48,926 nt of DNA, from contig JACQVB010000121.1 in the NCBI GenBank assembly GCA_016209985.1, positions 1 to 48,926 of the forward strand, given 5' to 3'. The position numbers were made by a program, and so were the translations under genes. Positions 1-48,926 of this stretch are shown one piece after another. The stretch comes from Gemmatimonadota bacterium (GTDB lineage Bacteria; Gemmatimonadota; Gemmatimonadetes; Gemmatimonadales; GWC2-71-9). Position 1 is the first letter of the stretch. Every line of letters begins with the position of its first letter. The notes under the pieces were generated by a model. It saw nothing but the letters and a program-made list of their open reading frames with translations, did no database searches and was not told the DNA's origin.

Positions 1-1390
1 GGATGGTCGCCTTGACCGGACCGGTGACCTCGACCCCTTCACGCAGCGGTTCGCTGGTGTAGACCAGCACGTCCGGCCGGGTCTCCAGCGCTCGGTGATC
101 TGCCGCTCCCGTCTTGAGTCCGCCGCGGGCTCCGGACGTCCGACTGCTGATCGTCGGCACCGGATTGGCTGGATCCGAGACAAACTCGTCCGGCTGGCCC
201 ACGCCTGGCGTGCCGGTCTTCAGGATGCCATTCCCGGCCAGCGTGTTCGCCCTTCCCTGACTGTCCAGGTAGTACTGAACGAATTGGGTCTGCGGGATCG
301 GGAAAGCCGTCGCCTTCCGCCACTCGTTCTTTCCCGGAAGGAAGTACATCACGTTGGCCTGGTCCGGCCTCGGCTTGCCCAGCATGCGGGAGTCCAGCCA
401 CTCATCGCGCATCCGGTCGAGCTGGATGACCGCGTTCGGACCGTAGTCGAGCTCGCCCCATTCGCGGGTGCGGTTCACGCCGTGCGGCCACGGGCCGATG
501 ATCATCACGTGATCGGCGGGGTTTCTGCCGGTTCGTACGGCGTTGGTGTAGCCTTGCAGCGCGCCCCGGAGCTGCCCATCCCACCAACCCGAGACGTTGA
601 ACGAGGGAATGGAAAACTGCTCATAATGACCCCGGATCTGCACCGGATCCCAGAAGTCATCCAGTGCGTCGTGGGTCATCAACTCGCGCCACCAGGGCAC
701 CACCCGACCGACCACGGAATCGAGTGACACCAGCGGGAGATAGCGCATGGCGGCGGCCCAGTTCCATCCCTGCCGCGGTTGCGCCTCGTGTCCATCCATG
801 CCCATCGACCAGGTGTACATCAGGTCGAGCTTCGGAACGCCGTTGTACCGCACGCCGTCATGGAACTCGTCCGCCGGTGCTACGGTGGGCAGCATGGCAA
901 CGTGGTGCGGATTGCTCTCTTTCGCGATCATCCACTGATTCTTGCCGCCGTAGGACCCGCCGGTCGTGGCCACCTTGGTGTCCGACCACGGCTGCTGGGC
1001 GATCCAGCTGATGATGTCGCTCCCGTCCTTCCCGTCGTTCCGATAGGGAGTGAATTCCCCCTCCGAATCGAAGCGCCCCCGGACATCTGCGGCGACGTAC
1101 GCGTACCCCCGGCGCACGTAGCGCCACGCCGCCTCCATGGTGTTATCGCCGAGGTTGTTGTAGGGCGTGAGTCCGAAGATGGTGGGGTGCTTGGCGTCAT
1201 CCGCCGGCCGATAGACGTCGACGGATAGCTTCACCCCGTCGCGCATCGGCACCTTCACATCGTACTCGATGGTGATCGGGTACTCGGAAAAGGTCCTCTG
1301 TTGGGCTCCGAGCGGCGCGCCCCGCGCCAGGATGGCCACCAGGCCCACGCTGGCGGCGATTGTCTTGCGTGAAGTGATAGTCATGATCAC
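1..1390 (-). CDS. CocE/NonD (S15-like) hydrolase, C-terminus beyond window
   Basis: Serine hydrolase of the X-Pro dipeptidyl-peptidase S15 / cocaine-esterase family, cut off by the left edge. Reading down from about 1390, I see an N-terminal export signal (Ala-rich segment ending GAQQ), then the alpha/beta-hydrolase core. The nucleophile motif is GGSYGG near residue 145, SGWWD holds the likely catalytic Asp (about 545-560), and GPWPHG holds the likely His (about 495-510). Start: GTG at 1390 has GAGGG seven bases upstream; an in-frame ATG at 1384 is the alternative. It follows SusD by 10 bp, so it is probably the last-but-unknown member of the SusC-SusD operon, acting on the imported peptide, ester or amide in the periplasm. 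The substrate cannot be read from the sequence. Confidence 0.9.
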   Translation of the reverse strand, partial: MIMTITSRKTIAASVGLVAILARGAPLGAQQRTFSEYPITIEYDVKVPMRDGVKLSVDVYRPADDAKHPTIFGLTPYNNLGDNTMEAAWRYVRRGYAYVAADVRGRFDSEGEFTPYRNDGKDGSDIISWIAQQPWSDTKVATTGGSYGGKNQWMIAKESNPHHVAMLPTVAPADEFHDGVRYNGVPKLDLMYTWSMGMDGHEAQPRQGWNWAAAMRYLPLVSLDSVVGRVVPWWRELMTHDALDDFWDPVQIRGHYEQFSIPSFNVSGWWDGQLRGALQGYTNAVRTGRNPADHVMIIGPWPHGVNRTREWGELDYGPNAVIQLDRMRDEWLDSRMLGKPRPDQANVMYFLPGKNEWRKATAFPIPQTQFVQYYLDSQGRANTLAGNGILKTGTPGVGQPDEFVSDPANPVPTISSRTSGARGGLKTGAADHRALETRPDVLVYTSEPLREGVEVTGPVKATI

Positions 1391-1400
1391 GCTCGCACCC

Positions 1401-2648
1401 TCAGCTGGCGTTGGGGTTGTTGGCCCTCTCGTCATCCGACAACGGCAGGCAGGTCGTCGCGCCATAATCAACACCGGCCAGCGTCTTGCCAGTGGGGAAC
1501 GGCAGGTTGAACCGGAGCATGTCATTCAGACGGTGGCCATCGAGGAAGAACTCGCGACGGCGTTCCTCCAACACCTGCGCCGCGATCGTTGCGGGATCGC
1601 TGCTGCTGAACGCCGGAAGTCCCGCCGCGGTATGCAGCAGGTTGATGTTATCCACCGCGGTCTGGCCGCCCTGGACCTCGGCGACGATCAGCACGGCTTC
1701 CTTCCACGTGGCCAGCGGAATGGGGCTCGTCTGAGCCGTGTATTTCTGTTGGTACCAAAGAGGGGTCAACCCGTCATTGGCCCGGCGCCCGGCGTCGGTG
1801 ACCCGGACCCGCGGGTCCGGCACGCCGCCGAACGTCAGGTTCCGGAACGACGCCGTGACGGAGACGTACAAGTCTTGCTGATTCCGCGTGAAAACTCGGT
1901 TCCACCGCCGGGCGGTTGCGGCCGAGTAGGTGGCATTCTTCACGAATCCCTGCGGCACCAACTGCGCGTCCGTCACGGCTTCCGCGGTTTTCCCCAGATC
2001 CAGGCGCACGCGCGCGCGTCCGACGAGCGCCATGTTCCGAATGTCGGCATAGGAAGCCCCAGCCGCGGTCGCGTGCTGAAGAGCGGTGGTGAGGCGCTCC
2101 TCGGCGATCGCCAACACCGCCGCCGGCTTCAGAATCGGCCCCTGGTCGACGGCAACCTCGCAGAATCCCTCACCCAGCAGGATGTAGCTGTAGCCGGCGT
2201 AGGCGTAGGCGGTAGCCAGCAAGCCTATGCGATTGGTGACCTGCTGGTCGGTCCAGCCCTCCAGGTTCTTGGCGATATGCTCGGCCTGGAAGCGGGCGGT
2301 GTGGAGCGGACTGTAGACCGACCAGGCGCCGCTCAAACAGGTGCCGCTCGACAGACTTCCATCATTGGGGAACACGCGTCGCTGGTCCCACAGCGTCCAC
2401 ACGATGAAGCCGGTCGACGCATCCAGCTCGTCCACCAGGGTGCCGGTCCCGGCCGCGTAGTTGACGTACGCGCATTCGAAGTCAGCCACCGCGCTGTTCA
2501 CCAATGTCGCCGCCAGCGCGGGATCCTCCAGCGTCTCGGCCACGATCCTGGTGGGCAATTCGACATCGAGCAGCTTGTCGCAGGCCGACAAACCAGCAGC
2601 TCCCGTCAGGGCCAGGAAACCCGTCAGTGCGGAACGAAGCCTTGGCAT
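1401..2648 (-). CDS. SusD/RagB-like outer-membrane lipoprotein
   Basis: Surface substrate-binding lipoprotein that caps a SusC-type TonB receptor. The 415-aa protein opens with a lipoprotein signal ending LSAC (Cys about 23). It then shows the helical, TPR-like SusD architecture, with the late block EERRREFFLDGHRLNDMLRF typical of the RagB/SusD C-terminal domain. GAGGAG lies seven bases before the ATG. It sits 10 bp after SusC. At 415 aa it is shorter than many Bacteroidetes SusD proteins (about 500). No glycoside hydrolase accompanies it; the neighbours are peptidase-like, so a peptide ligand as in RagAB is more likely than a glycan (inference). Confidence 0.93.
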   Translation of the reverse strand: MPRLRSALTGFLALTGAAGLSACDKLLDVELPTRIVAETLEDPALAATLVNSAVADFECAYVNYAAGTGTLVDELDASTGFIVWTLWDQRRVFPNDGSLSSGTCLSGAWSVYSPLHTARFQAEHIAKNLEGWTDQQVTNRIGLLATAYAYAGYSYILLGEGFCEVAVDQGPILKPAAVLAIAEERLTTALQHATAAGASYADIRNMALVGRARVRLDLGKTAEAVTDAQLVPQGFVKNATYSAATARRWNRVFTRNQQDLYVSVTASFRNLTFGGVPDPRVRVTDAGRRANDGLTPLWYQQKYTAQTSPIPLATWKEAVLIVAEVQGGQTAVDNINLLHTAAGLPAFSSSDPATIAAQVLEERRREFFLDGHRLNDMLRFNLPFPTGKTLAGVDYGATTCLPLSDDERANNPNAS

Positions 2649-2658
2649 TGTCGTCTCC

Positions 2659-5595
2659 TCAGAAGGTGAGCCGCACCGTGCCGACCACCGACATCAGCAA
2701 CGGCAGCATCGTTTGGGTCGGACCGATGTACACCTCGGGGTCGTGGATCTTGGTGCCGAAGATGTCGCCCTGCGCCACCCACAGCGTCGCCACGTTTCTG
2801 GCCGCGAGCGACACTGAGCCGCGTTGGGCTCGGAACAGGTGCGCCCAACGGTCCGGGAGGGTGTAGGCAAGCGATATCTCGCGCAGTTTGAGGAACCCGC
2901 CCTTGGCGAATTCCGCGCCGAAGCGATACCCGGTCTGATCGTAGGCGAGGAGGATCGGATCGGTCGCTTCATTGATCGCCTTGGAGTTCCGGAAGCTGGT
3001 GTGTGATGCTCCCACGTCACCGACATCGATCATATGACCCGTCTTGAAGTCCAGGAGGCCGAACAGCCGCAACCGCTGCCACAACGTGAGCGTGGCGCTG
3101 GCACTACCGCTCCAGTCCGGGTCGGGGTGTCCCCAGTAGACCGGTTGCGCCCCCGCGCAGGGCACCGCGACGCCGTTGGGACGGCGAGAGGCGTCTCCCT
3201 GATCACACATGGCGTTGACTACCCGGCCGGTGGCGTCCAGGGACGAGCTGAGCACCAGCTGGGTGAAGTAGGACCGGATGGGGAATCCTTCGCGGTTCTG
3301 CCGGGTGCCGGCACTCGGCGGAATTCCGCCCAGGTCCACGATCTTGTTCTCGTTCTTGGCGAGTATGCCCCCGAGCTCCAGGGCCACTGAACTGCCGGTG
3401 AGCAGCTGGCCCCGGAGATTGAGCTCAAGCCCCGCGCCGTCGATCCGGCCGAGATTCACGAACTGCGCACCTGGGAATCCCACCGACGGCGCCACGGTTC
3501 TCGAGACGATCGCGTCCCGAGTGGTCTTGTCGTAGTACGTGAATTCGATCCCCACGCGGTCCTTTAGCAGGCCGGCATCGAAGCCAAGTTCGAGTTCCTC
3601 CCCCACCTCGGGCCTCAGATCCGGATTGCCCAGCGTGCTGGGACTCACCGTGGCCTGGTCCCCGGGGCCGGTGGTCGGAGCGTACAGACGCACCGCGGCG
3701 AATACGTCCGGTTGTTGCCCCGCTCGTCCCCACGCGGCGCGGAGCTTGAGGGTATTGAACAACCCCACCTTGAAGAACGGCTCTTCATTCAGCACCCAAC
3801 TGGCGCTGAACTTGGGGTAGGTCACGAAATCGAAGTTCGCTCCGAATGCGCTGTTGTCATCTCCTCGAAGAGCCGCGGTCACGAACAGCCGGTTCTTCCA
3901 GCTGAACTGCTGCTGTCCGAACAGGCCCAGTGTCTTGTTCTGGAGGAAGTCTTCACCGGCGGTGGTGATGGCCGCGCCACCCACAGTGGTCACGCTGGGC
4001 GACGGGAACTGTCGCCCGACGGCACTCAGCTCCTCAGTCTGCTTGGCGTAGTACTGGGCGCCGAGCGACGTGGCCGAGTTGAGGGACGATGTCAGATCGA
4101 ACGTTCCGGTCGCCGCGTAGTCGAACGTGGTATAGCTCACCCGTCGTTGCTCGCGGGTGATCTCGCCCAGGCTTTGGGCTCCGAAGAAATATTGGGCGCC
4201 CAAGGGATTCCGCCGGAACAGGATCGAATTGATTTCCTCTCCGATATCTCCCCCGGCGGTGAGCCGGTGATTGAACCAGCGCAGCGGTGAGTGTTTGAGT
4301 TGGAGACTGCCCGTGAAGCGGTTGAGGTCGGCGTAGGATTCGATTTCACCCGCCGCCTCGGGGGTGACCCGCAGGAACCCGCGGGTGGGGGTGTTCAGTC
4401 GCGAGGGAGAGCCCCAGTTGATTTGATCGATGATGCCGAACCCAGTCGCTGCCTGGGCGAAACGGGTGCGACTGTGCACGAAACCCATGTTGGCGGAGAC
4501 ATCGACCTTGTCGCTAGGCGTGACGGTCAGGTTGAGCCGGGAGTTCAGCCGCTTGAGCCAGTTGTACGAGACGATGCCGACGTCGTCGTCCCAACTGGCC
4601 GCAGCAAAATACCGCAGCAGGTCGGACCCGCCGCGGAACGCCGCATCGTAGCCCTGCAGTCGCCCGGTCTGGAAGATGGGCCGGCCCGCATCTGATTCCT
4701 GCTTCAGCAAGTCGAGCTCGAGCACATTGCCGGAAGCGTCCCGGCTGTACACGTGGTTCAACCGCCCTTCGGGGTTGGAGAACCAGTTAGCTCCCTGGCG
4801 AATGCTCAAGTCCAATGTCGGTTTCCCCACCACGCCCTTCTTGGTGATGATCTGGATGACTCCCGCCGATGCCTCAGTGCCGTAGAGAGTCGCCGCGGCC
4901 GGGCCCTTGATCACCTCGATTCGCTCGATTTCCTCGGGGGCAATGTCATTGATCCGTGCTACCTGTCGACCGTTGCGGATCGACGGACCGGCTCCATCGT
5001 TGTTGTCGAGCCGAACCCCGTCTACGTAGATCAGCGGCGCCCCGCTTAGCGACAGTGACGAGGTACCGCGAATTCGAGTGACCCCACCCGTGCCGATCGT
5101 ACCCTGGCTGCGACCGAGTTCCAGGCCGGCGATCCGTCCACGGACCAAGTCCTGCAGACCGGTGAGACCCGCCTGCTGCGTCATGTCCCCGACCCGCAGC
5201 GACGCCACGGAATTGCCGATGGCACGAGTCCGCTGTACCCCTGCGGTGCCAGTCACAACGATCTCGTCGAGCTGAATGGCGGTTTCGGTCAGGGCGATCC
5301 GAAGATCCCTCGTCCCCACCGGAACGACCTGTGTCTCCGGTCGGTATCCGATCCAGGTGACGCGCAAGGTGACATTCGGCCCGGTGAGCCCGGTCAGACT
5401 GAATCGCCCCGCATTGTCGGTGCGTGCGAAGATCTGGCTCCCTTCCACCGCCACGGGAACATTTCCCAGCGGGGTTTGCGTTCGCTCCTCCACGATGACT
5501 CCGGAGATCTGCCCGGCCTGAGCCCACCCCACCCCGGCCCGCAGCAGAGTGACGGCGAGGGCCCAAAGGAAGCATCTGACAAGTCGCGAGAACAT
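2659..5595 (-). CDS. SusC/RagA-family TonB-dependent receptor
   Basis: Outer-membrane active importer, 978 aa from the chosen start. Order of parts: signal peptide (MFSRLVRCFLWALAV, cleavage after GWAQA), carboxypeptidase-regulatory-like beta domain (about residues 27-100, ISGVIVEERTQTPLGNVPV), plug domain beginning LDEIVVTGTAG with the SusC-specific IRGTSSLSLSGAPLIYVDGV block, then a long beta-barrel ending in TVRLTF, an aromatic C-terminus as required for barrel assembly. An upstream in-frame start at 5754 exists, but AGGAGGTGAG immediately before the ATG at 5595 and the signal peptide fix the start there. There is no STN domain, so no direct anti-sigma signalling is expected. It is 67 bp after the transpeptidase gene and first of the SusC-SusD-hydrolase set. 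Confidence 0.96.
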   Translation of the reverse strand: MFSRLVRCFLWALAVTLLRAGVGWAQAGQISGVIVEERTQTPLGNVPVAVEGSQIFARTDNAGRFSLTGLTGPNVTLRVTWIGYRPETQVVPVGTRDLRIALTETAIQLDEIVVTGTAGVQRTRAIGNSVASLRVGDMTQQAGLTGLQDLVRGRIAGLELGRSQGTIGTGGVTRIRGTSSLSLSGAPLIYVDGVRLDNNDGAGPSIRNGRQVARINDIAPEEIERIEVIKGPAAATLYGTEASAGVIQIITKKGVVGKPTLDLSIRQGANWFSNPEGRLNHVYSRDASGNVLELDLLKQESDAGRPIFQTGRLQGYDAAFRGGSDLLRYFAAASWDDDVGIVSYNWLKRLNSRLNLTVTPSDKVDVSANMGFVHSRTRFAQAATGFGIIDQINWGSPSRLNTPTRGFLRVTPEAAGEIESYADLNRFTGSLQLKHSPLRWFNHRLTAGGDIGEEINSILFRRNPLGAQYFFGAQSLGEITREQRRVSYTTFDYAATGTFDLTSSLNSATSLGAQYYAKQTEELSAVGRQFPSPSVTTVGGAAITTAGEDFLQNKTLGLFGQQQFSWKNRLFVTAALRGDDNSAFGANFDFVTYPKFSASWVLNEEPFFKVGLFNTLKLRAAWGRAGQQPDVFAAVRLYAPTTGPGDQATVSPSTLGNPDLRPEVGEELELGFDAGLLKDRVGIEFTYYDKTTRDAIVSRTVAPSVGFPGAQFVNLGRIDGAGLELNLRGQLLTGSSVALELGGILAKNENKIVDLGGIPPSAGTRQNREGFPIRSYFTQLVLSSSLDATGRVVNAMCDQGDASRRPNGVAVPCAGAQPVYWGHPDPDWSGSASATLTLWQRLRLFGLLDFKTGHMIDVGDVGASHTSFRNSKAINEATDPILLAYDQTGYRFGAEFAKGGFLKLREISLAYTLPDRWAHLFRAQRGSVSLAARNVATLWVAQGDIFGTKIHDPEVYIGPTQTMLPLLMSVVGTVRLTF

Positions 5596-5662
5596 CGGCT
5601 CACCTCCTATCGGGTTCCTGTCACTTGCGCTCCGCAGCTCCTTTCCGGAGCCGACTCGTTGC

Positions 5663-7333
5663 TCAGTACGCACCGGCGAAGGCTTCTCGCCGTCGATCCG
5701 CGCCGGCCCGCTTGGTCCCGGCGAGAGGATCCAAGAGCACTGCTTGCGCCCCACCGAACTCCGCGGTCCAGCCGGTCTTGGCCACCACGTGGTAGCCGCG
5801 TTGCGCCAAGGCGGCGCGCACCGACTCGGGCACTCGGTCTTCGATGCTCAGACTGCCATCCGGCATCCGCCGCAGCCGTGGCGCATCGATCGCTTCCTGC
5901 GGCGTCATCCCGAAGAGCAGGATGTTGTTCAGCACCTGCAGGTTGGTATGGGTCTGCCCGTCGCCCCCTGGGGTACCGAAGGCAAGCCAGGGTTTCCCGT
6001 CCTTGAGCGCCAGCACCGGGCACAGCGTGTGGTAGGGGCGCTTACGGGGAGCCAGCACATTTGGATGACGGGAATCCAGCGAGAAGAGCGACCCCCGATT
6101 ATGGAGCACCACACCAGTGCGCGGCACCACGATCCCTGACCCAAAGGCCTCGTACAGGCTCTGAATCATGGACACCACATTGCCCTGCTCGTCCGCCGTG
6201 ATGATGTAGACCGTGTTGGGATGGTCGAGGGCCAGGGCCACTTTCCCGTCGGGCGCAGACCCTTTGGGGTCGATAGCGGCGGCCAGCCGGCGCAGGCGGT
6301 CAGGGTCGAGCAGCTGTGCCACGGAGATACGCATGAACTTGGGATCGGCAACGCTGGTATCGCGGTCCGTCACCGCGATGCGAATCGCCTCGGCGATGGT
6401 GTGCAGGTAGTCGGGTGAGTTTTGCCCCAGAGTCTTGAGGTCAATCTCGCGCAACAGGGCCAGTTCCTCGAGCAGCGTCACGCCCTGGGTGTTGGGCGGG
6501 AAGGCCTCAACCGTGAGACCCCGGTACTCGACGCTGATCGGCTCGGTCCATTCCGGCTGATACTCGGCCAAGTCGCGGAGCTCGAGGAAGCCGCCCCTGC
6601 CTTTGAGATGTCCGACGATCCGCCGCGCCGTCTCCCCGGTATACACTTCGTCAGGTCCATTCGCCTGAACCCGGGCCAGGGTAGCGGCCAAGTCGTCCTG
6701 CCGCAGAATCGCACCCGGCTTTGGTGCCGTGTCGCCCGGCAGGTAGATTCGCGCCGCCTCGGGATCAGCGCGCAGCTTCTTGACCTGTTCCGCGATGTCT
6801 AACGAGAGTCGCTCGGAGACCGGTAGTCCCTGGCGCGCGAGCGTGACCGCAGGCTCCAGGGCCTGTGACCACGAAATGGTGCCGAATCGTTTCAGGGCCG
6901 CGGCCCATCCCCGAGTCGCCCCGGGGACCGATACACTCATCGCACCGATGGCGGGCATCTCCTTGTTCCCCGCCTTCCGCACCCGTTCGATGATCGCCAG
7001 GTTCCCGGACGGACCGGACGCGTTGAGCGCGTAGACTTTGGCGCTCGACGCCTCGAAGTACAGCAGGAACATGTCGCCGCCCATACCGTTCATGTGCGGC
7101 CGGGCCACGTTCAGCACCGCAGCCGCCGTGATCGCCGCGTCCATCGCGTTCCCGCCCTGCTGTAACACCTTGAGTCCCGCCTCCGTGGCGAGCCGGTGGT
7201 CCGAGGTGACCACTCCGTGGGTGCCTTGCGCATCTCGCCCAGCCTCCGGCGTCCGCCTATTATCGGCCGCGCACGACACCACGACCCCTGTTACCAGCGG
7301 CAAGACGAGGAGGTTGCGGAAGTATGAGTCCAT
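5663..7333 (-). CDS. ggt: gamma-glutamyltranspeptidase-like lipoprotein (Ntn hydrolase)
   Basis: N-terminal-nucleophile hydrolase of the GGT family, which cleaves itself and then splits gamma-glutamyl or related amide bonds. From the chosen ATG the protein is 556 aa. It has a lipoprotein signal ending VVSC (Cys21), and the large-subunit start THGVVTSDHRLAT. The predicted autocleavage Thr374 is in NTVYIITADEQGN. The small subunit carries GTPGGDGQTHTNLQ. The NTVY form of the cleavage site resembles the YwrD-type branch rather than classical glutathione GGTs, so glutathione may not be the substrate. The ORF is open upstream to 7498, but the lipoprotein signal at 7333 gives the better start. It lies between the GntR gene and SusC, all on one strand. 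Confidence 0.92.
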   Translation of the reverse strand: MDSYFRNLLVLPLVTGVVVSCAADNRRTPEAGRDAQGTHGVVTSDHRLATEAGLKVLQQGGNAMDAAITAAAVLNVARPHMNGMGGDMFLLYFEASSAKVYALNASGPSGNLAIIERVRKAGNKEMPAIGAMSVSVPGATRGWAAALKRFGTISWSQALEPAVTLARQGLPVSERLSLDIAEQVKKLRADPEAARIYLPGDTAPKPGAILRQDDLAATLARVQANGPDEVYTGETARRIVGHLKGRGGFLELRDLAEYQPEWTEPISVEYRGLTVEAFPPNTQGVTLLEELALLREIDLKTLGQNSPDYLHTIAEAIRIAVTDRDTSVADPKFMRISVAQLLDPDRLRRLAAAIDPKGSAPDGKVALALDHPNTVYIITADEQGNVVSMIQSLYEAFGSGIVVPRTGVVLHNRGSLFSLDSRHPNVLAPRKRPYHTLCPVLALKDGKPWLAFGTPGGDGQTHTNLQVLNNILLFGMTPQEAIDAPRLRRMPDGSLSIEDRVPESVRAALAQRGYHVVAKTGWTAEFGGAQAVLLDPLAGTKRAGADRRREAFAGAY

Positions 7334-7390
7334 GAGCGGGGCTCCGGAGGCGAAGTGATGGTGCCCAATCCGGTTCCGTGGGCGACATTT

Positions 7391-7400
7391 TTGTATACAG
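7391..7400. promoter_or_regulatory. candidate GntR/FCD operator TTGTATACAG
   Basis: TTGTATACAG contains the perfect 8-bp palindrome TGTATACA and fits the TNGTNNNACNA pattern known for many FCD-type GntR regulators. It lies 58 bp before the transpeptidase start, in the 208-bp gap after the GntR gene. A related TTGTAT half-site (minus-strand TTGTATCCCA, 8301-8310) lies upstream of the GntR gene itself. Binding is inferred, not shown. Confidence 0.45.
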
Positions 7401-7541
7401 TGGTCGGCGCGAATATTGGCCACCGCACCAAGTCGCGCAAGACCACCGAACCGGCTCACGCGAATGAACGAGCGAGCTGGTGCTGCTTCTGAAATCACCG
7501 ACCTTCCGAAAACAGGAGCTGGGTTCGCCAGGACCTCCTCC

Positions 7542-8246
7542 TCACCACATCCCTCGCTCGCCCACCGATTCGATGACGCGTCCCAAGCGCGCGGCCGCGT
7601 TCCGCCAGTTCTTCCGTACCGCCCGTTCGGCTGCGTCCGCCGCCCCTCTTCCGATGTGCCGCACGATCTCGTCGTGCTCCCGGACCGACGTTAGGATCTT
7701 CTCAACCAGCGCGCTGACGTAGACTCGGATGTAGCGCTCGGCCTGCGGCTTCATGGCGTTATGTAGGGCCAGGAGCCGAGGACCGGCCGCAGCCTGCACG
7801 TACGCTCGATGAAAGGTTTGGTCGATGTCGAAGATGACATTGGGATCGGGCCGACGTTCTCTCGCCGCAGCCTTCAGCCGACCGTTGATGGCACGGAGCC
7901 GCTCGACCAGTTTTGCCCTCGGACGACGCGAGAGTTGCGCCGCATGCCTGCCGGCAAGCGCCTCGATCTCGCCGATGATGGTGAGGACCTCGGAGGCATC
8001 CTCCGCCGTGAGTGGCGCCACCATCGGCTGGGCGCGCCGACCGTTGAGTGACACGACCACATAACCTTCCTGCCGCAAGCGTTGGATCGCCGCTCGCACC
8101 GGCGTCCGACTCACCCCCAGGCGGCGGGTCACCTCGATCTCGGTGATCCGCACGCCCGGAGCCAGCCGGCCCCGCACGATGAGATCGTGCAGTGTGGCGT
8201 ACACCTCGGTCGCGCGGCCGCCGCCGGCTTCAGTAGCAGTCTTCAC
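7542..8246 (-). CDS. GntR-family regulator with FCD ligand domain
   Basis: Transcriptional regulator, 234 aa. The N-terminal winged helix-turn-helix is about residues 10-75 (VYATLHDLIVRGRLAPG; EIEVTRRLGVSRTPVRAAI is the recognition region). The C-terminal all-helical FCD domain, about 85-220, keeps metal- and ligand-site residues: the Asp in FDIDQTFHRA, with FHRA following, and the His in REHDEIVRHI. The start is GTG at 8246. It lies directly upstream of the transpeptidase-SusCD-hydrolase genes on the same strand and divergent from the GNAT/racemase pair, so it could control either or both. FCD regulators usually sense small organic acids or acylated compounds (family knowledge). Confidence 0.93.
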   Translation of the reverse strand: MKTATEAGGGRATEVYATLHDLIVRGRLAPGVRITEIEVTRRLGVSRTPVRAAIQRLRQEGYVVVSLNGRRAQPMVAPLTAEDASEVLTIIGEIEALAGRHAAQLSRRPRAKLVERLRAINGRLKAAARERRPDPNVIFDIDQTFHRAYVQAAAGPRLLALHNAMKPQAERYIRVYVSALVEKILTSVREHDEIVRHIGRGAADAAERAVRKNWRNAAARLGRVIESVGERGMW

Positions 8247-8426
8247 CGATTCGCCCTGCTGGCTTGGCAGTGCCCGAATTGGTCATCGGGATACCTTCAT
8301 GGGATACAATTAAGCATCGTCGGCGCGTCAAAGTTAATACAACGGATAAATATCTCCCTCCCGGCTATCCACCGGCGCGCTCACTAGCTCGCTGGTCCCT
8401 TGTCCTGCGGCGGAGTAGTCTTTAAT
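8247..8426. promoter_or_regulatory. divergent promoter region between gntR and the GNAT gene
   Basis: Gene-free 180 bp, AT-richer than its surroundings. On the minus strand TTGACG (8331-8326) followed at 16-17 bp by TTGTAT/TGTATC (about 8309-8303) is a weak -35/-10 candidate for gntR. It overlaps the TTGTATCCCA half-site, which would allow autoregulation. On the plus strand TACAAT (8305-8310) is a fair -10 for the GNAT/racemase operon, but I see no good -35. Confidence 0.35.
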
Positions 8427-9437
8427 GTGTTCCGCCCGAGCGGAGGACACCGTCGCCTGCAACCACCTGCCGCCGTGCTCCCACCTGAGGAGATACAGAT
8501 TCCGCAACCGACTCAGCCCCCCAGCCAACCCGACTTCACCCTCCGCGAGCTCCACACCCACGCCGAATACGACGAGTGCGTCGAGATCCAGAAGGAAACC
8601 TGGGGCGCGCCCTTCACCGAGATCGTCCCCGCCTCCATTCTGATGATTTCCCAGAAGGTGGGCGGCATCGTGGCCGGCGCATTCCAGGGTAACCGGATGC
8701 TGGGCTTCGTCTTTGGGCTCACCGGCATCATGCACCGCAAGCCCGCGCACTGGTCGCACATGCTCGCCGTGCGGAACGATATCCGGGGGGAGGGCCTCGG
8801 CCAGCGGCTCAAGTGGTATCAGCGGGAGCTGCTGCTCAAGCTTGGCGTGGATGTCGTCTATTGGACGTTCGATCCGCTGGTCGCGCGCAACGCGCACCTG
8901 AATCTGAATCGGCTGGGAGCGCGGATTCATGCCTACGTGCCGGACTACTACGGCGCCGACACCGACAGCGAGCTGCACAGCGGGCTCGGTACCGATCGGT
9001 TCATCGCCGTCTGGCGGCTGCGAGATGCGCGCGTCAGGCGAGCGGCTGAAGGCAAGCGGGTCACGGATTACGCGGATTACGCCGGTGCCCCGGTGGTGAA
9101 CTCGATTCTGACGCCCGACGGAGAGTCAGTTCCCGAACATCTGGACTTGCCCAACGCTCCTGCGGTGCGGATAGAAGTCCCGGCCGAGATCCAGGCAGTG
9201 AAGAAGGCGGCGCCGGAGACCGCATGGCAATGGCGCATGGTCACCCGAAAGGCCTTCCAGCATTACCTCATCACCGGCTACGACGTCAAAGGCATCTATC
9301 GGGACGATGATGGACGCCCATTCTACGTCATGACGCGGGGTGGGCACGGCGGGCAGGCGGGCCGGGCGGGCAAGGCGGGCCGGGCGGGCAAGGCGGGTCG
9401 GCGGGTCGGCGGGTCGCGGCGGCGGAGGCGAGAATAG
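8427..9437 (+). CDS. GNAT-like acyltransferase (COG3375 type)
   Basis: Predicted GNAT-superfamily acyl-CoA N-acyltransferase, about 336 aa. Core features: FTLRELHTHAEYDECVEIQKETWG at the domain start, SHMLAVRNDIRGEGLGQRLKWYQR as the CoA-binding beta4/alpha3 region, and FDPLVARNAHLNLNRLGARI. In other bacteria this family pairs with OSBS/NSAR-type enolases, and here the stop codon abuts the racemase ATG with no gap. Family knowledge suggests N-succinylation of D-amino acids. The start is uncertain: the longest frame opens at TTG 8400; GTG 8427 has GGAG 11 bases upstream; GTG 8475 is also possible. The last 25-30 residues are a Gly/Arg/Lys repeat tail encoded by GC-rich tandem repeats and look added to the family fold. 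Confidence 0.85.
   Translation: MFRPSGGHRRLQPPAAVLPPEEIQIPQPTQPPSQPDFTLRELHTHAEYDECVEIQKETWGAPFTEIVPASILMISQKVGGIVAGAFQGNRMLGFVFGLTGIMHRKPAHWSHMLAVRNDIRGEGLGQRLKWYQRELLLKLGVDVVYWTFDPLVARNAHLNLNRLGARIHAYVPDYYGADTDSELHSGLGTDRFIAVWRLRDARVRRAAEGKRVTDYADYAGAPVVNSILTPDGESVPEHLDLPNAPAVRIEVPAEIQAVKKAAPETAWQWRMVTRKAFQHYLITGYDVKGIYRDDDGRPFYVMTRGGHGGQAGRAGKAGRAGKAGRRVGGSRRRRRE
9340..9423 (+). repeat. GC-rich tandem repeat encoding the GNAT C-terminal tail
   Basis: Two 18-bp units (GGGCCGGGCGGGCAAGGC type, about 9358-9393) are followed by three copies of the 8-bp unit GGGTCGGC (9394-9417). The 24 bases 9394-9417 are identical to 40125-40148 inside mutL. Eight is not a multiple of three, so copy-number change would alter the tail frame and its distance from the racemase start at 9438. 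Confidence 0.85.
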
Positions 9438-10559
9438 ATGCTATCGCTGAAACGCATCACCTTGAGAGAGCTACGGCTGCCACTCAAGGAACCGTTCCAG
9501 ATCTCATCCGGCACGCAGACCGAACGGCGGATCTTCCTGGTGCTGCTCGAGGATGGCGATGGGAACCACGTGTGGAGCGAGTGCGTGGCGCCGGAGTTTC
9601 CCAACTACACCGCCGAGACCATCCAGACCGCGTGGATCGCGATACGCGACTGGGTGGCACCTCGCGTCCTGGGAGTCTCGTTCCCTGCTCCGGATGCGGT
9701 GCACATGGTGCTGGACAAGAATTTCCGCGGTCACAACATGGCCAAGGCCGCGGTGGAGATGGGGCTCTGGGGCCTGGCGGCCGTAATTCGCGAGCGGCCG
9801 CTTGCCAACCTCCTCGGCGGCACCCGGCCCACCATCGCCACCGGCATCTCGATCGGCATTCAATCGAGCCCGGCAGCACTGGTCGAGCGGGCTCGCGTCG
9901 CGGCGGCGGCTGGGTACCGGAAAATCAAGTTGAAGATCAAGCCCGGATCGGACCTGCAGTTCGTGGGCGCGGTGCGCGAGGCATTGCCTGATGCGCCCCT
10001 CATGGCGGACGCGAACAATGCCTATACCCTGGCCGATGCTGATACACTCGCCAAGCTCGATCCCTTCGGGTTGGTGATGCTGGAGCAGCCGTTGGCCTGG
10101 GACGATCTGGTGCGACATGCCACGTTGCAGAAGCGCATGACGACGCCCATCTGCCTGGACGAGTCGATCACGGGGGTGGAGCGTGCGCAGGACATGGTCA
10201 CGCTGGGCAGCGGGCGGATCATCAACATCAAACCGGGCCGAGTGGGCGGGTTCACCTCATCGCTCGAGATTCACGATTTCTGCTCCAAGCGGGATGTGCC
10301 GGTGTGGTGCGGCGGGATGCTGGAGAGTGGCGTGGGCCGAGCGTACAACGTGGCGCTCGCTTCCCTTCCCGGCTTCCTCTTTCCCGGCGACCTGAGTCCC
10401 AGCGCCCGCTACTGGGAGAAGGACATCGTCGCGCCCGAGTGGACCATGGATCACAACGGGATGGTGACGGTGCCGACCGGGCCGGGCATCGGGGTGACAG
10501 TCGATGTGAATCGGGTTGATAACTTGACGGTGAAAAAGGAGGTGGTCGGAGCGAAGTGA
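9438..10559 (+). CDS. N-succinylamino acid racemase / o-succinylbenzoate synthase family enolase
   Basis: Enolase-superfamily enzyme, 373 aa, of the OSBS/NSAR branch. Visible catalytic set: KxK on strand 2 (Lys164 and Lys166), metal ligands Asp191 (DANNAY), Glu216 (LEQPL) and Asp241 (CLDES), and the opposite-face Lys265 (NIKPGRVGG). The paired lysines are what racemisation of N-acylamino acids needs; OSBS activity uses the same residues. No other menaquinone gene is present, and the adjacent gene is a GNAT acyltransferase, so N-succinyl (or N-acyl) amino acid racemase is the better call. It starts directly after the GNAT stop, so the two are surely co-translated. Confidence 0.9.
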   Translation: MLSLKRITLRELRLPLKEPFQISSGTQTERRIFLVLLEDGDGNHVWSECVAPEFPNYTAETIQTAWIAIRDWVAPRVLGVSFPAPDAVHMVLDKNFRGHNMAKAAVEMGLWGLAAVIRERPLANLLGGTRPTIATGISIGIQSSPAALVERARVAAAAGYRKIKLKIKPGSDLQFVGAVREALPDAPLMADANNAYTLADADTLAKLDPFGLVMLEQPLAWDDLVRHATLQKRMTTPICLDESITGVERAQDMVTLGSGRIINIKPGRVGGFTSSLEIHDFCSKRDVPVWCGGMLESGVGRAYNVALASLPGFLFPGDLSPSARYWEKDIVAPEWTMDHNGMVTVPTGPGIGVTVDVNRVDNLTVKKEVVGAK

Positions 10560-10585
10560 GTACGGCATCGGTCGTTTCACTTCGC
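10551..10585 (+). terminator. hairpin at the end of the racemase gene
   Basis: Perfect 9-bp inverted repeat GCGAAGTGA / TCACTTCGC with a 17-nt loop, overlapping the racemase stop codon (10557-10559). There is no T-tract, so it is a stem-loop that could end or protect the GNAT-racemase transcript rather than a textbook intrinsic terminator. Confidence 0.5.
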
Positions 10586-10663
10586 ACCACCGCCGAACCC
10601 TTCGTGCCACTCGCCTAACAAGTGCTTGACACCAGTGAGTACGACCGGTTAAGGATGCTTAGC

Positions 10664-11263
10664 GTGAAACCCGTCGTTTTCCTCCTGGCGCTCGCCATAG
10701 CCGCACCCGGTGCCCGGCCACTCCTCGGCCAGGCTTCCCAATGGCCCGGCCGCTACCCCTACACCCGGGCCGACGTGGACTTCGTCACCGGCATGATCAG
10801 CCACCACGCCCAGGCGGTGGTCATGGCCAACTGGGCGCCGACCCACGGCGCCGGAAGGTCGGTGAGCATCCTCTGCGCGCGCATCGTCAATGCGCAAACC
10901 GACGAGATCAACCTGTTTCAGCAGTGGCTCAGTGACCGGAACCAGCCGGTGCCCGAGGCCAAGCCGCTGCCCATGAAGATGATGATGAACGGCGTCGAAC
11001 ACGAAATGATGATGCCGGGCATGCTCACGGACGACCAGATGAAAGAGCTGGAGGCGGCGCAAGGGCCTGAGTTCGACCGACTCTTCCTCAAGTACATGGT
11101 CCAGCATCACCAGGGCGCGATAACCATGGTGGATCAGCTCATGGCCTCACCCGCCGCAGCCCAGGACGAGGTGGTGTACAAGTTCGCTTCCGACATCTAC
11201 GCCGATCAGAGTGCCGAAATCGAACGCATGCAGCAGATGCTCTCAACGCTCCAATCGAGGTGA
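10664..11263 (+). CDS. secreted DUF305 protein with two MxxHH motifs
   Basis: DUF305 four-helix, ferritin-like protein exported by an N-terminal signal (MKPVVFLLALAIAAPGARP). It contains the two family motifs FVTGMISHHAQAVVMANWA and FLKYMVQHHQGAITMVDQL, plus a Met/His-rich loop (PMKMMMNGVEHEMMMPGM) between them. That composition suggests metal, possibly copper, binding, although no function is proven for the family. Start: GTG at 10664 has AAGGA eight bases upstream; ATG 10655 and GTG 10622 are in-frame alternatives that would spoil the signal or the spacing. The stop overlaps the start of the next gene (GTGA), so the pair is translationally coupled. Confidence 0.88.
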   Translation: MKPVVFLLALAIAAPGARPLLGQASQWPGRYPYTRADVDFVTGMISHHAQAVVMANWAPTHGAGRSVSILCARIVNAQTDEINLFQQWLSDRNQPVPEAKPLPMKMMMNGVEHEMMMPGMLTDDQMKELEAAQGPEFDRLFLKYMVQHHQGAITMVDQLMASPAAAQDEVVYKFASDIYADQSAEIERMQQMLSTLQSR

Positions 11264-13380
11264 AAATGCCATCCTTGTCACGGTTCTTCGCAGTGGGACT
11301 GCTCGCCCTGGCGGCGTGCGGAAAGTCCACCCAAACGTCTCAAGCCCCGAGCCCGACACCGGGACCCGTGCTGGTGTCCAATGGGAACGTCGTGACCGCT
11401 CCGGCACCAGCACCGGCGGTGGCCGTGGCGCCTGCACCGAAGAGCAACGATCCGCGCGTTGGCCTCAAAGCCGGCATGATGGACGCGGCCGAGGCTACTT
11501 CCAACCTGAAGATCACCGGCAAGGCGGAGCCGCCCGGCAGCTTCCGCGGCATCACCAACTCGGACATCGCCTTCACCGGAAACTATGCGGTTCAGGGCAA
11601 CTACAACGGTTTCATCATCTGGGACGTTTCCAATCCGGCCTCGCCTTCCCTGGTCAAGGCATATGCCTGCCCGGCGTCGCAGAACGACGTGTCGGTCTAC
11701 AAACAGCAGCTGTTGTTCATGTCATCGGAGGGCACCAACGCGCGCCTCGACTGCGGCAACCAGCCCTTCACGGCTGCCGACTCGGTCAGCAAGGACCGGA
11801 TCCGCGGCATCCGTATCTTCGACATCAGCGACATCAGAAATCCCAAGTACATCACCAGCGTTCAGAACTGCCGTGGCTCGCACACGCACACGGTGCTGGA
11901 AGACCCCAAGGACCCGAATAACATCTACATCTACATCTCGGGCTCGGCCCCGGTGCGCTCGCCCAACGAGCTTCCCGGCTGTGTTCGGGAGATGCCCGAC
12001 AAGGATCCCAACTCCTCGCTGTTCCGCATCGAGATCATCAAGGTCCCGCTGGCCAACCCGGCGCAAGCGGCGATCGTCGGCGGCGCGCGGATCTTCGAGA
12101 ACCTGGCGCCCGTGCAGGCGCACGGCGAGGCGCCGGAAGACCGGGAAAACCGTCTGAAGGCCGTCGCGGCTGCGAAGGCCACCGGCGGGTTCGTGATCAC
12201 CGCGCCCAACGGCATGGAGCAGGTGTTGAACCCGTTCGGCGCGGTCCAGCTCCTGGACAGCATCGCCAAGGCCCGCGGCGCTGCTCCGATCGCTCCTAGC
12301 GGCCGCCAGCCGCAGCCGGGCTACGCCTACACCGCCGCCGACAGCGCCGCCCTGCGTGCCGCGCTTCCGAAGATCGTCGCGGCCCAGGTGGCGGCCCAGG
12401 CTGCCACGCCACGCACCGGCCCCAACCAGTGCCATGACATTACCGTCTACCCGGCACTCGGCATCGCCGGTGGCGCCTGCGGTGGCTACGGGCTCCTGCT
12501 CGATATCCGGGATCCGGTCAATCCCAAGCGGATCGACGCGGTCGCCGATTCCAACTTTGCCTACTGGCACTCGGCCACCTTCAACAACGACGGCACCAAG
12601 CTCCTCTTCTCCGACGAATGGGGTGGTGGCGGCTCGCCCAAGTGCCGCGCCACCGACCCGAAAGAATGGGGCGCGGACGCGATTTTCACCGTCGAGAACA
12701 ACAAGATGAACTTCAAGAGCTACTACAAGCTGCCGGCCCCGCAGACCTCCCTGGAGAATTGCGTCGCCCATAACGGGTCGCTCATTCCGATCCCCGACCG
12801 GGACGTGATGGTGCAAGGGTGGTATCAGGGCGGCATGTCGGTGTTCGATTGGACCGACGCGGCAAACCCGAAGGAAATCGCGTATTTCGACCGCGGACCC
12901 TCCGACTCGACGAGGATGGGCCCCGGCGGCGTGTGGTCGGTCTATTGGTACAACGGCGCCATGTTCAGCTCGGAAATCGCGCGGGGGCTCGATATTACCG
13001 AGCTGACGCCGAGCGAGTTCGTATCGGAAAACGAAATCATCGCGGCAAAGACGGTGAAGTTCCCCTACTTCAACGCCCAGGGCCAGCCCAAGTTTGTCTG
13101 GCCCCCGAGCTTCGCGCTGGCCTGCTCGTATCTCGACCAACTCGAGCGATCCAATGGCCTGGCACCCCCAAGAATCAGCGCCGCACGCACCGCGCTCGCC
13201 CGTGCCGAGCAGTCTTCCGGTGATCAGCGGCGTACCGCGCTGACCAACCTGGCGGCCGAATTGAACCGTGATGCCGCAGGTGCCGGGACCCCGGGGAAGG
13301 TGCGGAAACTCGCCGGCACCGTCACGGATCTGGTAGGCGCGCAGCAGCCGGTCGGCTGCGCCAGGCGCAACGTCAGCTAA
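11260..13380 (+). CDS. LVIVD-repeat lipoprotein
   Basis: Large exported lipoprotein of about 706 aa with lipobox LAAC (Cys20) and a Pro/Ala linker. A beta-propeller-like body follows, built from LVIVD repeats: GFIIWDVSNPASPSLV, GIRIFDISDIRNPKYI, GLLLDIRDPVNPKRI and GMSVFDWTDAANPKEI. Conserved His-rich blocks include SHTHTV and CHDITVYP. A helical Ala/Arg-rich tail (about residues 640-700) ends the protein. GTG 11260 overlaps the DUF305 stop; ATG 11266 is the alternative start. DUF305 and LVIVD genes commonly sit together, which hints at a shared extracytoplasmic role, possibly metal-related, but none is established. Confidence 0.87.
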   Translation: MKMPSLSRFFAVGLLALAACGKSTQTSQAPSPTPGPVLVSNGNVVTAPAPAPAVAVAPAPKSNDPRVGLKAGMMDAAEATSNLKITGKAEPPGSFRGITNSDIAFTGNYAVQGNYNGFIIWDVSNPASPSLVKAYACPASQNDVSVYKQQLLFMSSEGTNARLDCGNQPFTAADSVSKDRIRGIRIFDISDIRNPKYITSVQNCRGSHTHTVLEDPKDPNNIYIYISGSAPVRSPNELPGCVREMPDKDPNSSLFRIEIIKVPLANPAQAAIVGGARIFENLAPVQAHGEAPEDRENRLKAVAAAKATGGFVITAPNGMEQVLNPFGAVQLLDSIAKARGAAPIAPSGRQPQPGYAYTAADSAALRAALPKIVAAQVAAQAATPRTGPNQCHDITVYPALGIAGGACGGYGLLLDIRDPVNPKRIDAVADSNFAYWHSATFNNDGTKLLFSDEWGGGGSPKCRATDPKEWGADAIFTVENNKMNFKSYYKLPAPQTSLENCVAHNGSLIPIPDRDVMVQGWYQGGMSVFDWTDAANPKEIAYFDRGPSDSTRMGPGGVWSVYWYNGAMFSSEIARGLDITELTPSEFVSENEIIAAKTVKFPYFNAQGQPKFVWPPSFALACSYLDQLERSNGLAPPRISAARTALARAEQSSGDQRRTALTNLAAELNRDAAGAGTPGKVRKLAGTVTDLVGAQQPVGCARRNVS

Positions 13381-13388
13381 GGCACGAA

Positions 13389-13422
13389 GTCGCACCGCAG
13401 GCGTACTCGCTTGCGGTGCGAC
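13389..13422 (+). terminator. perfect 11-bp hairpin after the LVIVD gene
   Basis: GTCGCACCGCA (13389-13399) pairs perfectly with TGCGGTGCGAC (13412-13422) around a 12-nt loop. It starts 9 bp after the LVIVD stop and marks the end of the DUF305-LVIVD operon. No T-tract follows, as is usual in very GC-rich genomes. Confidence 0.65.
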
Positions 13423-13475
13423 GCCCGGCCGGTGGACCTAGATCCCAACTTCGCGAACCACAGGATGATGATCTG

Positions 13476-13733
13476 ATGAAGAAGACGCGACGTAGCACAC
13501 ACCCAGGCATCTCCCGCATCGATCAACCCTCCACCCGTACCCATGGATGGTTTGTGCGTGTCGGCTTCTACCGAGTCAAGAAACGGAATTACTCGCCCCG
13601 GCACCGCAAGTTCTTCGGCGACGTCACGTACGGTGGAAAGCGCGGATCGTTGAAGGCCGCCAAGGCTTATCTCGCCCTGGTGAAAGGCCCCGCTCGCCCT
13701 GGCCGGGCGCCACGCCGTAAGCGCGTCGCCTGA
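13476..13733 (+). CDS. small basic AP2-like protein
   Basis: Basic 85-aa protein. The central block RIDQPSTRTHGWFVRV...KKRNYSPRHRKFFGDVTYGG, followed by the helix LKAAKAYLALVK, has the three-strand-plus-helix look of AP2/integrase-arm DNA-binding domains. The T-H-G-W-x-V-R-V core is typical of stand-alone bacterial members. The ATG at 13476 is preceded by AGGATGATG; the ORF is open further upstream but has no start signal there. It is probably a DNA- or RNA-binding protein of unknown role. A second, smaller protein of similar layout lies at 21412. Confidence 0.72.
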   Translation: MKKTRRSTHPGISRIDQPSTRTHGWFVRVGFYRVKKRNYSPRHRKFFGDVTYGGKRGSLKAAKAYLALVKGPARPGRAPRRKRVA

Positions 13734-13748
13734 CCTGTTGAGCCCAAC

Positions 13749-14207
13749 GTGCGGTTCTGGCCGGCCCGATACGTCCTGAGACTCTGGCTGGTGGCCGCTA
13801 TCGCACAGGCCGCAGGCGACGTAGGGCTCTACCTCGCCTCACGCAATATCCGGAACCAGCTCGCATGGCTCGACGTGCGTCTGACCCGGCCGATTTCCGA
13901 TTCGCTCAGGCATAATGCATCCGGATACTTGCGTGACTCGCTGGGTGTGACCACCGCGCGCCAGGGGGACACGCTGGTGGTTCGCCTGCCCCGCCGCGCC
14001 GAACGGTCGCTCGACACCTGGATCGATTCGCTCCGCGCGGCAAGCGGGCGGCTGATCCCATGGCTGGCCGGCGCATTCCTTCTCCTGCATCTGCCATTGC
14101 TGGTCGCTATTCTCGTGACCATCGCGTGGATCGCCGATCGCAGCTCGCGGGAAGCCAATCGCGCTCGCGGCGCTCCCTGGCAGGAGTTTGAAGAGTCGAA
14201 GGAGTGA
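13749..14207 (+). CDS. small membrane protein of unknown function
   Basis: The 152-aa protein has a hydrophobic N-terminal segment (about 6-28) and a strong second membrane span (LIPWLAGAFLLLHLPLLVAI, about 103-130). Between them is a soluble, probably periplasmic stretch rich in charged residues. GTG start 15 bp after the AP2-like gene; it ends 3 bp before the M1 peptidase start, so the three are likely one transcript. I recognise no family. Confidence 0.6.
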   Translation: MRFWPARYVLRLWLVAAIAQAAGDVGLYLASRNIRNQLAWLDVRLTRPISDSLRHNASGYLRDSLGVTTARQGDTLVVRLPRRAERSLDTWIDSLRAASGRLIPWLAGAFLLLHLPLLVAILVTIAWIADRSSREANRARGAPWQEFEESKE

Positions 14208-14210
14208 GGA

Positions 14211-15900
14211 ATGCTGCGACGCAGGCTGCTCCTTTTGACTGTGCTCTGTCTTCCCCCCGTTGACGCCGCGGCACAGACTCCCACCCCCCCACCAAAGGCC
14301 TTCACCCGAGCCGACACCCTGCGCGGCTCGTTTACCACGCCGGGGCGCGCCTGGTGGGACGTGACGTTCTACGATCTCCACGTCACCCTGAGCCCCGCCG
14401 ATAGCAGCATGCGGGGCTATAACGGGATTACGTACCGGGTTCTCGAATCATCGTCGTCCCGCCCTCTGGAAATGCAGATCGACCTCATGGTACCGCTCGA
14501 GGTGGATAGCATGATCCAGGACGGGCGTGCGGTGGTGTTCCGTCGGGAAGGCAACGCGTTTTTCGCGGCGCTCACGGCTCCCCAGCGGGTGGGCGATCAG
14601 AAGAGCATCGTCGTCCACTACCATGGGAAGCCGCAGGTGGCCCGGCGGCCGCCCTGGGACGGCGGGTTCACCTGGACCACCGATAGCCTCGGGCGCCCGT
14701 GGGCCGTTACCACCGATCAGGGAATGGGTGCCAGCGCCTGGTGGCCCAACAAGGACACCCAGGCCGACGAGCCGGACAGCCAGCGCGTGGCCCTGACCCT
14801 GCCCGATCCGGTGGTTGACGTTTCCAACGGCCGGCTGCGCCGCACCACGCGGAACCGGAACGGGACCACGACTTACGAGTGGTTCGTCACCAATCCGATC
14901 AACAACTACGCGATTGCGATCGCGGCGGGCAGCTACGCGCATTTCAGCGATACGGTGACCGGCGAGAAGGGCAAGCTGACGCTCGATTTCTGGCCGCTCT
15001 CCTATCACCTCGACGCGGCCCGGCGACAGTTCCCGCAGGCCCGGTCCATGCTCCAATGCTTCGAGCACTGGTTCGGGCCGTATCCCCGGTACGAGGACGG
15101 CTACAAGCTGGTGGAAGTACCGAACAACGGTATGGAGCATCAGAGCGCGATCGCGTATGGAAACCGGTACGGTAACGGCTACCAGGGTCGCGATGTTTCC
15201 GGGACCGGGATCGGGATGAAGTTCGATTTCATCATCGTGCACGAAAGCGCCCATGAATGGTTCGGCAACAACATCACCACCCAGGACCTCGCTGATATGT
15301 GGGTGCACGAGAGCTTCGCGAATTACGCCGAGAATCTGTATGTGGAGTGTCTTTTCGGCAGGGACTCGGGCGCCGCCTATGTGATCGGCAGCCGCAAGAA
15401 CGTCCGCAACGACGCGCCGATCATCGGGGTCTATGGCGTGAACGATGAAGGCTCCGGCGACATGTACTACAAGGGCGGAAACATGCTGCACACCATCCGC
15501 CAGATCGTGGGCGACGATGACAAGTGGCGCGGCATCCTGCGGGGATTGAATCGGACATTCTGGGCATCAGACCGTCATGGGAAGGCAGATCGAGGAGTAC
15601 ATCGGCCGCGAGGCCGGGACCAGTCTCACCGCAGTGTTCGATCAGTATCTGCGTACCACGAAGATTCCGGTATTCGAGTACCAGATCGACGGATCGATCT
15701 TATCGTACCGCTGGACCGATGTAGTGCCGGGGTTCGACCTGCCGCTTCGCGTGACGCTCTCGGGAACCGACTTCGGCCTCATCCATCCTACCGAATCCTG
15801 GCAGACCGCGACGCTGCAGCTCGCGCGGCCGGACGCTTTCCGGGTCGACCCCAACTTCTATGTCGTTGCACGGGATGTCGGGGTACCCGCCCCGCAATAA
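14211..15900 (+). pseudogene. M1-family zinc aminopeptidase with a frameshift at about 15562
   Basis: Exported gluzincin of the M1 (aminopeptidase N-like) family. Signal peptide about residues 1-21 (ends DAAAQ), substrate motif GMEHQ at 307-311, zinc site HESAH at 344-348 with third ligand Glu367 (WVHESFANYAE). The frame holds through Trp451. Then a GGG run at 15562-15564 carries one base too many: the family-like continuation (HQTV, then MGRQIEEYIGREAG, to the stop at 15900) is in the +1 frame, while the original frame runs through unrelated residues to 16283. The catalytic domain is intact and only the C-terminal part is displaced. It is either a recent pseudogene, a slippage site or a sequencing error. 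Confidence 0.85.
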
Positions 15901-16000
15901 ACGCTGGCGGCTCCAGCCTCCTTGCGGCGCTCGGTATTTCCGGCACCTTAAGCAGGTCTTTCGTGGTGGACCAGCTGGCCCTCTGCCCAGGAGGCTCCCC

Positions 16001-16909
16001 ATGCACCCGAGTCTTCAGCTCGTGGATCGGTTCGAGGAGTTGCTGCAGCGTCAGAACGACAGCTCACCGTACGACTACAGTACCCTCTTCCCCAGCGGTG
16101 GCTTTTGGGTGCGCCGCGCCTCGCAGAAACGGCTGCGGTTGCTCAAACGCATCGACGAGCCGCTCCGGGCCATGCTCTGGCCCGGTGAACGGGTCGTGTT
16201 TCTCACCTCCGGCGTCCTCTACTCATTCTGGGAATCCTATTTCCTCGGCTTGCCGATGTATTACCTCAACCGGCGGGCCTTGATTCTCACGACCGAACGC
16301 CTGATCCTGCTGCAGATCGATTCCCGCCACCGGCCGCGGGAGCTTCGGTCGCATATCCGGCTGCCGGTCATCGACGCCCTCACGCGTACCGGGCTCGGCA
16401 GTACCAAGATCCGACTGCGGTCTGGTGCGAGGTACAGCATCGCATACGTGCCTCGCAGTGACCGCAAGGTTCTGGTCGAACTCACCCGCACGGCGAAGGG
16501 CCGCTCCGGCAAGCCGGCTACCGTGGATTCACTGGAACACCTCTGCCCTCACTGCTATGCCGCAATAGATGGGCATCCGGCCCGGTGTCCCAACTGCGCC
16601 GGCGGCCTCAAGTCGGCCTCAAAGGCGGGATGGCTCTCTCTCATCTTTCCCGGCCTGGGAGACTTCTATATCGGGCATCGCAAGCTCGCCATCATGGAAA
16701 TGGTGATTGCAACCGTCGTCTGGGCGGGCGTGCTCCTCCCGGATCCGAATGCGCCAATCACTGCCGCGGAGCGTATCACCGTGGCCGTCCTGGTCTTCTT
16801 GTTCATGCACGGCTTCGACTCGATCACGACCCGGTTTGTCGCCCGGAAGGGGCATTACCCCGGTACTGCACCGGCGGCACATCCGGCATCCGCGGTAACG
16901 GCAGCCTGA
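16001..16909 (+). CDS. zinc-ribbon, TM2-like membrane protein
   Basis: The start is the ATG at 16001, preceded by AGGAGG with ideal spacing; the frame is open back to 15860 without a signal. The 302-aa protein begins with a PH-like soluble region (about 60-165, RRALILTTERLILLQIDS). Next comes a zinc ribbon with Cys182, Cys185, Cys196 and Cys199 (CPHC...CPNC), then two membrane spans. The first contains PGLGDFYIGHRKLA, the signature style of TM2-type domains. No enzymatic motif is visible. It is probably an inner-membrane protein with a cytoplasmic metal-bound domain; role unknown. Confidence 0.78.
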   Translation: MHPSLQLVDRFEELLQRQNDSSPYDYSTLFPSGGFWVRRASQKRLRLLKRIDEPLRAMLWPGERVVFLTSGVLYSFWESYFLGLPMYYLNRRALILTTERLILLQIDSRHRPRELRSHIRLPVIDALTRTGLGSTKIRLRSGARYSIAYVPRSDRKVLVELTRTAKGRSGKPATVDSLEHLCPHCYAAIDGHPARCPNCAGGLKSASKAGWLSLIFPGLGDFYIGHRKLAIMEMVIATVVWAGVLLPDPNAPITAAERITVAVLVFLFMHGFDSITTRFVARKGHYPGTAPAAHPASAVTAA

Positions 16910-16976
16910 GGCACTACCTCCGTTCCGCTGACCAGCGGACCAGCCGTGGAGCCGCGCACACCCACGAGGAGGCTGT

Positions 16977-17102
16977 ATGGAAGGGTTCAGCAGGGTCGTT
17001 TTCATGATCGACCTCGCCGTGTTCGTCATGGTTCTCGTGGCGATCCCGTGTGTGCTCGTCGCATTGGCTTTTCGGAAGACATCGCAGGGCGAGACACACT
17101 GA
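16977..17102 (+). CDS. 41-aa single-span membrane peptide
   Basis: Short reading frame with AGGAGG four bases before its ATG. It encodes one membrane span (MEGFSRVVFMIDLAVFVMVL continuing VAIPCVLVALAF) and a short polar tail RKTSQGETH. It lies 67 bp after the zinc-ribbon gene and upstream of the M20 gene. The strong ribosome site and clean hydrophobic core argue that it is real. Similar single-span peptides often regulate or stabilise a membrane partner; the neighbouring zinc-ribbon protein is a candidate (inference). Confidence 0.6.
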   Translation: MEGFSRVVFMIDLAVFVMVLVAIPCVLVALAFRKTSQGETH

Positions 17103-17210
17103 CATCCGCGGTCGGGCCATTCGGCCTCGACTGGTCTCCTTGCGCCGGGCATTACTTTTCGTCGAGCTTACGCGCACGATTTCTTCTCCCACGAAAGCGC
17201 CGGCGCATCG

Positions 17211-18410
17211 ATGACGGTAGAAACGATCAACGGCCTCTTTCCGGCTGACTTGCGGGATCGCCTGATCTCGCTTCGCCGCGATCTGCATCGCCATCCCGAG
17301 CTGTCGCTCCAAGAGGAGCGCACGGCCAAACGGCTGCACGACGAGCTCGCGCTGCTCAAGCCCACGGTCCTGAAGCAGGTGGCCGGAACCGGAATCGTGG
17401 CGCGGTTCAAGGGGCGTGATCCCAGCGCCCCGGTAGTGGCGGTGCGGGGAGACATCGATGCCCTGCCGATCCAGGAAGAGACCGGGCTCGATTATGCCTC
17501 TCAGTGCCCCGGCGTCATGCACGCCTGCGGGCACGATGTCCATGCAACCTGGGCCGTGGGTGCCGCCCATCTCTTGAGTCGCCATCCAGCGGCGGGCGAC
17601 GTCGTAATTCTCCTTCAGCCGGCGGAAGAACAGGGTGATGGTGCGCTCCTGATGATCAAGGGCGGCGCGCTGGACGGCGTGGACGCGATCGTTGGGGGGC
17701 ATGTGGACCGGCGCTTCAGCATCGGTCAGGTCCAGGCGGAGGCCGGCCCGGTGAACGCGGCGGCGGATGTCTTCGAGATCACCCTGCTCGGCACCGGCGC
17801 GCACGGCGCCCGCCCCCACGAAGCGGCCGACCCGATCGTCGGAGCGGCGGCCCTCGTCACCGAGCTGCAGACCATCGTGTCGCGGCGAATCAATCCCGCT
17901 TCTCCGGCCGTCGTGACCGTCGGCACCATTCAGGCCGGCAGCGCGCCGAACGTGATCCCGGACCGCTGCACCCTCTCCGGCACGCTGCGGTCGTTCGACC
18001 CCGCAACCCGCGATCTGCTCCACAGCGAGCTCACGCGCATCGCCGAGTCGGTGGCGGCGCTCCACCGGCTTCGCGCGCAGGTGACGCTCGAGCATGGCTC
18101 CCCGCCGGTCATCAACCGACCGGCGCCGGCCGAATGGGCCCGGGCGGCCGTCACCAACATGCTCGGCAGCGCCGCGCTCACCTCTCTCGGGTTCCTGAAC
18201 ATGGGAGGCGAGGACTTCGCCTACTATCTGGAGAAAATACCGGGGTGTTTCCTGCGAATAGGCGCGCGCGAAGAAGGAGGCGCGCCCATTCCGGCACACA
18301 GCCCCAAATTCTACGCTGCTGATGAAGCGATCTTCGTCGGCGCGGCCGTCCTCGCCGAGACGGCCCGCATCGCGGGGCAGGAGCTGTTGAAGGGGGGAGC
18401 GGGGCTCTAG
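17211..18410 (+). CDS. M20-family amidohydrolase / N-acyl-amino acid hydrolase
   Basis: Two-metal amidohydrolase of the M20D type, 399 aa. Ligands are visible in order: Cys and His of HACGHD (about residue 102), Glu pair in QPAEE (about 138), His in GGHV (about 163) and the C-terminal His in PAHSPKF (about 365). The dimerisation (lid) domain lies between about 180 and 300, including GAHGARPH. The family removes N-acyl groups from amino acids or deacylates hippurate and IAA conjugates. Given the N-acylamino acid racemase at 9438, an L-specific desuccinylase is an attractive role (inference; the genes are 6.6 kb apart). Its stop overlaps the converging SGNH gene by 4 bp. Confidence 0.92.
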   Translation: MTVETINGLFPADLRDRLISLRRDLHRHPELSLQEERTAKRLHDELALLKPTVLKQVAGTGIVARFKGRDPSAPVVAVRGDIDALPIQEETGLDYASQCPGVMHACGHDVHATWAVGAAHLLSRHPAAGDVVILLQPAEEQGDGALLMIKGGALDGVDAIVGGHVDRRFSIGQVQAEAGPVNAAADVFEITLLGTGAHGARPHEAADPIVGAAALVTELQTIVSRRINPASPAVVTVGTIQAGSAPNVIPDRCTLSGTLRSFDPATRDLLHSELTRIAESVAALHRLRAQVTLEHGSPPVINRPAPAEWARAAVTNMLGSAALTSLGFLNMGGEDFAYYLEKIPGCFLRIGAREEGGAPIPAHSPKFYAADEAIFVGAAVLAETARIAGQELLKGGAGL

Positions 18411-19825
18411 TAGTTACAACTCACCTTCGGCTTCGGCGTCGCCCCCCACAAAATCGGGACGATGTGTTGCGCCAGGGCCGCCTCCGCCAAACCGTGCGCC
18501 AACTCGTTGGGATGATCGTCGAGTGGGTTCACGCGCAGCTCGTTGAACTCGTGTCCCACAAAAGCGCTGTCCACCCGCCACACCGGTATGCCCGCCTCTC
18601 GTGCCTGCTTAGTGAATGTTGCAATCCGTTCCCGATGCGCGCGGCTGAAGGCGGTCCCGATGTCCAGCGGCACGACTGCCACCACCGTGTGGTCGTCGGA
18701 CGCCAACCGCACCAGGCGGCAGAGGTCACGGAGGTGCCGTTCGACGACCGCACGGTCGGCGGGGGAATTCCGAACATGGGGCTTCCGCACCTCCAGCCAG
18801 AGCCGCCTCGCGCGAACGTACGCTTCCTGAGACAGAAACGAATTGCGGAAGAGGAGACGGCCCGGGTTCACCGGGTCGAGCAGCCCTCGCGCCTCCTCGG
18901 TGACCACCGGGCGCTCGGTCCCGGGCGACAGATACGCGATGTCGTTGAACCGGTACAGGATCACGGCCACGTCGGGGTGCACTGGCGGTAATCCTCTGAC
19001 GAGATCCACCTGCTGGCGGGTGTCCAGGCCCGGCCGGCTCACGTCGTAAAGGTCCCAGTGGACTCCCGTCGCGGTGTCGAGGTCGGCGAGGAGCCGCTCG
19101 GAGATACGGTCGGAAGCCCGCTCTATTCCCCAGCCGAACGCGTATGAATCCCCGATCACCAGTAGTCGCCGCGCCCCGAGGCCCGCTGGTGCAGACTTTT
19201 CCGTCTTGCGGAATCCGCCCGGATTCACCGTCGCATACCGGTGCAGCCACATCGCCGTGCGATGGGTCGGGAAGCCCTGTACCCGCGGCTGCGCCACCGC
19301 CCACAAACGAGCGCCCGCTTCCCCGATCAGGGCGACAATCGTCACGGCTACCACACCCAGCAGCCATCTCCGACGGACGACCGCCGCGGTTACCAGGGGC
19401 CGGCTCAGGACGGCGGCCAGACCGAGCGCCAGCGGAAACCATCCCAGTAGGGTCGCTGCCGGGGTTTCGAAGCCCACTAAGTTCCCGCTCAACATGTCGC
19501 CCGCGCGCGACGGCGCGTCGAGTGCTGCGATCAGCGACGAGATGCCCCAGGACAGAATCGCCAGGTCGAGGCATTTGGCCGGAGCAGGCGGATCGGCGAC
19601 CGCACGGTGCGCCAGCCTCCAGGAATGCGAGCACAATCGGGCAGCCAGGAAGGAGAGCGCGAGAACGAACATGAAGGAGGCAATGGACCAGCGGTGAAGC
19701 AAGGCGGAAGCCGCGACGGCCAGGAGCACAACTCCGGCTGATGCGCCGGCGCGGCACCGAAAAAAGACCGGCAGACTGGCGCTCGGCGCTCGGACCTCTG
19801 TTATCGGAATCAGTGCATCGGCCAT
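18407..19825 (-). CDS. membrane-anchored SGNH-hydrolase-like protein
   Basis: The 472-aa protein has four or five N-terminal membrane segments (about residues 20-175) followed by a GDSL/SGNH-type domain. Block I is VIGDSYAFGWGIE with the nucleophile Ser. A GxND-like block appears as LYRFNDIAYL, and the C-terminal block DDHPNELAH gives the Asp-His dyad. Such proteins act on O-acyl groups of glycans or lipids outside the membrane. The ATG at 19825 begins the membrane region; the frame is open to 19930 but without recognisable protein. It is third in a PfkB-RidA-SGNH run on the minus strand and converges on the M20 gene. Confidence 0.8.
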   Translation of the reverse strand: MADALIPITEVRAPSASLPVFFRCRAGASAGVVLLAVAASALLHRWSIASFMFVLALSFLAARLCSHSWRLAHRAVADPPAPAKCLDLAILSWGISSLIAALDAPSRAGDMLSGNLVGFETPAATLLGWFPLALGLAAVLSRPLVTAAVVRRRWLLGVVAVTIVALIGEAGARLWAVAQPRVQGFPTHRTAMWLHRYATVNPGGFRKTEKSAPAGLGARRLLVIGDSYAFGWGIERASDRISERLLADLDTATGVHWDLYDVSRPGLDTRQQVDLVRGLPPVHPDVAVILYRFNDIAYLSPGTERPVVTEEARGLLDPVNPGRLLFRNSFLSQEAYVRARRLWLEVRKPHVRNSPADRAVVERHLRDLCRLVRLASDDHTVVAVVPLDIGTAFSRAHRERIATFTKQAREAGIPVWRVDSAFVGHEFNELRVNPLDDHPNELAHGLAEAALAQHIVPILWGATPKPKVSCNY

Positions 19826-19877
19826 GGCGCTGGACTCTATTGCAAGCCCGACGCCACGGCCGCATGGGCGGCTCGGT

Positions 19878-20264
19878 CTAGCCCGCCCGCACGGCGGCGA
19901 TGGATTGGATTTCCACCTGGTAGCCGTCACGAAAGTCCTTGACCGGGACCACCGCGCGAGCTGGCCGGTGGTTCCCCATGACCCGCGCGAAGGCTTCGTT
20001 CACTTTTCCCCAGAGCGCGATATCGGTCACGAAGACCGTCATCTGCAGGACATGGTCGAGATCGCTGCCCGAAGCCTCGAGAATGGCCTTGATGTTCTTC
20101 AGCGCCTGCTCGGTCTGCGCCTCGATGGAGCCCGCCGGCGCTCCGGGCTTCGCCGGATCGATGCCCAGTTGGCCGGCAACGTAGACCACGCCGTTGTGGA
20201 CCACTGCGTGCGAGTAATGCCCGGCCGGCTTGGGCGCCGATGGGCTGATCACGGTTCTTATCAT
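19878..20264 (-). CDS. ridA: RidA-family enamine/imine deaminase
   Basis: Small 128-aa trimer-forming enzyme that hydrolyses reactive 2-aminoacrylate-type enamines and imines, or relatives with other substrates. Family landmarks: the N-terminal SPSAPKPAGHYSHAV, VYVAGQLGID, and the conserved Arg in RPARAVVPV that binds the substrate carboxylate, with Glu in GYQVEIQSIAAV. Start ATG at 20264, two bases after the PfkB stop. Its ribosome site lies within the A/G-rich end of the PfkB gene, so the two are coupled. Amino-acid-derived imines may come from PLP or racemase chemistry nearby (inference). Confidence 0.93.
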   Translation of the reverse strand: MIRTVISPSAPKPAGHYSHAVVHNGVVYVAGQLGIDPAKPGAPAGSIEAQTEQALKNIKAILEASGSDLDHVLQMTVFVTDIALWGKVNEAFARVMGNHRPARAVVPVKDFRDGYQVEIQSIAAVRAG

Positions 20265-20265
20265 T

Positions 20266-21231
20266 TTACTTTTCCCTTTTCCCCTTCGCTCCGCTCAGGG
20301 CGGCGCCTTTTCTCTTTTCCCGTTTTCGCGGATATCCTGCGTAATCGCCGAGCCTGCCGACCGCCTTTGCCCCGATTTCCGCTCCGAGGTCGAGACACTC
20401 CTGGATGTCCAGGCCTCGTAACGTCGCGGCCAGAAAGCCCGCGTTGAAGCCATCGCCCGCACCGACCGTATCCACCACCTGCTTCACCCGCCGTGGAGCG
20501 GAGTGGTACAACTTATCCGCACACAGCGCGATCGCCCCGCGCTCGGCCTGCTTCACCACGACGGTGGCGGGTCCCAGCTCGGCCGCTCGCGCCAGCGCAA
20601 AGGTGTCCCCGCCGCCGAACAGAACGGTCGCATCCTCCTCACTCATGAGCACGATATCCACTTGGCGCACCAGGTCGGTGAGGATCGCCGCCGCCGTTCC
20701 CCGGTCCCAGAGCGGCGCCCGGTAATTCGGATCGAAGCTGACGCGCGCGTTTACCTGGCGGGCGATCTCGATGGCCCGGCGAACCGTCGCCGCCGCCGTG
20801 ACGCTGAGGGCCGGGGTAATGCCGGAGAGATGGACGATGCGGGCACCCCGGAACGCCTCGGGATTGAGTCCTTCCGGTGTCATGCGACTCGCCGCGGAAC
20901 CGCTCCGGTAGTAGTAGACCCGACGAGCGCCATCGGCCAGCGGCTCACGAAAGAAAATGCCGGTGGGTGCGCTGGAATCGGTCTCGAGAAACCCGATATC
21001 CACGCCTTCCCGGTCGAGGGTCGCACGGATCCGGCGTCCGAAAGGGTCGTCTCCTACGCGGCTGATGAACCGCGTCCTGACGCCGAGGCGGGAAAGCCCG
21101 ATCGCCGTGTTCGCTTCGGTACCAGCAATGTCCAGCAGCACCTTGGCGGCCCGATCCAGGCCAATCGGCTGTGCCGGATACAGCACCGCCATGCATTCTC
21201 CGAGGGTTACTACGGCGGGCGCGCCTTTCAT
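20266..21231 (-). CDS. PfkB-family sugar kinase (2-keto-3-deoxygluconate kinase-like)
   Basis: Ribokinase-fold kinase, 321 aa from ATG 21231 (GTG 21270 also possible). It opens VVTLGECMAVLYPA, has the sugar-binding GTEANTAIGLSRLG, and ends with the PfkB signature DTVGAGDGFNAGF holding the catalytic Asp. The YYYRSGSAASRM stretch resembles KDG kinases, so phosphorylation of 2-keto-3-deoxygluconate in an Entner-Doudoroff-type route is likely but not certain. The last 19 residues are a Lys/Arg/Glu-rich tail (KREKRKGAALSGAKGKREK), encoded by an A/G-rich imperfect repeat and probably an add-on. Divergent from the small genes starting at 21412. Confidence 0.88.
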   Translation of the reverse strand: MKGAPAVVTLGECMAVLYPAQPIGLDRAAKVLLDIAGTEANTAIGLSRLGVRTRFISRVGDDPFGRRIRATLDREGVDIGFLETDSSAPTGIFFREPLADGARRVYYYRSGSAASRMTPEGLNPEAFRGARIVHLSGITPALSVTAAATVRRAIEIARQVNARVSFDPNYRAPLWDRGTAAAILTDLVRQVDIVLMSEEDATVLFGGGDTFALARAAELGPATVVVKQAERGAIALCADKLYHSAPRRVKQVVDTVGAGDGFNAGFLAATLRGLDIQECLDLGAEIGAKAVGRLGDYAGYPRKREKRKGAALSGAKGKREK

Positions 21232-21351
21232 GGGACAGAAGGTAGCCGGAGATATAGGTTTGTGCCTCACCCCTGTCCCACCAATGGCCTTGTTACCCGG
21301 TGGCGGGTAAGAGAATGGACGACGGTGGTGGGCAAGGACGCGGCGGTCAGG

Positions 21352-21399
21352 GTTGGACGGTTGGACGGTCGGACGGTCGGACGGTCAGATGGTTAGACG
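21352..21399 (+). repeat. six tandem 8-bp units before a ribosome-binding site
   Basis: Six head-to-tail copies of GTYGGACG (GTTGGACG twice, GTCGGACG twice, then GTCAGATG and GTTAGACG). They end one base before the GGGAGG ribosome site of the 50-aa gene. The rest of the 180-bp gap with pfkB (21232-21351) shows no clear promoter box. Confidence 0.85.
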
Positions 21400-21411
21400 G
21401 GGAGGTTGAAG

Positions 21412-21564
21412 ATGATCCGCAAACTGAAATCGGGCGGCTATCGGCTGTACTCCCGCAAGAAGAACCCAAAAACCGGGAAGCGGCGCAACCTCGGTACCTT
21501 CAAGTCATTGGCGGCGGCACAGAAGCACGAGCGCGCGGTGCAGTTCTTCAAGCGAGGCGGCTAG
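21412..21564 (+). CDS. 50-aa basic conserved small protein
   Basis: GGAGG lies six bases before the ATG. The product (MIRKLKSGGYRLYSRKKNPK, then TGKRRNLGTFKSLAAAQKHE and a short tail) has about one-third Lys/Arg. It has a beta-beta-beta-helix layout, as in integrase arm or AP2-like nucleic-acid-binding modules: GYRLYSRK strand, RNLGTFKS turn, AAAQKHERAVQFF helix. Sequences of this type recur as stand-alone ~50-aa proteins in bacteria. Too short for routine gene calling but strongly supported. The next gene follows its stop without a gap. Confidence 0.75.
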   Translation: MIRKLKSGGYRLYSRKKNPKTGKRRNLGTFKSLAAAQKHERAVQFFKRGG

Positions 21565-22146
21565 ATCAAGAAAAGACTGGCAGGGGCGTTGTTGGGCCTC
21601 TTGACCACCCTGATCGCCTGCGGCAAGGGCGATTCGCGGGCGGGCGGCTTGAGCCTCGTTGATTCGGTGGGGATCGCCATGCGTGACCCGGCGTCGTGGC
21701 CCACGATGACGTTCGTGCCCCGCGCCACCGAGATCGATTCGGTGCCGGTGAGCGGGATCGATTCCACCTGGGTGCTGGCTTCAGCGCTTTCCAAGGACAT
21801 GCTGCCGGACTCCACCGGCCCCTTCGCGCTCGCCGACTCAGTGGGGTTCCAGTTCGATGGGGATTTCAACCAGGACGATGTACTCGACCGCGCCCGCGTG
21901 GGCGTGTATCGCGACAACAACGGGGATGAAGGAAGCTTTCTTCTTATTCTCTCACGCATGGACAGTGCCTGGAAACCCGTGTTCGTCGCGACCGAGCCGG
22001 GTGAACCCCGCTTCAGCGTGCTGGTGAACGACAGGTCGGGACTGATCTGGGCCGAATGCCTGACGTGCGGCCGATGGAGACCGGTATACTGGTCCGAGGG
22101 GCACTGGGCTCTGGGACCCACCGTCGAACCCTCAGCCACGCCGTAA
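21565..22146 (+). CDS. putative lipoprotein, possible ATC start
   Basis: No recognised family. Reading from ATC 21565, directly after the preceding TAG, gives KKRLAGALLGLLTTLIAC, a textbook lipoprotein signal with charged start and LIAC lipobox. The first standard start (TTG 21589) would lose every positive charge. GAGG in the upstream gene lies 8 bases before the ATC, compatible with coupled initiation. The mature protein (about 175 aa) contains DFNQDDVLDRARVGVYRDNN, an Asp/Asn-rich stretch like EF-hand or thrombospondin calcium loops, and a CLTC pair near the C-terminus. Probably outer-membrane-associated. Confidence 0.6.
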   Translation: MKKRLAGALLGLLTTLIACGKGDSRAGGLSLVDSVGIAMRDPASWPTMTFVPRATEIDSVPVSGIDSTWVLASALSKDMLPDSTGPFALADSVGFQFDGDFNQDDVLDRARVGVYRDNNGDEGSFLLILSRMDSAWKPVFVATEPGEPRFSVLVNDRSGLIWAECLTCGRWRPVYWSEGHWALGPTVEPSATP

Positions 22147-22204
22147 CTCTGCCGCTCTTCTTTACCGGTATTCCGTCACCTCGCCCCAAGGCTATCTTTG
22201 CCGA

Positions 22205-22477
22205 ATGGCCGAGGCCGCTGCTCATGCCGCAATCATCGCGCAGGCCATCAAGGCCTCGGGAGCGATTGTACGGGTCGAACCGGAAGATTTCCAACGACTG
22301 GTAGGACGGATGGAAGACCCGGTCGTGGTCATAGCCCGGCGCAGCTTCTTCGGTGAGCGGTTTCAGTATCTCACCAGCTACAAGGGACTGATCCTCTATA
22401 CCAAGACGAGCGAGCCGATAGGGATCTCCGGGCGCGCCGAGATCATTGCCGCCCGTTCCATCTGGGTTCCGCAATAA
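22205..22477 (+). CDS. conserved small protein of unknown function
   Basis: The 90-aa product has an N-terminal helix (AEAAAHAAIIAQAIKASG) followed by beta-rich sequence with VEPEDFQRLVGRMEDPVVVI and FQYLTSYKGLILYTKT. There is no signal peptide, so it is cytoplasmic. The ribosome site is weak. It ends where the DAACS transporter begins, and the two may be co-translated. I cannot assign a family. Confidence 0.65.
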   Translation: MAEAAAHAAIIAQAIKASGAIVRVEPEDFQRLVGRMEDPVVVIARRSFFGERFQYLTSYKGLILYTKTSEPIGISGRAEIIAARSIWVPQ

Positions 22478-22512
22478 GAGCGAGTGGGGTTTTCATCGCG
22501 CTGCTCGCCGGG

Positions 22513-23757
22513 TTGGTACTCGGCGTGGCGCTCGCCGCGTGGTCTCCCCGCGCGGCTGCGACGCTCGGCACCGTGCTGGAGCCGATCGGCACCCTGTGGA
22601 TCAACGCGGTGCGGATGACCGTCATTCCGCTGGTCGTCGCCCTGATCTTCACCGGGGTGGCGGGCGCGGGCGATCCCTCGCGGCTCGGCAAAATGGGGGC
22701 GCGCGCGGTCCCCATCTTTCTCGTTCTCCTGCTGGTCAGCGGATTCTTCGCCCTGGCCGTCTCACCGCTCTCGTTCGAATGGTTGAACATTCCCACCGAT
22801 GTCGCGGAACGGGCGCGCGCCAGCGTCGCGGTGCCCACCACCACACCTCAGATGCCCTCTCTCGCCCAGCGGATCACCGATACCATACCGGTCAACCCCA
22901 TCAAGGCCGCGGTCGACGGCGCCCTGCTCCCGCTGATTGTTTTCACCCTGGCACTCGCGGTCGCCGTGACGAGGCTGTCCGCTGACCGTCGCGATGCGCT
23001 CATCCGCGGCTTCCGCGCCATCGCCGATGCGATGCTGGTGGTGGTGGGATGGGTCCTGGTGGTCGCCCCGGCCGGTATCTTCGCGCTGATCTTCGTGCTC
23101 GGCGCGCGCATGGGGGCGTCCGCCGCGGGAGCCATGCTGCACTACGTGGTCACGCTCTCGTTGGTGATGTTCGCGTTCACCCTGCTGCTCTATCCCTTCG
23201 CGATCGTGCTCGGCCGGGTGAGCCCACGAGCGTTTGCCACTGCGTTGGCGCCGGCCCAGGCGGTCGCGCTCACCTCGCGATCCTCCCTCGCGGCGTTGCC
23301 CGCGATGATCTCGGAAGGGCGCGACCGGTTGGGATTCACCACCCCGGTCACCGGGTTCGTGCTCCCGTTCGCTGTGTCCGTGTTCCGGCTCAACGTCCCA
23401 ATGGCATGGGTGGTGGGGGCGATCTTTCTCGGCAAGCTCTACGGTATTCCGGTAACCGGAGCGCAGCTCGCCGGACTCGTCATCACGGCGACGCTGATCA
23501 GCTTCTCGGTCCCCGGAATCCCCAGCTCCAGCCTGTTTCTGCTGACACCGGTCATCGTGGATCTGGGGTTGCCTGCGGAAGGTGTCGGGATCCTCATCGC
23601 GCTGGACGCGATTCCCGACATGTTCAAGACATTGGCGAACGTCACCGGTCACATGACGACGGCCGCCGTGCTCGATCGCTACGACCGCGCTCCCTCTCCG
23701 GCACCGCGAGAGCTCGCCGTTGTCATCCCGAGCCGCGCCGCGGCGAGGGAGCCGTAA
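22513..23757 (+). CDS. dicarboxylate/amino acid:cation symporter (DAACS) family transporter
   Basis: Inner-membrane secondary transporter of the GltPh/DctA fold with eight spans and two re-entrant hairpins. Seen: HP1-like TSRSSLAALPAMI and the TM8 block IPDMFKTLANVTGH. By hand alignment to GltPh, the substrate-binding Arg397 position is Lys and the sodium-site Asp405 (NVTGD) is His, so specificity or coupling ion may differ from glutamate/Na+. The first canonical start, TTG 22513, removes the first turns of TM1. The hydrophobic frame continues upstream to about 22474 (ATA overlapping the previous stop), so the true start may be non-standard. The C-terminal 25 residues are unconserved. Confidence 0.88.
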   Translation: MVLGVALAAWSPRAAATLGTVLEPIGTLWINAVRMTVIPLVVALIFTGVAGAGDPSRLGKMGARAVPIFLVLLLVSGFFALAVSPLSFEWLNIPTDVAERARASVAVPTTTPQMPSLAQRITDTIPVNPIKAAVDGALLPLIVFTLALAVAVTRLSADRRDALIRGFRAIADAMLVVVGWVLVVAPAGIFALIFVLGARMGASAAGAMLHYVVTLSLVMFAFTLLLYPFAIVLGRVSPRAFATALAPAQAVALTSRSSLAALPAMISEGRDRLGFTTPVTGFVLPFAVSVFRLNVPMAWVVGAIFLGKLYGIPVTGAQLAGLVITATLISFSVPGIPSSSLFLLTPVIVDLGLPAEGVGILIALDAIPDMFKTLANVTGHMTTAAVLDRYDRAPSPAPRELAVVIPSRAAAREP

Positions 23758-23767
23758 CTCCGGCAGA

Positions 23768-24265
23768 TCAGTCCGGCTGGCGAGATCCCTGTTTCCCGTC
23801 TGGAGTATCGCTGGGCCGGGCCCCGATCAAACCCTGGGTGTAGGCGTCGACTGATTCCTCCAGGGCCCGCTCGAACGAATAGGCTGCCGGCGGTCCCGCC
23901 AGCCGCAGCGAGTCCAACAGTTGGTAAGCCCGGTGCACCGCGCTCACTGAATCCTGCAGCATTCCGGAATCGCTCTCTGCCTTCATTTGGGCACTTACCT
24001 GGTCCAGTCGACCGAGAATGATGTGCAGGCGGTCGCTGGCCGCGGCGGCCACCTGGGGATCCCAGGAATAGCGCTCTTCCAGGCAGACGTCGGTCTTGCC
24101 GGAGACGCGGAGACTCATCCGCTGGCAGTTCCACACCTGATCGGCGCTCCGCTCGTCGATTTCACGCTGGACGGAGAAGGTGTCGACCTGAACGCGGCCG
24201 GTTTGCGCGCGAGCGGTGACGGCGAGGAGCGGCAGGAGCAGTGCGGCAATGAATAGACGAGTCAC
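23768..24265 (-). CDS. secreted protein of unknown function
   Basis: About 165 aa, with a clear Sec signal (MTRLFIAALLLPLLAVTARA, cleavage near RAQ). Two Cys about 15 residues apart (WNCQRMSL, DVCLEERY) may form a disulfide. A long helical stretch follows (AAAASDRLHIILGRLDQVSA, then the VHRAYQLLDSLRL region). GTG 24265 has GGAAAGG eight bases upstream and is preferred over GTG 24274. It converges tail-to-tail with the DAACS gene. No family recognised. Confidence 0.65.
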   Translation of the reverse strand: MTRLFIAALLLPLLAVTARAQTGRVQVDTFSVQREIDERSADQVWNCQRMSLRVSGKTDVCLEERYSWDPQVAAAASDRLHIILGRLDQVSAQMKAESDSGMLQDSVSAVHRAYQLLDSLRLAGPPAAYSFERALEESVDAYTQGLIGARPSDTPDGKQGSRQPD

Positions 24266-24309
24266 GCTGGCCACCTTTCCGTAGGAGCAGAGTCCGCCAG
24301 GGAATAAAT

Positions 24310-24348
24310 CGCGCCAGCCTCCCGTTCGCTGCCGGAGAAGCTGGCGCG
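24310..24348 (-). terminator. hairpin after the permease-cytochrome operon
   Basis: CGCGCCAGC (24310-24318) pairs perfectly with GCTGGCGCG (24340-24348). Inside, CTCC and GGAG pair again, giving a near-continuous stem. It lies in the 137-bp gap between the cytochrome gene's stop (24403) and the start of the secreted protein gene (24265), both on the minus strand. Confidence 0.6.
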
Positions 24349-24402
24349 TCGTGTCGGTTAGCCGCCTACGGACGGCGGAGGTGCTCAGCCACCGGAAATG
24401 TT

Positions 24403-26553
24403 CTACCTCGCCAGCGGGTTCGGCCGTAGCTGGAAGCGGATCACCTTACTGGTCGTACCCTTGCCGCCTTCCAGGTGGAACGGCGCGCGGGTGCTCACGG
24501 TCGACCACACGCCCCTGCACTTCCAGCCGCCATTGGGATCGTCGATCCGCCCGTCCATCCACTTGGTAAAGAATCCGAGCGGATAGGGCACGCGCAGCAC
24601 GATCCATTTTCCGTCTTTGAGGGCAAGGAGACCTTCGGCCGCGTTACCGGTGTTGATCGGCAGATTTTCACCGAGCCCCAGCGTGTTGAATTGATCCACC
24701 CAGGTGTAGTAACTCGCGCCGGCGCTGCCGAGATCGGTCACCCCACCCATCTGCGGCAACGGTTCGGGATAGAAGGTCCAGCCCTCGGGACAGTGTTGTC
24801 CCGTTGCGGTCGGCCCGTTGAGTGGTCCTTTGCACTTGCGCCGATCGAAGCTGGCCAGATGCCCGCTGGCCAATGCAACCCACATGACCCCATTGCGATC
24901 GACATCCGCACCGCGCGGCGAAAATCCTTCCACCGGCTCACCTGACCGCTTCAAGGGCAACTGATACAGCTCGGCCAATGCCGTCTCGGGCGGGTGCGAC
25001 CCCGGGTTCAGTCGGACGACCGCACCGGGATATCCCAGCACCGATCCCCAGATGGCGCCGTCGGGCGCGGGTGCCACCGAGTAGAAACCGGCAACGATGC
25101 GTTTGTCCTTGGTAGGGTCGACTGACTGATCGGGCTCGACGTAAGGACCCCGCTTGCCGTCGCCATCGGTATCGAGGATCAGCGCGGTCCAGCCCTGCGA
25201 CTTCTCCTCGTCGCCAGTCTCGTCGAACATCTTCGTGTTCAACCAACCGACCACCTGCCCACCGCCGCTGGTCCACAGCGTCTGGTTAGCATCTTCGGCG
25301 AACATCAAGTGGTGGGTGCTGAAGCAGGTGCTGATGTGGGTGAGCTTCTCGGTTTTGGGATCGTAGACCGCGAGGTGGCGGCCGGCACGATTGACCGGAA
25401 AGAGTTTTGCCGACGGATGACTCGATCCCTGCTTGCAGAACGCGGGATTGTCCGGTGGCCGCACGGTGGAGGTGAGCCAGACGCGACCACGATCATCGAA
25501 CATCGGATTGTGGACGTTGTTCTTGCTGGTCCATAGCACCTCGTCACCCCAATAGGGCGATGGCGCTCCCATGACCGGGCCAGATGCCGGTTGGGTGTTG
25601 GGATCGCGGACCGTAAGCGGCACGCGGGTCGCGGTGTTGTGAACCGGATCCAGCACCGGCAGATAATCCGCGGACAGCTCCAACGCTCCGTAGATCAGGC
25701 CGTTGGGATTGAGCGTGGGGTTGCGCCGATCGGTCGAGGCCTCATCATGCAGATAGGCCTTGGGATCGGCCCAGTCCCACTCGGTGATGACCACGTTGCG
25801 CTCGATGCCTTGCGGGCGCGGCGGTGCCGGCGGTACTTCGCCCGCGGCGACGCGCCGGGTCCAGTCCGCGAACATGGCCAGCACACGGGAGCGGCCAAAC
25901 TGATTGAGCGCGCCGCTCATCCCGCTGCCGGCCTGCCCGGAGAGCACGCGTCGCTCCCAAGCGGCTTCATGAGAATCGAACTGCCCTAGGGCGGCGGGAA
26001 TCTCTCGCGTCGCCTTGTTACCGAGCTGGTGACAGGCCCAGCAGCCGCCGGTCTTCAGAATTCTCAGCCACTCCGCTTGCGTCTTGAGGTCGGGAGAGAT
26101 GCCGTTGCCTTCGGGACCGGTTCCGGGAAACTGGTTCTGTTCCGGCACGTGAATCAGGGAAAACCAGTAGCCGGCGGGATAGTATTGCGCCGCAGCCTTC
26201 GAGTCAGCCGCCGCTACGGCAGTGAGATTGAGAGTCTTGCCGGGTATTGCCGGCACCTTGGGCGAATCCACCAAGCCATATCCGCGCACCCACACGGTGT
26301 AATTCGCTGTGGGAAGATCAGGCAGCAGGTAGCGACCGCGATCGTCAGTGACGACGATTTTCACGAACCTGGTCGGCAGCTCCCTCGCTTCGGCGATGAC
26401 CCAGACGCCGGCTTCGGGTCCGTTGGGACCAGTTACGATACCGGCGAGGTCGTCGGGGTCGATTGGGATCGCCTGGCCGGGGAGTCGAGTGGGACCGAGG
26501 AGAAAGCCGGCGAGACAGAGAGTGATGGTACCGGCGTGTATCCGCATGGTCAT
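24403..26553 (-). CDS. exported cytochrome c-containing protein with Cna/carboxypeptidase-like N-domain
   Basis: The 716-aa exported protein (signal MTMRIHAGTITLCLAGFLLG, cleavage near LPGQA) begins with a carboxypeptidase-regulatory-like beta domain (about 35-110, DLAGIVTGPNGPEAGVWVIA). It then has a single c-type heme motif CWACHQ (about residue 172). A long beta-propeller-like region follows, with repeats such as DDRGRVWLTSTVR, PDGAIWGSVLG and RNGVMWVAL. It resembles periplasmic oxidoreductases of the quinoprotein/propeller type, though no PQQ site can be claimed. The ATG overlaps the permease stop by 4 bp (ATGA), and GAGGGGG precedes it. The frame is open upstream to 26865 only as a shadow of the permease. 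Confidence 0.82.
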   Translation of the reverse strand: MTMRIHAGTITLCLAGFLLGPTRLPGQAIPIDPDDLAGIVTGPNGPEAGVWVIAEARELPTRFVKIVVTDDRGRYLLPDLPTANYTVWVRGYGLVDSPKVPAIPGKTLNLTAVAAADSKAAAQYYPAGYWFSLIHVPEQNQFPGTGPEGNGISPDLKTQAEWLRILKTGGCWACHQLGNKATREIPAALGQFDSHEAAWERRVLSGQAGSGMSGALNQFGRSRVLAMFADWTRRVAAGEVPPAPPRPQGIERNVVITEWDWADPKAYLHDEASTDRRNPTLNPNGLIYGALELSADYLPVLDPVHNTATRVPLTVRDPNTQPASGPVMGAPSPYWGDEVLWTSKNNVHNPMFDDRGRVWLTSTVRPPDNPAFCKQGSSHPSAKLFPVNRAGRHLAVYDPKTEKLTHISTCFSTHHLMFAEDANQTLWTSGGGQVVGWLNTKMFDETGDEEKSQGWTALILDTDGDGKRGPYVEPDQSVDPTKDKRIVAGFYSVAPAPDGAIWGSVLGYPGAVVRLNPGSHPPETALAELYQLPLKRSGEPVEGFSPRGADVDRNGVMWVALASGHLASFDRRKCKGPLNGPTATGQHCPEGWTFYPEPLPQMGGVTDLGSAGASYYTWVDQFNTLGLGENLPINTGNAAEGLLALKDGKWIVLRVPYPLGFFTKWMDGRIDDPNGGWKCRGVWSTVSTRAPFHLEGGKGTTSKVIRFQLRPNPLAR

Positions 26554-27881
26554 GGCTTCCCCCTCTCTCTCCGGCTCCTCCAAAAGAAGAACACCGGAAC
26601 GCCCAGCAGCACGATCCCGATACCCACGGCAGCCCGCACCGGTTGTGTGGCGATGGTGTTGGCGACCAATGCTCCAGCCGCCACGATGAACGCCAGCGGC
26701 GTCAACGGGTACCCGGGCACACGAAAAGGCCGCTCCGCGGCTGGCTGCTTGCGTCGCAAGACGAACACGCACGCCGCCCCGAGTCCATAAAAGATCCACC
26801 CGACGAAGACGACATATGTCAGGAGCTGTTCGAAGGTGCCGCTGGCCGCAAGCACCATCGCCCACACCGTCGTGGCGATGACCGCCAGGGCCGGCGTGCC
26901 GAAGCGCGGGTGAACCTCGGCGAGCTTCTTGAAGAACAAACCGTCCTGCGCCATGGCGTAATAGACCCGCGGCGACGTGATCGTGAGGCCATTGGTCGCC
27001 GAAAAGATCGAAACCAGGATGGCGGCGGCGATCAATCGCGCCGCGCCAGGGCCGATCACCGCACCCACCGCCTCGGCCGCCACGCGATCCGATTGCGCCA
27101 CTCCGCCCGCTCCCAGTGCCGCGAGATAGCCGATATTGGCGAACAGGTAGATCCCGATGAGGATTGCGGTACCGAGCACGATGGCACGTGGGAAGGTGCG
27201 CTGGGGATTGGTCGTCTCACCGGCGGAGAACGTGGCGTACTGCCACCCCTCATAGGCCCACAGCACGCCGATCATGCCGAGACCCATGCCGGAAAACAGC
27301 GTTCCGGTCCAGCGCTCGGGCCAGATCGCCGTCCCCGGTTCCGAGAACCCGCGACCCGCCCACAACAGGACCGTGCTCATGACGAGCAGCGCCGCGACCT
27401 TGATCCCGGTGCTCCAGTTCTGCACGTCGGAGCTGCGGCGAGTGCTGAGCACATTGATGGCCGCGACGATGGCGAGCATGAGGATCGCCGCGACCTTGCC
27501 GCCGACCGGGCTCAAGGGAAAGAACTGTCGGAGATAGGAGCTGGAGGCAACCGCGAGCGTGGCGGCTGAGCCGCTGCCGATCACGAGGAATGACGTCCAC
27601 CCATAGAGAAACGCCGGCAGCTCGCCGAAGGCGCTCCGCAGATACACATACAGGCCGCCCGCCCGCGGGTCCATGGCGCCCAACTCGCCATAGGTGAGCG
27701 CACCGAGCAACGAGAGGACACCTCCGACCAGCCATACGGTCAAGGCCGGGCCAACAAATCCATCGGATTGCCGCAACACTCCGCCCGGCACCAGGAAGAT
27801 CCCGGAGCCGATGACGGTGCCGATGACGATGAGAATGAGATCGCGGAGACCGAGGACGCGGGCGAGGGGGCGGTCGGGCAT
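26550..27881 (-). CDS. APC-superfamily amino acid permease
   Basis: Amino acid/polyamine/organocation transporter, 443 aa, twelve predicted spans. The unwound TM1 motif GTVIGSGIFLVPGG (about 21-34) binds the substrate backbone. TM6 carries the matching WAYEGWQYATF, and NPQRTFPRAI follows TM6. Its layout is closest to LAT/APC-family neutral amino acid exchangers. Start ATG 27881 lies in a divergent gap with the sigma gene. Its last codons overlap the cytochrome gene start, so the two are coupled. The physiological link between an amino acid permease and a cytochrome is unclear. Confidence 0.92.
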   Translation of the reverse strand: MPDRPLARVLGLRDLILIVIGTVIGSGIFLVPGGVLRQSDGFVGPALTVWLVGGVLSLLGALTYGELGAMDPRAGGLYVYLRSAFGELPAFLYGWTSFLVIGSGSAATLAVASSSYLRQFFPLSPVGGKVAAILMLAIVAAINVLSTRRSSDVQNWSTGIKVAALLVMSTVLLWAGRGFSEPGTAIWPERWTGTLFSGMGLGMIGVLWAYEGWQYATFSAGETTNPQRTFPRAIVLGTAILIGIYLFANIGYLAALGAGGVAQSDRVAAEAVGAVIGPGAARLIAAAILVSIFSATNGLTITSPRVYYAMAQDGLFFKKLAEVHPRFGTPALAVIATTVWAMVLAASGTFEQLLTYVVFVGWIFYGLGAACVFVLRRKQPAAERPFRVPGYPLTPLAFIVAAGALVANTIATQPVRAAVGIGIVLLGVPVFFFWRSRRERGKP

Positions 27882-27893
27882 GGCCCAAGGTAA

Positions 27894-27919
27894 GGCGGCG
27901 CACGCCGCCGGGCTACCGA
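27894..27919. repeat. dispersed 26-bp palindromic element, copy 1
   Basis: Begins with the hairpin GGCGGC-GCAC-GCCGCC and continues GGGCTACCGA. An exact 26-base copy is at 30435-30460, and similarity extends about 12 bases further. This copy is in the gap between the divergent permease and sigma genes. It resembles REP-type extragenic palindromes. Confidence 0.75.
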
Positions 27920-28005
27920 GCGCGCCGGGCCATCATGACTCGGCCTCGCCCACCGCCCGGACCCTGTTCTTGCGCGCCCAGCCGCCGAAGCTCATTTTCG
28001 GCGCC

Positions 28006-28629
28006 GTGACCGAGCCCAACGGGTACTCGACCTTGACCGACCAGCAACTGGTCGCGCTCGCCCGCAAGCACGACCGCCGCGCGGAGAACGAACTCTTCAA
28101 CCGCCACCAGCCCGACGTCTTTTCCCAGGTGTTCCGCATGCTGGGCGATTACGACCAGGCCGACACTGCTACCCAGGAAGGGTTTAAGCGGGCCTTCACC
28201 CGGTTGCACCTCTACAATCCCCAGTTCCGCTTCGCCCCCTGGGTCGTGCTCATGGCCGAGAATTATTGCTTCGATCACTACCTGACACGGGGGGAGCCTT
28301 CGGTAGTGCGGCTGGGAGAGGCTGCCTCCCATGAGGATACCGGCAAGATCATGCTGCAGACCGGCATCCAGGTGTCCGACCCCGGCGCAAACCCGCTGCA
28401 GTCACTGGTCTCGCGGGAACTCGGCCAGTCCCTGGCCGACCTGCTGGCCCGGCTCAAACCGGAGCACCGCACCGTGCTGACGCTCAGATACTACGACAAT
28501 CGGAGCTACCAGGAGATTGCCGACCTGATGCAGGTGGCGATCGGGACCGTGGGCAGTTTACTCACCAGGGCGGTAGAGGAGCTCTCGACCCTGACCTCGA
28601 GCATCCAACCGAACGTCCAGCCGGACTGA
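28006..28629 (+). CDS. ECF-type RNA polymerase sigma factor
   Basis: About 207 aa, from GTG 28006 (TTG 27970 or TTG 28033 possible; the frame is open back to 27694 only as a shadow of the permease). The sigma2 region runs from TLTDQQLVALARKHDRRAEN through QADTATQEGFKRAF to FRFAPWVVLMAENYCFDHYL. An acidic linker follows. Sigma4 has KPEHRTVLTLRYYDNRSYQE and the helix-turn-helix IADLMQVAIGTVGSLLTRAV. No anti-sigma gene is adjacent, so control is not by the usual neighbouring membrane anti-sigma. Divergent from the permease operon. Confidence 0.88.
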   Translation: MTEPNGYSTLTDQQLVALARKHDRRAENELFNRHQPDVFSQVFRMLGDYDQADTATQEGFKRAFTRLHLYNPQFRFAPWVVLMAENYCFDHYLTRGEPSVVRLGEAASHEDTGKIMLQTGIQVSDPGANPLQSLVSRELGQSLADLLARLKPEHRTVLTLRYYDNRSYQEIADLMQVAIGTVGSLLTRAVEELSTLTSSIQPNVQPD

Positions 28630-28680
28630 TCCTGGCAGCTTTTCATCTCCGTTTTTGAAAACCGAAAATGTGGCGAAGTA

Positions 28681-28749
28681 GTACGACCCTCGCCGCCCGG
28701 AGAGGCCCAGCAATGCGGGTGGCTCAAGGAACTTGAGCGGCGGAGTACC
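28681..28749 (+). ncRNA. possible structured RNA (three-way junction)
   Basis: In the 300-nt gap between the sigma gene and the repeat lipoprotein, CTCGCCGC (28689-28696) can pair with GCGGCGGAG (28737-28745, one bulge), extended by GTAC/GTAC. Inside are a perfect hairpin CTCAAG-GAA-CTTGAG (28723-28737) and a CCCG/CGGG arm. I do not recognise it as a known riboswitch class. The rest of the gap (28750-28930) shows only a short CTTCTCACTTCTCAC run (28764-28778) and the purine-rich ribosome site GGGAGGGG before 28931. Confidence 0.3.
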
Positions 28750-28930
28750 CGTTTTAGGTGGTCCTTCTCACTTCTCACTGTACCGCGCTCACCATTCAAG
28801 CACCGTCTCAGTAAGCACGTTTGCCAATACGATCTCTCCAAGCTGACCCATTATTCCGCAGAGGCACCGGATTTGCGTAGGCACGGGCACGTTCGACGGT
28901 GATACAGCCCATGCCCTTGGGAGGGGACGG

Positions 28931-30013
28931 ATGATGCGGTGCTGCCGGGTTTTGGCAATGAATCAGACTGTGCTTCGGCGCGCCGCCCTTGCGCTCGCTT
29001 CCATCTCCCTTCTTGCCGTGTCTGCCTGCAAAGACACCTCCGCTCCCGGCAATACTCCGGGGCCCGCGACCAAGCTGGCCTTCACGGTCCAGCCTTCGAA
29101 CACCACTTCGAAAGCGGCGATCACGCCGGCGGTGCACGTGACCATACAGGATGCGTCGGGGAATACGGTCACGACCGCCAACAACAGCATCACGCTGGCG
29201 ATCGGGACCAACTCAGGCAACGGCACGCTCTCGGGCACGACGACGGTCACCGCGGTGAACGGCGTCGCGACGTTCACCACCCTGAGCATCGACAAGGTGG
29301 GCACCGGCTATACCCTGGCCGCGTCGGCGAGCGGGCTCACGGAGGCGACGAGCACCGGGTTCAACGTGGCGGCTGGAACCGGGGCCAAGCTCACCTTCAC
29401 CGTGCAACCCGCGAATACGGCGGCGGGGGCAGCCATTGCCCCGGCGGTCCAGGTGACGGTGCAGGACGCCTCCGGGAATACCATCACGAGCGCCACGAAC
29501 AGCATCACGCTTGGGCTCGGGATCAATCCGTCGAGCGGGACCCTCTCCGGCACGACGACCGCCGCGGCGGTGAACGGCGTCGCGACCTTCAGTAACCTGA
29601 GCATCGACAAGATGGGCACCGGTTACACGCTGATCGCGATCGCCACTGGCCTGGAGAGCGGTATCAGCGCCGCGTTCGACGTGACCGTGGGTGCTGCAGC
29701 CAAGCTGGCCTTCACCGTGCAGCCCACGAACACGGTCTCCGGCGCCGCCATCACGCCGGCGGTGCAGGTCGTGGTGCAGGATGCGGCCGGGAACACGGTA
29801 ACGACCGCGACCAACAGCATCACGCTGGCGATCGGGGCCAACCCGGCGGGCGGGACACTCTCGGGCACCGCGACGGTCGCGGCGGTGAGCGGACGGCACG
29901 CATTAGTCGTTCCATCCTATCTGCGCCCGCACGGTGAAGCTCAGGAACGAGGTCTTCCTTTGACAAGAGCTCCGAGACTGCCTCTCGGAAGTTTGCGCCA
30001 CGGCGAACGGTGA
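28931..30013 (+). pseudogene. Ig-like-repeat lipoprotein, truncated in its third repeat
   Basis: Lipoprotein signal ending LAVSAC, preceded by GGGAGGGG. About 100-residue tandem repeats follow, each beginning AKLAFTVQP or the like and containing PAVQVTVQDASGNT, NSITLAIG, GTLSGTTT, NGVATFSNLSIDK and GTGYTL. Two repeats are complete (about residues 45-250). The third runs normally to GTLSGTATVAAV at about 29890, then switches abruptly to unrelated sequence (SGRHALVVPSYLRPHG...), exactly where NGVATF should follow. Related proteins usually carry many such repeats plus a C-terminal domain, so this looks like the front of a larger surface protein cut by a rearrangement. Start could also be ATG 28958. 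Confidence 0.75.
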
Positions 30014-30063
30014 GCGCAAGGCGAATGGGGACCTCAGACGCCTTGTCTTTGACTTGAATCAAC

Positions 30064-30105
30064 GCACCTGAGACTTCACCCGACACACCTGAGATCTGAT
30101 CCATG
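30064..30105 (-). repeat. degenerate inverted copies of the 21-bp unit
   Basis: GCACCTGAGACTTCA at 30064-30078, followed at 21-bp spacing by ACACCTGAGATCTGATCC, matches the reverse complement of the direct array at 30168. This makes a loose inverted pair of arrays about 60-100 bp apart. Confidence 0.55.
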
Positions 30106-30167
30106 AGGGATCAGACTTCACCCCTCGCATATGAGACTAACCGCCAGCCGGTGTTAAACTCATCCGT

Positions 30168-30272
30168 GTTGACTGAAGTCTAAGGTGCGTTGACTGAAGT
30201 CTAAGGTGCGTTGACTGAAGTCTGAGGTGCGTTGACTGAAGTCTGGCCCGTGTTGACTGCAGTCAGATTCGT
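30168..30272 (+). repeat. 21-bp direct-repeat array
   Basis: Five consecutive 21-bp units starting GTTGACTGAAGTC (the fifth has GTTGACTGCAGTC). The tail is TAAGGTGC in units 1 and 2, TGAGGTGC in unit 3 and diverged after that. Each unit carries the near-palindrome GACTGAAGTC. The period equals two helical turns, so all copies face the same side of the DNA. The surrounding gap, 30014-30434, has no convincing gene; the minus-strand frame across the array only yields a repeated DFSQRTL heptad. Confidence 0.85.
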
Positions 30273-30434
30273 GGCGGTCGAAATCAGCGCCGCGTGCCCT
30301 TTGAGCCGAGTTGTGACGCTGCTGGCCTGATTTGCGCCGGATCAAGCCTAGATGCTTCCCCTGAAGCTTCCTCTGTAGCGAATCAGTCAACCACGCCGCC
30401 CCTTTCCACGTAACTTCGGCCGACCCGCCGACCC

Positions 30435-30460
30435 GGCGGCGCACGCCGCCGGGCTACCGA
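30435..30460. repeat. dispersed 26-bp palindromic element, copy 2
   Basis: Identical to 27894-27919. It lies 15 bp beyond the stop of the sensor kinase gene, and its GGCGGC/GCCGCC hairpin may also end that transcript. It is directly preceded by CCGACCCGCCGACCCG, two copies of the 8-bp unit also found in mutL. Confidence 0.75.
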
Positions 30461-30475
30461 CCGCTCCGGGCCTTC

Positions 30476-31810
30476 CTATTCACCGCGGTCCGTGACTACC
30501 CTCCCGCCCACGACCGGGATGGTGAACCAGAACGTGCTTCCCTGGCCTGGCTGGCTTTCGACACCGATGCGCCCACCATGCTGGTGGATGATCGTTTTGG
30601 CGATGAACAGCCCCAAACCGGCTCCGGTCGACCCCGGTGGTCGCTTGCGCCAATAGCGCTCGAACACCAGCTCGTGGTCTGCTCGCGGTATTCCCGGCCC
30701 GTGATCCGTTACGGAAATCCGGACCTCCGTTTCGACGCCCCGGGCCCGAACCGTGACGGTGCCTCCCGCCGGGCTGAAGTCAATCGCGTTCTCGATCAGG
30801 TTGCCCAGGGCCTGTTGGACGCGAGGCGAATCGGCCTGGACGGGAGGCAGATCCGCGGGCACCTCGAGCCGGAGCGTAACCGAACTACTCTGGGACAGCG
30901 ATCGATAGGTTTCCGTCGCGGCGGTGATCAGGTCCAATGCGGAACACGGGCTGGGTGAAACCGAAAGCTCTCCGGTCTCCGCGGCTGCCCCCTCGAGCAA
31001 AGTCTGCAGCAGGCCGCTCATCAGCGTGGCCGAGCGCCGGATGGCTTCCAACCGGCGGCGCCGGCCAGGCTCGTCCCGCATCGGCGTCTCCAGCAGCAGG
31101 TACGCCTCAAAGCCGGTGGTATAGGCCAGACTCCTGAGATCGCGGGAAACGATGCCCAGGAGTTCCTCCCGGCTGCGGTTGGCCGCCCGCGCCTCTTCCA
31201 GCGCGAGCTGCTCGCGTTGGAGAAGATCCGTCGTCGCCTGCTCCAGTGATTGGGCGCGCTCGCGCGCGACGACTTCGCGCCGCCACGCGATATGCCGATC
31301 CAGGGCGATCGCGAGCTGATTGACCACCGTGTTCAGAAAAATCAGGTACTCCTCATCCATCGGGCCTGAGCGTTCGATTTGCAAGGCGCCGAATACCGGT
31401 CGATGGCCAACCACCAGGGGAAGCATGATGAAAGGTCCCTGGGTCTGGGTCGTTGCGGCGGCCGGGTTCTTCACCGGCGGCCGGGCACGGAGCAAACGAG
31501 GGCTGGGAGTCGAGCGTTCAGGTCCCTGATCGGCGGGCGAGGCGGAACCGCGGAAGTACGCCCGGTACGATGCGCGCGCACGGTCCTCCGCCTCCTGGAG
31601 CTGGGTCGCACTCGCGTCCTCGGCCCGCCACGCACGCACGGTCGGCTGCTTCTCGATCTCCGCGATGAGCACGGCGGTGCGAAGGGGGATGGCTTCGCTG
31701 AGGGTATCGAGAATGGCGGGGACGACTTGCTCCACGGTTTCGAATTGGATCAACGCTTTGCTGATCTCCAGGAGCAGCTCCATCCTCTCCGAAACGACCG
31801 GAGCCTTCAC
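30476..31810 (-). CDS. GAF-domain sensor kinase lacking the phospho-acceptor histidine
   Basis: The 444-aa soluble protein has a GAF domain (about 10-180), a coiled-coil (about 180-215), a HisKA-like dimerisation helix and a complete HATPase. ATPase motifs are all present: N box NLIENAIDFSP, G1 DHGPGIP, F box FERYWRKRP and G2 GAGLGLFIAK. In the H box, where SHDLR is expected, the sequence is GIVSRDLRSLAY: Arg223 (CGC, 31142-31144) replaces the phosphorylated His. It therefore cannot autophosphorylate in the standard way. It may act as an ATP-binding signalling partner or heterodimer half, or be decaying. GTG 31810 has AAGGAG seven bases upstream, overlapping the KaiC-like stop region; the older frame start at 31882 is unsupported. 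Confidence 0.88.
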   Translation of the reverse strand: MKAPVVSERMELLLEISKALIQFETVEQVVPAILDTLSEAIPLRTAVLIAEIEKQPTVRAWRAEDASATQLQEAEDRARASYRAYFRGSASPADQGPERSTPSPRLLRARPPVKNPAAATTQTQGPFIMLPLVVGHRPVFGALQIERSGPMDEEYLIFLNTVVNQLAIALDRHIAWRREVVARERAQSLEQATTDLLQREQLALEEARAANRSREELLGIVSRDLRSLAYTTGFEAYLLLETPMRDEPGRRRRLEAIRRSATLMSGLLQTLLEGAAAETGELSVSPSPCSALDLITAATETYRSLSQSSSVTLRLEVPADLPPVQADSPRVQQALGNLIENAIDFSPAGGTVTVRARGVETEVRISVTDHGPGIPRADHELVFERYWRKRPPGSTGAGLGLFIAKTIIHQHGGRIGVESQPGQGSTFWFTIPVVGGRVVTDRGE

Positions 31811-31814
31811 CAAC

Positions 31815-33275
31815 TCACTCCTTCCCGCGTCCGCGCCGCTTGGGAGGACTCTCCGGAGTCGCCTCGACCGCCCCCTGAGCAAACACGGAAACCCCGCCGG
31901 ACTTGATAGCCATTCGCTGCCGACCGGTGACGTGGGCCGTGTTTCTCAGCTTGTACACTTCCAGGTAGCGCTGGCGATCCATGCCGTTTTCCGTCGAGGT
32001 CAGCAGAATGACGCCGTCGACGATGGTTTCTTCTACCCCCAACCGGCTGATCAACCCCGAGCCATACGGGACATCGGTCGCGAAGAACCCGACCGCACCA
32101 GCGTTTTGGACGATGGTGGCGAGCTGGAAGACCTTCTCCTGGGCGATGCGGGTGTCTTCCACCTTGTGGAGGAGCACCGACGCCGAGTCAATCGCCACCC
32201 GCCGGGCACCGGCGAGGTTCACCCGCTGCTGCATCATGAGCAGGTCGGCCTCGAGCATGATGTCCGGCTGGGGAATGTAGACGATCTCCACCATGCCGCG
32301 ATCGATTTCGCGGTCCAGGTCCCAACCCAGCCCGCGAGCGGTCGCCCCCAGTCGCTCCGGGGTCTCCTCGAATGCGAAGAGGATGCCCTTTTGGCCCGCC
32401 CGCGCCCCGCGATATAGGAATTCCAGGAGCAGCACCGTCTTGCCGGTTCCCGGGGCCCCGGACACCAGGACGCTGGAGCCATGCGGAATACCTTCACCCA
32501 GCAGCTGGTCCAGGCCGGCAATGCCGGTCGGAACCCGGGGAGCCTCGCGTCGCTGGCGATCGGCTTCGGCGCTGCGCCGGATGGTGACCCGGGGAGCGAA
32601 TGCCTCGATCCCGTTGGTGCCGATGGCGAACGGGTGCGCGTCTCTGCTGTGCGAGATGCCCCGCATCTTGTGAATCTGGAGGAACCGCTGCCATTCGCCC
32701 GACACTTCCCGGTACGACAGCGCCATCAAGCCGTCCACGATGGAAAAGAGCGGGTTGCTCTCGTAATCGGCGGGCGCGTACTCGCCGATCAGCAGACCGG
32801 TGACCTCCCACGCCATCAGGTTGACGGCGATCTGGTAGCCGAATTTCCGCATGTCGTCCTTGGACCTGGCGAGGTCATCGAACGTCTTGAAACTGTCCAC
32901 CACGACGATGGCCGGCTCGACCCGCTTCACGTGTTCCATCATCAGCTCGCTGGCTTGTCCCAACCCGTCCCCTCGCAGGATTCGACCCAGGTCGACCAGG
33001 TGAACGGCCGTCTCGATCTTGGCACGGTCGAAGAACGAGAATTGGCTGATGTAGAGCAGCGTCTTCGCCACCGGCTCGGTCAGGGTGCTGAAGTAGAGCA
33101 CGCGACTCGCCGCCGACGCGTTGTGAAAGCAGACCTGCTGCGCCAGGATGGTCTTGCCCGAGCCGGGCGGGCCTGCGACGACCGTGACCGCGCCCTTGGG
33201 TAGCCCTTCTCCCAGGATCACGTCGAGATTGCGGACGCCGGTCTTCCAACGCGGAATGCCGCCCTGGGCCGTCAT
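31815..33275 (-). CDS. two-domain KaiC-like ATPase
   Basis: RecA-fold protein of 486 aa with the double-domain architecture of circadian KaiC (519 aa in cyanobacteria). Domain I: Walker A GPPGSGKT (35-42), Walker B IVVVDS (122-127). Domain II: Walker A GAPGTGKT (273-280), catalytic Glu pair FEETPERL (303-304), Walker B VAIDS (360-364). In domain I the Glu pair position reads STLTEP, so its ATPase is probably weak. By hand alignment the KaiC phosphosites Ser431/Thr432 correspond to Glu416-Thr417 in GVEETIVDG. There is no kaiA or kaiB beside it. GGAGGAG precedes the ATG. Coupled to the genes on both sides, so it acts with them; hexamer formation is expected from the family. Confidence 0.9.
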   Translation of the reverse strand: MTAQGGIPRWKTGVRNLDVILGEGLPKGAVTVVAGPPGSGKTILAQQVCFHNASAASRVLYFSTLTEPVAKTLLYISQFSFFDRAKIETAVHLVDLGRILRGDGLGQASELMMEHVKRVEPAIVVVDSFKTFDDLARSKDDMRKFGYQIAVNLMAWEVTGLLIGEYAPADYESNPLFSIVDGLMALSYREVSGEWQRFLQIHKMRGISHSRDAHPFAIGTNGIEAFAPRVTIRRSAEADRQRREAPRVPTGIAGLDQLLGEGIPHGSSVLVSGAPGTGKTVLLLEFLYRGARAGQKGILFAFEETPERLGATARGLGWDLDREIDRGMVEIVYIPQPDIMLEADLLMMQQRVNLAGARRVAIDSASVLLHKVEDTRIAQEKVFQLATIVQNAGAVGFFATDVPYGSGLISRLGVEETIVDGVILLTSTENGMDRQRYLEVYKLRNTAHVTGRQRMAIKSGGVSVFAQGAVEATPESPPKRRGRGKE

Positions 33276-33754
33276 CGTTCTGCTCCTCCGCTTTCGCGGT
33301 TCTGGGTAGCCGGGGAGCGTTGCTGGGGCCGATCCCGGCCGGCGGCCAGATCCTCGAGCCTGACTTTCGCGAGCTCCTCGTGCAATGCTGGAGTGAGAAC
33401 CTCGGCGGTCAGATTGCCGATGACCGTGAGAAACTGGACCAGCGTCGCGCGCATTCCCTGGCGGAGCTGCTCTCCGTCTTCGGGTTTCACGCGCTGGCGG
33501 AGCTGGCGGAATTGAACTCCGGTACCGTCTTCCATCTGGAGCGCTGCCAGGAGGGGAAACTGATCCGACGCGTTGCGCAGGACGCGATCGACCACGGCGA
33601 ACAATGTGACGTCACCCAACGTAACGTGCGTGCGACGCCACAGGGTGTTGAACCCCTGCTCGAATGCTGCGACCACCAGCTCGGGCGCTGCGCCTTTCGG
33701 CACGCGCGCCATCCATGCATTTACCTGGGCGGCGTGCGCCGATTCGTCATGCAC
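33272..33754 (-). CDS. helical protein of unknown function in the KaiC-kinase operon
   Basis: The 160-aa product has a GTG start. It is probably mostly alpha-helical (AQVNAWMARVPKGAAPELVV, FEQGFNTLWRRTHVTLGDVT, then a long MRATLVQFLTVIGNLTAEVL helix) with a disordered Gln/Arg-rich tail. No Kai B-type thioredoxin fold or response-regulator motif is visible. Its stop overlaps the KaiC-like ATG (ATGA), making it first gene of a three-gene coupled operon. That position suggests an adaptor or sensor for the ATPase (inference). The 234-bp gap upstream is AT-richer and should hold the promoter. Confidence 0.7.
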   Translation of the reverse strand: MHDESAHAAQVNAWMARVPKGAAPELVVAAFEQGFNTLWRRTHVTLGDVTLFAVVDRVLRNASDQFPLLAALQMEDGTGVQFRQLRQRVKPEDGEQLRQGMRATLVQFLTVIGNLTAEVLTPALHEELAKVRLEDLAAGRDRPQQRSPATQNRESGGAER

Positions 33755-33988
33755 CTACTACGACGGCTGTATGCACCAAAACTCCCACCAGAGTGTTGCG
33801 GGAGGGGCCCGTCGCGTAGCGCCCGATCCGCATGAAATCCGCCGCCACCGTTCGAGTGCCAAGAACAGGTAGCGGCTCACTGATAAGTACTACCAAGCCA
33901 TAGGCGATCATGCAATTAGTAGACCAGACGCAACACGCTTCCCTGGCCCCCTCTCGCGGCCAGGCCCCTTCGTCGGCGAGTTGGAACA

Positions 33989-34255
33989 TCAACGGTCGGC
34001 GCCGCCGTCCTCCTCCGGTTCGGGCGCGCGGTCCATGCGCGTGGCCATCCGCATGAGAAGAACCCATGCCACTACCCCCGCAATCGCCCCGATCAGTGAG
34101 CCGGCCCCAAGCCAGGCGACTCCGCCAAGCCCCCGGGCGCTCCGCGCTCCGATCAGCGCGCCGATCCAGCCCCCCAAAAACGACGCTGCCCACGCCGCCA
34201 CCGGCGTGAGCAGCCATCCTGCGACCAGCCCAACCCGTCGGGCCGAAAAACGCAT
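33989..34255 (-). CDS. small two-span membrane protein
   Basis: The 88-aa product has two Gly/Ala-rich membrane segments (about 8-35 and 44-68), the first with GGWIGALIGARSARG glycine-zipper character. It ends in an acidic cytoplasmic tail (APEPEEDGGADR). Its start shares a base with the stop of the six-span protein upstream, so both are translated together. Function unknown. Confidence 0.68.
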   Translation of the reverse strand: MRFSARRVGLVAGWLLTPVAAWAASFLGGWIGALIGARSARGLGGVAWLGAGSLIGAIAGVVAWVLLMRMATRMDRAPEPEEDGGADR

Positions 34256-34872
34256 CAGCGCCGATTCAGCAGTGCCGCGACCGGAACCTGGATGATGGCC
34301 GAGATGCCGAAGGCGAGGGCGGCTACTGCCGCATGAAACGGCGCGAGGCCGGTGGCCGCGAGGACGCCGAAGATCACCACCGCCAGTCCGGCCGCTTGCA
34401 AGCCCAGCGCAGATACGTTCACGTCAGTGGTGGCGCGGGCGCGCGACGCGTAAACCAGGCCCCCCATCCACGCGAGAAACGTGGCACCCATCCACCACAC
34501 CGGGATATACCACCACCCGCTGCCCCCGCCGATGGCGTCCCAGGTCCAGCTATAGAGCGAAATCGGACGCAGAATCGCGATGTCGGCCACCGCGAAGACC
34601 ACGGCACCCAGAAACCCGGTGAGCGCGGTCCAGCCGATCCCATCGACGCTGCGCGGACGTATCGCATTGGCGGGCAGGAACATCGCCAACGCCCCACCGA
34701 CCAGCACCATGAGCGACTGGAAGATGACCTCGGAGCGCCCGCTGATCGATCGCGAGACGAGCGCGAAGATGACGACCGCGACAATGGTGACCATGCCGAG
34801 CGACACGCCGCCGGTGAGAATGGTACGGAGATCGCGGCGCTCGAGAGCATACGGTGAAGCGGTAGTGGACAT
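34255..34872 (-). CDS. six-span membrane protein of unknown function
   Basis: The 205-aa product has about six hydrophobic segments (20-42, 50-72, 80-102, 115-140, 155-175, 180-202). A Trp-rich loop (GGGSGWWYIPVWWMG) precedes span four. AGGGGAGT lies just before the ATG. No transporter or enzyme motif seen. Paired with the 88-aa protein; separated from coaX by an inverted tandem-repeat hairpin. Confidence 0.7.
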   Translation of the reverse strand: MSTTASPYALERRDLRTILTGGVSLGMVTIVAVVIFALVSRSISGRSEVIFQSLMVLVGGALAMFLPANAIRPRSVDGIGWTALTGFLGAVVFAVADIAILRPISLYSWTWDAIGGGSGWWYIPVWWMGATFLAWMGGLVYASRARATTDVNVSALGLQAAGLAVVIFGVLAATGLAPFHAAVAALAFGISAIIQVPVAALLNRR

Positions 34873-34906
34873 ACTCCCCTAATCGGGATAGTCGCGGTGA
34901 AAATAC

Positions 34907-35019
34907 AGTGAGAAGTAAGAAGTGAGAAGTGAGAAGTCGGGTATGCGAAAGTCCCGGAGCGCCGTCATTTCTTGCCCGGAGCAACTTCTCACTTCTCACT
35001 TCTCACTTCTCACTTCTCA
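34907..35019. repeat. inverted tandem-repeat hairpin (unit GTGAGAA)
   Basis: Left arm 34907-34937 is a run of GAGAAGT units at 7-bp period. Right arm 34984-35019 is five copies of the complement ACTTCTC. Thirty of 31 bases pair, with a 46-nt unpaired spacer. It lies between coaX (stop 35025) and the six-span gene (start 34872), on one strand, and so would form a long hairpin in a read-through transcript. Confidence 0.9.
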
Positions 35020-35024
35020 AACCG

Positions 35025-35804
35025 TCACCACTCTAGTCCAAGGTGCCCGGCCGCAATTCGCAGCCCAGTCAGCGTCAAGTGTGGCTCGGTCTTCTCGATC
35101 TCCTTCGACAGCGGCGCAATCAGTCCCGCCAACCCCCCGGTCGCGACGGTGAGCGGCGTGCCCCCACCCGGCCATTCGGCCTTGATGCGCCGCACGATGC
35201 CATCGGCGGCATCCACTGCACCGTAAAGGACCCCGGCTCGAATACACTCTTCGGTACGCCGGCCGATGACGCGCACGGGAGGCACGAGCTCGGTCGCGGG
35301 GAGCTTGGCGGTCCGCTTGATCAGATTCTCGGACGCGACCAGCAGGCCGGGAGCGATCACCCCGCCGATGAAGCGGCCATCCGCGGTGATGCAATCGAAC
35401 GTGGTGGCGGTGCCGAAGTCCACCACCACGGTGTCGCGGTGGTAAAGCGCCAGCGCAGCCAGGGTATTGACCACGCGATCCGCCCCCACCGTGAGCGGCT
35501 CTTCCACGTCGAGCTTGAGCGGCAGCTTGGACGAGGCGTCCACCACCAGGGGACGAACCCCGGTGGCCTGCCGAACGCCATCGGCGAGGGCTTCGGTGAC
35601 GCCGGGTGCCACCGATGCCTGTACTGCGGCCCGGATCTCGTTGGTCGAGTGGCCGCCATGCGCCAGGTGCGACGTCAGGGTGGCCGCCCACTCATCCGGC
35701 GTGCGGTTGGCGATCGTCGTCAGTCGCCAATGCGCGGCGAGGCGTTCACCGGCAAAGAGCCCGACGGTGATTTCGGTATTCCCGATATCCACCGTCAAAA
35801 GCAT
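35025..35804 (-). CDS. coaX: type III pantothenate kinase
   Basis: First enzyme of CoA synthesis from pantothenate (ATP + pantothenate to 4'-phosphopantothenate), 259 aa, the usual CoaX length. ASKHA-fold motifs: PHOSPHATE 1 MLLTVDIGNTEITVG, GADRVVN (about 107-113), the catalytic-Asp block VVVDFGTATTFDCI (about 127-140) and GGVIAPG. Start ATG 35804 lies 10 bases inside the birA gene, a standard CoA/biotin gene arrangement in many bacteria. The C-terminus ends about 5 bp before the hairpin at 35019. Confidence 0.96.
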   Translation of the reverse strand: MLLTVDIGNTEITVGLFAGERLAAHWRLTTIANRTPDEWAATLTSHLAHGGHSTNEIRAAVQASVAPGVTEALADGVRQATGVRPLVVDASSKLPLKLDVEEPLTVGADRVVNTLAALALYHRDTVVVDFGTATTFDCITADGRFIGGVIAPGLLVASENLIKRTAKLPATELVPPVRVIGRRTEECIRAGVLYGAVDAADGIVRRIKAEWPGGGTPLTVATGGLAGLIAPLSKEIEKTEPHLTLTGLRIAAGHLGLEW

Positions 35805-36535
35805 TCCACACCTCCGCCCACCACCCGCTGCACCCCCCGTCCGGTGTCTACCAGCAGGGCGCCCTGGGCATCGATGCCCCGGGCGAGTCCGTTGACCGGC
35901 CGTTTGACGCGCCGCCCGGCCAGCCAGTCCACCTGCTGGAAGGCCTCCCGCTCGGCGTCGGTCATCGTCGCCTCATCAGAGAGCAGATGCAGGCGCGGCA
36001 CGAGGGCCTCGAGCACCTCCACCCGGGTCGCCGCCGGCGCCACCTCGGCCAGCGCGATCGCCTCGCTCGCGATGGCGCCGGGCAGCGGACCCTGGACGTT
36101 GATCCCCACACCGACCGAAATCCACGCGAGCCGATCCGCAATCCAGCGGGCCTCGCACAGGACACCGGCCAGTTTGCGATCTTCGAGCAGTACGTCATTC
36201 GGCCACTTGAGCTGCACCGGCACGCCGATGTCTTCCAGCGCATCGGCAATCGCCAGCCCGACTCGGAGGGAGAGCACTCCGGTTTCCGTGACCCGCTCGG
36301 GACGGACCAGGTACCCCAGCCAAATGCCCCGCCCCCGCGGGCTATGCCACCGGCGGCCCTGGCGTCCCCGGCCGGCCACCTGCTCGTCGGCCAGCACCAC
36401 CGTGCCTGCGGGCGCGCCTTCCGCCGCCAGCTCGTGAATGATGTCCATCGTGCTGGTGACGCTGACCAGCGACAGGCAGCCGGGAGCGTGCAGGCGGGCG
36501 GCGAGGTCGGCCGGCTCGAGACCGTCGTAATTCAT
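35795..36535 (-). CDS. birA: biotin--[acetyl-CoA carboxylase] ligase, class I
   Basis: Attaches biotin to carboxyl-carrier protein. The 246-aa product lacks the N-terminal DNA-binding domain of class II BirA, so it is an enzyme only. Motifs: STMDIIHELA, the biotinyl-AMP loop GRGRQGRRWHSP (about 55-66), KWPNDVLLEDRKLAGVL (about 109-125) and GVGINVQ. The small C-terminal SH3-like domain follows about residue 195. The ATG overlaps the uppP stop (ATGA) and the end overlaps coaX. Confidence 0.95.
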   Translation of the reverse strand: MNYDGLEPADLAARLHAPGCLSLVSVTSTMDIIHELAAEGAPAGTVVLADEQVAGRGRQGRRWHSPRGRGIWLGYLVRPERVTETGVLSLRVGLAIADALEDIGVPVQLKWPNDVLLEDRKLAGVLCEARWIADRLAWISVGVGINVQGPLPGAIASEAIALAEVAPAATRVEVLEALVPRLHLLSDEATMTDAEREAFQQVDWLAGRRVKRPVNGLARGIDAQGALLVDTGRGVQRVVGGGVECF

Positions 36536-37323
36536 GAGGCCGACAGCCCCCAGACGATGGTCGCAATGCCGACCACCCAGCAATACGGCGCGAACCGGTA
36601 GAAGCTTCCCTTTCGCAGCAGCACGATCAGCCACCGGATGGCGAATACCCCGGAGATCATGGCGAGCAGAAAACTCAGCATTAGTGGCCCGGTCCCCACC
36701 GCGACCGCGTTGGTGGAAAGCTTGGGCAGCTCCAGGACCGCCGCGCCGGCGATGACCGGTATCGCCATCAGAAACGAGAACTCGCCGGCCAACACCGGAT
36801 CCAGCCCGGACCACATGCCGGCGGCGACCGTGAGGCCGGAGCGGGAGATCGCCGGCACGATCGCCACCGCCTGCCCGAAGCCGATCATCAGCGCGCCGGA
36901 CACCGATGGCGCGGTCGCTCCGGTCTGCTTGGTCCCCAGCCAGCGGGTACTCCAGAGAATGACGCCGGTGACCAGAAACTGGACGCCGTTGGCAACGAGC
37001 GAGTGAAAGCTGGTTTCGAAGTAGTCCTTGAAGAGAATGCCGATCACCCCGGCCGGAATGGTGGCCACCGCCAGCAACCCGAGATAGCGCCAAGTGCCGC
37101 GATTCCCCGCAACGGCGCCCTTCAGCAGGTCGATGATCCGGCGCCAATAGACGATGAAGACCGCGAGCAGCGTCGCCACATGCAGCGCGATTTCGACGAA
37201 CAGCCCCGGCATGCTGACGCCGACCAGCGCCTCGGCCAGGACCAGGTGCCCGGAGCTGGAGATCGGAAGAAACTCGGTGAGACCCTGCACCAGGCCGAGG
37301 ACCGTTCCTTGCCACCAGTTCAT
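36532..37323 (-). CDS. uppP: undecaprenyl-diphosphatase
   Basis: Inner-membrane enzyme of the UppP/BacA family that recycles undecaprenyl diphosphate to the monophosphate carrier for peptidoglycan. The 263-aa product has the two inverted-repeat motifs: LTEFLPISSSGHL (about 15-27, catalytic Glu and the Ser cluster) and IVPAISRSGLTV (about 153-164, catalytic Arg). Coupled by 4-base overlaps to bshA upstream and birA downstream. Confidence 0.97.
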   Translation of the reverse strand: MNWWQGTVLGLVQGLTEFLPISSSGHLVLAEALVGVSMPGLFVEIALHVATLLAVFIVYWRRIIDLLKGAVAGNRGTWRYLGLLAVATIPAGVIGILFKDYFETSFHSLVANGVQFLVTGVILWSTRWLGTKQTGATAPSVSGALMIGFGQAVAIVPAISRSGLTVAAGMWSGLDPVLAGEFSFLMAIPVIAGAAVLELPKLSTNAVAVGTGPLMLSFLLAMISGVFAIRWLIVLLRKGSFYRFAPYCWVVGIATIVWGLSAS

Positions 37324-38450
37324 GACTCGAGCACCCGGCGGTAGAGCTGTTCGTATTGGGGAACCACGCGATCGGCCGTGAACAACTCCGCGCGACGGAT
37401 CGCGGCCTCGCGAGCGGCGCGGCCGCGGGCGGGATCACAGAGCAGTTGCAGTGCGGCACTCGCCATGGTATCGACCGAGCCCACCGGAGCGAGCGCGCCG
37501 GTTTCCCCGTGCACCACCAGCTCGGGGATGCCGCCCACCCGGCTCGCGACGACCGGTACTCCGCACGCCATCGCTTCCAGGGCCGCAAGCCCGAACGATT
37601 CGGTCTCGCTGGGCAGGAGGAAAAGATCGGCCGCCCGGAGCAGGTCCGCGGTCGAGTCGAGCTTGCCGACGAAACGCACGTCCTTTTCCACTTTGAGCGT
37701 GCGCGCTTCCTCCTCGGCGTCTTGCCGGCCGGGGCCGTCTCCGATCAGCATCAGGACGGCAGGCACCTGGGCGCGCACTTTGGCGAAGATCCGCACCACG
37801 TCCACCACCCGCTTGACCTCACGGAAATTGGAAACGTGCACCAGGACCTTGGTGCTTTCGGGTGCGATGGCGCGCCGCTGCCCGGGCTGGGTGGCCGGGA
37901 AATACTCCGCTGGATTGATGAAGTTGGGGATTACGTCAATGGTGCAGCCGTCGCAACCGAAAGCTTTGTAGGTCTCGTCGCGCAGGTATTCCGATACCGC
38001 GGTGACCGCGTCTGAGCGCTCGATGGAGAACTTGGTGATGCTGAAGAACGAATGCTCCTGCCCCACCAGCGTGATGTCGGTCCCGTGCAGCGTGGTCACG
38101 ACCTTGAGGTCGCGCACGCCTTCCAGCATCTGCTTGGCGAGATAGGCTGTGGTCGCATGGGGAATCGCATAGTGCACGTGCATGAGGTCCAGCCGCTCGT
38201 GCAGCGCCACCTCGTGTTGCTTGGCGGCCAGTGCGAGGGTATACGGGAAGAACTTAAAGAGGGGATAATTGCCGCCGCTCACGTCGACTTCATGAAAGAA
38301 GACCCGCTCGCTGTACCCGCGAAGACGGAAGGGCGAGGCGTAGGAAATCATGTGCACCTCGTGTCCCCGCCGGCCCAGCTCCAGTCCCAGCTCGGTGGCG
38401 ACCGCACCCGAACCTCCGTAGGTCGGGTAGCAGGTAATCCCGATCCGCAT
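37320..38450 (-). CDS. bshA: N-acetyl-alpha-D-glucosaminyl L-malate synthase
   Basis: GT4-family glycosyltransferase, 376 aa, first step of bacillithiol synthesis (UDP-GlcNAc + L-malate). The opening MRIGITCYPTYGGSGAVATE is diagnostic of BshA, as are HVHYAIPHATTAYLAK and TTLHGTDITLVG. The C-terminal nucleotide-sugar site is LLPSETESFGLAALEAMACG (E-x7-E motif). bshB and bshC are not in the window. A GT4 enzyme of another specificity cannot be fully excluded, but the N-terminal signature is strong. It overlaps uppP by 4 bp; upstream lies the hairpin at 38478-38555. Confidence 0.9.
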   Translation of the reverse strand: MRIGITCYPTYGGSGAVATELGLELGRRGHEVHMISYASPFRLRGYSERVFFHEVDVSGGNYPLFKFFPYTLALAAKQHEVALHERLDLMHVHYAIPHATTAYLAKQMLEGVRDLKVVTTLHGTDITLVGQEHSFFSITKFSIERSDAVTAVSEYLRDETYKAFGCDGCTIDVIPNFINPAEYFPATQPGQRRAIAPESTKVLVHVSNFREVKRVVDVVRIFAKVRAQVPAVLMLIGDGPGRQDAEEEARTLKVEKDVRFVGKLDSTADLLRAADLFLLPSETESFGLAALEAMACGVPVVASRVGGIPELVVHGETGALAPVGSVDTMASAALQLLCDPARGRAAREAAIRRAELFTADRVVPQYEQLYRRVLES

Positions 38451-38477
38451 CCCTCCTCACCCCTTCCCGAAGAGCGC

Positions 38478-38555
38478 GGAGCGCGGAGCGCGGAACGTGG
38501 AGTGTCGCCATCCCAAAGACCAGCTCCGCACTCCACACTCCGCGCTCCGCGTTCC
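38478..38555. repeat. inverted tandem-repeat hairpin (unit GCGGAGC)
   Basis: Left arm 38478-38504 is built of GCGGAGC-like 7-bp units and pairs with right arm 38529-38555 (complementary GCTCCGC units) at 24 of 27 positions, with a 24-nt spacer. It sits between the miaA stop (38585) and the bshA start (38450), same strand. Same design as 34907-35019 but an unrelated unit. Confidence 0.88.
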
Positions 38556-38584
38556 TGGTACGGACCTCAAGTGCCGGAACGTCA

Positions 38585-39481
38585 TCACGTACCTCTGGTC
38601 TCCCACAAGTCCGCAATCCGCCGAGCCAGCACATCCGGCGGATCGTCCGCGTCTAAGGTAACCACCGGCGACCCCAGAAGCTGATGACGAAACCAGGTTT
38701 CCTGCCGTTTCACATAGCGGCGGGTAGCGGTGGCGATCGCTTCCGGCAAGTCCTCCCGTGAAATGTTCCCCTGCAAATGCCCGACCACCTCGCGATACCC
38801 CACCGCATCGAGACCGGGGGCGTTCTCCGGAACCCCGCGGCGGAGGACCTCTCGCACCTCGTCTATCAGGCCGGCCGCGAGCATGTGGTCCACCCGCTCC
38901 CGGATCCGCCGGTGCAGGACCACGCGGGGCAGCGTCAATCGCACATACCAGGGACGCATGACGCCCTGGGTGCGCGCATGGTGCTGCCACCAGGAGAGCG
39001 CTCGCCCGGTGAGCAGTGCCACTTCGATGGTCCGCGCCGCGCGCTGGCGCCCGCCCCCGGCATAGCGAGGATCGAGCCGGGTGGCCCACCGGCCGATACC
39101 CTCCATTTCCGCAGTCCATGCGCGCAGCCGGTCGCGGCGGTCGTGGTCCATTTCCGGTTCTTGAAAGAGGCCATCGGCGAGCGCGCGAACGTAGAAGCCG
39201 GTCCCACCGACCACGACCGGCCGGCGCTTCTCCGCCAGCGCGCCGATCCACCCCGCTGCATCGCGCGCGAACCGGCCGGCCGAGTACCGCTCGCCGGGCT
39301 CTAGCAGATCGAGGCCTAGGTGGGGAGCGATGCGCTGCTCCTCGCGCGTCGGCTTGGCGGTCCCGATATCGAGAGAGCGATAGACCTGTCGCGCATCGGC
39401 GGAGATCACCGTGATGGGCCAGAGGCGGCCCAGGCTGACGGCGACGGCGGTCTTGCCCACCCCGGTCGGCCCAACGATCAC
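38585..39481 (-). CDS. miaA: tRNA dimethylallyltransferase
   Basis: Transfers dimethylallyl from DMAPP to A37 of tRNAs reading UNN codons. Motifs: P-loop GPTGVGKT (about 4-11), DARQVYRSLDIGTAKPT (catalytic Asp and substrate channel), VVGGTGFYVRALADGL, and late GYREVVGHLQG and RYVKRQETWFR. The chosen start, GTG 39481, is 13 bp after the mutL stop and gives 298 aa. The frame is open to 39589, and ATT 39487 is another candidate. Follows mutL, the common mutL-miaA order. Confidence 0.95.
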   Translation of the reverse strand: MIVGPTGVGKTAVAVSLGRLWPITVISADARQVYRSLDIGTAKPTREEQRIAPHLGLDLLEPGERYSAGRFARDAAGWIGALAEKRRPVVVGGTGFYVRALADGLFQEPEMDHDRRDRLRAWTAEMEGIGRWATRLDPRYAGGGRQRAARTIEVALLTGRALSWWQHHARTQGVMRPWYVRLTLPRVVLHRRIRERVDHMLAAGLIDEVREVLRRGVPENAPGLDAVGYREVVGHLQGNISREDLPEAIATATRRYVKRQETWFRHQLLGSPVVTLDADDPPDVLARRIADLWETRGT

Positions 39482-39494
39482 CGGAATGACCGGC

Positions 39495-41255
39495 CTAGAC
39501 GCGGCCAAACCGGCGTTCCATTTCCTCACGGGGCAGTTGGACGATGGTGGGCCGGCCGTGCACGTCATGCGGCGGCAGCTCGCAGGCAAAGAGCCGCGCC
39601 AGGAGATCGTGAATCTCGTCCGGGTTCAGCATCTGCCCGGCCTTGATGGCCGCGCGGCACGCGTAGGTGGCGGCGAATCGCTCGAGCCGGTTGTGCCAGC
39701 CGCCGAATCGGCCACGCGCGAGATCGGCCGCCAGCTCCTCGAAGCAGCGCTTGGCGTCGAAGCGGGGATGCGGGTTCGGCACCGCGTGGACCGCGACGGT
39801 CCGCCCGCCGAAGGGCTCCACCTCAAAGCCTGCGCTCTCCAACAGGTCGCGATGTTGCTCGACCGCCTCGAGCTCCTCGGGCGTGAGATCCAGCGTGAGG
39901 GGCAGGAGCAATCGTTGAGCGGCCACCCCATCACCCGAGAGCTGCGCCATCGTGCGCTCATACAGAATGCGCTCATGCGCCGAGTGCTGGTCCACGATCG
40001 CGACGCCTTCGGGAGTCTCGAAGAGAAGGTAGGTGGCGAAGACCTGAAGGACGGTGCGCGGGAGCACCCACGGAGTCTCGCTGAGGGGCGAGCGACGTTC
40101 CTCAAACAGGGAGTCGATGCTGGACGGGTCGGCGGGTCGGCGGGTCGCAGATCCGAGCGCCGCCGATCCTTCGATCGAAGCCGGGGGTGATCCGTACAAC
40201 GCGTCATCCCGCCCCCACGACCCGCCGACCCGCCGACCCGCCGACCCGCCGACAACAGCAGAAGCATCCATCGGCTGGAGCGCCCCCCGCACCGCATCCA
40301 CCACCGCCCGCTCCACCAGCATCCGCTCACGAAACCGGACCTCCAGCTTGGCCGGGTGCACGTTGACGTCCACCGCGTCTCCCGGAAGCGCCAACGAGAG
40401 AAAAAGCGTGGGCCGGGCGCCGGGATGGATGGTGGCGCGGTAGCCGGCCTCCGCGGCGCGAATGAGAAAAGGATCGCGAAACGGACGACCATTGACGAAG
40501 AGGTACGCCTTTCGACCGCTCGGTCGCGCATCGGCCGGCCGCTGGATGAAGCCGCGCACGCTCACGTCGCCGAGATTGCGATCCACCGGAATGAGCTGCG
40601 AGACCAGATCGGTGCCGAACAACAGCGCGATCCGGTCGGCCACGCTGGACACCGGCGGCGCATCGAGCAGCACCCGGCCATCGCTGGTGAGCCGGAAATG
40701 GAGATCGAGGCGGGTGAGCGCGAGCGTGGTCAATGCCTCGACCGCCGCCCGCGTTTCGCTGCGTTGCGAGCGGAGAAACTTCCGCCGGGCGGGCGTATTA
40801 TAGAAGAGCTGTCGCACCGTGATGGTGGTGCCCTGTTGCCGTGCGGCAAGTTCGGGGCGGTGCACTTCCCCTCCCTGCACCGCAACCCGCGTTCCCTCGG
40901 CATTACCGGACGATGCGGTCTCCAGCTCGAAACGCGATACCGACGCGATCGCGGAGAGCGCTTCTCCCCGGAACCCATACGTCGGTACCCCGACCAGATC
41001 GCCCGCCGTCCGAATCTTGCTCGTGGCATGCCGTTCCACGGCGAGCAGCGCATCGTCACGGTCCATCCCGATGCCGTCATCGATGACCCGGACCAGTCCC
41101 CGCCCGCCGTCTTCCAGCTCCACGGTGATTGACGTGGCTCCCGCGTCCAATGCGTTCTCTACCAGCTCTTTGACCACCGACGCCGGGCGCTCCACCACCT
41201 CGCCCGCGGCGATCTGGTCGGCAACGTTGCGGGGCAAGAGAGCGATTTTGGGCAT
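39495..41255 (-). CDS. mutL: DNA mismatch repair protein MutL, repeat inserted in linker
   Basis: The 586-aa product. The N-terminal GHKL ATPase domain (about 1-325) opens IALLPRNVADQIAAGEVVER, with DDGIGM and the ATP lid TYGFRGEAL. The C-terminal dimerisation domain (about 410-586) contains DQHSAHERILYE, which fits the DQHx3Ex4E endonuclease motif, and ACRAAIKAG. The usual Cys-containing metal motif near the end reads DVHGRPT without its Cys, so nicking activity is uncertain. The linker (about 334-377, VGGSAGRRVGGSWG ... TRRPAD) is encoded by an inverted 8-bp tandem repeat. Start: ATG 41255, giving MPKIALLP; the frame is open to 41276. First gene of a mutL-miaA unit. Confidence 0.96.
   Translation of the reverse strand: MPKIALLPRNVADQIAAGEVVERPASVVKELVENALDAGATSITVELEDGGRGLVRVIDDGIGMDRDDALLAVERHATSKIRTAGDLVGVPTYGFRGEALSAIASVSRFELETASSGNAEGTRVAVQGGEVHRPELAARQQGTTITVRQLFYNTPARRKFLRSQRSETRAAVEALTTLALTRLDLHFRLTSDGRVLLDAPPVSSVADRIALLFGTDLVSQLIPVDRNLGDVSVRGFIQRPADARPSGRKAYLFVNGRPFRDPFLIRAAEAGYRATIHPGARPTLFLSLALPGDAVDVNVHPAKLEVRFRERMLVERAVVDAVRGALQPMDASAVVGGSAGRRVGGSWGRDDALYGSPPASIEGSAALGSATRRPADPSSIDSLFEERRSPLSETPWVLPRTVLQVFATYLLFETPEGVAIVDQHSAHERILYERTMAQLSGDGVAAQRLLLPLTLDLTPEELEAVEQHRDLLESAGFEVEPFGGRTVAVHAVPNPHPRFDAKRCFEELAADLARGRFGGWHNRLERFAATYACRAAIKAGQMLNPDEIHDLLARLFACELPPHDVHGRPTIVQLPREEMERRFGRV
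40125..40253. repeat. inverted 8-bp tandem repeat inside mutL
   Basis: Left arm 40125-40147 is three copies of CGGGTCGG-type units. Right arm 40218-40253 is 4.5 copies of the complement (CGACCCGC). The 23-base arms pair perfectly across 70 nt. It encodes the MutL linker in frame at present. Unit length 8 means each gain or loss of one unit shifts the reading frame. Confidence 0.92.
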
Positions 41256-41264
41256 GGTCACGCG

Positions 41265-41393
41265 AGCGCGGAACACGGAGCGTGGAGCTCGGAGCGGGGA
41301 GCGCGGAGCTGAAGGTCTGGCCTCACTCCGCGTTCCGAGCTCCGCACTCCGCGCTCAGCATCACTCCGAGCTCCACGCTCCGCGTTCCGCGCT
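41265..41393. repeat. inverted tandem-repeat hairpin between the bat operon and mutL
   Basis: Left arm 41265-41294 pairs with 41364-41393 at 29 of 30 positions. Inner parts (about 41291-41310 with 41336-41356) pair again, giving a long stem from GCGGAGC-type 7-mers. It fills almost the whole 139-bp gap between the batE stop (41395) and the mutL start (41255), both on the minus strand, and may serve as terminator or processing barrier. There is no obvious separate mutL promoter within it. Confidence 0.88.
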
Positions 41394-41394
41394 G

Positions 41395-42084
41395 TCACGG
41401 CACGCCTCCCAACGGGACGAGTTCGGCGCGCTGCACCCACCCTCGATCATTCCCCCGCCGCACCAGTACCCATCCGGCATAGCGCCGAAGCACTTCGACC
41501 GTGGCTCCTTCCGTCATGGCGCGCCGTGAGGTGGCGCTGGGAAACGGCGCGGCGCGCAATGAGGTGTTGTCGCGCCGGACCAGCGCTACCGGACGGGTAT
41601 ACCTCTCCGTCTTGCCCGCGCCGAACATGAGAACGATCAATCCGGCAACCATGAACGGCGCGGCATAGCGCAGCGGTCTCCTGAAGGCGACCAGGATCCA
41701 GGCGAACACCCAGAGAATCGCACCGACCAGCAGCGCCTCTCCCGGCGTCACTATCGAGACTGCACTCGCCGCCGCCGAATTGGCGTCGGGCGGCGGCACC
41801 AGTTTGAGTGCCTGCTGGATCATCCGGTCTCGCGGCGCCAGACGCGCTGCCCGGAGCCAGGCGACACGAGCCCCGGCTCTATCGCCCGCCCGATAGAGCG
41901 CGTTCCCCAGATTGTACCAGTGAGCCGGGACCTCGGGCTCGGCCGAGACACGGGCGGCGAAGCTGTCGGCCGCGGGCCGGAACGCACCCGCCCCATAGAG
42001 GTCTTCTGCGCTCTGCGCCAGGGCCGGCGCCGCCATGGCCAGCGACGCCAGCACCCACATCAGTACCTGCCACCGGCGCGTCAT
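41395..42084 (-). CDS. batE: BatE-like TPR/SH3 membrane protein
   Basis: The 229-aa product has a signal peptide (ends APALAQ) and TPR helices (about 27-95, PAHWYNLGNALYRAGDRAGA). Two membrane spans follow (about 112-160), then a C-terminal SH3-like domain (about 170-225, NTSLRAAPFPSATSRRAMTE and GWVLVRRGNDRGWV). TPR plus SH3 at the end of a VWA operon matches BatE of the Bacteroides aerotolerance cluster. Overlaps batD by 4 bp. Confidence 0.82.
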   Translation of the reverse strand: MTRRWQVLMWVLASLAMAAPALAQSAEDLYGAGAFRPAADSFAARVSAEPEVPAHWYNLGNALYRAGDRAGARVAWLRAARLAPRDRMIQQALKLVPPPDANSAAASAVSIVTPGEALLVGAILWVFAWILVAFRRPLRYAAPFMVAGLIVLMFGAGKTERYTRPVALVRRDNTSLRAAPFPSATSRRAMTEGATVEVLRRYAGWVLVRRGNDRGWVQRAELVPLGGVP

Positions 42085-43757
42085 GCGGCCGTACCGTTTC
42101 GTTCTTCCGGCAGTCCACCGGTCAGCGCGCGCAGGATCTCCTGCGTCTCTGCCGAAAGCTCCTGCGGATCACTCGTCCCACCGGGGCCGTAGACGGCATG
42201 GCGCAACCGGTCGCGTACCCGCGTGGCGTGGGCCGCGACGACGTGGTCGATCCCGGCCGCGCGCAACGCGTCGGCCAGTTGATCTCCTTCCCGAAGACCC
42301 GCGCTGGGAACCAGCCGCTCGAGGGTCGCGCGAAATTCCTGGTGCAAGCTTTGCAGCGGCCGCGGCCCCGACGGCGCTGGGCGTCGCCGGAGTCCGGCGA
42401 GCAGGCGCCTGGCACGAATCGCGCCCGCCGCGAGCGGAGCCCCGAACAGCAGTACCAGCAGGTAGACGGCAGGCCAGCCCAAGGGCGGAATCAGCGGGCG
42501 CTCGGCATCGGCCTTGAGCGGCGGCGGCTCCGCCCGTGCCGGCACCGCCGTGGCGCCTTCGCCGGCCACGATGTCCACCGGAGCCGCCCGCAACTCCCCG
42601 TAGCGCCGCAGGTCCAGGTCCAGGTAGGCGACGCTGACATCGCGAATTGAATGCACGCCGGCCGAATCGGGCACCACGAGGTAGGTGAACCGCTTGCTGC
42701 CGGCGATCCGGCCCTCTTCCATCTGGGTCCTGACCTCGGGGTCGCCCGGATAGACGCGCACCTCATCGGGCCAGCGGATGTGCGGCTCCGGCCAGAGCGC
42801 CACGTTACCCGATCCGGACAGCGTGAGGTTCACGGTGCTGGCGTCTCCCACCGCCACCGATCGGGGAGTGACTTCCAGCTGCATCCTGAGGTTCGAGGCC
42901 ACCAGGCCGGAGAACGGGCGCGGCCTTCCGGCGGCGGGCTGGTCGGTCACGGTGATGGTGACCGGGGCGCTTTCCGCCTCGTGGCGGAGCTCTCGAGAGA
43001 GAAACGAATAGGTGATGGGCAGCGAGTAGGCGACCTTGGCACGACCGATCGTCATGCGGCCGGGGGTGAAGGGAAAGACCACGGTGTGCAGCACATAGAG
43101 ATCGTACCAGCGCCCGCCGACGAAACGGGTGGCGGCAAGCCCGGTGGGCACCGGCTGCGGGTAGACCCACGCGCCGCGCAGATCGGCATCGGTGAGGGTT
43201 GGGGGCGTACGCAACTGCAGTCGGAGCTCCCGCGGGAACCACGCAGCCACCACGACATCGACCGGGGCGCCGACCATCACCTCGGCCGGCGACGCGATCG
43301 TTCCCACCGCCACCGTGCGAATCCCTTCCGGTGGCGGCATGTTCGCCAGCATCGTCCGCACCCGCGGGCTCAGCGCGATCGAGGCGTCGATGGGCCTCGC
43401 GGTGACTCGCAACGTGATCGGCGCCGTCTCGGCAAAGCGGTCGCCCTGCCGCACGCGAACCGGTCCCACCACGCCTTCACCCGCGTCGCGCGCGGTGAGC
43501 TGGATTTGCCGGGTGGTAATTCTGGTGGTCTCGCCCGCCTGGATGGACACCTGCGATTGCTCGCGAAGGCCGCGGCGATCCAGATTGGTAAGTGCCGGAT
43601 CGGCAATTTCCACCGGCTCGCTCCCGCGGGTCTCCACCCGGATGGTGAGGGTAACGACATCTCCCGCGGCGACCTCCCGCCGATCGACCTCGGCGCTCGC
43701 CTGCGGGATCGTCTGCTGCTGGACCGCCATCAGGGACACCACCAGCAGCGCGATCAC
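42081..43757 (-). CDS. batD: BatD-like beta-sandwich membrane protein
   Basis: The 558-aa product begins with a short signal (MIALLVVSLMAVQQQ). It has at least two periplasmic beta-sandwich domains (ASAEVDRREVAAGDVVTLTI; LEVTPRSVAVGDASTVNLTL) typical of BatD, and a membrane span about residue 420 (GWPAVYLLVLLFGAPLAAGA). A cytoplasmic helical tail ends the protein. The GTG start overlaps the batB-C stop. BatD proteins work with the VWA proteins in the inner membrane; in Bacteroides the cluster was linked to oxygen tolerance, elsewhere to stress or virulence. Confidence 0.88.
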   Translation of the reverse strand: MIALLVVSLMAVQQQTIPQASAEVDRREVAAGDVVTLTIRVETRGSEPVEIADPALTNLDRRGLREQSQVSIQAGETTRITTRQIQLTARDAGEGVVGPVRVRQGDRFAETAPITLRVTARPIDASIALSPRVRTMLANMPPPEGIRTVAVGTIASPAEVMVGAPVDVVVAAWFPRELRLQLRTPPTLTDADLRGAWVYPQPVPTGLAATRFVGGRWYDLYVLHTVVFPFTPGRMTIGRAKVAYSLPITYSFLSRELRHEAESAPVTITVTDQPAAGRPRPFSGLVASNLRMQLEVTPRSVAVGDASTVNLTLSGSGNVALWPEPHIRWPDEVRVYPGDPEVRTQMEEGRIAGSKRFTYLVVPDSAGVHSIRDVSVAYLDLDLRRYGELRAAPVDIVAGEGATAVPARAEPPPLKADAERPLIPPLGWPAVYLLVLLFGAPLAAGAIRARRLLAGLRRRPAPSGPRPLQSLHQEFRATLERLVPSAGLREGDQLADALRAAGIDHVVAAHATRVRDRLRHAVYGPGGTSDPQELSAETQEILRALTGGLPEERNGTAA

Positions 43758-45379
43758 CAGTCCTGCGCTCCGGTCGGCTCGTGCGACTGGCTCATGCGTC
43801 GCCGCTGCTGCTGGCGGGTGCGGCGTTCCTCTTCCGCCATGGAGTTGAGAATCTGCTCGGCCTGCGAGGCCGACAACCCGCCGCGCGGCTGCGGCCTCTC
43901 GGGAGGTTGCCCGACACCGCCTTGCGGGTTGGGATTCGGGGACGCGCCGCCTCCCTGCGGCGGAGACTGGCGGATCGCGAGCTCGAGGTTGCGCTTGGCC
44001 GCCTGGTCACCCGGCTTGAGCAACAACGCTTCCCGGTAGCGGCGGCGTGCCTCGGCCAGATAGCGCTCGCGGTTTGCCGAATCCCGGGCCGCGAGCCGCA
44101 GCTGCGCGAGACCCAGATTGTAGAGCGCCCCGAATCGAATCTCCGGATCGAGCGATTCCGCGGCACGTCCGAGCGCCGCAGTGACCAGCGCGCTGTCCCC
44201 GACCGCGAGTCCTGCCGTGCCCGCGTTGAGCCACGCGGTGTCCCCACCCCGGCCGGCCCGAACGTCTTCGATGTAACGCTCCGCGGCATGGCGAAAATCC
44301 CCCCGCTCCCACGCCGCATCGCCCGCATGCTTGAGGCCCTGCGCCCGTAGGACCCCCGGCGCGCCCGCGAGCAGCACCAGGACGATGAGTGCCGCCGTAC
44401 GGCGGGTGAGCGTGTGGAGCAGCAGGAGAGTGGACGCGATGAGCAGCGGAATCCATGCGCGAGGAACCCGGGACGCCGTCACCGCCGTGGCTTGGGGTGA
44501 GCGCTTGAACCCCAGCACCAGCTCGCGTACCGCGCCCGCCTGGTCCTTCAATCCCGCCGGAACCACCGCTCCCTGCGCGGCGTCGGCGATCGCGGTCAGC
44601 ACCGCGTCGCGGCGCCAGGTCTGCACCACCGTACCGTCGACGTCCCGCTGTTCGCCGATCACCGTGCCGTCCAGGGAGCGGAGGGGAATGGTGGTGGGCT
44701 CGCGCCCACCTTCGGCCACGAGGATGAGCCGGACTCCGTCCTGGCGCAGCTGCTCCGCCGCGGCGAGCACCTCGGGCAAGGAATCGTGCGCTTCGCCGTC
44801 GGTGAAGACCACCAGCACACGGTCCGCCACCTCCACGCCGCCCAGCAGGAGGCCCGACGCCTGAACCAGCACGCGGGTAAAGGCGGTCCCGCCGACGCTG
44901 GAGATGTCGGGATCGAGCCCTTCCACCAACAGCTGAAGCGCGCCGCCGTCCACCGTGAGCGGGGACATGATGAAGCTTTGGCCGGCGAAGGCGATCAGCC
45001 CGATCCGATCGGTGCCCAGGTCCTGGATCAGGCGCCGCGATTCGCGCTGCGCCCGGCCCAGGCGCGAGGGCGCTACGTCTTCGGCCAGCATGGAACGCGA
45101 GATATCGACCGCGATCACCAGGTTGAGCGCCTTCGACTCGGCCGAGACCGTGCGCCGTCCCCAGCGGGGACCGGAGAGCGCCACCGTCGCGAAGAAGGCC
45201 GCGAAGGCCGGCGTCACCCAGCCGTGCCGTCCCACGCCGTGCGCCAGCCGCCCCAGCTCCGGCGACCAGCGGATCGCGCGCGACACCCGGGCCCGCCGGG
45301 CAAACAGGGCGAGCACCGCGATGACGGCGGTGACCACCGGCGCCAGGTAGAGCAGGAGCGGCGAATCGAACGCGATCAT
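43754..45379 (-). CDS. batB: BatB-BatC fusion: VWA domain plus TPR
   Basis: The 541-aa product has two N-terminal spans (about 8-28 and 55-72). Then comes a VWA domain with MIDAS motif DISRSML (about 92-98) and TDGEAHD. A further span (about 305-325) and a TPR region (about 345-460, KHAGDAAWERGDFRHAAERY; YNLGLAQLRL) follow. The tail is rich in Pro/Gln/Gly (about 465-541). In many genomes batB (VWA) and batC (TPR) are separate genes; here one frame covers both. ATG 45379 overlaps the batA stop (ATGA); the frame is open to 45463 without support. Confidence 0.9.
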   Translation of the reverse strand: MIAFDSPLLLYLAPVVTAVIAVLALFARRARVSRAIRWSPELGRLAHGVGRHGWVTPAFAAFFATVALSGPRWGRRTVSAESKALNLVIAVDISRSMLAEDVAPSRLGRAQRESRRLIQDLGTDRIGLIAFAGQSFIMSPLTVDGGALQLLVEGLDPDISSVGGTAFTRVLVQASGLLLGGVEVADRVLVVFTDGEAHDSLPEVLAAAEQLRQDGVRLILVAEGGREPTTIPLRSLDGTVIGEQRDVDGTVVQTWRRDAVLTAIADAAQGAVVPAGLKDQAGAVRELVLGFKRSPQATAVTASRVPRAWIPLLIASTLLLLHTLTRRTAALIVLVLLAGAPGVLRAQGLKHAGDAAWERGDFRHAAERYIEDVRAGRGGDTAWLNAGTAGLAVGDSALVTAALGRAAESLDPEIRFGALYNLGLAQLRLAARDSANRERYLAEARRRYREALLLKPGDQAAKRNLELAIRQSPPQGGGASPNPNPQGGVGQPPERPQPRGGLSASQAEQILNSMAEEERRTRQQQRRRMSQSHEPTGAQDW

Positions 45380-46356
45380 GGCACCCGGACCACCATGAAG
45401 GCGGCAACCATGAGCTCCAATGCCAACGCCCCGAATCCCACCACCGCCGGGATCCGATACCACTCGTCCCGTTCCGTATAGACCGTGACGTGCACCGGCG
45501 CCTTCTCCAACCGATCGATCTGCTCGAAAATGCGGCGCAGCGCTTCGCTGTCGGTGGCGCGGAAGTACCGGCCGCCGGTGCTCGCGGCTACGTCACGCAA
45601 CAGATCTTCGTCGATCTGCACCGGCATCATCTCATAGCGGAGCTGGCCTTCCGGACTGCGACCGATCGGCAGCCGCGCCTCACCTTCGGTGCCGATGCCG
45701 ATGGTATAGATCTTGATGCCCAGCTCCGCCGCGGCCGCGGCCGCCGTCAGCGGGTCGATCCGGCCGCGATTGTTGACTCCGTCGGTGAGCAAGATGATGA
45801 CCTTGCTGGCCCCCGGCGCACGGCGCAGGCGGTTGGCGGATGTGGCGATCGCCGTCCCGATCGCGGTGCCGTCTTCCAATTCCCCGATCCGGATGTCCTG
45901 AATCGCCTGGTCCAGGACCGCATAATCCACCGTGATCGGCACGCGGGTCAGGGCCTCGCCAGCGAACGTCACCAGCGCAATGCGATCCGACGAGCGGCCC
46001 TTCACGAAGGCGGCCGACCGCTCCTTGGCCACGTCCAGCCGGTTCTGGGGAGCGAAGTCCTCGGCAAGCATGCTGCTGGAAACGTCCACCGCCAGCACGA
46101 TCGCGATGCCTTCCCGTGTCATCTCGCTGGTCGAGCTTCCCAGCTCCGGTCCCGCCGCCGCGATGATCCAGGCGGCCAGGGCGAGCGTGCGGAGCGCCGC
46201 CGGAAGCTCACCCAGCCAGCGACGCGCGCGGGCGACGCCCGAGAGCTGCCGGACGTCACTATAGCGGCCGGCCGGGCGCTTGCCGTGGAGCCGCCGGCGC
46301 CACCAGATAACGAGCAGCACCAGGAGCAGCAGGACCAGCGGGCGGGCGAAGCTCAC
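45376..46356 (-). CDS. batA: BatA-like VWA-domain membrane protein
   Basis: The 326-aa product. N-terminal span (FARPLVLLLLVLLVIWW), a second span about 55, then a VWA domain with complete MIDAS: DVSSSM (about 91-96), the Thr in ELEDGTAIGTAIA, and TDGVNNRG. C-terminal span (about 298-322). The GTG at 46356 overlaps the previous stop (GTGA) and starts the membrane anchor; an apparent upstream extension to 46527 is only the other gene's shadow. Acts with BatB in a membrane complex driven by the MoxR ATPase (family knowledge). Confidence 0.92.
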   Translation of the reverse strand: MSFARPLVLLLLVLLVIWWRRRLHGKRPAGRYSDVRQLSGVARARRWLGELPAALRTLALAAWIIAAAGPELGSSTSEMTREGIAIVLAVDVSSSMLAEDFAPQNRLDVAKERSAAFVKGRSSDRIALVTFAGEALTRVPITVDYAVLDQAIQDIRIGELEDGTAIGTAIATSANRLRRAPGASKVIILLTDGVNNRGRIDPLTAAAAAAELGIKIYTIGIGTEGEARLPIGRSPEGQLRYEMMPVQIDEDLLRDVAASTGGRYFRATDSEALRRIFEQIDRLEKAPVHVTVYTERDEWYRIPAVVGFGALALELMVAAFMVVRVP

Positions 46357-47180
46357 GAAGCGGACTTTTCGGGAAGCGCTTGGAGCAGCGCTCCCACCTG
46401 GCGCACGAGCGCGGCCACGTCGCCGGGAACCGCGGGAGCGAACCGCGCGCGCTCCAGGGCCCGCAGGGCATCGCTCAGATCGCGAAGCGGCCAATCCGGG
46501 CGCCGCCGCTCCAGCACGCCGATGCACTCTTCGGCCGAAAGCGCGCGATCGGCCTCGGGAGCGAGCTCGGCGATCCGGTTCCGCAGCCGGTCGGCAACTA
46601 CTGCGGCTACGGCACGGGCTTCGCCTGCGGCAATCCAGCGCTCCACCGGCGGCGCGGCCGGCGCGGCTGGCGCCGCCTCAGACTCACGCCGGCGACGACG
46701 TCTCCGGCGCGTCACGGCCCATCCGCCGGCGGCGAGCAGCACGGTGGCGGTGGCGACCAGGAGTGGTCGCGCATCGGTGGGATGCCGCGCGATAGGACCG
46801 AGCGAGCCGGCGGGCTGGGGCAGCGTGTCACCGGGCGGCAGTACGGATCGGACTGAAACCCAGGCCGTGTCCTCCGGCCGCAGTTCCACCCGCCCATCGC
46901 GATAGAGCAATTCGACCGGCGGGAGGCCCACCGGATGCCGCCCCGCCTCGAACATCGCGAAGGTGTACCGAACCATTATCCCTTTTCTCGTACGCAGCAT
47001 GATCGGCTCGGCGAGTGGCTCGATCAGCAGACTGGAGCCGAGCGGCTGCGCGCGGGCGCGGGCTTCCGCCGGAACGTCGATGGTGCGGGTGACCGTAATC
47101 GTGTCGCCCACCGTGGGCGCCGGAGGCGAGACCAGCAGCGCTCCGGCCTGCAGCAGGATACCGAGGGTCGCGACGCTCAT
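46353..47180 (-). CDS. membrane protein of the moxR-bat operon
   Basis: The 275-aa product has an N-terminal signal/anchor ([17 protein letters not shown]) and an extracytoplasmic beta domain (about 18-120, PTVGDTITVTRTIDVPAEAR, with BatD-like character). A membrane span (about 138-157) is followed by an Arg cluster and a helical cytoplasmic domain. It occupies the position usually held by a small DUF4381-type gene between DUF58 and batA. ATG 47180 overlaps the DUF58 stop; the frame is open further to 47402 as a shadow. Confidence 0.75.
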   Translation of the reverse strand: MSVATLGILLQAGALLVSPPAPTVGDTITVTRTIDVPAEARARAQPLGSSLLIEPLAEPIMLRTRKGIMVRYTFAMFEAGRHPVGLPPVELLYRDGRVELRPEDTAWVSVRSVLPPGDTLPQPAGSLGPIARHPTDARPLLVATATVLLAAGGWAVTRRRRRRRRESEAAPAAPAAPPVERWIAAGEARAVAAVVADRLRNRIAELAPEADRALSAEECIGVLERRRPDWPLRDLSDALRALERARFAPAVPGDVAALVRQVGALLQALPEKSAS

Positions 47181-48073
47181 CGGCTCATGCGTCGGGCGCG
47201 CAGCGCGAAGGCCCGGTGGAGCGCCTGCGCATAGGGCTGGTCGGTCCGGAGTGCCACGTGGTCGATGCCGATCTGTTGCAGCGCCCTCGCGCGCGCGCTG
47301 CGCACCTGCTCGGCCGCGGTGCGTAGCTTGATGCGGGCGTCGCGATCGGTGGTGTCCACCAGGATGCGCTGGCCGGTCTCGGCATCCTCCAGCTCCACCC
47401 ATCCCGCATCGGGAAGGTCCAGCTCGCGTGGATCATCGATGGTGATCGCCACCAGCTCGTGCTTGAGCGCCAGCCGCCGGAGGTCCCTTTCCCAATCCGC
47501 CGCCCGGAAATCGGACAGGACCACGATGATCGAGCGGTGTCGCAGGAGGCGTCCCGCGTACCGGAGCGCCGCGCCGAGGTTGGTGCCCTTCCCTTCCGGC
47601 TTGAACGCCAACAGGTCACGGATCACCCGGAGGGCGTGCAGGCGTCCCTTGGCCGGTCGCACCACATGGTCGATCCGATCGGAAAACACCGCCGCGCCGA
47701 TGCGGTCGTTGTGCCGAGCCGCCGCGAGGGCCAGCACCGCGGCCACTTCCACCGCCCGCTCTGACTTGAGGACGGGGCGGCCGAATTCCACCGAACCGGA
47801 CCGGTCCACCATCAGCAGCAGGGTCAGCTCGCGCTCTTCTTCGTACGTCTTCACGTACGGCATCGCCATCCGGGCCGACACGTTCCAGTCTATGGATCGG
47901 AAATCATCGCCGTGCTGGTAGGCGCGTACCTCGGCGAATTCGATGCCCTGGCCGCGAAACACGGAGCGGTATTCGCCGGAGAAGAGGGTGGTGACGAGGC
48001 GCCGAGTCCGGAGCTCGATCGCCTTCACCTGCCGCAGAATCTCGGGACTCACGCCCCGGACTTCGGAGGTCAC
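47177..48073 (-). CDS. DUF58 protein (VWA-like)
   Basis: The 298-aa cytoplasmic protein with the DUF58 signature [18 protein letters not shown] (about 52-69), followed by a VWA-like fold with MIDAS-type DRSGSVEFG (about 89-97) and [13 protein letters not shown]. It always partners MoxR ATPases; the likely job is an adaptor presenting clients. The GTG start overlaps the moxR stop (GTGA). Confidence 0.93.
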
Positions 48074-48926
48074 GGTACTTCCACGTGCTCCAGGACCCGG
48101 GCGATCACATCATCCGGCGTCACGTCTTCCGCCTCCGCCTCGAAGGTGAGCAGCACGCGGTGGCGGAGCACGTCGCGCGCCATGTCCTTGATGTCCTCGG
48201 GCACGACGTAGGCGCGACCCCGCAGGTAGGCGTGGGCGCGGGCCGCCTGCGCCAGATAGATCGAAGCCCGGGGTGAGGCGCCGTACGCCACCAGCTGGCG
48301 AAGATCGTGCAGCCCCAGCTTCTGCGGATCGCGCGTGGCGCGCACCACGTCGACGATGTAGTCCACGATCTTCTGATCCATGTACAGCTCGGCAATGGTC
48401 TGCCGCAGCGCGAGCAGCTCCGCCGGATCGGCGACCGCGTTCACCGGAATCGGGCGCCCGGAGGACATGCGCCAGAGAATTTCCTTTTCTTCGTCCCGCG
48501 ACGGATAGCCCACGTGGATCTTGAGCATGAACCGGTCGAGCTGAGCCTCCGGCAGCGGGTAGGTGCCTTCATGCTCGATCGGATTCTGGGTGGCGAGCAC
48601 CAGGAAGGGCTGCTCCAGCGGGTGGGTTTCTCCACCGATGGTCACCTGCTGCTCCTGCATCGCCTCGAGCAGCGCGGCCTGCACCTTGGCCGGCGCCCGG
48701 TTGATCTCGTCGGCCAGCACGATGTTGGCGAAGAGCGGCCCCCGTTTCGGCCGGAACTCACCGCTATTCTGATCGAAGATCATGGTGCCGATGATGTCGG
48801 CCGGGAGGAGATCGGGCGTAAACTGGATCCGCGAGAACGTGGTGCGCACCGTTTCCGCGAGCGAACGCACCGCCAGCGTCTTGGCGAGGCCGGGGACGCC
48901 CTCCAGCAGGATGTGGCCCCCGGTGA
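48070..48926 (-). CDS. MoxR-family AAA+ ATPase, N-terminus beyond window
   Basis: Open at the right edge; the frame continues past 48870 to the boundary and includes Walker A GVPGLAKT (about 48878-48901). Also seen: Walker [14 protein letters not shown], sensor 1 [20 protein letters not shown] with the MoxR-typical insert, arginine-finger region QLDRFMLKI, and sensor 2 [10 protein letters not shown]. About 285 residues are visible and only the first 40-50 should be missing. Head gene of the seven-gene bat operon; its ATPase would remodel or load the VWA complex. Confidence 0.95.

Follow-up and report, generated by a model that had tools for sequence, protein, structure and literature searches.

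The window analysed here is the whole of a 48,926-nucleotide stretch of DNA from a Gemmatimonadota bacterium (GWC2-71-9; contig JACQVB010000121.1). The initial annotation had placed three open reading frames at positions 30476-33754, and all three were located there, on the minus strand. Read in the direction of the genes, the features are the following.

33272..33754, minus strand: gene of a 160-aa helical protein with a GTG start, a divergent member of a KaiC-linked family
33272..33275, minus strand: ATGA stop/start overlap (4 bases) of the 160-aa gene and the KaiC-like gene
31815..33275, minus strand: gene of a KaiC-like ATPase, 486 aa, with two RecA-type domains and an ATG start at 33275
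31818..31821, minus strand: ribosome-binding site (GGAG) of the kinase gene, immediately 5' of the KaiC-like stop codon
30476..31810, minus strand: GAF + HATPase sensor-kinase-like gene, 444 aa, with a degenerate phospho-acceptor domain
31142..31144, minus strand: CGC, coding for Arg 223 of the kinase at the place expected to hold the phospho-accepting His (H-box VSRDLRSL)

Both junctions described in the initial annotation were found in the letters: the stop of the 160-aa gene overlaps the KaiC-like start in the ATGA, and the ribosome site of the kinase gene lies in the stop region of the KaiC-like gene. The ribosome site of the KaiC-like gene itself, GGAGGAG, is located within the 160-aa gene. 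We take the GTG at 31810 as the start of the kinase gene; the TTG at 31813 is also possible. In all three frames the G+C content by codon position is of the coding type. Searches for RNA families gave no match, and the scan for promoters and terminators gave no excess over shuffled sequences. The models of known defence systems gave no meaningful match either, the mad8 hit at E 1e-13 being a shared ATPase match and the others weaker.

Contamination of the contig is unlikely, as an uppP-type housekeeping gene 3 kb off is closest to a same-genus genome (58%). Just downstream of the kinase gene, at 30164-30264, lies a 21-base tandem repeat, GTTGACTGAAGTCTAAGGTGC, in about 4.8 copies, an exact 34-base piece of which occurs nowhere else in the genome. 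Positions 28931-30013 encode an Ig-like repeat protein whose internal repeats are 315 bases long, and its frame stops oddly past the third repeat, perhaps through a frameshift. On the other side of the module, 37320-38450 carries a strong match to BshA of bacillithiol synthesis (513 bits; the cut-off is 274).

A small helical family in front of kaiC

By itself, the 160-aa protein has no match in Pfam or NCBIfam, and a single-sequence search with it among 101 relatives also found nothing. Only a profile built from positional homologues brought the family to light: the neighbourhoods of KaiC homologues in Gemmatimonadota were collected, and the proteins of 140-175 aa occupying the same slot were turned into profiles. 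A profile of 35 members built without the 160-aa protein has that protein as its sole significant match in the whole genome (E 1.4e-9; the next at 0.16). A profile that leaves out the window protein also scores it above all of 1000 shuffles, and hhalign of the 160-aa protein against the family gives E 8.5e-8. Since the 35 relatives recover it from outside, the 160-aa frame is a real gene, and the doubt raised at the outset, that this frame might not be conserved, can be laid to rest. Both the profile of the other members and the slot directly before kaiC make the window protein a member of the family.

None of 35 members matches Pfam at E 0.01, and no member matches NCBIfam at that threshold; in PHROGs one member matches at 0.007, which is not convincing, and the PDB sequences gave no match. 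What had been called an unrecognised small protein in first place is thus a conserved helical family that Pfam, NCBIfam and PHROGs do not contain. AlphaFold2 predicts the 160-aa protein as all helical (pLDDT 86), and a second family member, modelled without the window row, takes the same helix order (pLDDT 86). Foldseek found no match to either model at E 0.001, and the best VIA-align Z scores of the two, 6.2 and 5.2, are middling and point to unrelated proteins. Homology to KaiA was considered and rejected on sequence, the hhalign probability against 1r5q/1q6a being 0.3%. KaiA is also missing among the structural matches listed for the two models, which has no bearing on the four-helix fold of the KaiA C-terminal domain.

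The profile search detected the family in 55 of 395 Gemmatimonadota genomes sampled, a count made with a profile that included the window row. At every one of the 41 loci open to a check by coordinates, the small gene directly precedes a kaiC-like gene on the same strand; overall, this arrangement holds at 56 of 58 Gemmatimonadota loci. The two exceptions are G358, where a small open frame stands with no KaiC, and G346 (locus L151), which is discussed below. The exact 4-base overlap with the kaiC-like gene is present in 33 of the 55 distinct family members. Among named genomes, a scan recovered the small-protein/KaiC pair in Polaromonas, Aquabacterium terrae, Methylotenera, Massilia, Roseateles koreensis and two MAGs, and Oligoflexus has the same gene order; in a broad Pseudomonadota sample the family is rare (3 of 397 others). 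The search for a conserved order that had been suggested at the start therefore gave a positive answer, with the three genes kept in order across Gemmatimonadota and in Burkholderiales. They are found together in related genomes, though the module is missing from the sister species in the genus (G001, a 99% complete genome). At one Duganella locus (L089:1887-5443), a GGDEF-EAL gene separates the small gene from the kaiC-like gene, with a Crp-type regulator coming next.

The KaiC-like ATPase and the third gene

The second protein of the module belongs to the KaiC superfamily: PF06745 matches it twice (E 1e-79), and the KaiC structures of the PDB cover both of its domains at E 1e-62. Its best identity in other genomes is about 34-40%, it found no relatives when used alone as the query in a first scan of genome contigs, and it stays well under the NCBIfam KaiC cut-offs (228 vs 408; 168 vs 546). 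No other full-length KaiC-like gene was found in its genome. In the tree it falls inside a well-supported group (99/96) of receiver-linked and small-protein-linked KaiCs, on a long branch (2.27), with a support of no more than 34/16 for joining it to the small-protein clade.

The motifs were read from an alignment with relatives and the solved KaiC 8zn6. The Walker A motifs are kept in both domains, and the second domain (CII) keeps its catalytic Glu pair, as FEET. In the N-terminal domain (CI) the first catalytic Glu is replaced (LTEP), unlike in a canonical circadian KaiC, which has the Glu pair in both domains; this replacement runs across the whole group. The positions of S431 and T432 are E and T in the window protein, which is not the dual phosphosite of a circadian KaiC, and S/F, A/F or S/Y in the relatives. 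The C-terminal tail has none of the A-loop-like, GYDGIITGxP-like stretch that is present in the relatives carrying the small protein. As had been claimed at the beginning, there is no sign of kaiB: a PF07689 search of the window genome (about 95% complete) gave no match, while 10 of the 22 genomes searched have a KaiB, at separate loci.

The third protein matches HATPase_c (E 2.4e-30) and GAF_2 (E 2.2e-6) in Pfam, with no HisKA match. The N, G1 and G2 boxes of its HATPase_c domain are intact. Its H-box, however, has Arg 223 where the kinases of most relatives keep His, and there is no other His in residues 173 to 370. A single codon change, CAC to CGC, would suffice for the substitution, and the following Pro is lost too; because of this lost Pro and a HisKA domain that is no longer recognised, a single base error is an insufficient explanation. 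The KaiB-like N-terminal domain that characterizes SasA found no model match in the kinase, whose N-terminal half matches GAF instead. The parallel originally drawn with a SasA-like kinase output consequently fares badly, and as Arg replaces the phospho-accepting His with no other His in the region, such an output appears unlikely in the window genome.

The third gene of the relatives varies in type: some have a histidine kinase with GAF or PAS, others a hybrid kinase, a GGDEF-kinase or a GGDEF protein. Two betaproteobacterial third genes (L088:3656-5290 and L092:5352-6632) also have no H-box His and adjoin a GGDEF domain; this loss was apparently a separate event. At another locus (L039:7415-7834), a 140-aa protein with no Pfam match follows the kaiC-like gene, in the slot held by the kinase elsewhere.

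A proposed KaiC-centred signalling hub and its putative partner

The module is real and conserved, its function is unstudied, and in the window its kinase is without a canonical phospho-acceptor. The reading we favour, with a probability of roughly 0.6, is that of a signalling hub of the KaiC superfamily, a translationally coupled three-gene module in which the small helical protein is a dedicated partner of KaiC. The three proteins would be made together around a KaiC-type ATPase ring, presumably a hexamer, which would change its state upon ATP hydrolysis. The small protein would bind the ring and set or read that state, taking the place of KaiA or KaiB of the cyanobacterial clock by function and not by descent. 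The third protein would then relay the state, in the relatives via histidine phosphorylation or cyclic-di-GMP synthesis, and in the window genome perhaps via the GAF and ATP-binding domains with no normal phospho-histidine; the direction of the signal, too, is a prediction from the genes.

The partner role is read from gene order. It is suggested because the small family almost always stands directly before a kaiC-like gene, and because this pair remains constant while the third gene varies among signalling enzymes. The recurrence of the 4-base overlap in 33 of the 55 members and the same order in Burkholderiales and Oligoflexus argue for it as well, as do the Walker A motifs and the CII Glu pair kept in the window KaiC. 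A further argument comes from a sister group of modules, in which a receiver domain fills the first slot; it likewise overlaps or abuts kaiC, and a GAF kinase comes next. Speaking against the favoured reading are the absence of the module from the sister species and the long branch of the window KaiC, which does not appear to be a clear member of the small-protein clade. The L151 locus could also mean that the kinase is the partner in the subtype of the window.

This last point leads to an alternative in which the small protein belongs first of all to the kinase, as a partner or accessory domain, and KaiC is a separable third component. At L151:799-3495 (minus strand) of G346, a domain 47% identical to the 160-aa protein of the window, and its closest homologue, is joined in frame to a GAF-PAS-HisKA-HATPase kinase with no KaiC between them; the GAF domain of that kinase is 38% identical to that of the window kinase and is its closest homologue, and no KaiC was detected in G346, a genome 84% complete. 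A true fusion may stand here, or an overlap broken by a frameshift; in either case the locus ties the small protein to the kinase too. It is, however, a single case near a contig end in an incomplete genome, and its first 75 residues have no standard start codon; the linkage of the small family to KaiC, by comparison, is nearly strict, and the third gene switches type or is no kinase at all (GGDEF, GGDEF-EAL). We therefore consider this alternative unlikely.

The operon of the window could, on a less probable view, be a decaying relic. The His-to-Arg change with no HisKA match would fit such a decay, and so would the divergence of the small protein and of KaiC with its long branch, together with a sister species that has no module. 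A decaying operon would hardly be expected, though, to keep three open frames of coding-type codon composition, intact overlaps and ribosome sites, and intact Walker A motifs and kinase N, G1 and G2 boxes. A time-keeping role, in which the module would be an hourglass or clock outside the cyanobacteria with cycling KaiC phosphorylation, is very improbable: KaiC homology and the hourglass proposed for the Ramlibacter KaiC/kinase pair in the available text of PMC3164672 speak for it, against the E/T of the window and the S/F, A/F or S/Y of the relatives at S431/T432, the KaiB not found in the window genome, the first catalytic Glu replaced throughout the group, and the missing A-loop-like tail.

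Parts of the hub as we read it are already known. According to the available text of the 2011 genome paper of Ramlibacter tataouinensis, KaiC neighbourhoods fall into three groups, one of which has a conserved kinase and no kaiB, while the third is heterogeneous, with receivers, kinases, GGDEF/EAL proteins and poor phosphosites (PMC3164672). The pair Rta_04330/Rta_04340 and this third group likewise have a two-domain KaiC adjoining a kinase, receiver or GGDEF gene, with no KaiA or KaiB, and the phosphorylation sites of the third group are degenerate as in the window. KaiC-kinase pairs without kaiA and kaiB in non-cyanobacteria were thus published in 2011, and the initial view of a KaiC output system of its own type is right for the pairing of the small protein with KaiC and not for KaiC with a kinase as such. 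The small helical family was found in no library searched. No description of it was found in the papers searched; the available text of PMC3164672 leaves it undescribed, and hypothetical proteins drawn in its Figure S6 may be an earlier notice. For archaea, KaiC-like ATPases have been proposed to act as signal-transduction hubs (Makarova 2017, cited in PMC5847659); they too are linked to two-component parts, as here, with no link to the small helical family seen in the available text of PMC5847659.

Like the cyanobacterial KaiABC-SasA clock, the module has a KaiC homologue with a regulator gene in front of it, and its kinase is a possible output. In the window genome no KaiB was found, the small protein has no detectable KaiA sequence homology and the phosphosite pair is not kept, and the kinase differs from SasA by the missing match to a KaiB-like domain and the missing phospho-acceptor His. 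Non-photosynthetic bacteria commonly carry KaiC homologues, and the small family, with its nearly strict tie to a single KaiC branch, offers a concrete candidate for their missing partner. Its occurrence in cultured Burkholderiales (Roseateles koreensis, Aquabacterium terrae, Duganella qianjiadongensis) makes direct tests feasible.

Cyanobacterial KaiA has two parts, a pseudo-receiver and a helical bundle. In the sister modules, the single-domain receivers before kaiC have Glu in place of the phospho-accepting Asp in 11 of 11 cases (L035-L038, L040, L041, L044, L047-L049, L051), while receivers at other loci keep the Asp; judged by this residue, the 11 look like pseudo-receivers. One may speculate, with considerable doubt, that the small helical family, like the Asp-to-Glu receiver, regulates KaiC-like rings, the two being alternatives and together a separately evolved functional parallel of the two parts of KaiA. 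The parallel is suggestive, its helical part having no sequence support (the hhalign value of 0.3%). If it is true, KaiA-type control of KaiC rings would be general in bacteria. KaiA3 of Synechocystis, a KaiC activator in a kai operon, unites a receiver-type and a helical element which here occur in separate sister modules; it has real KaiA homology and a gene before kaiB3, whereas the small family has no homology to the KaiA C-terminal domain (PMC11372060).

Many related Gemmatimonadota have separate kaiB loci besides the module studied here (L116-L125), several of them adjoining a second KaiC type.
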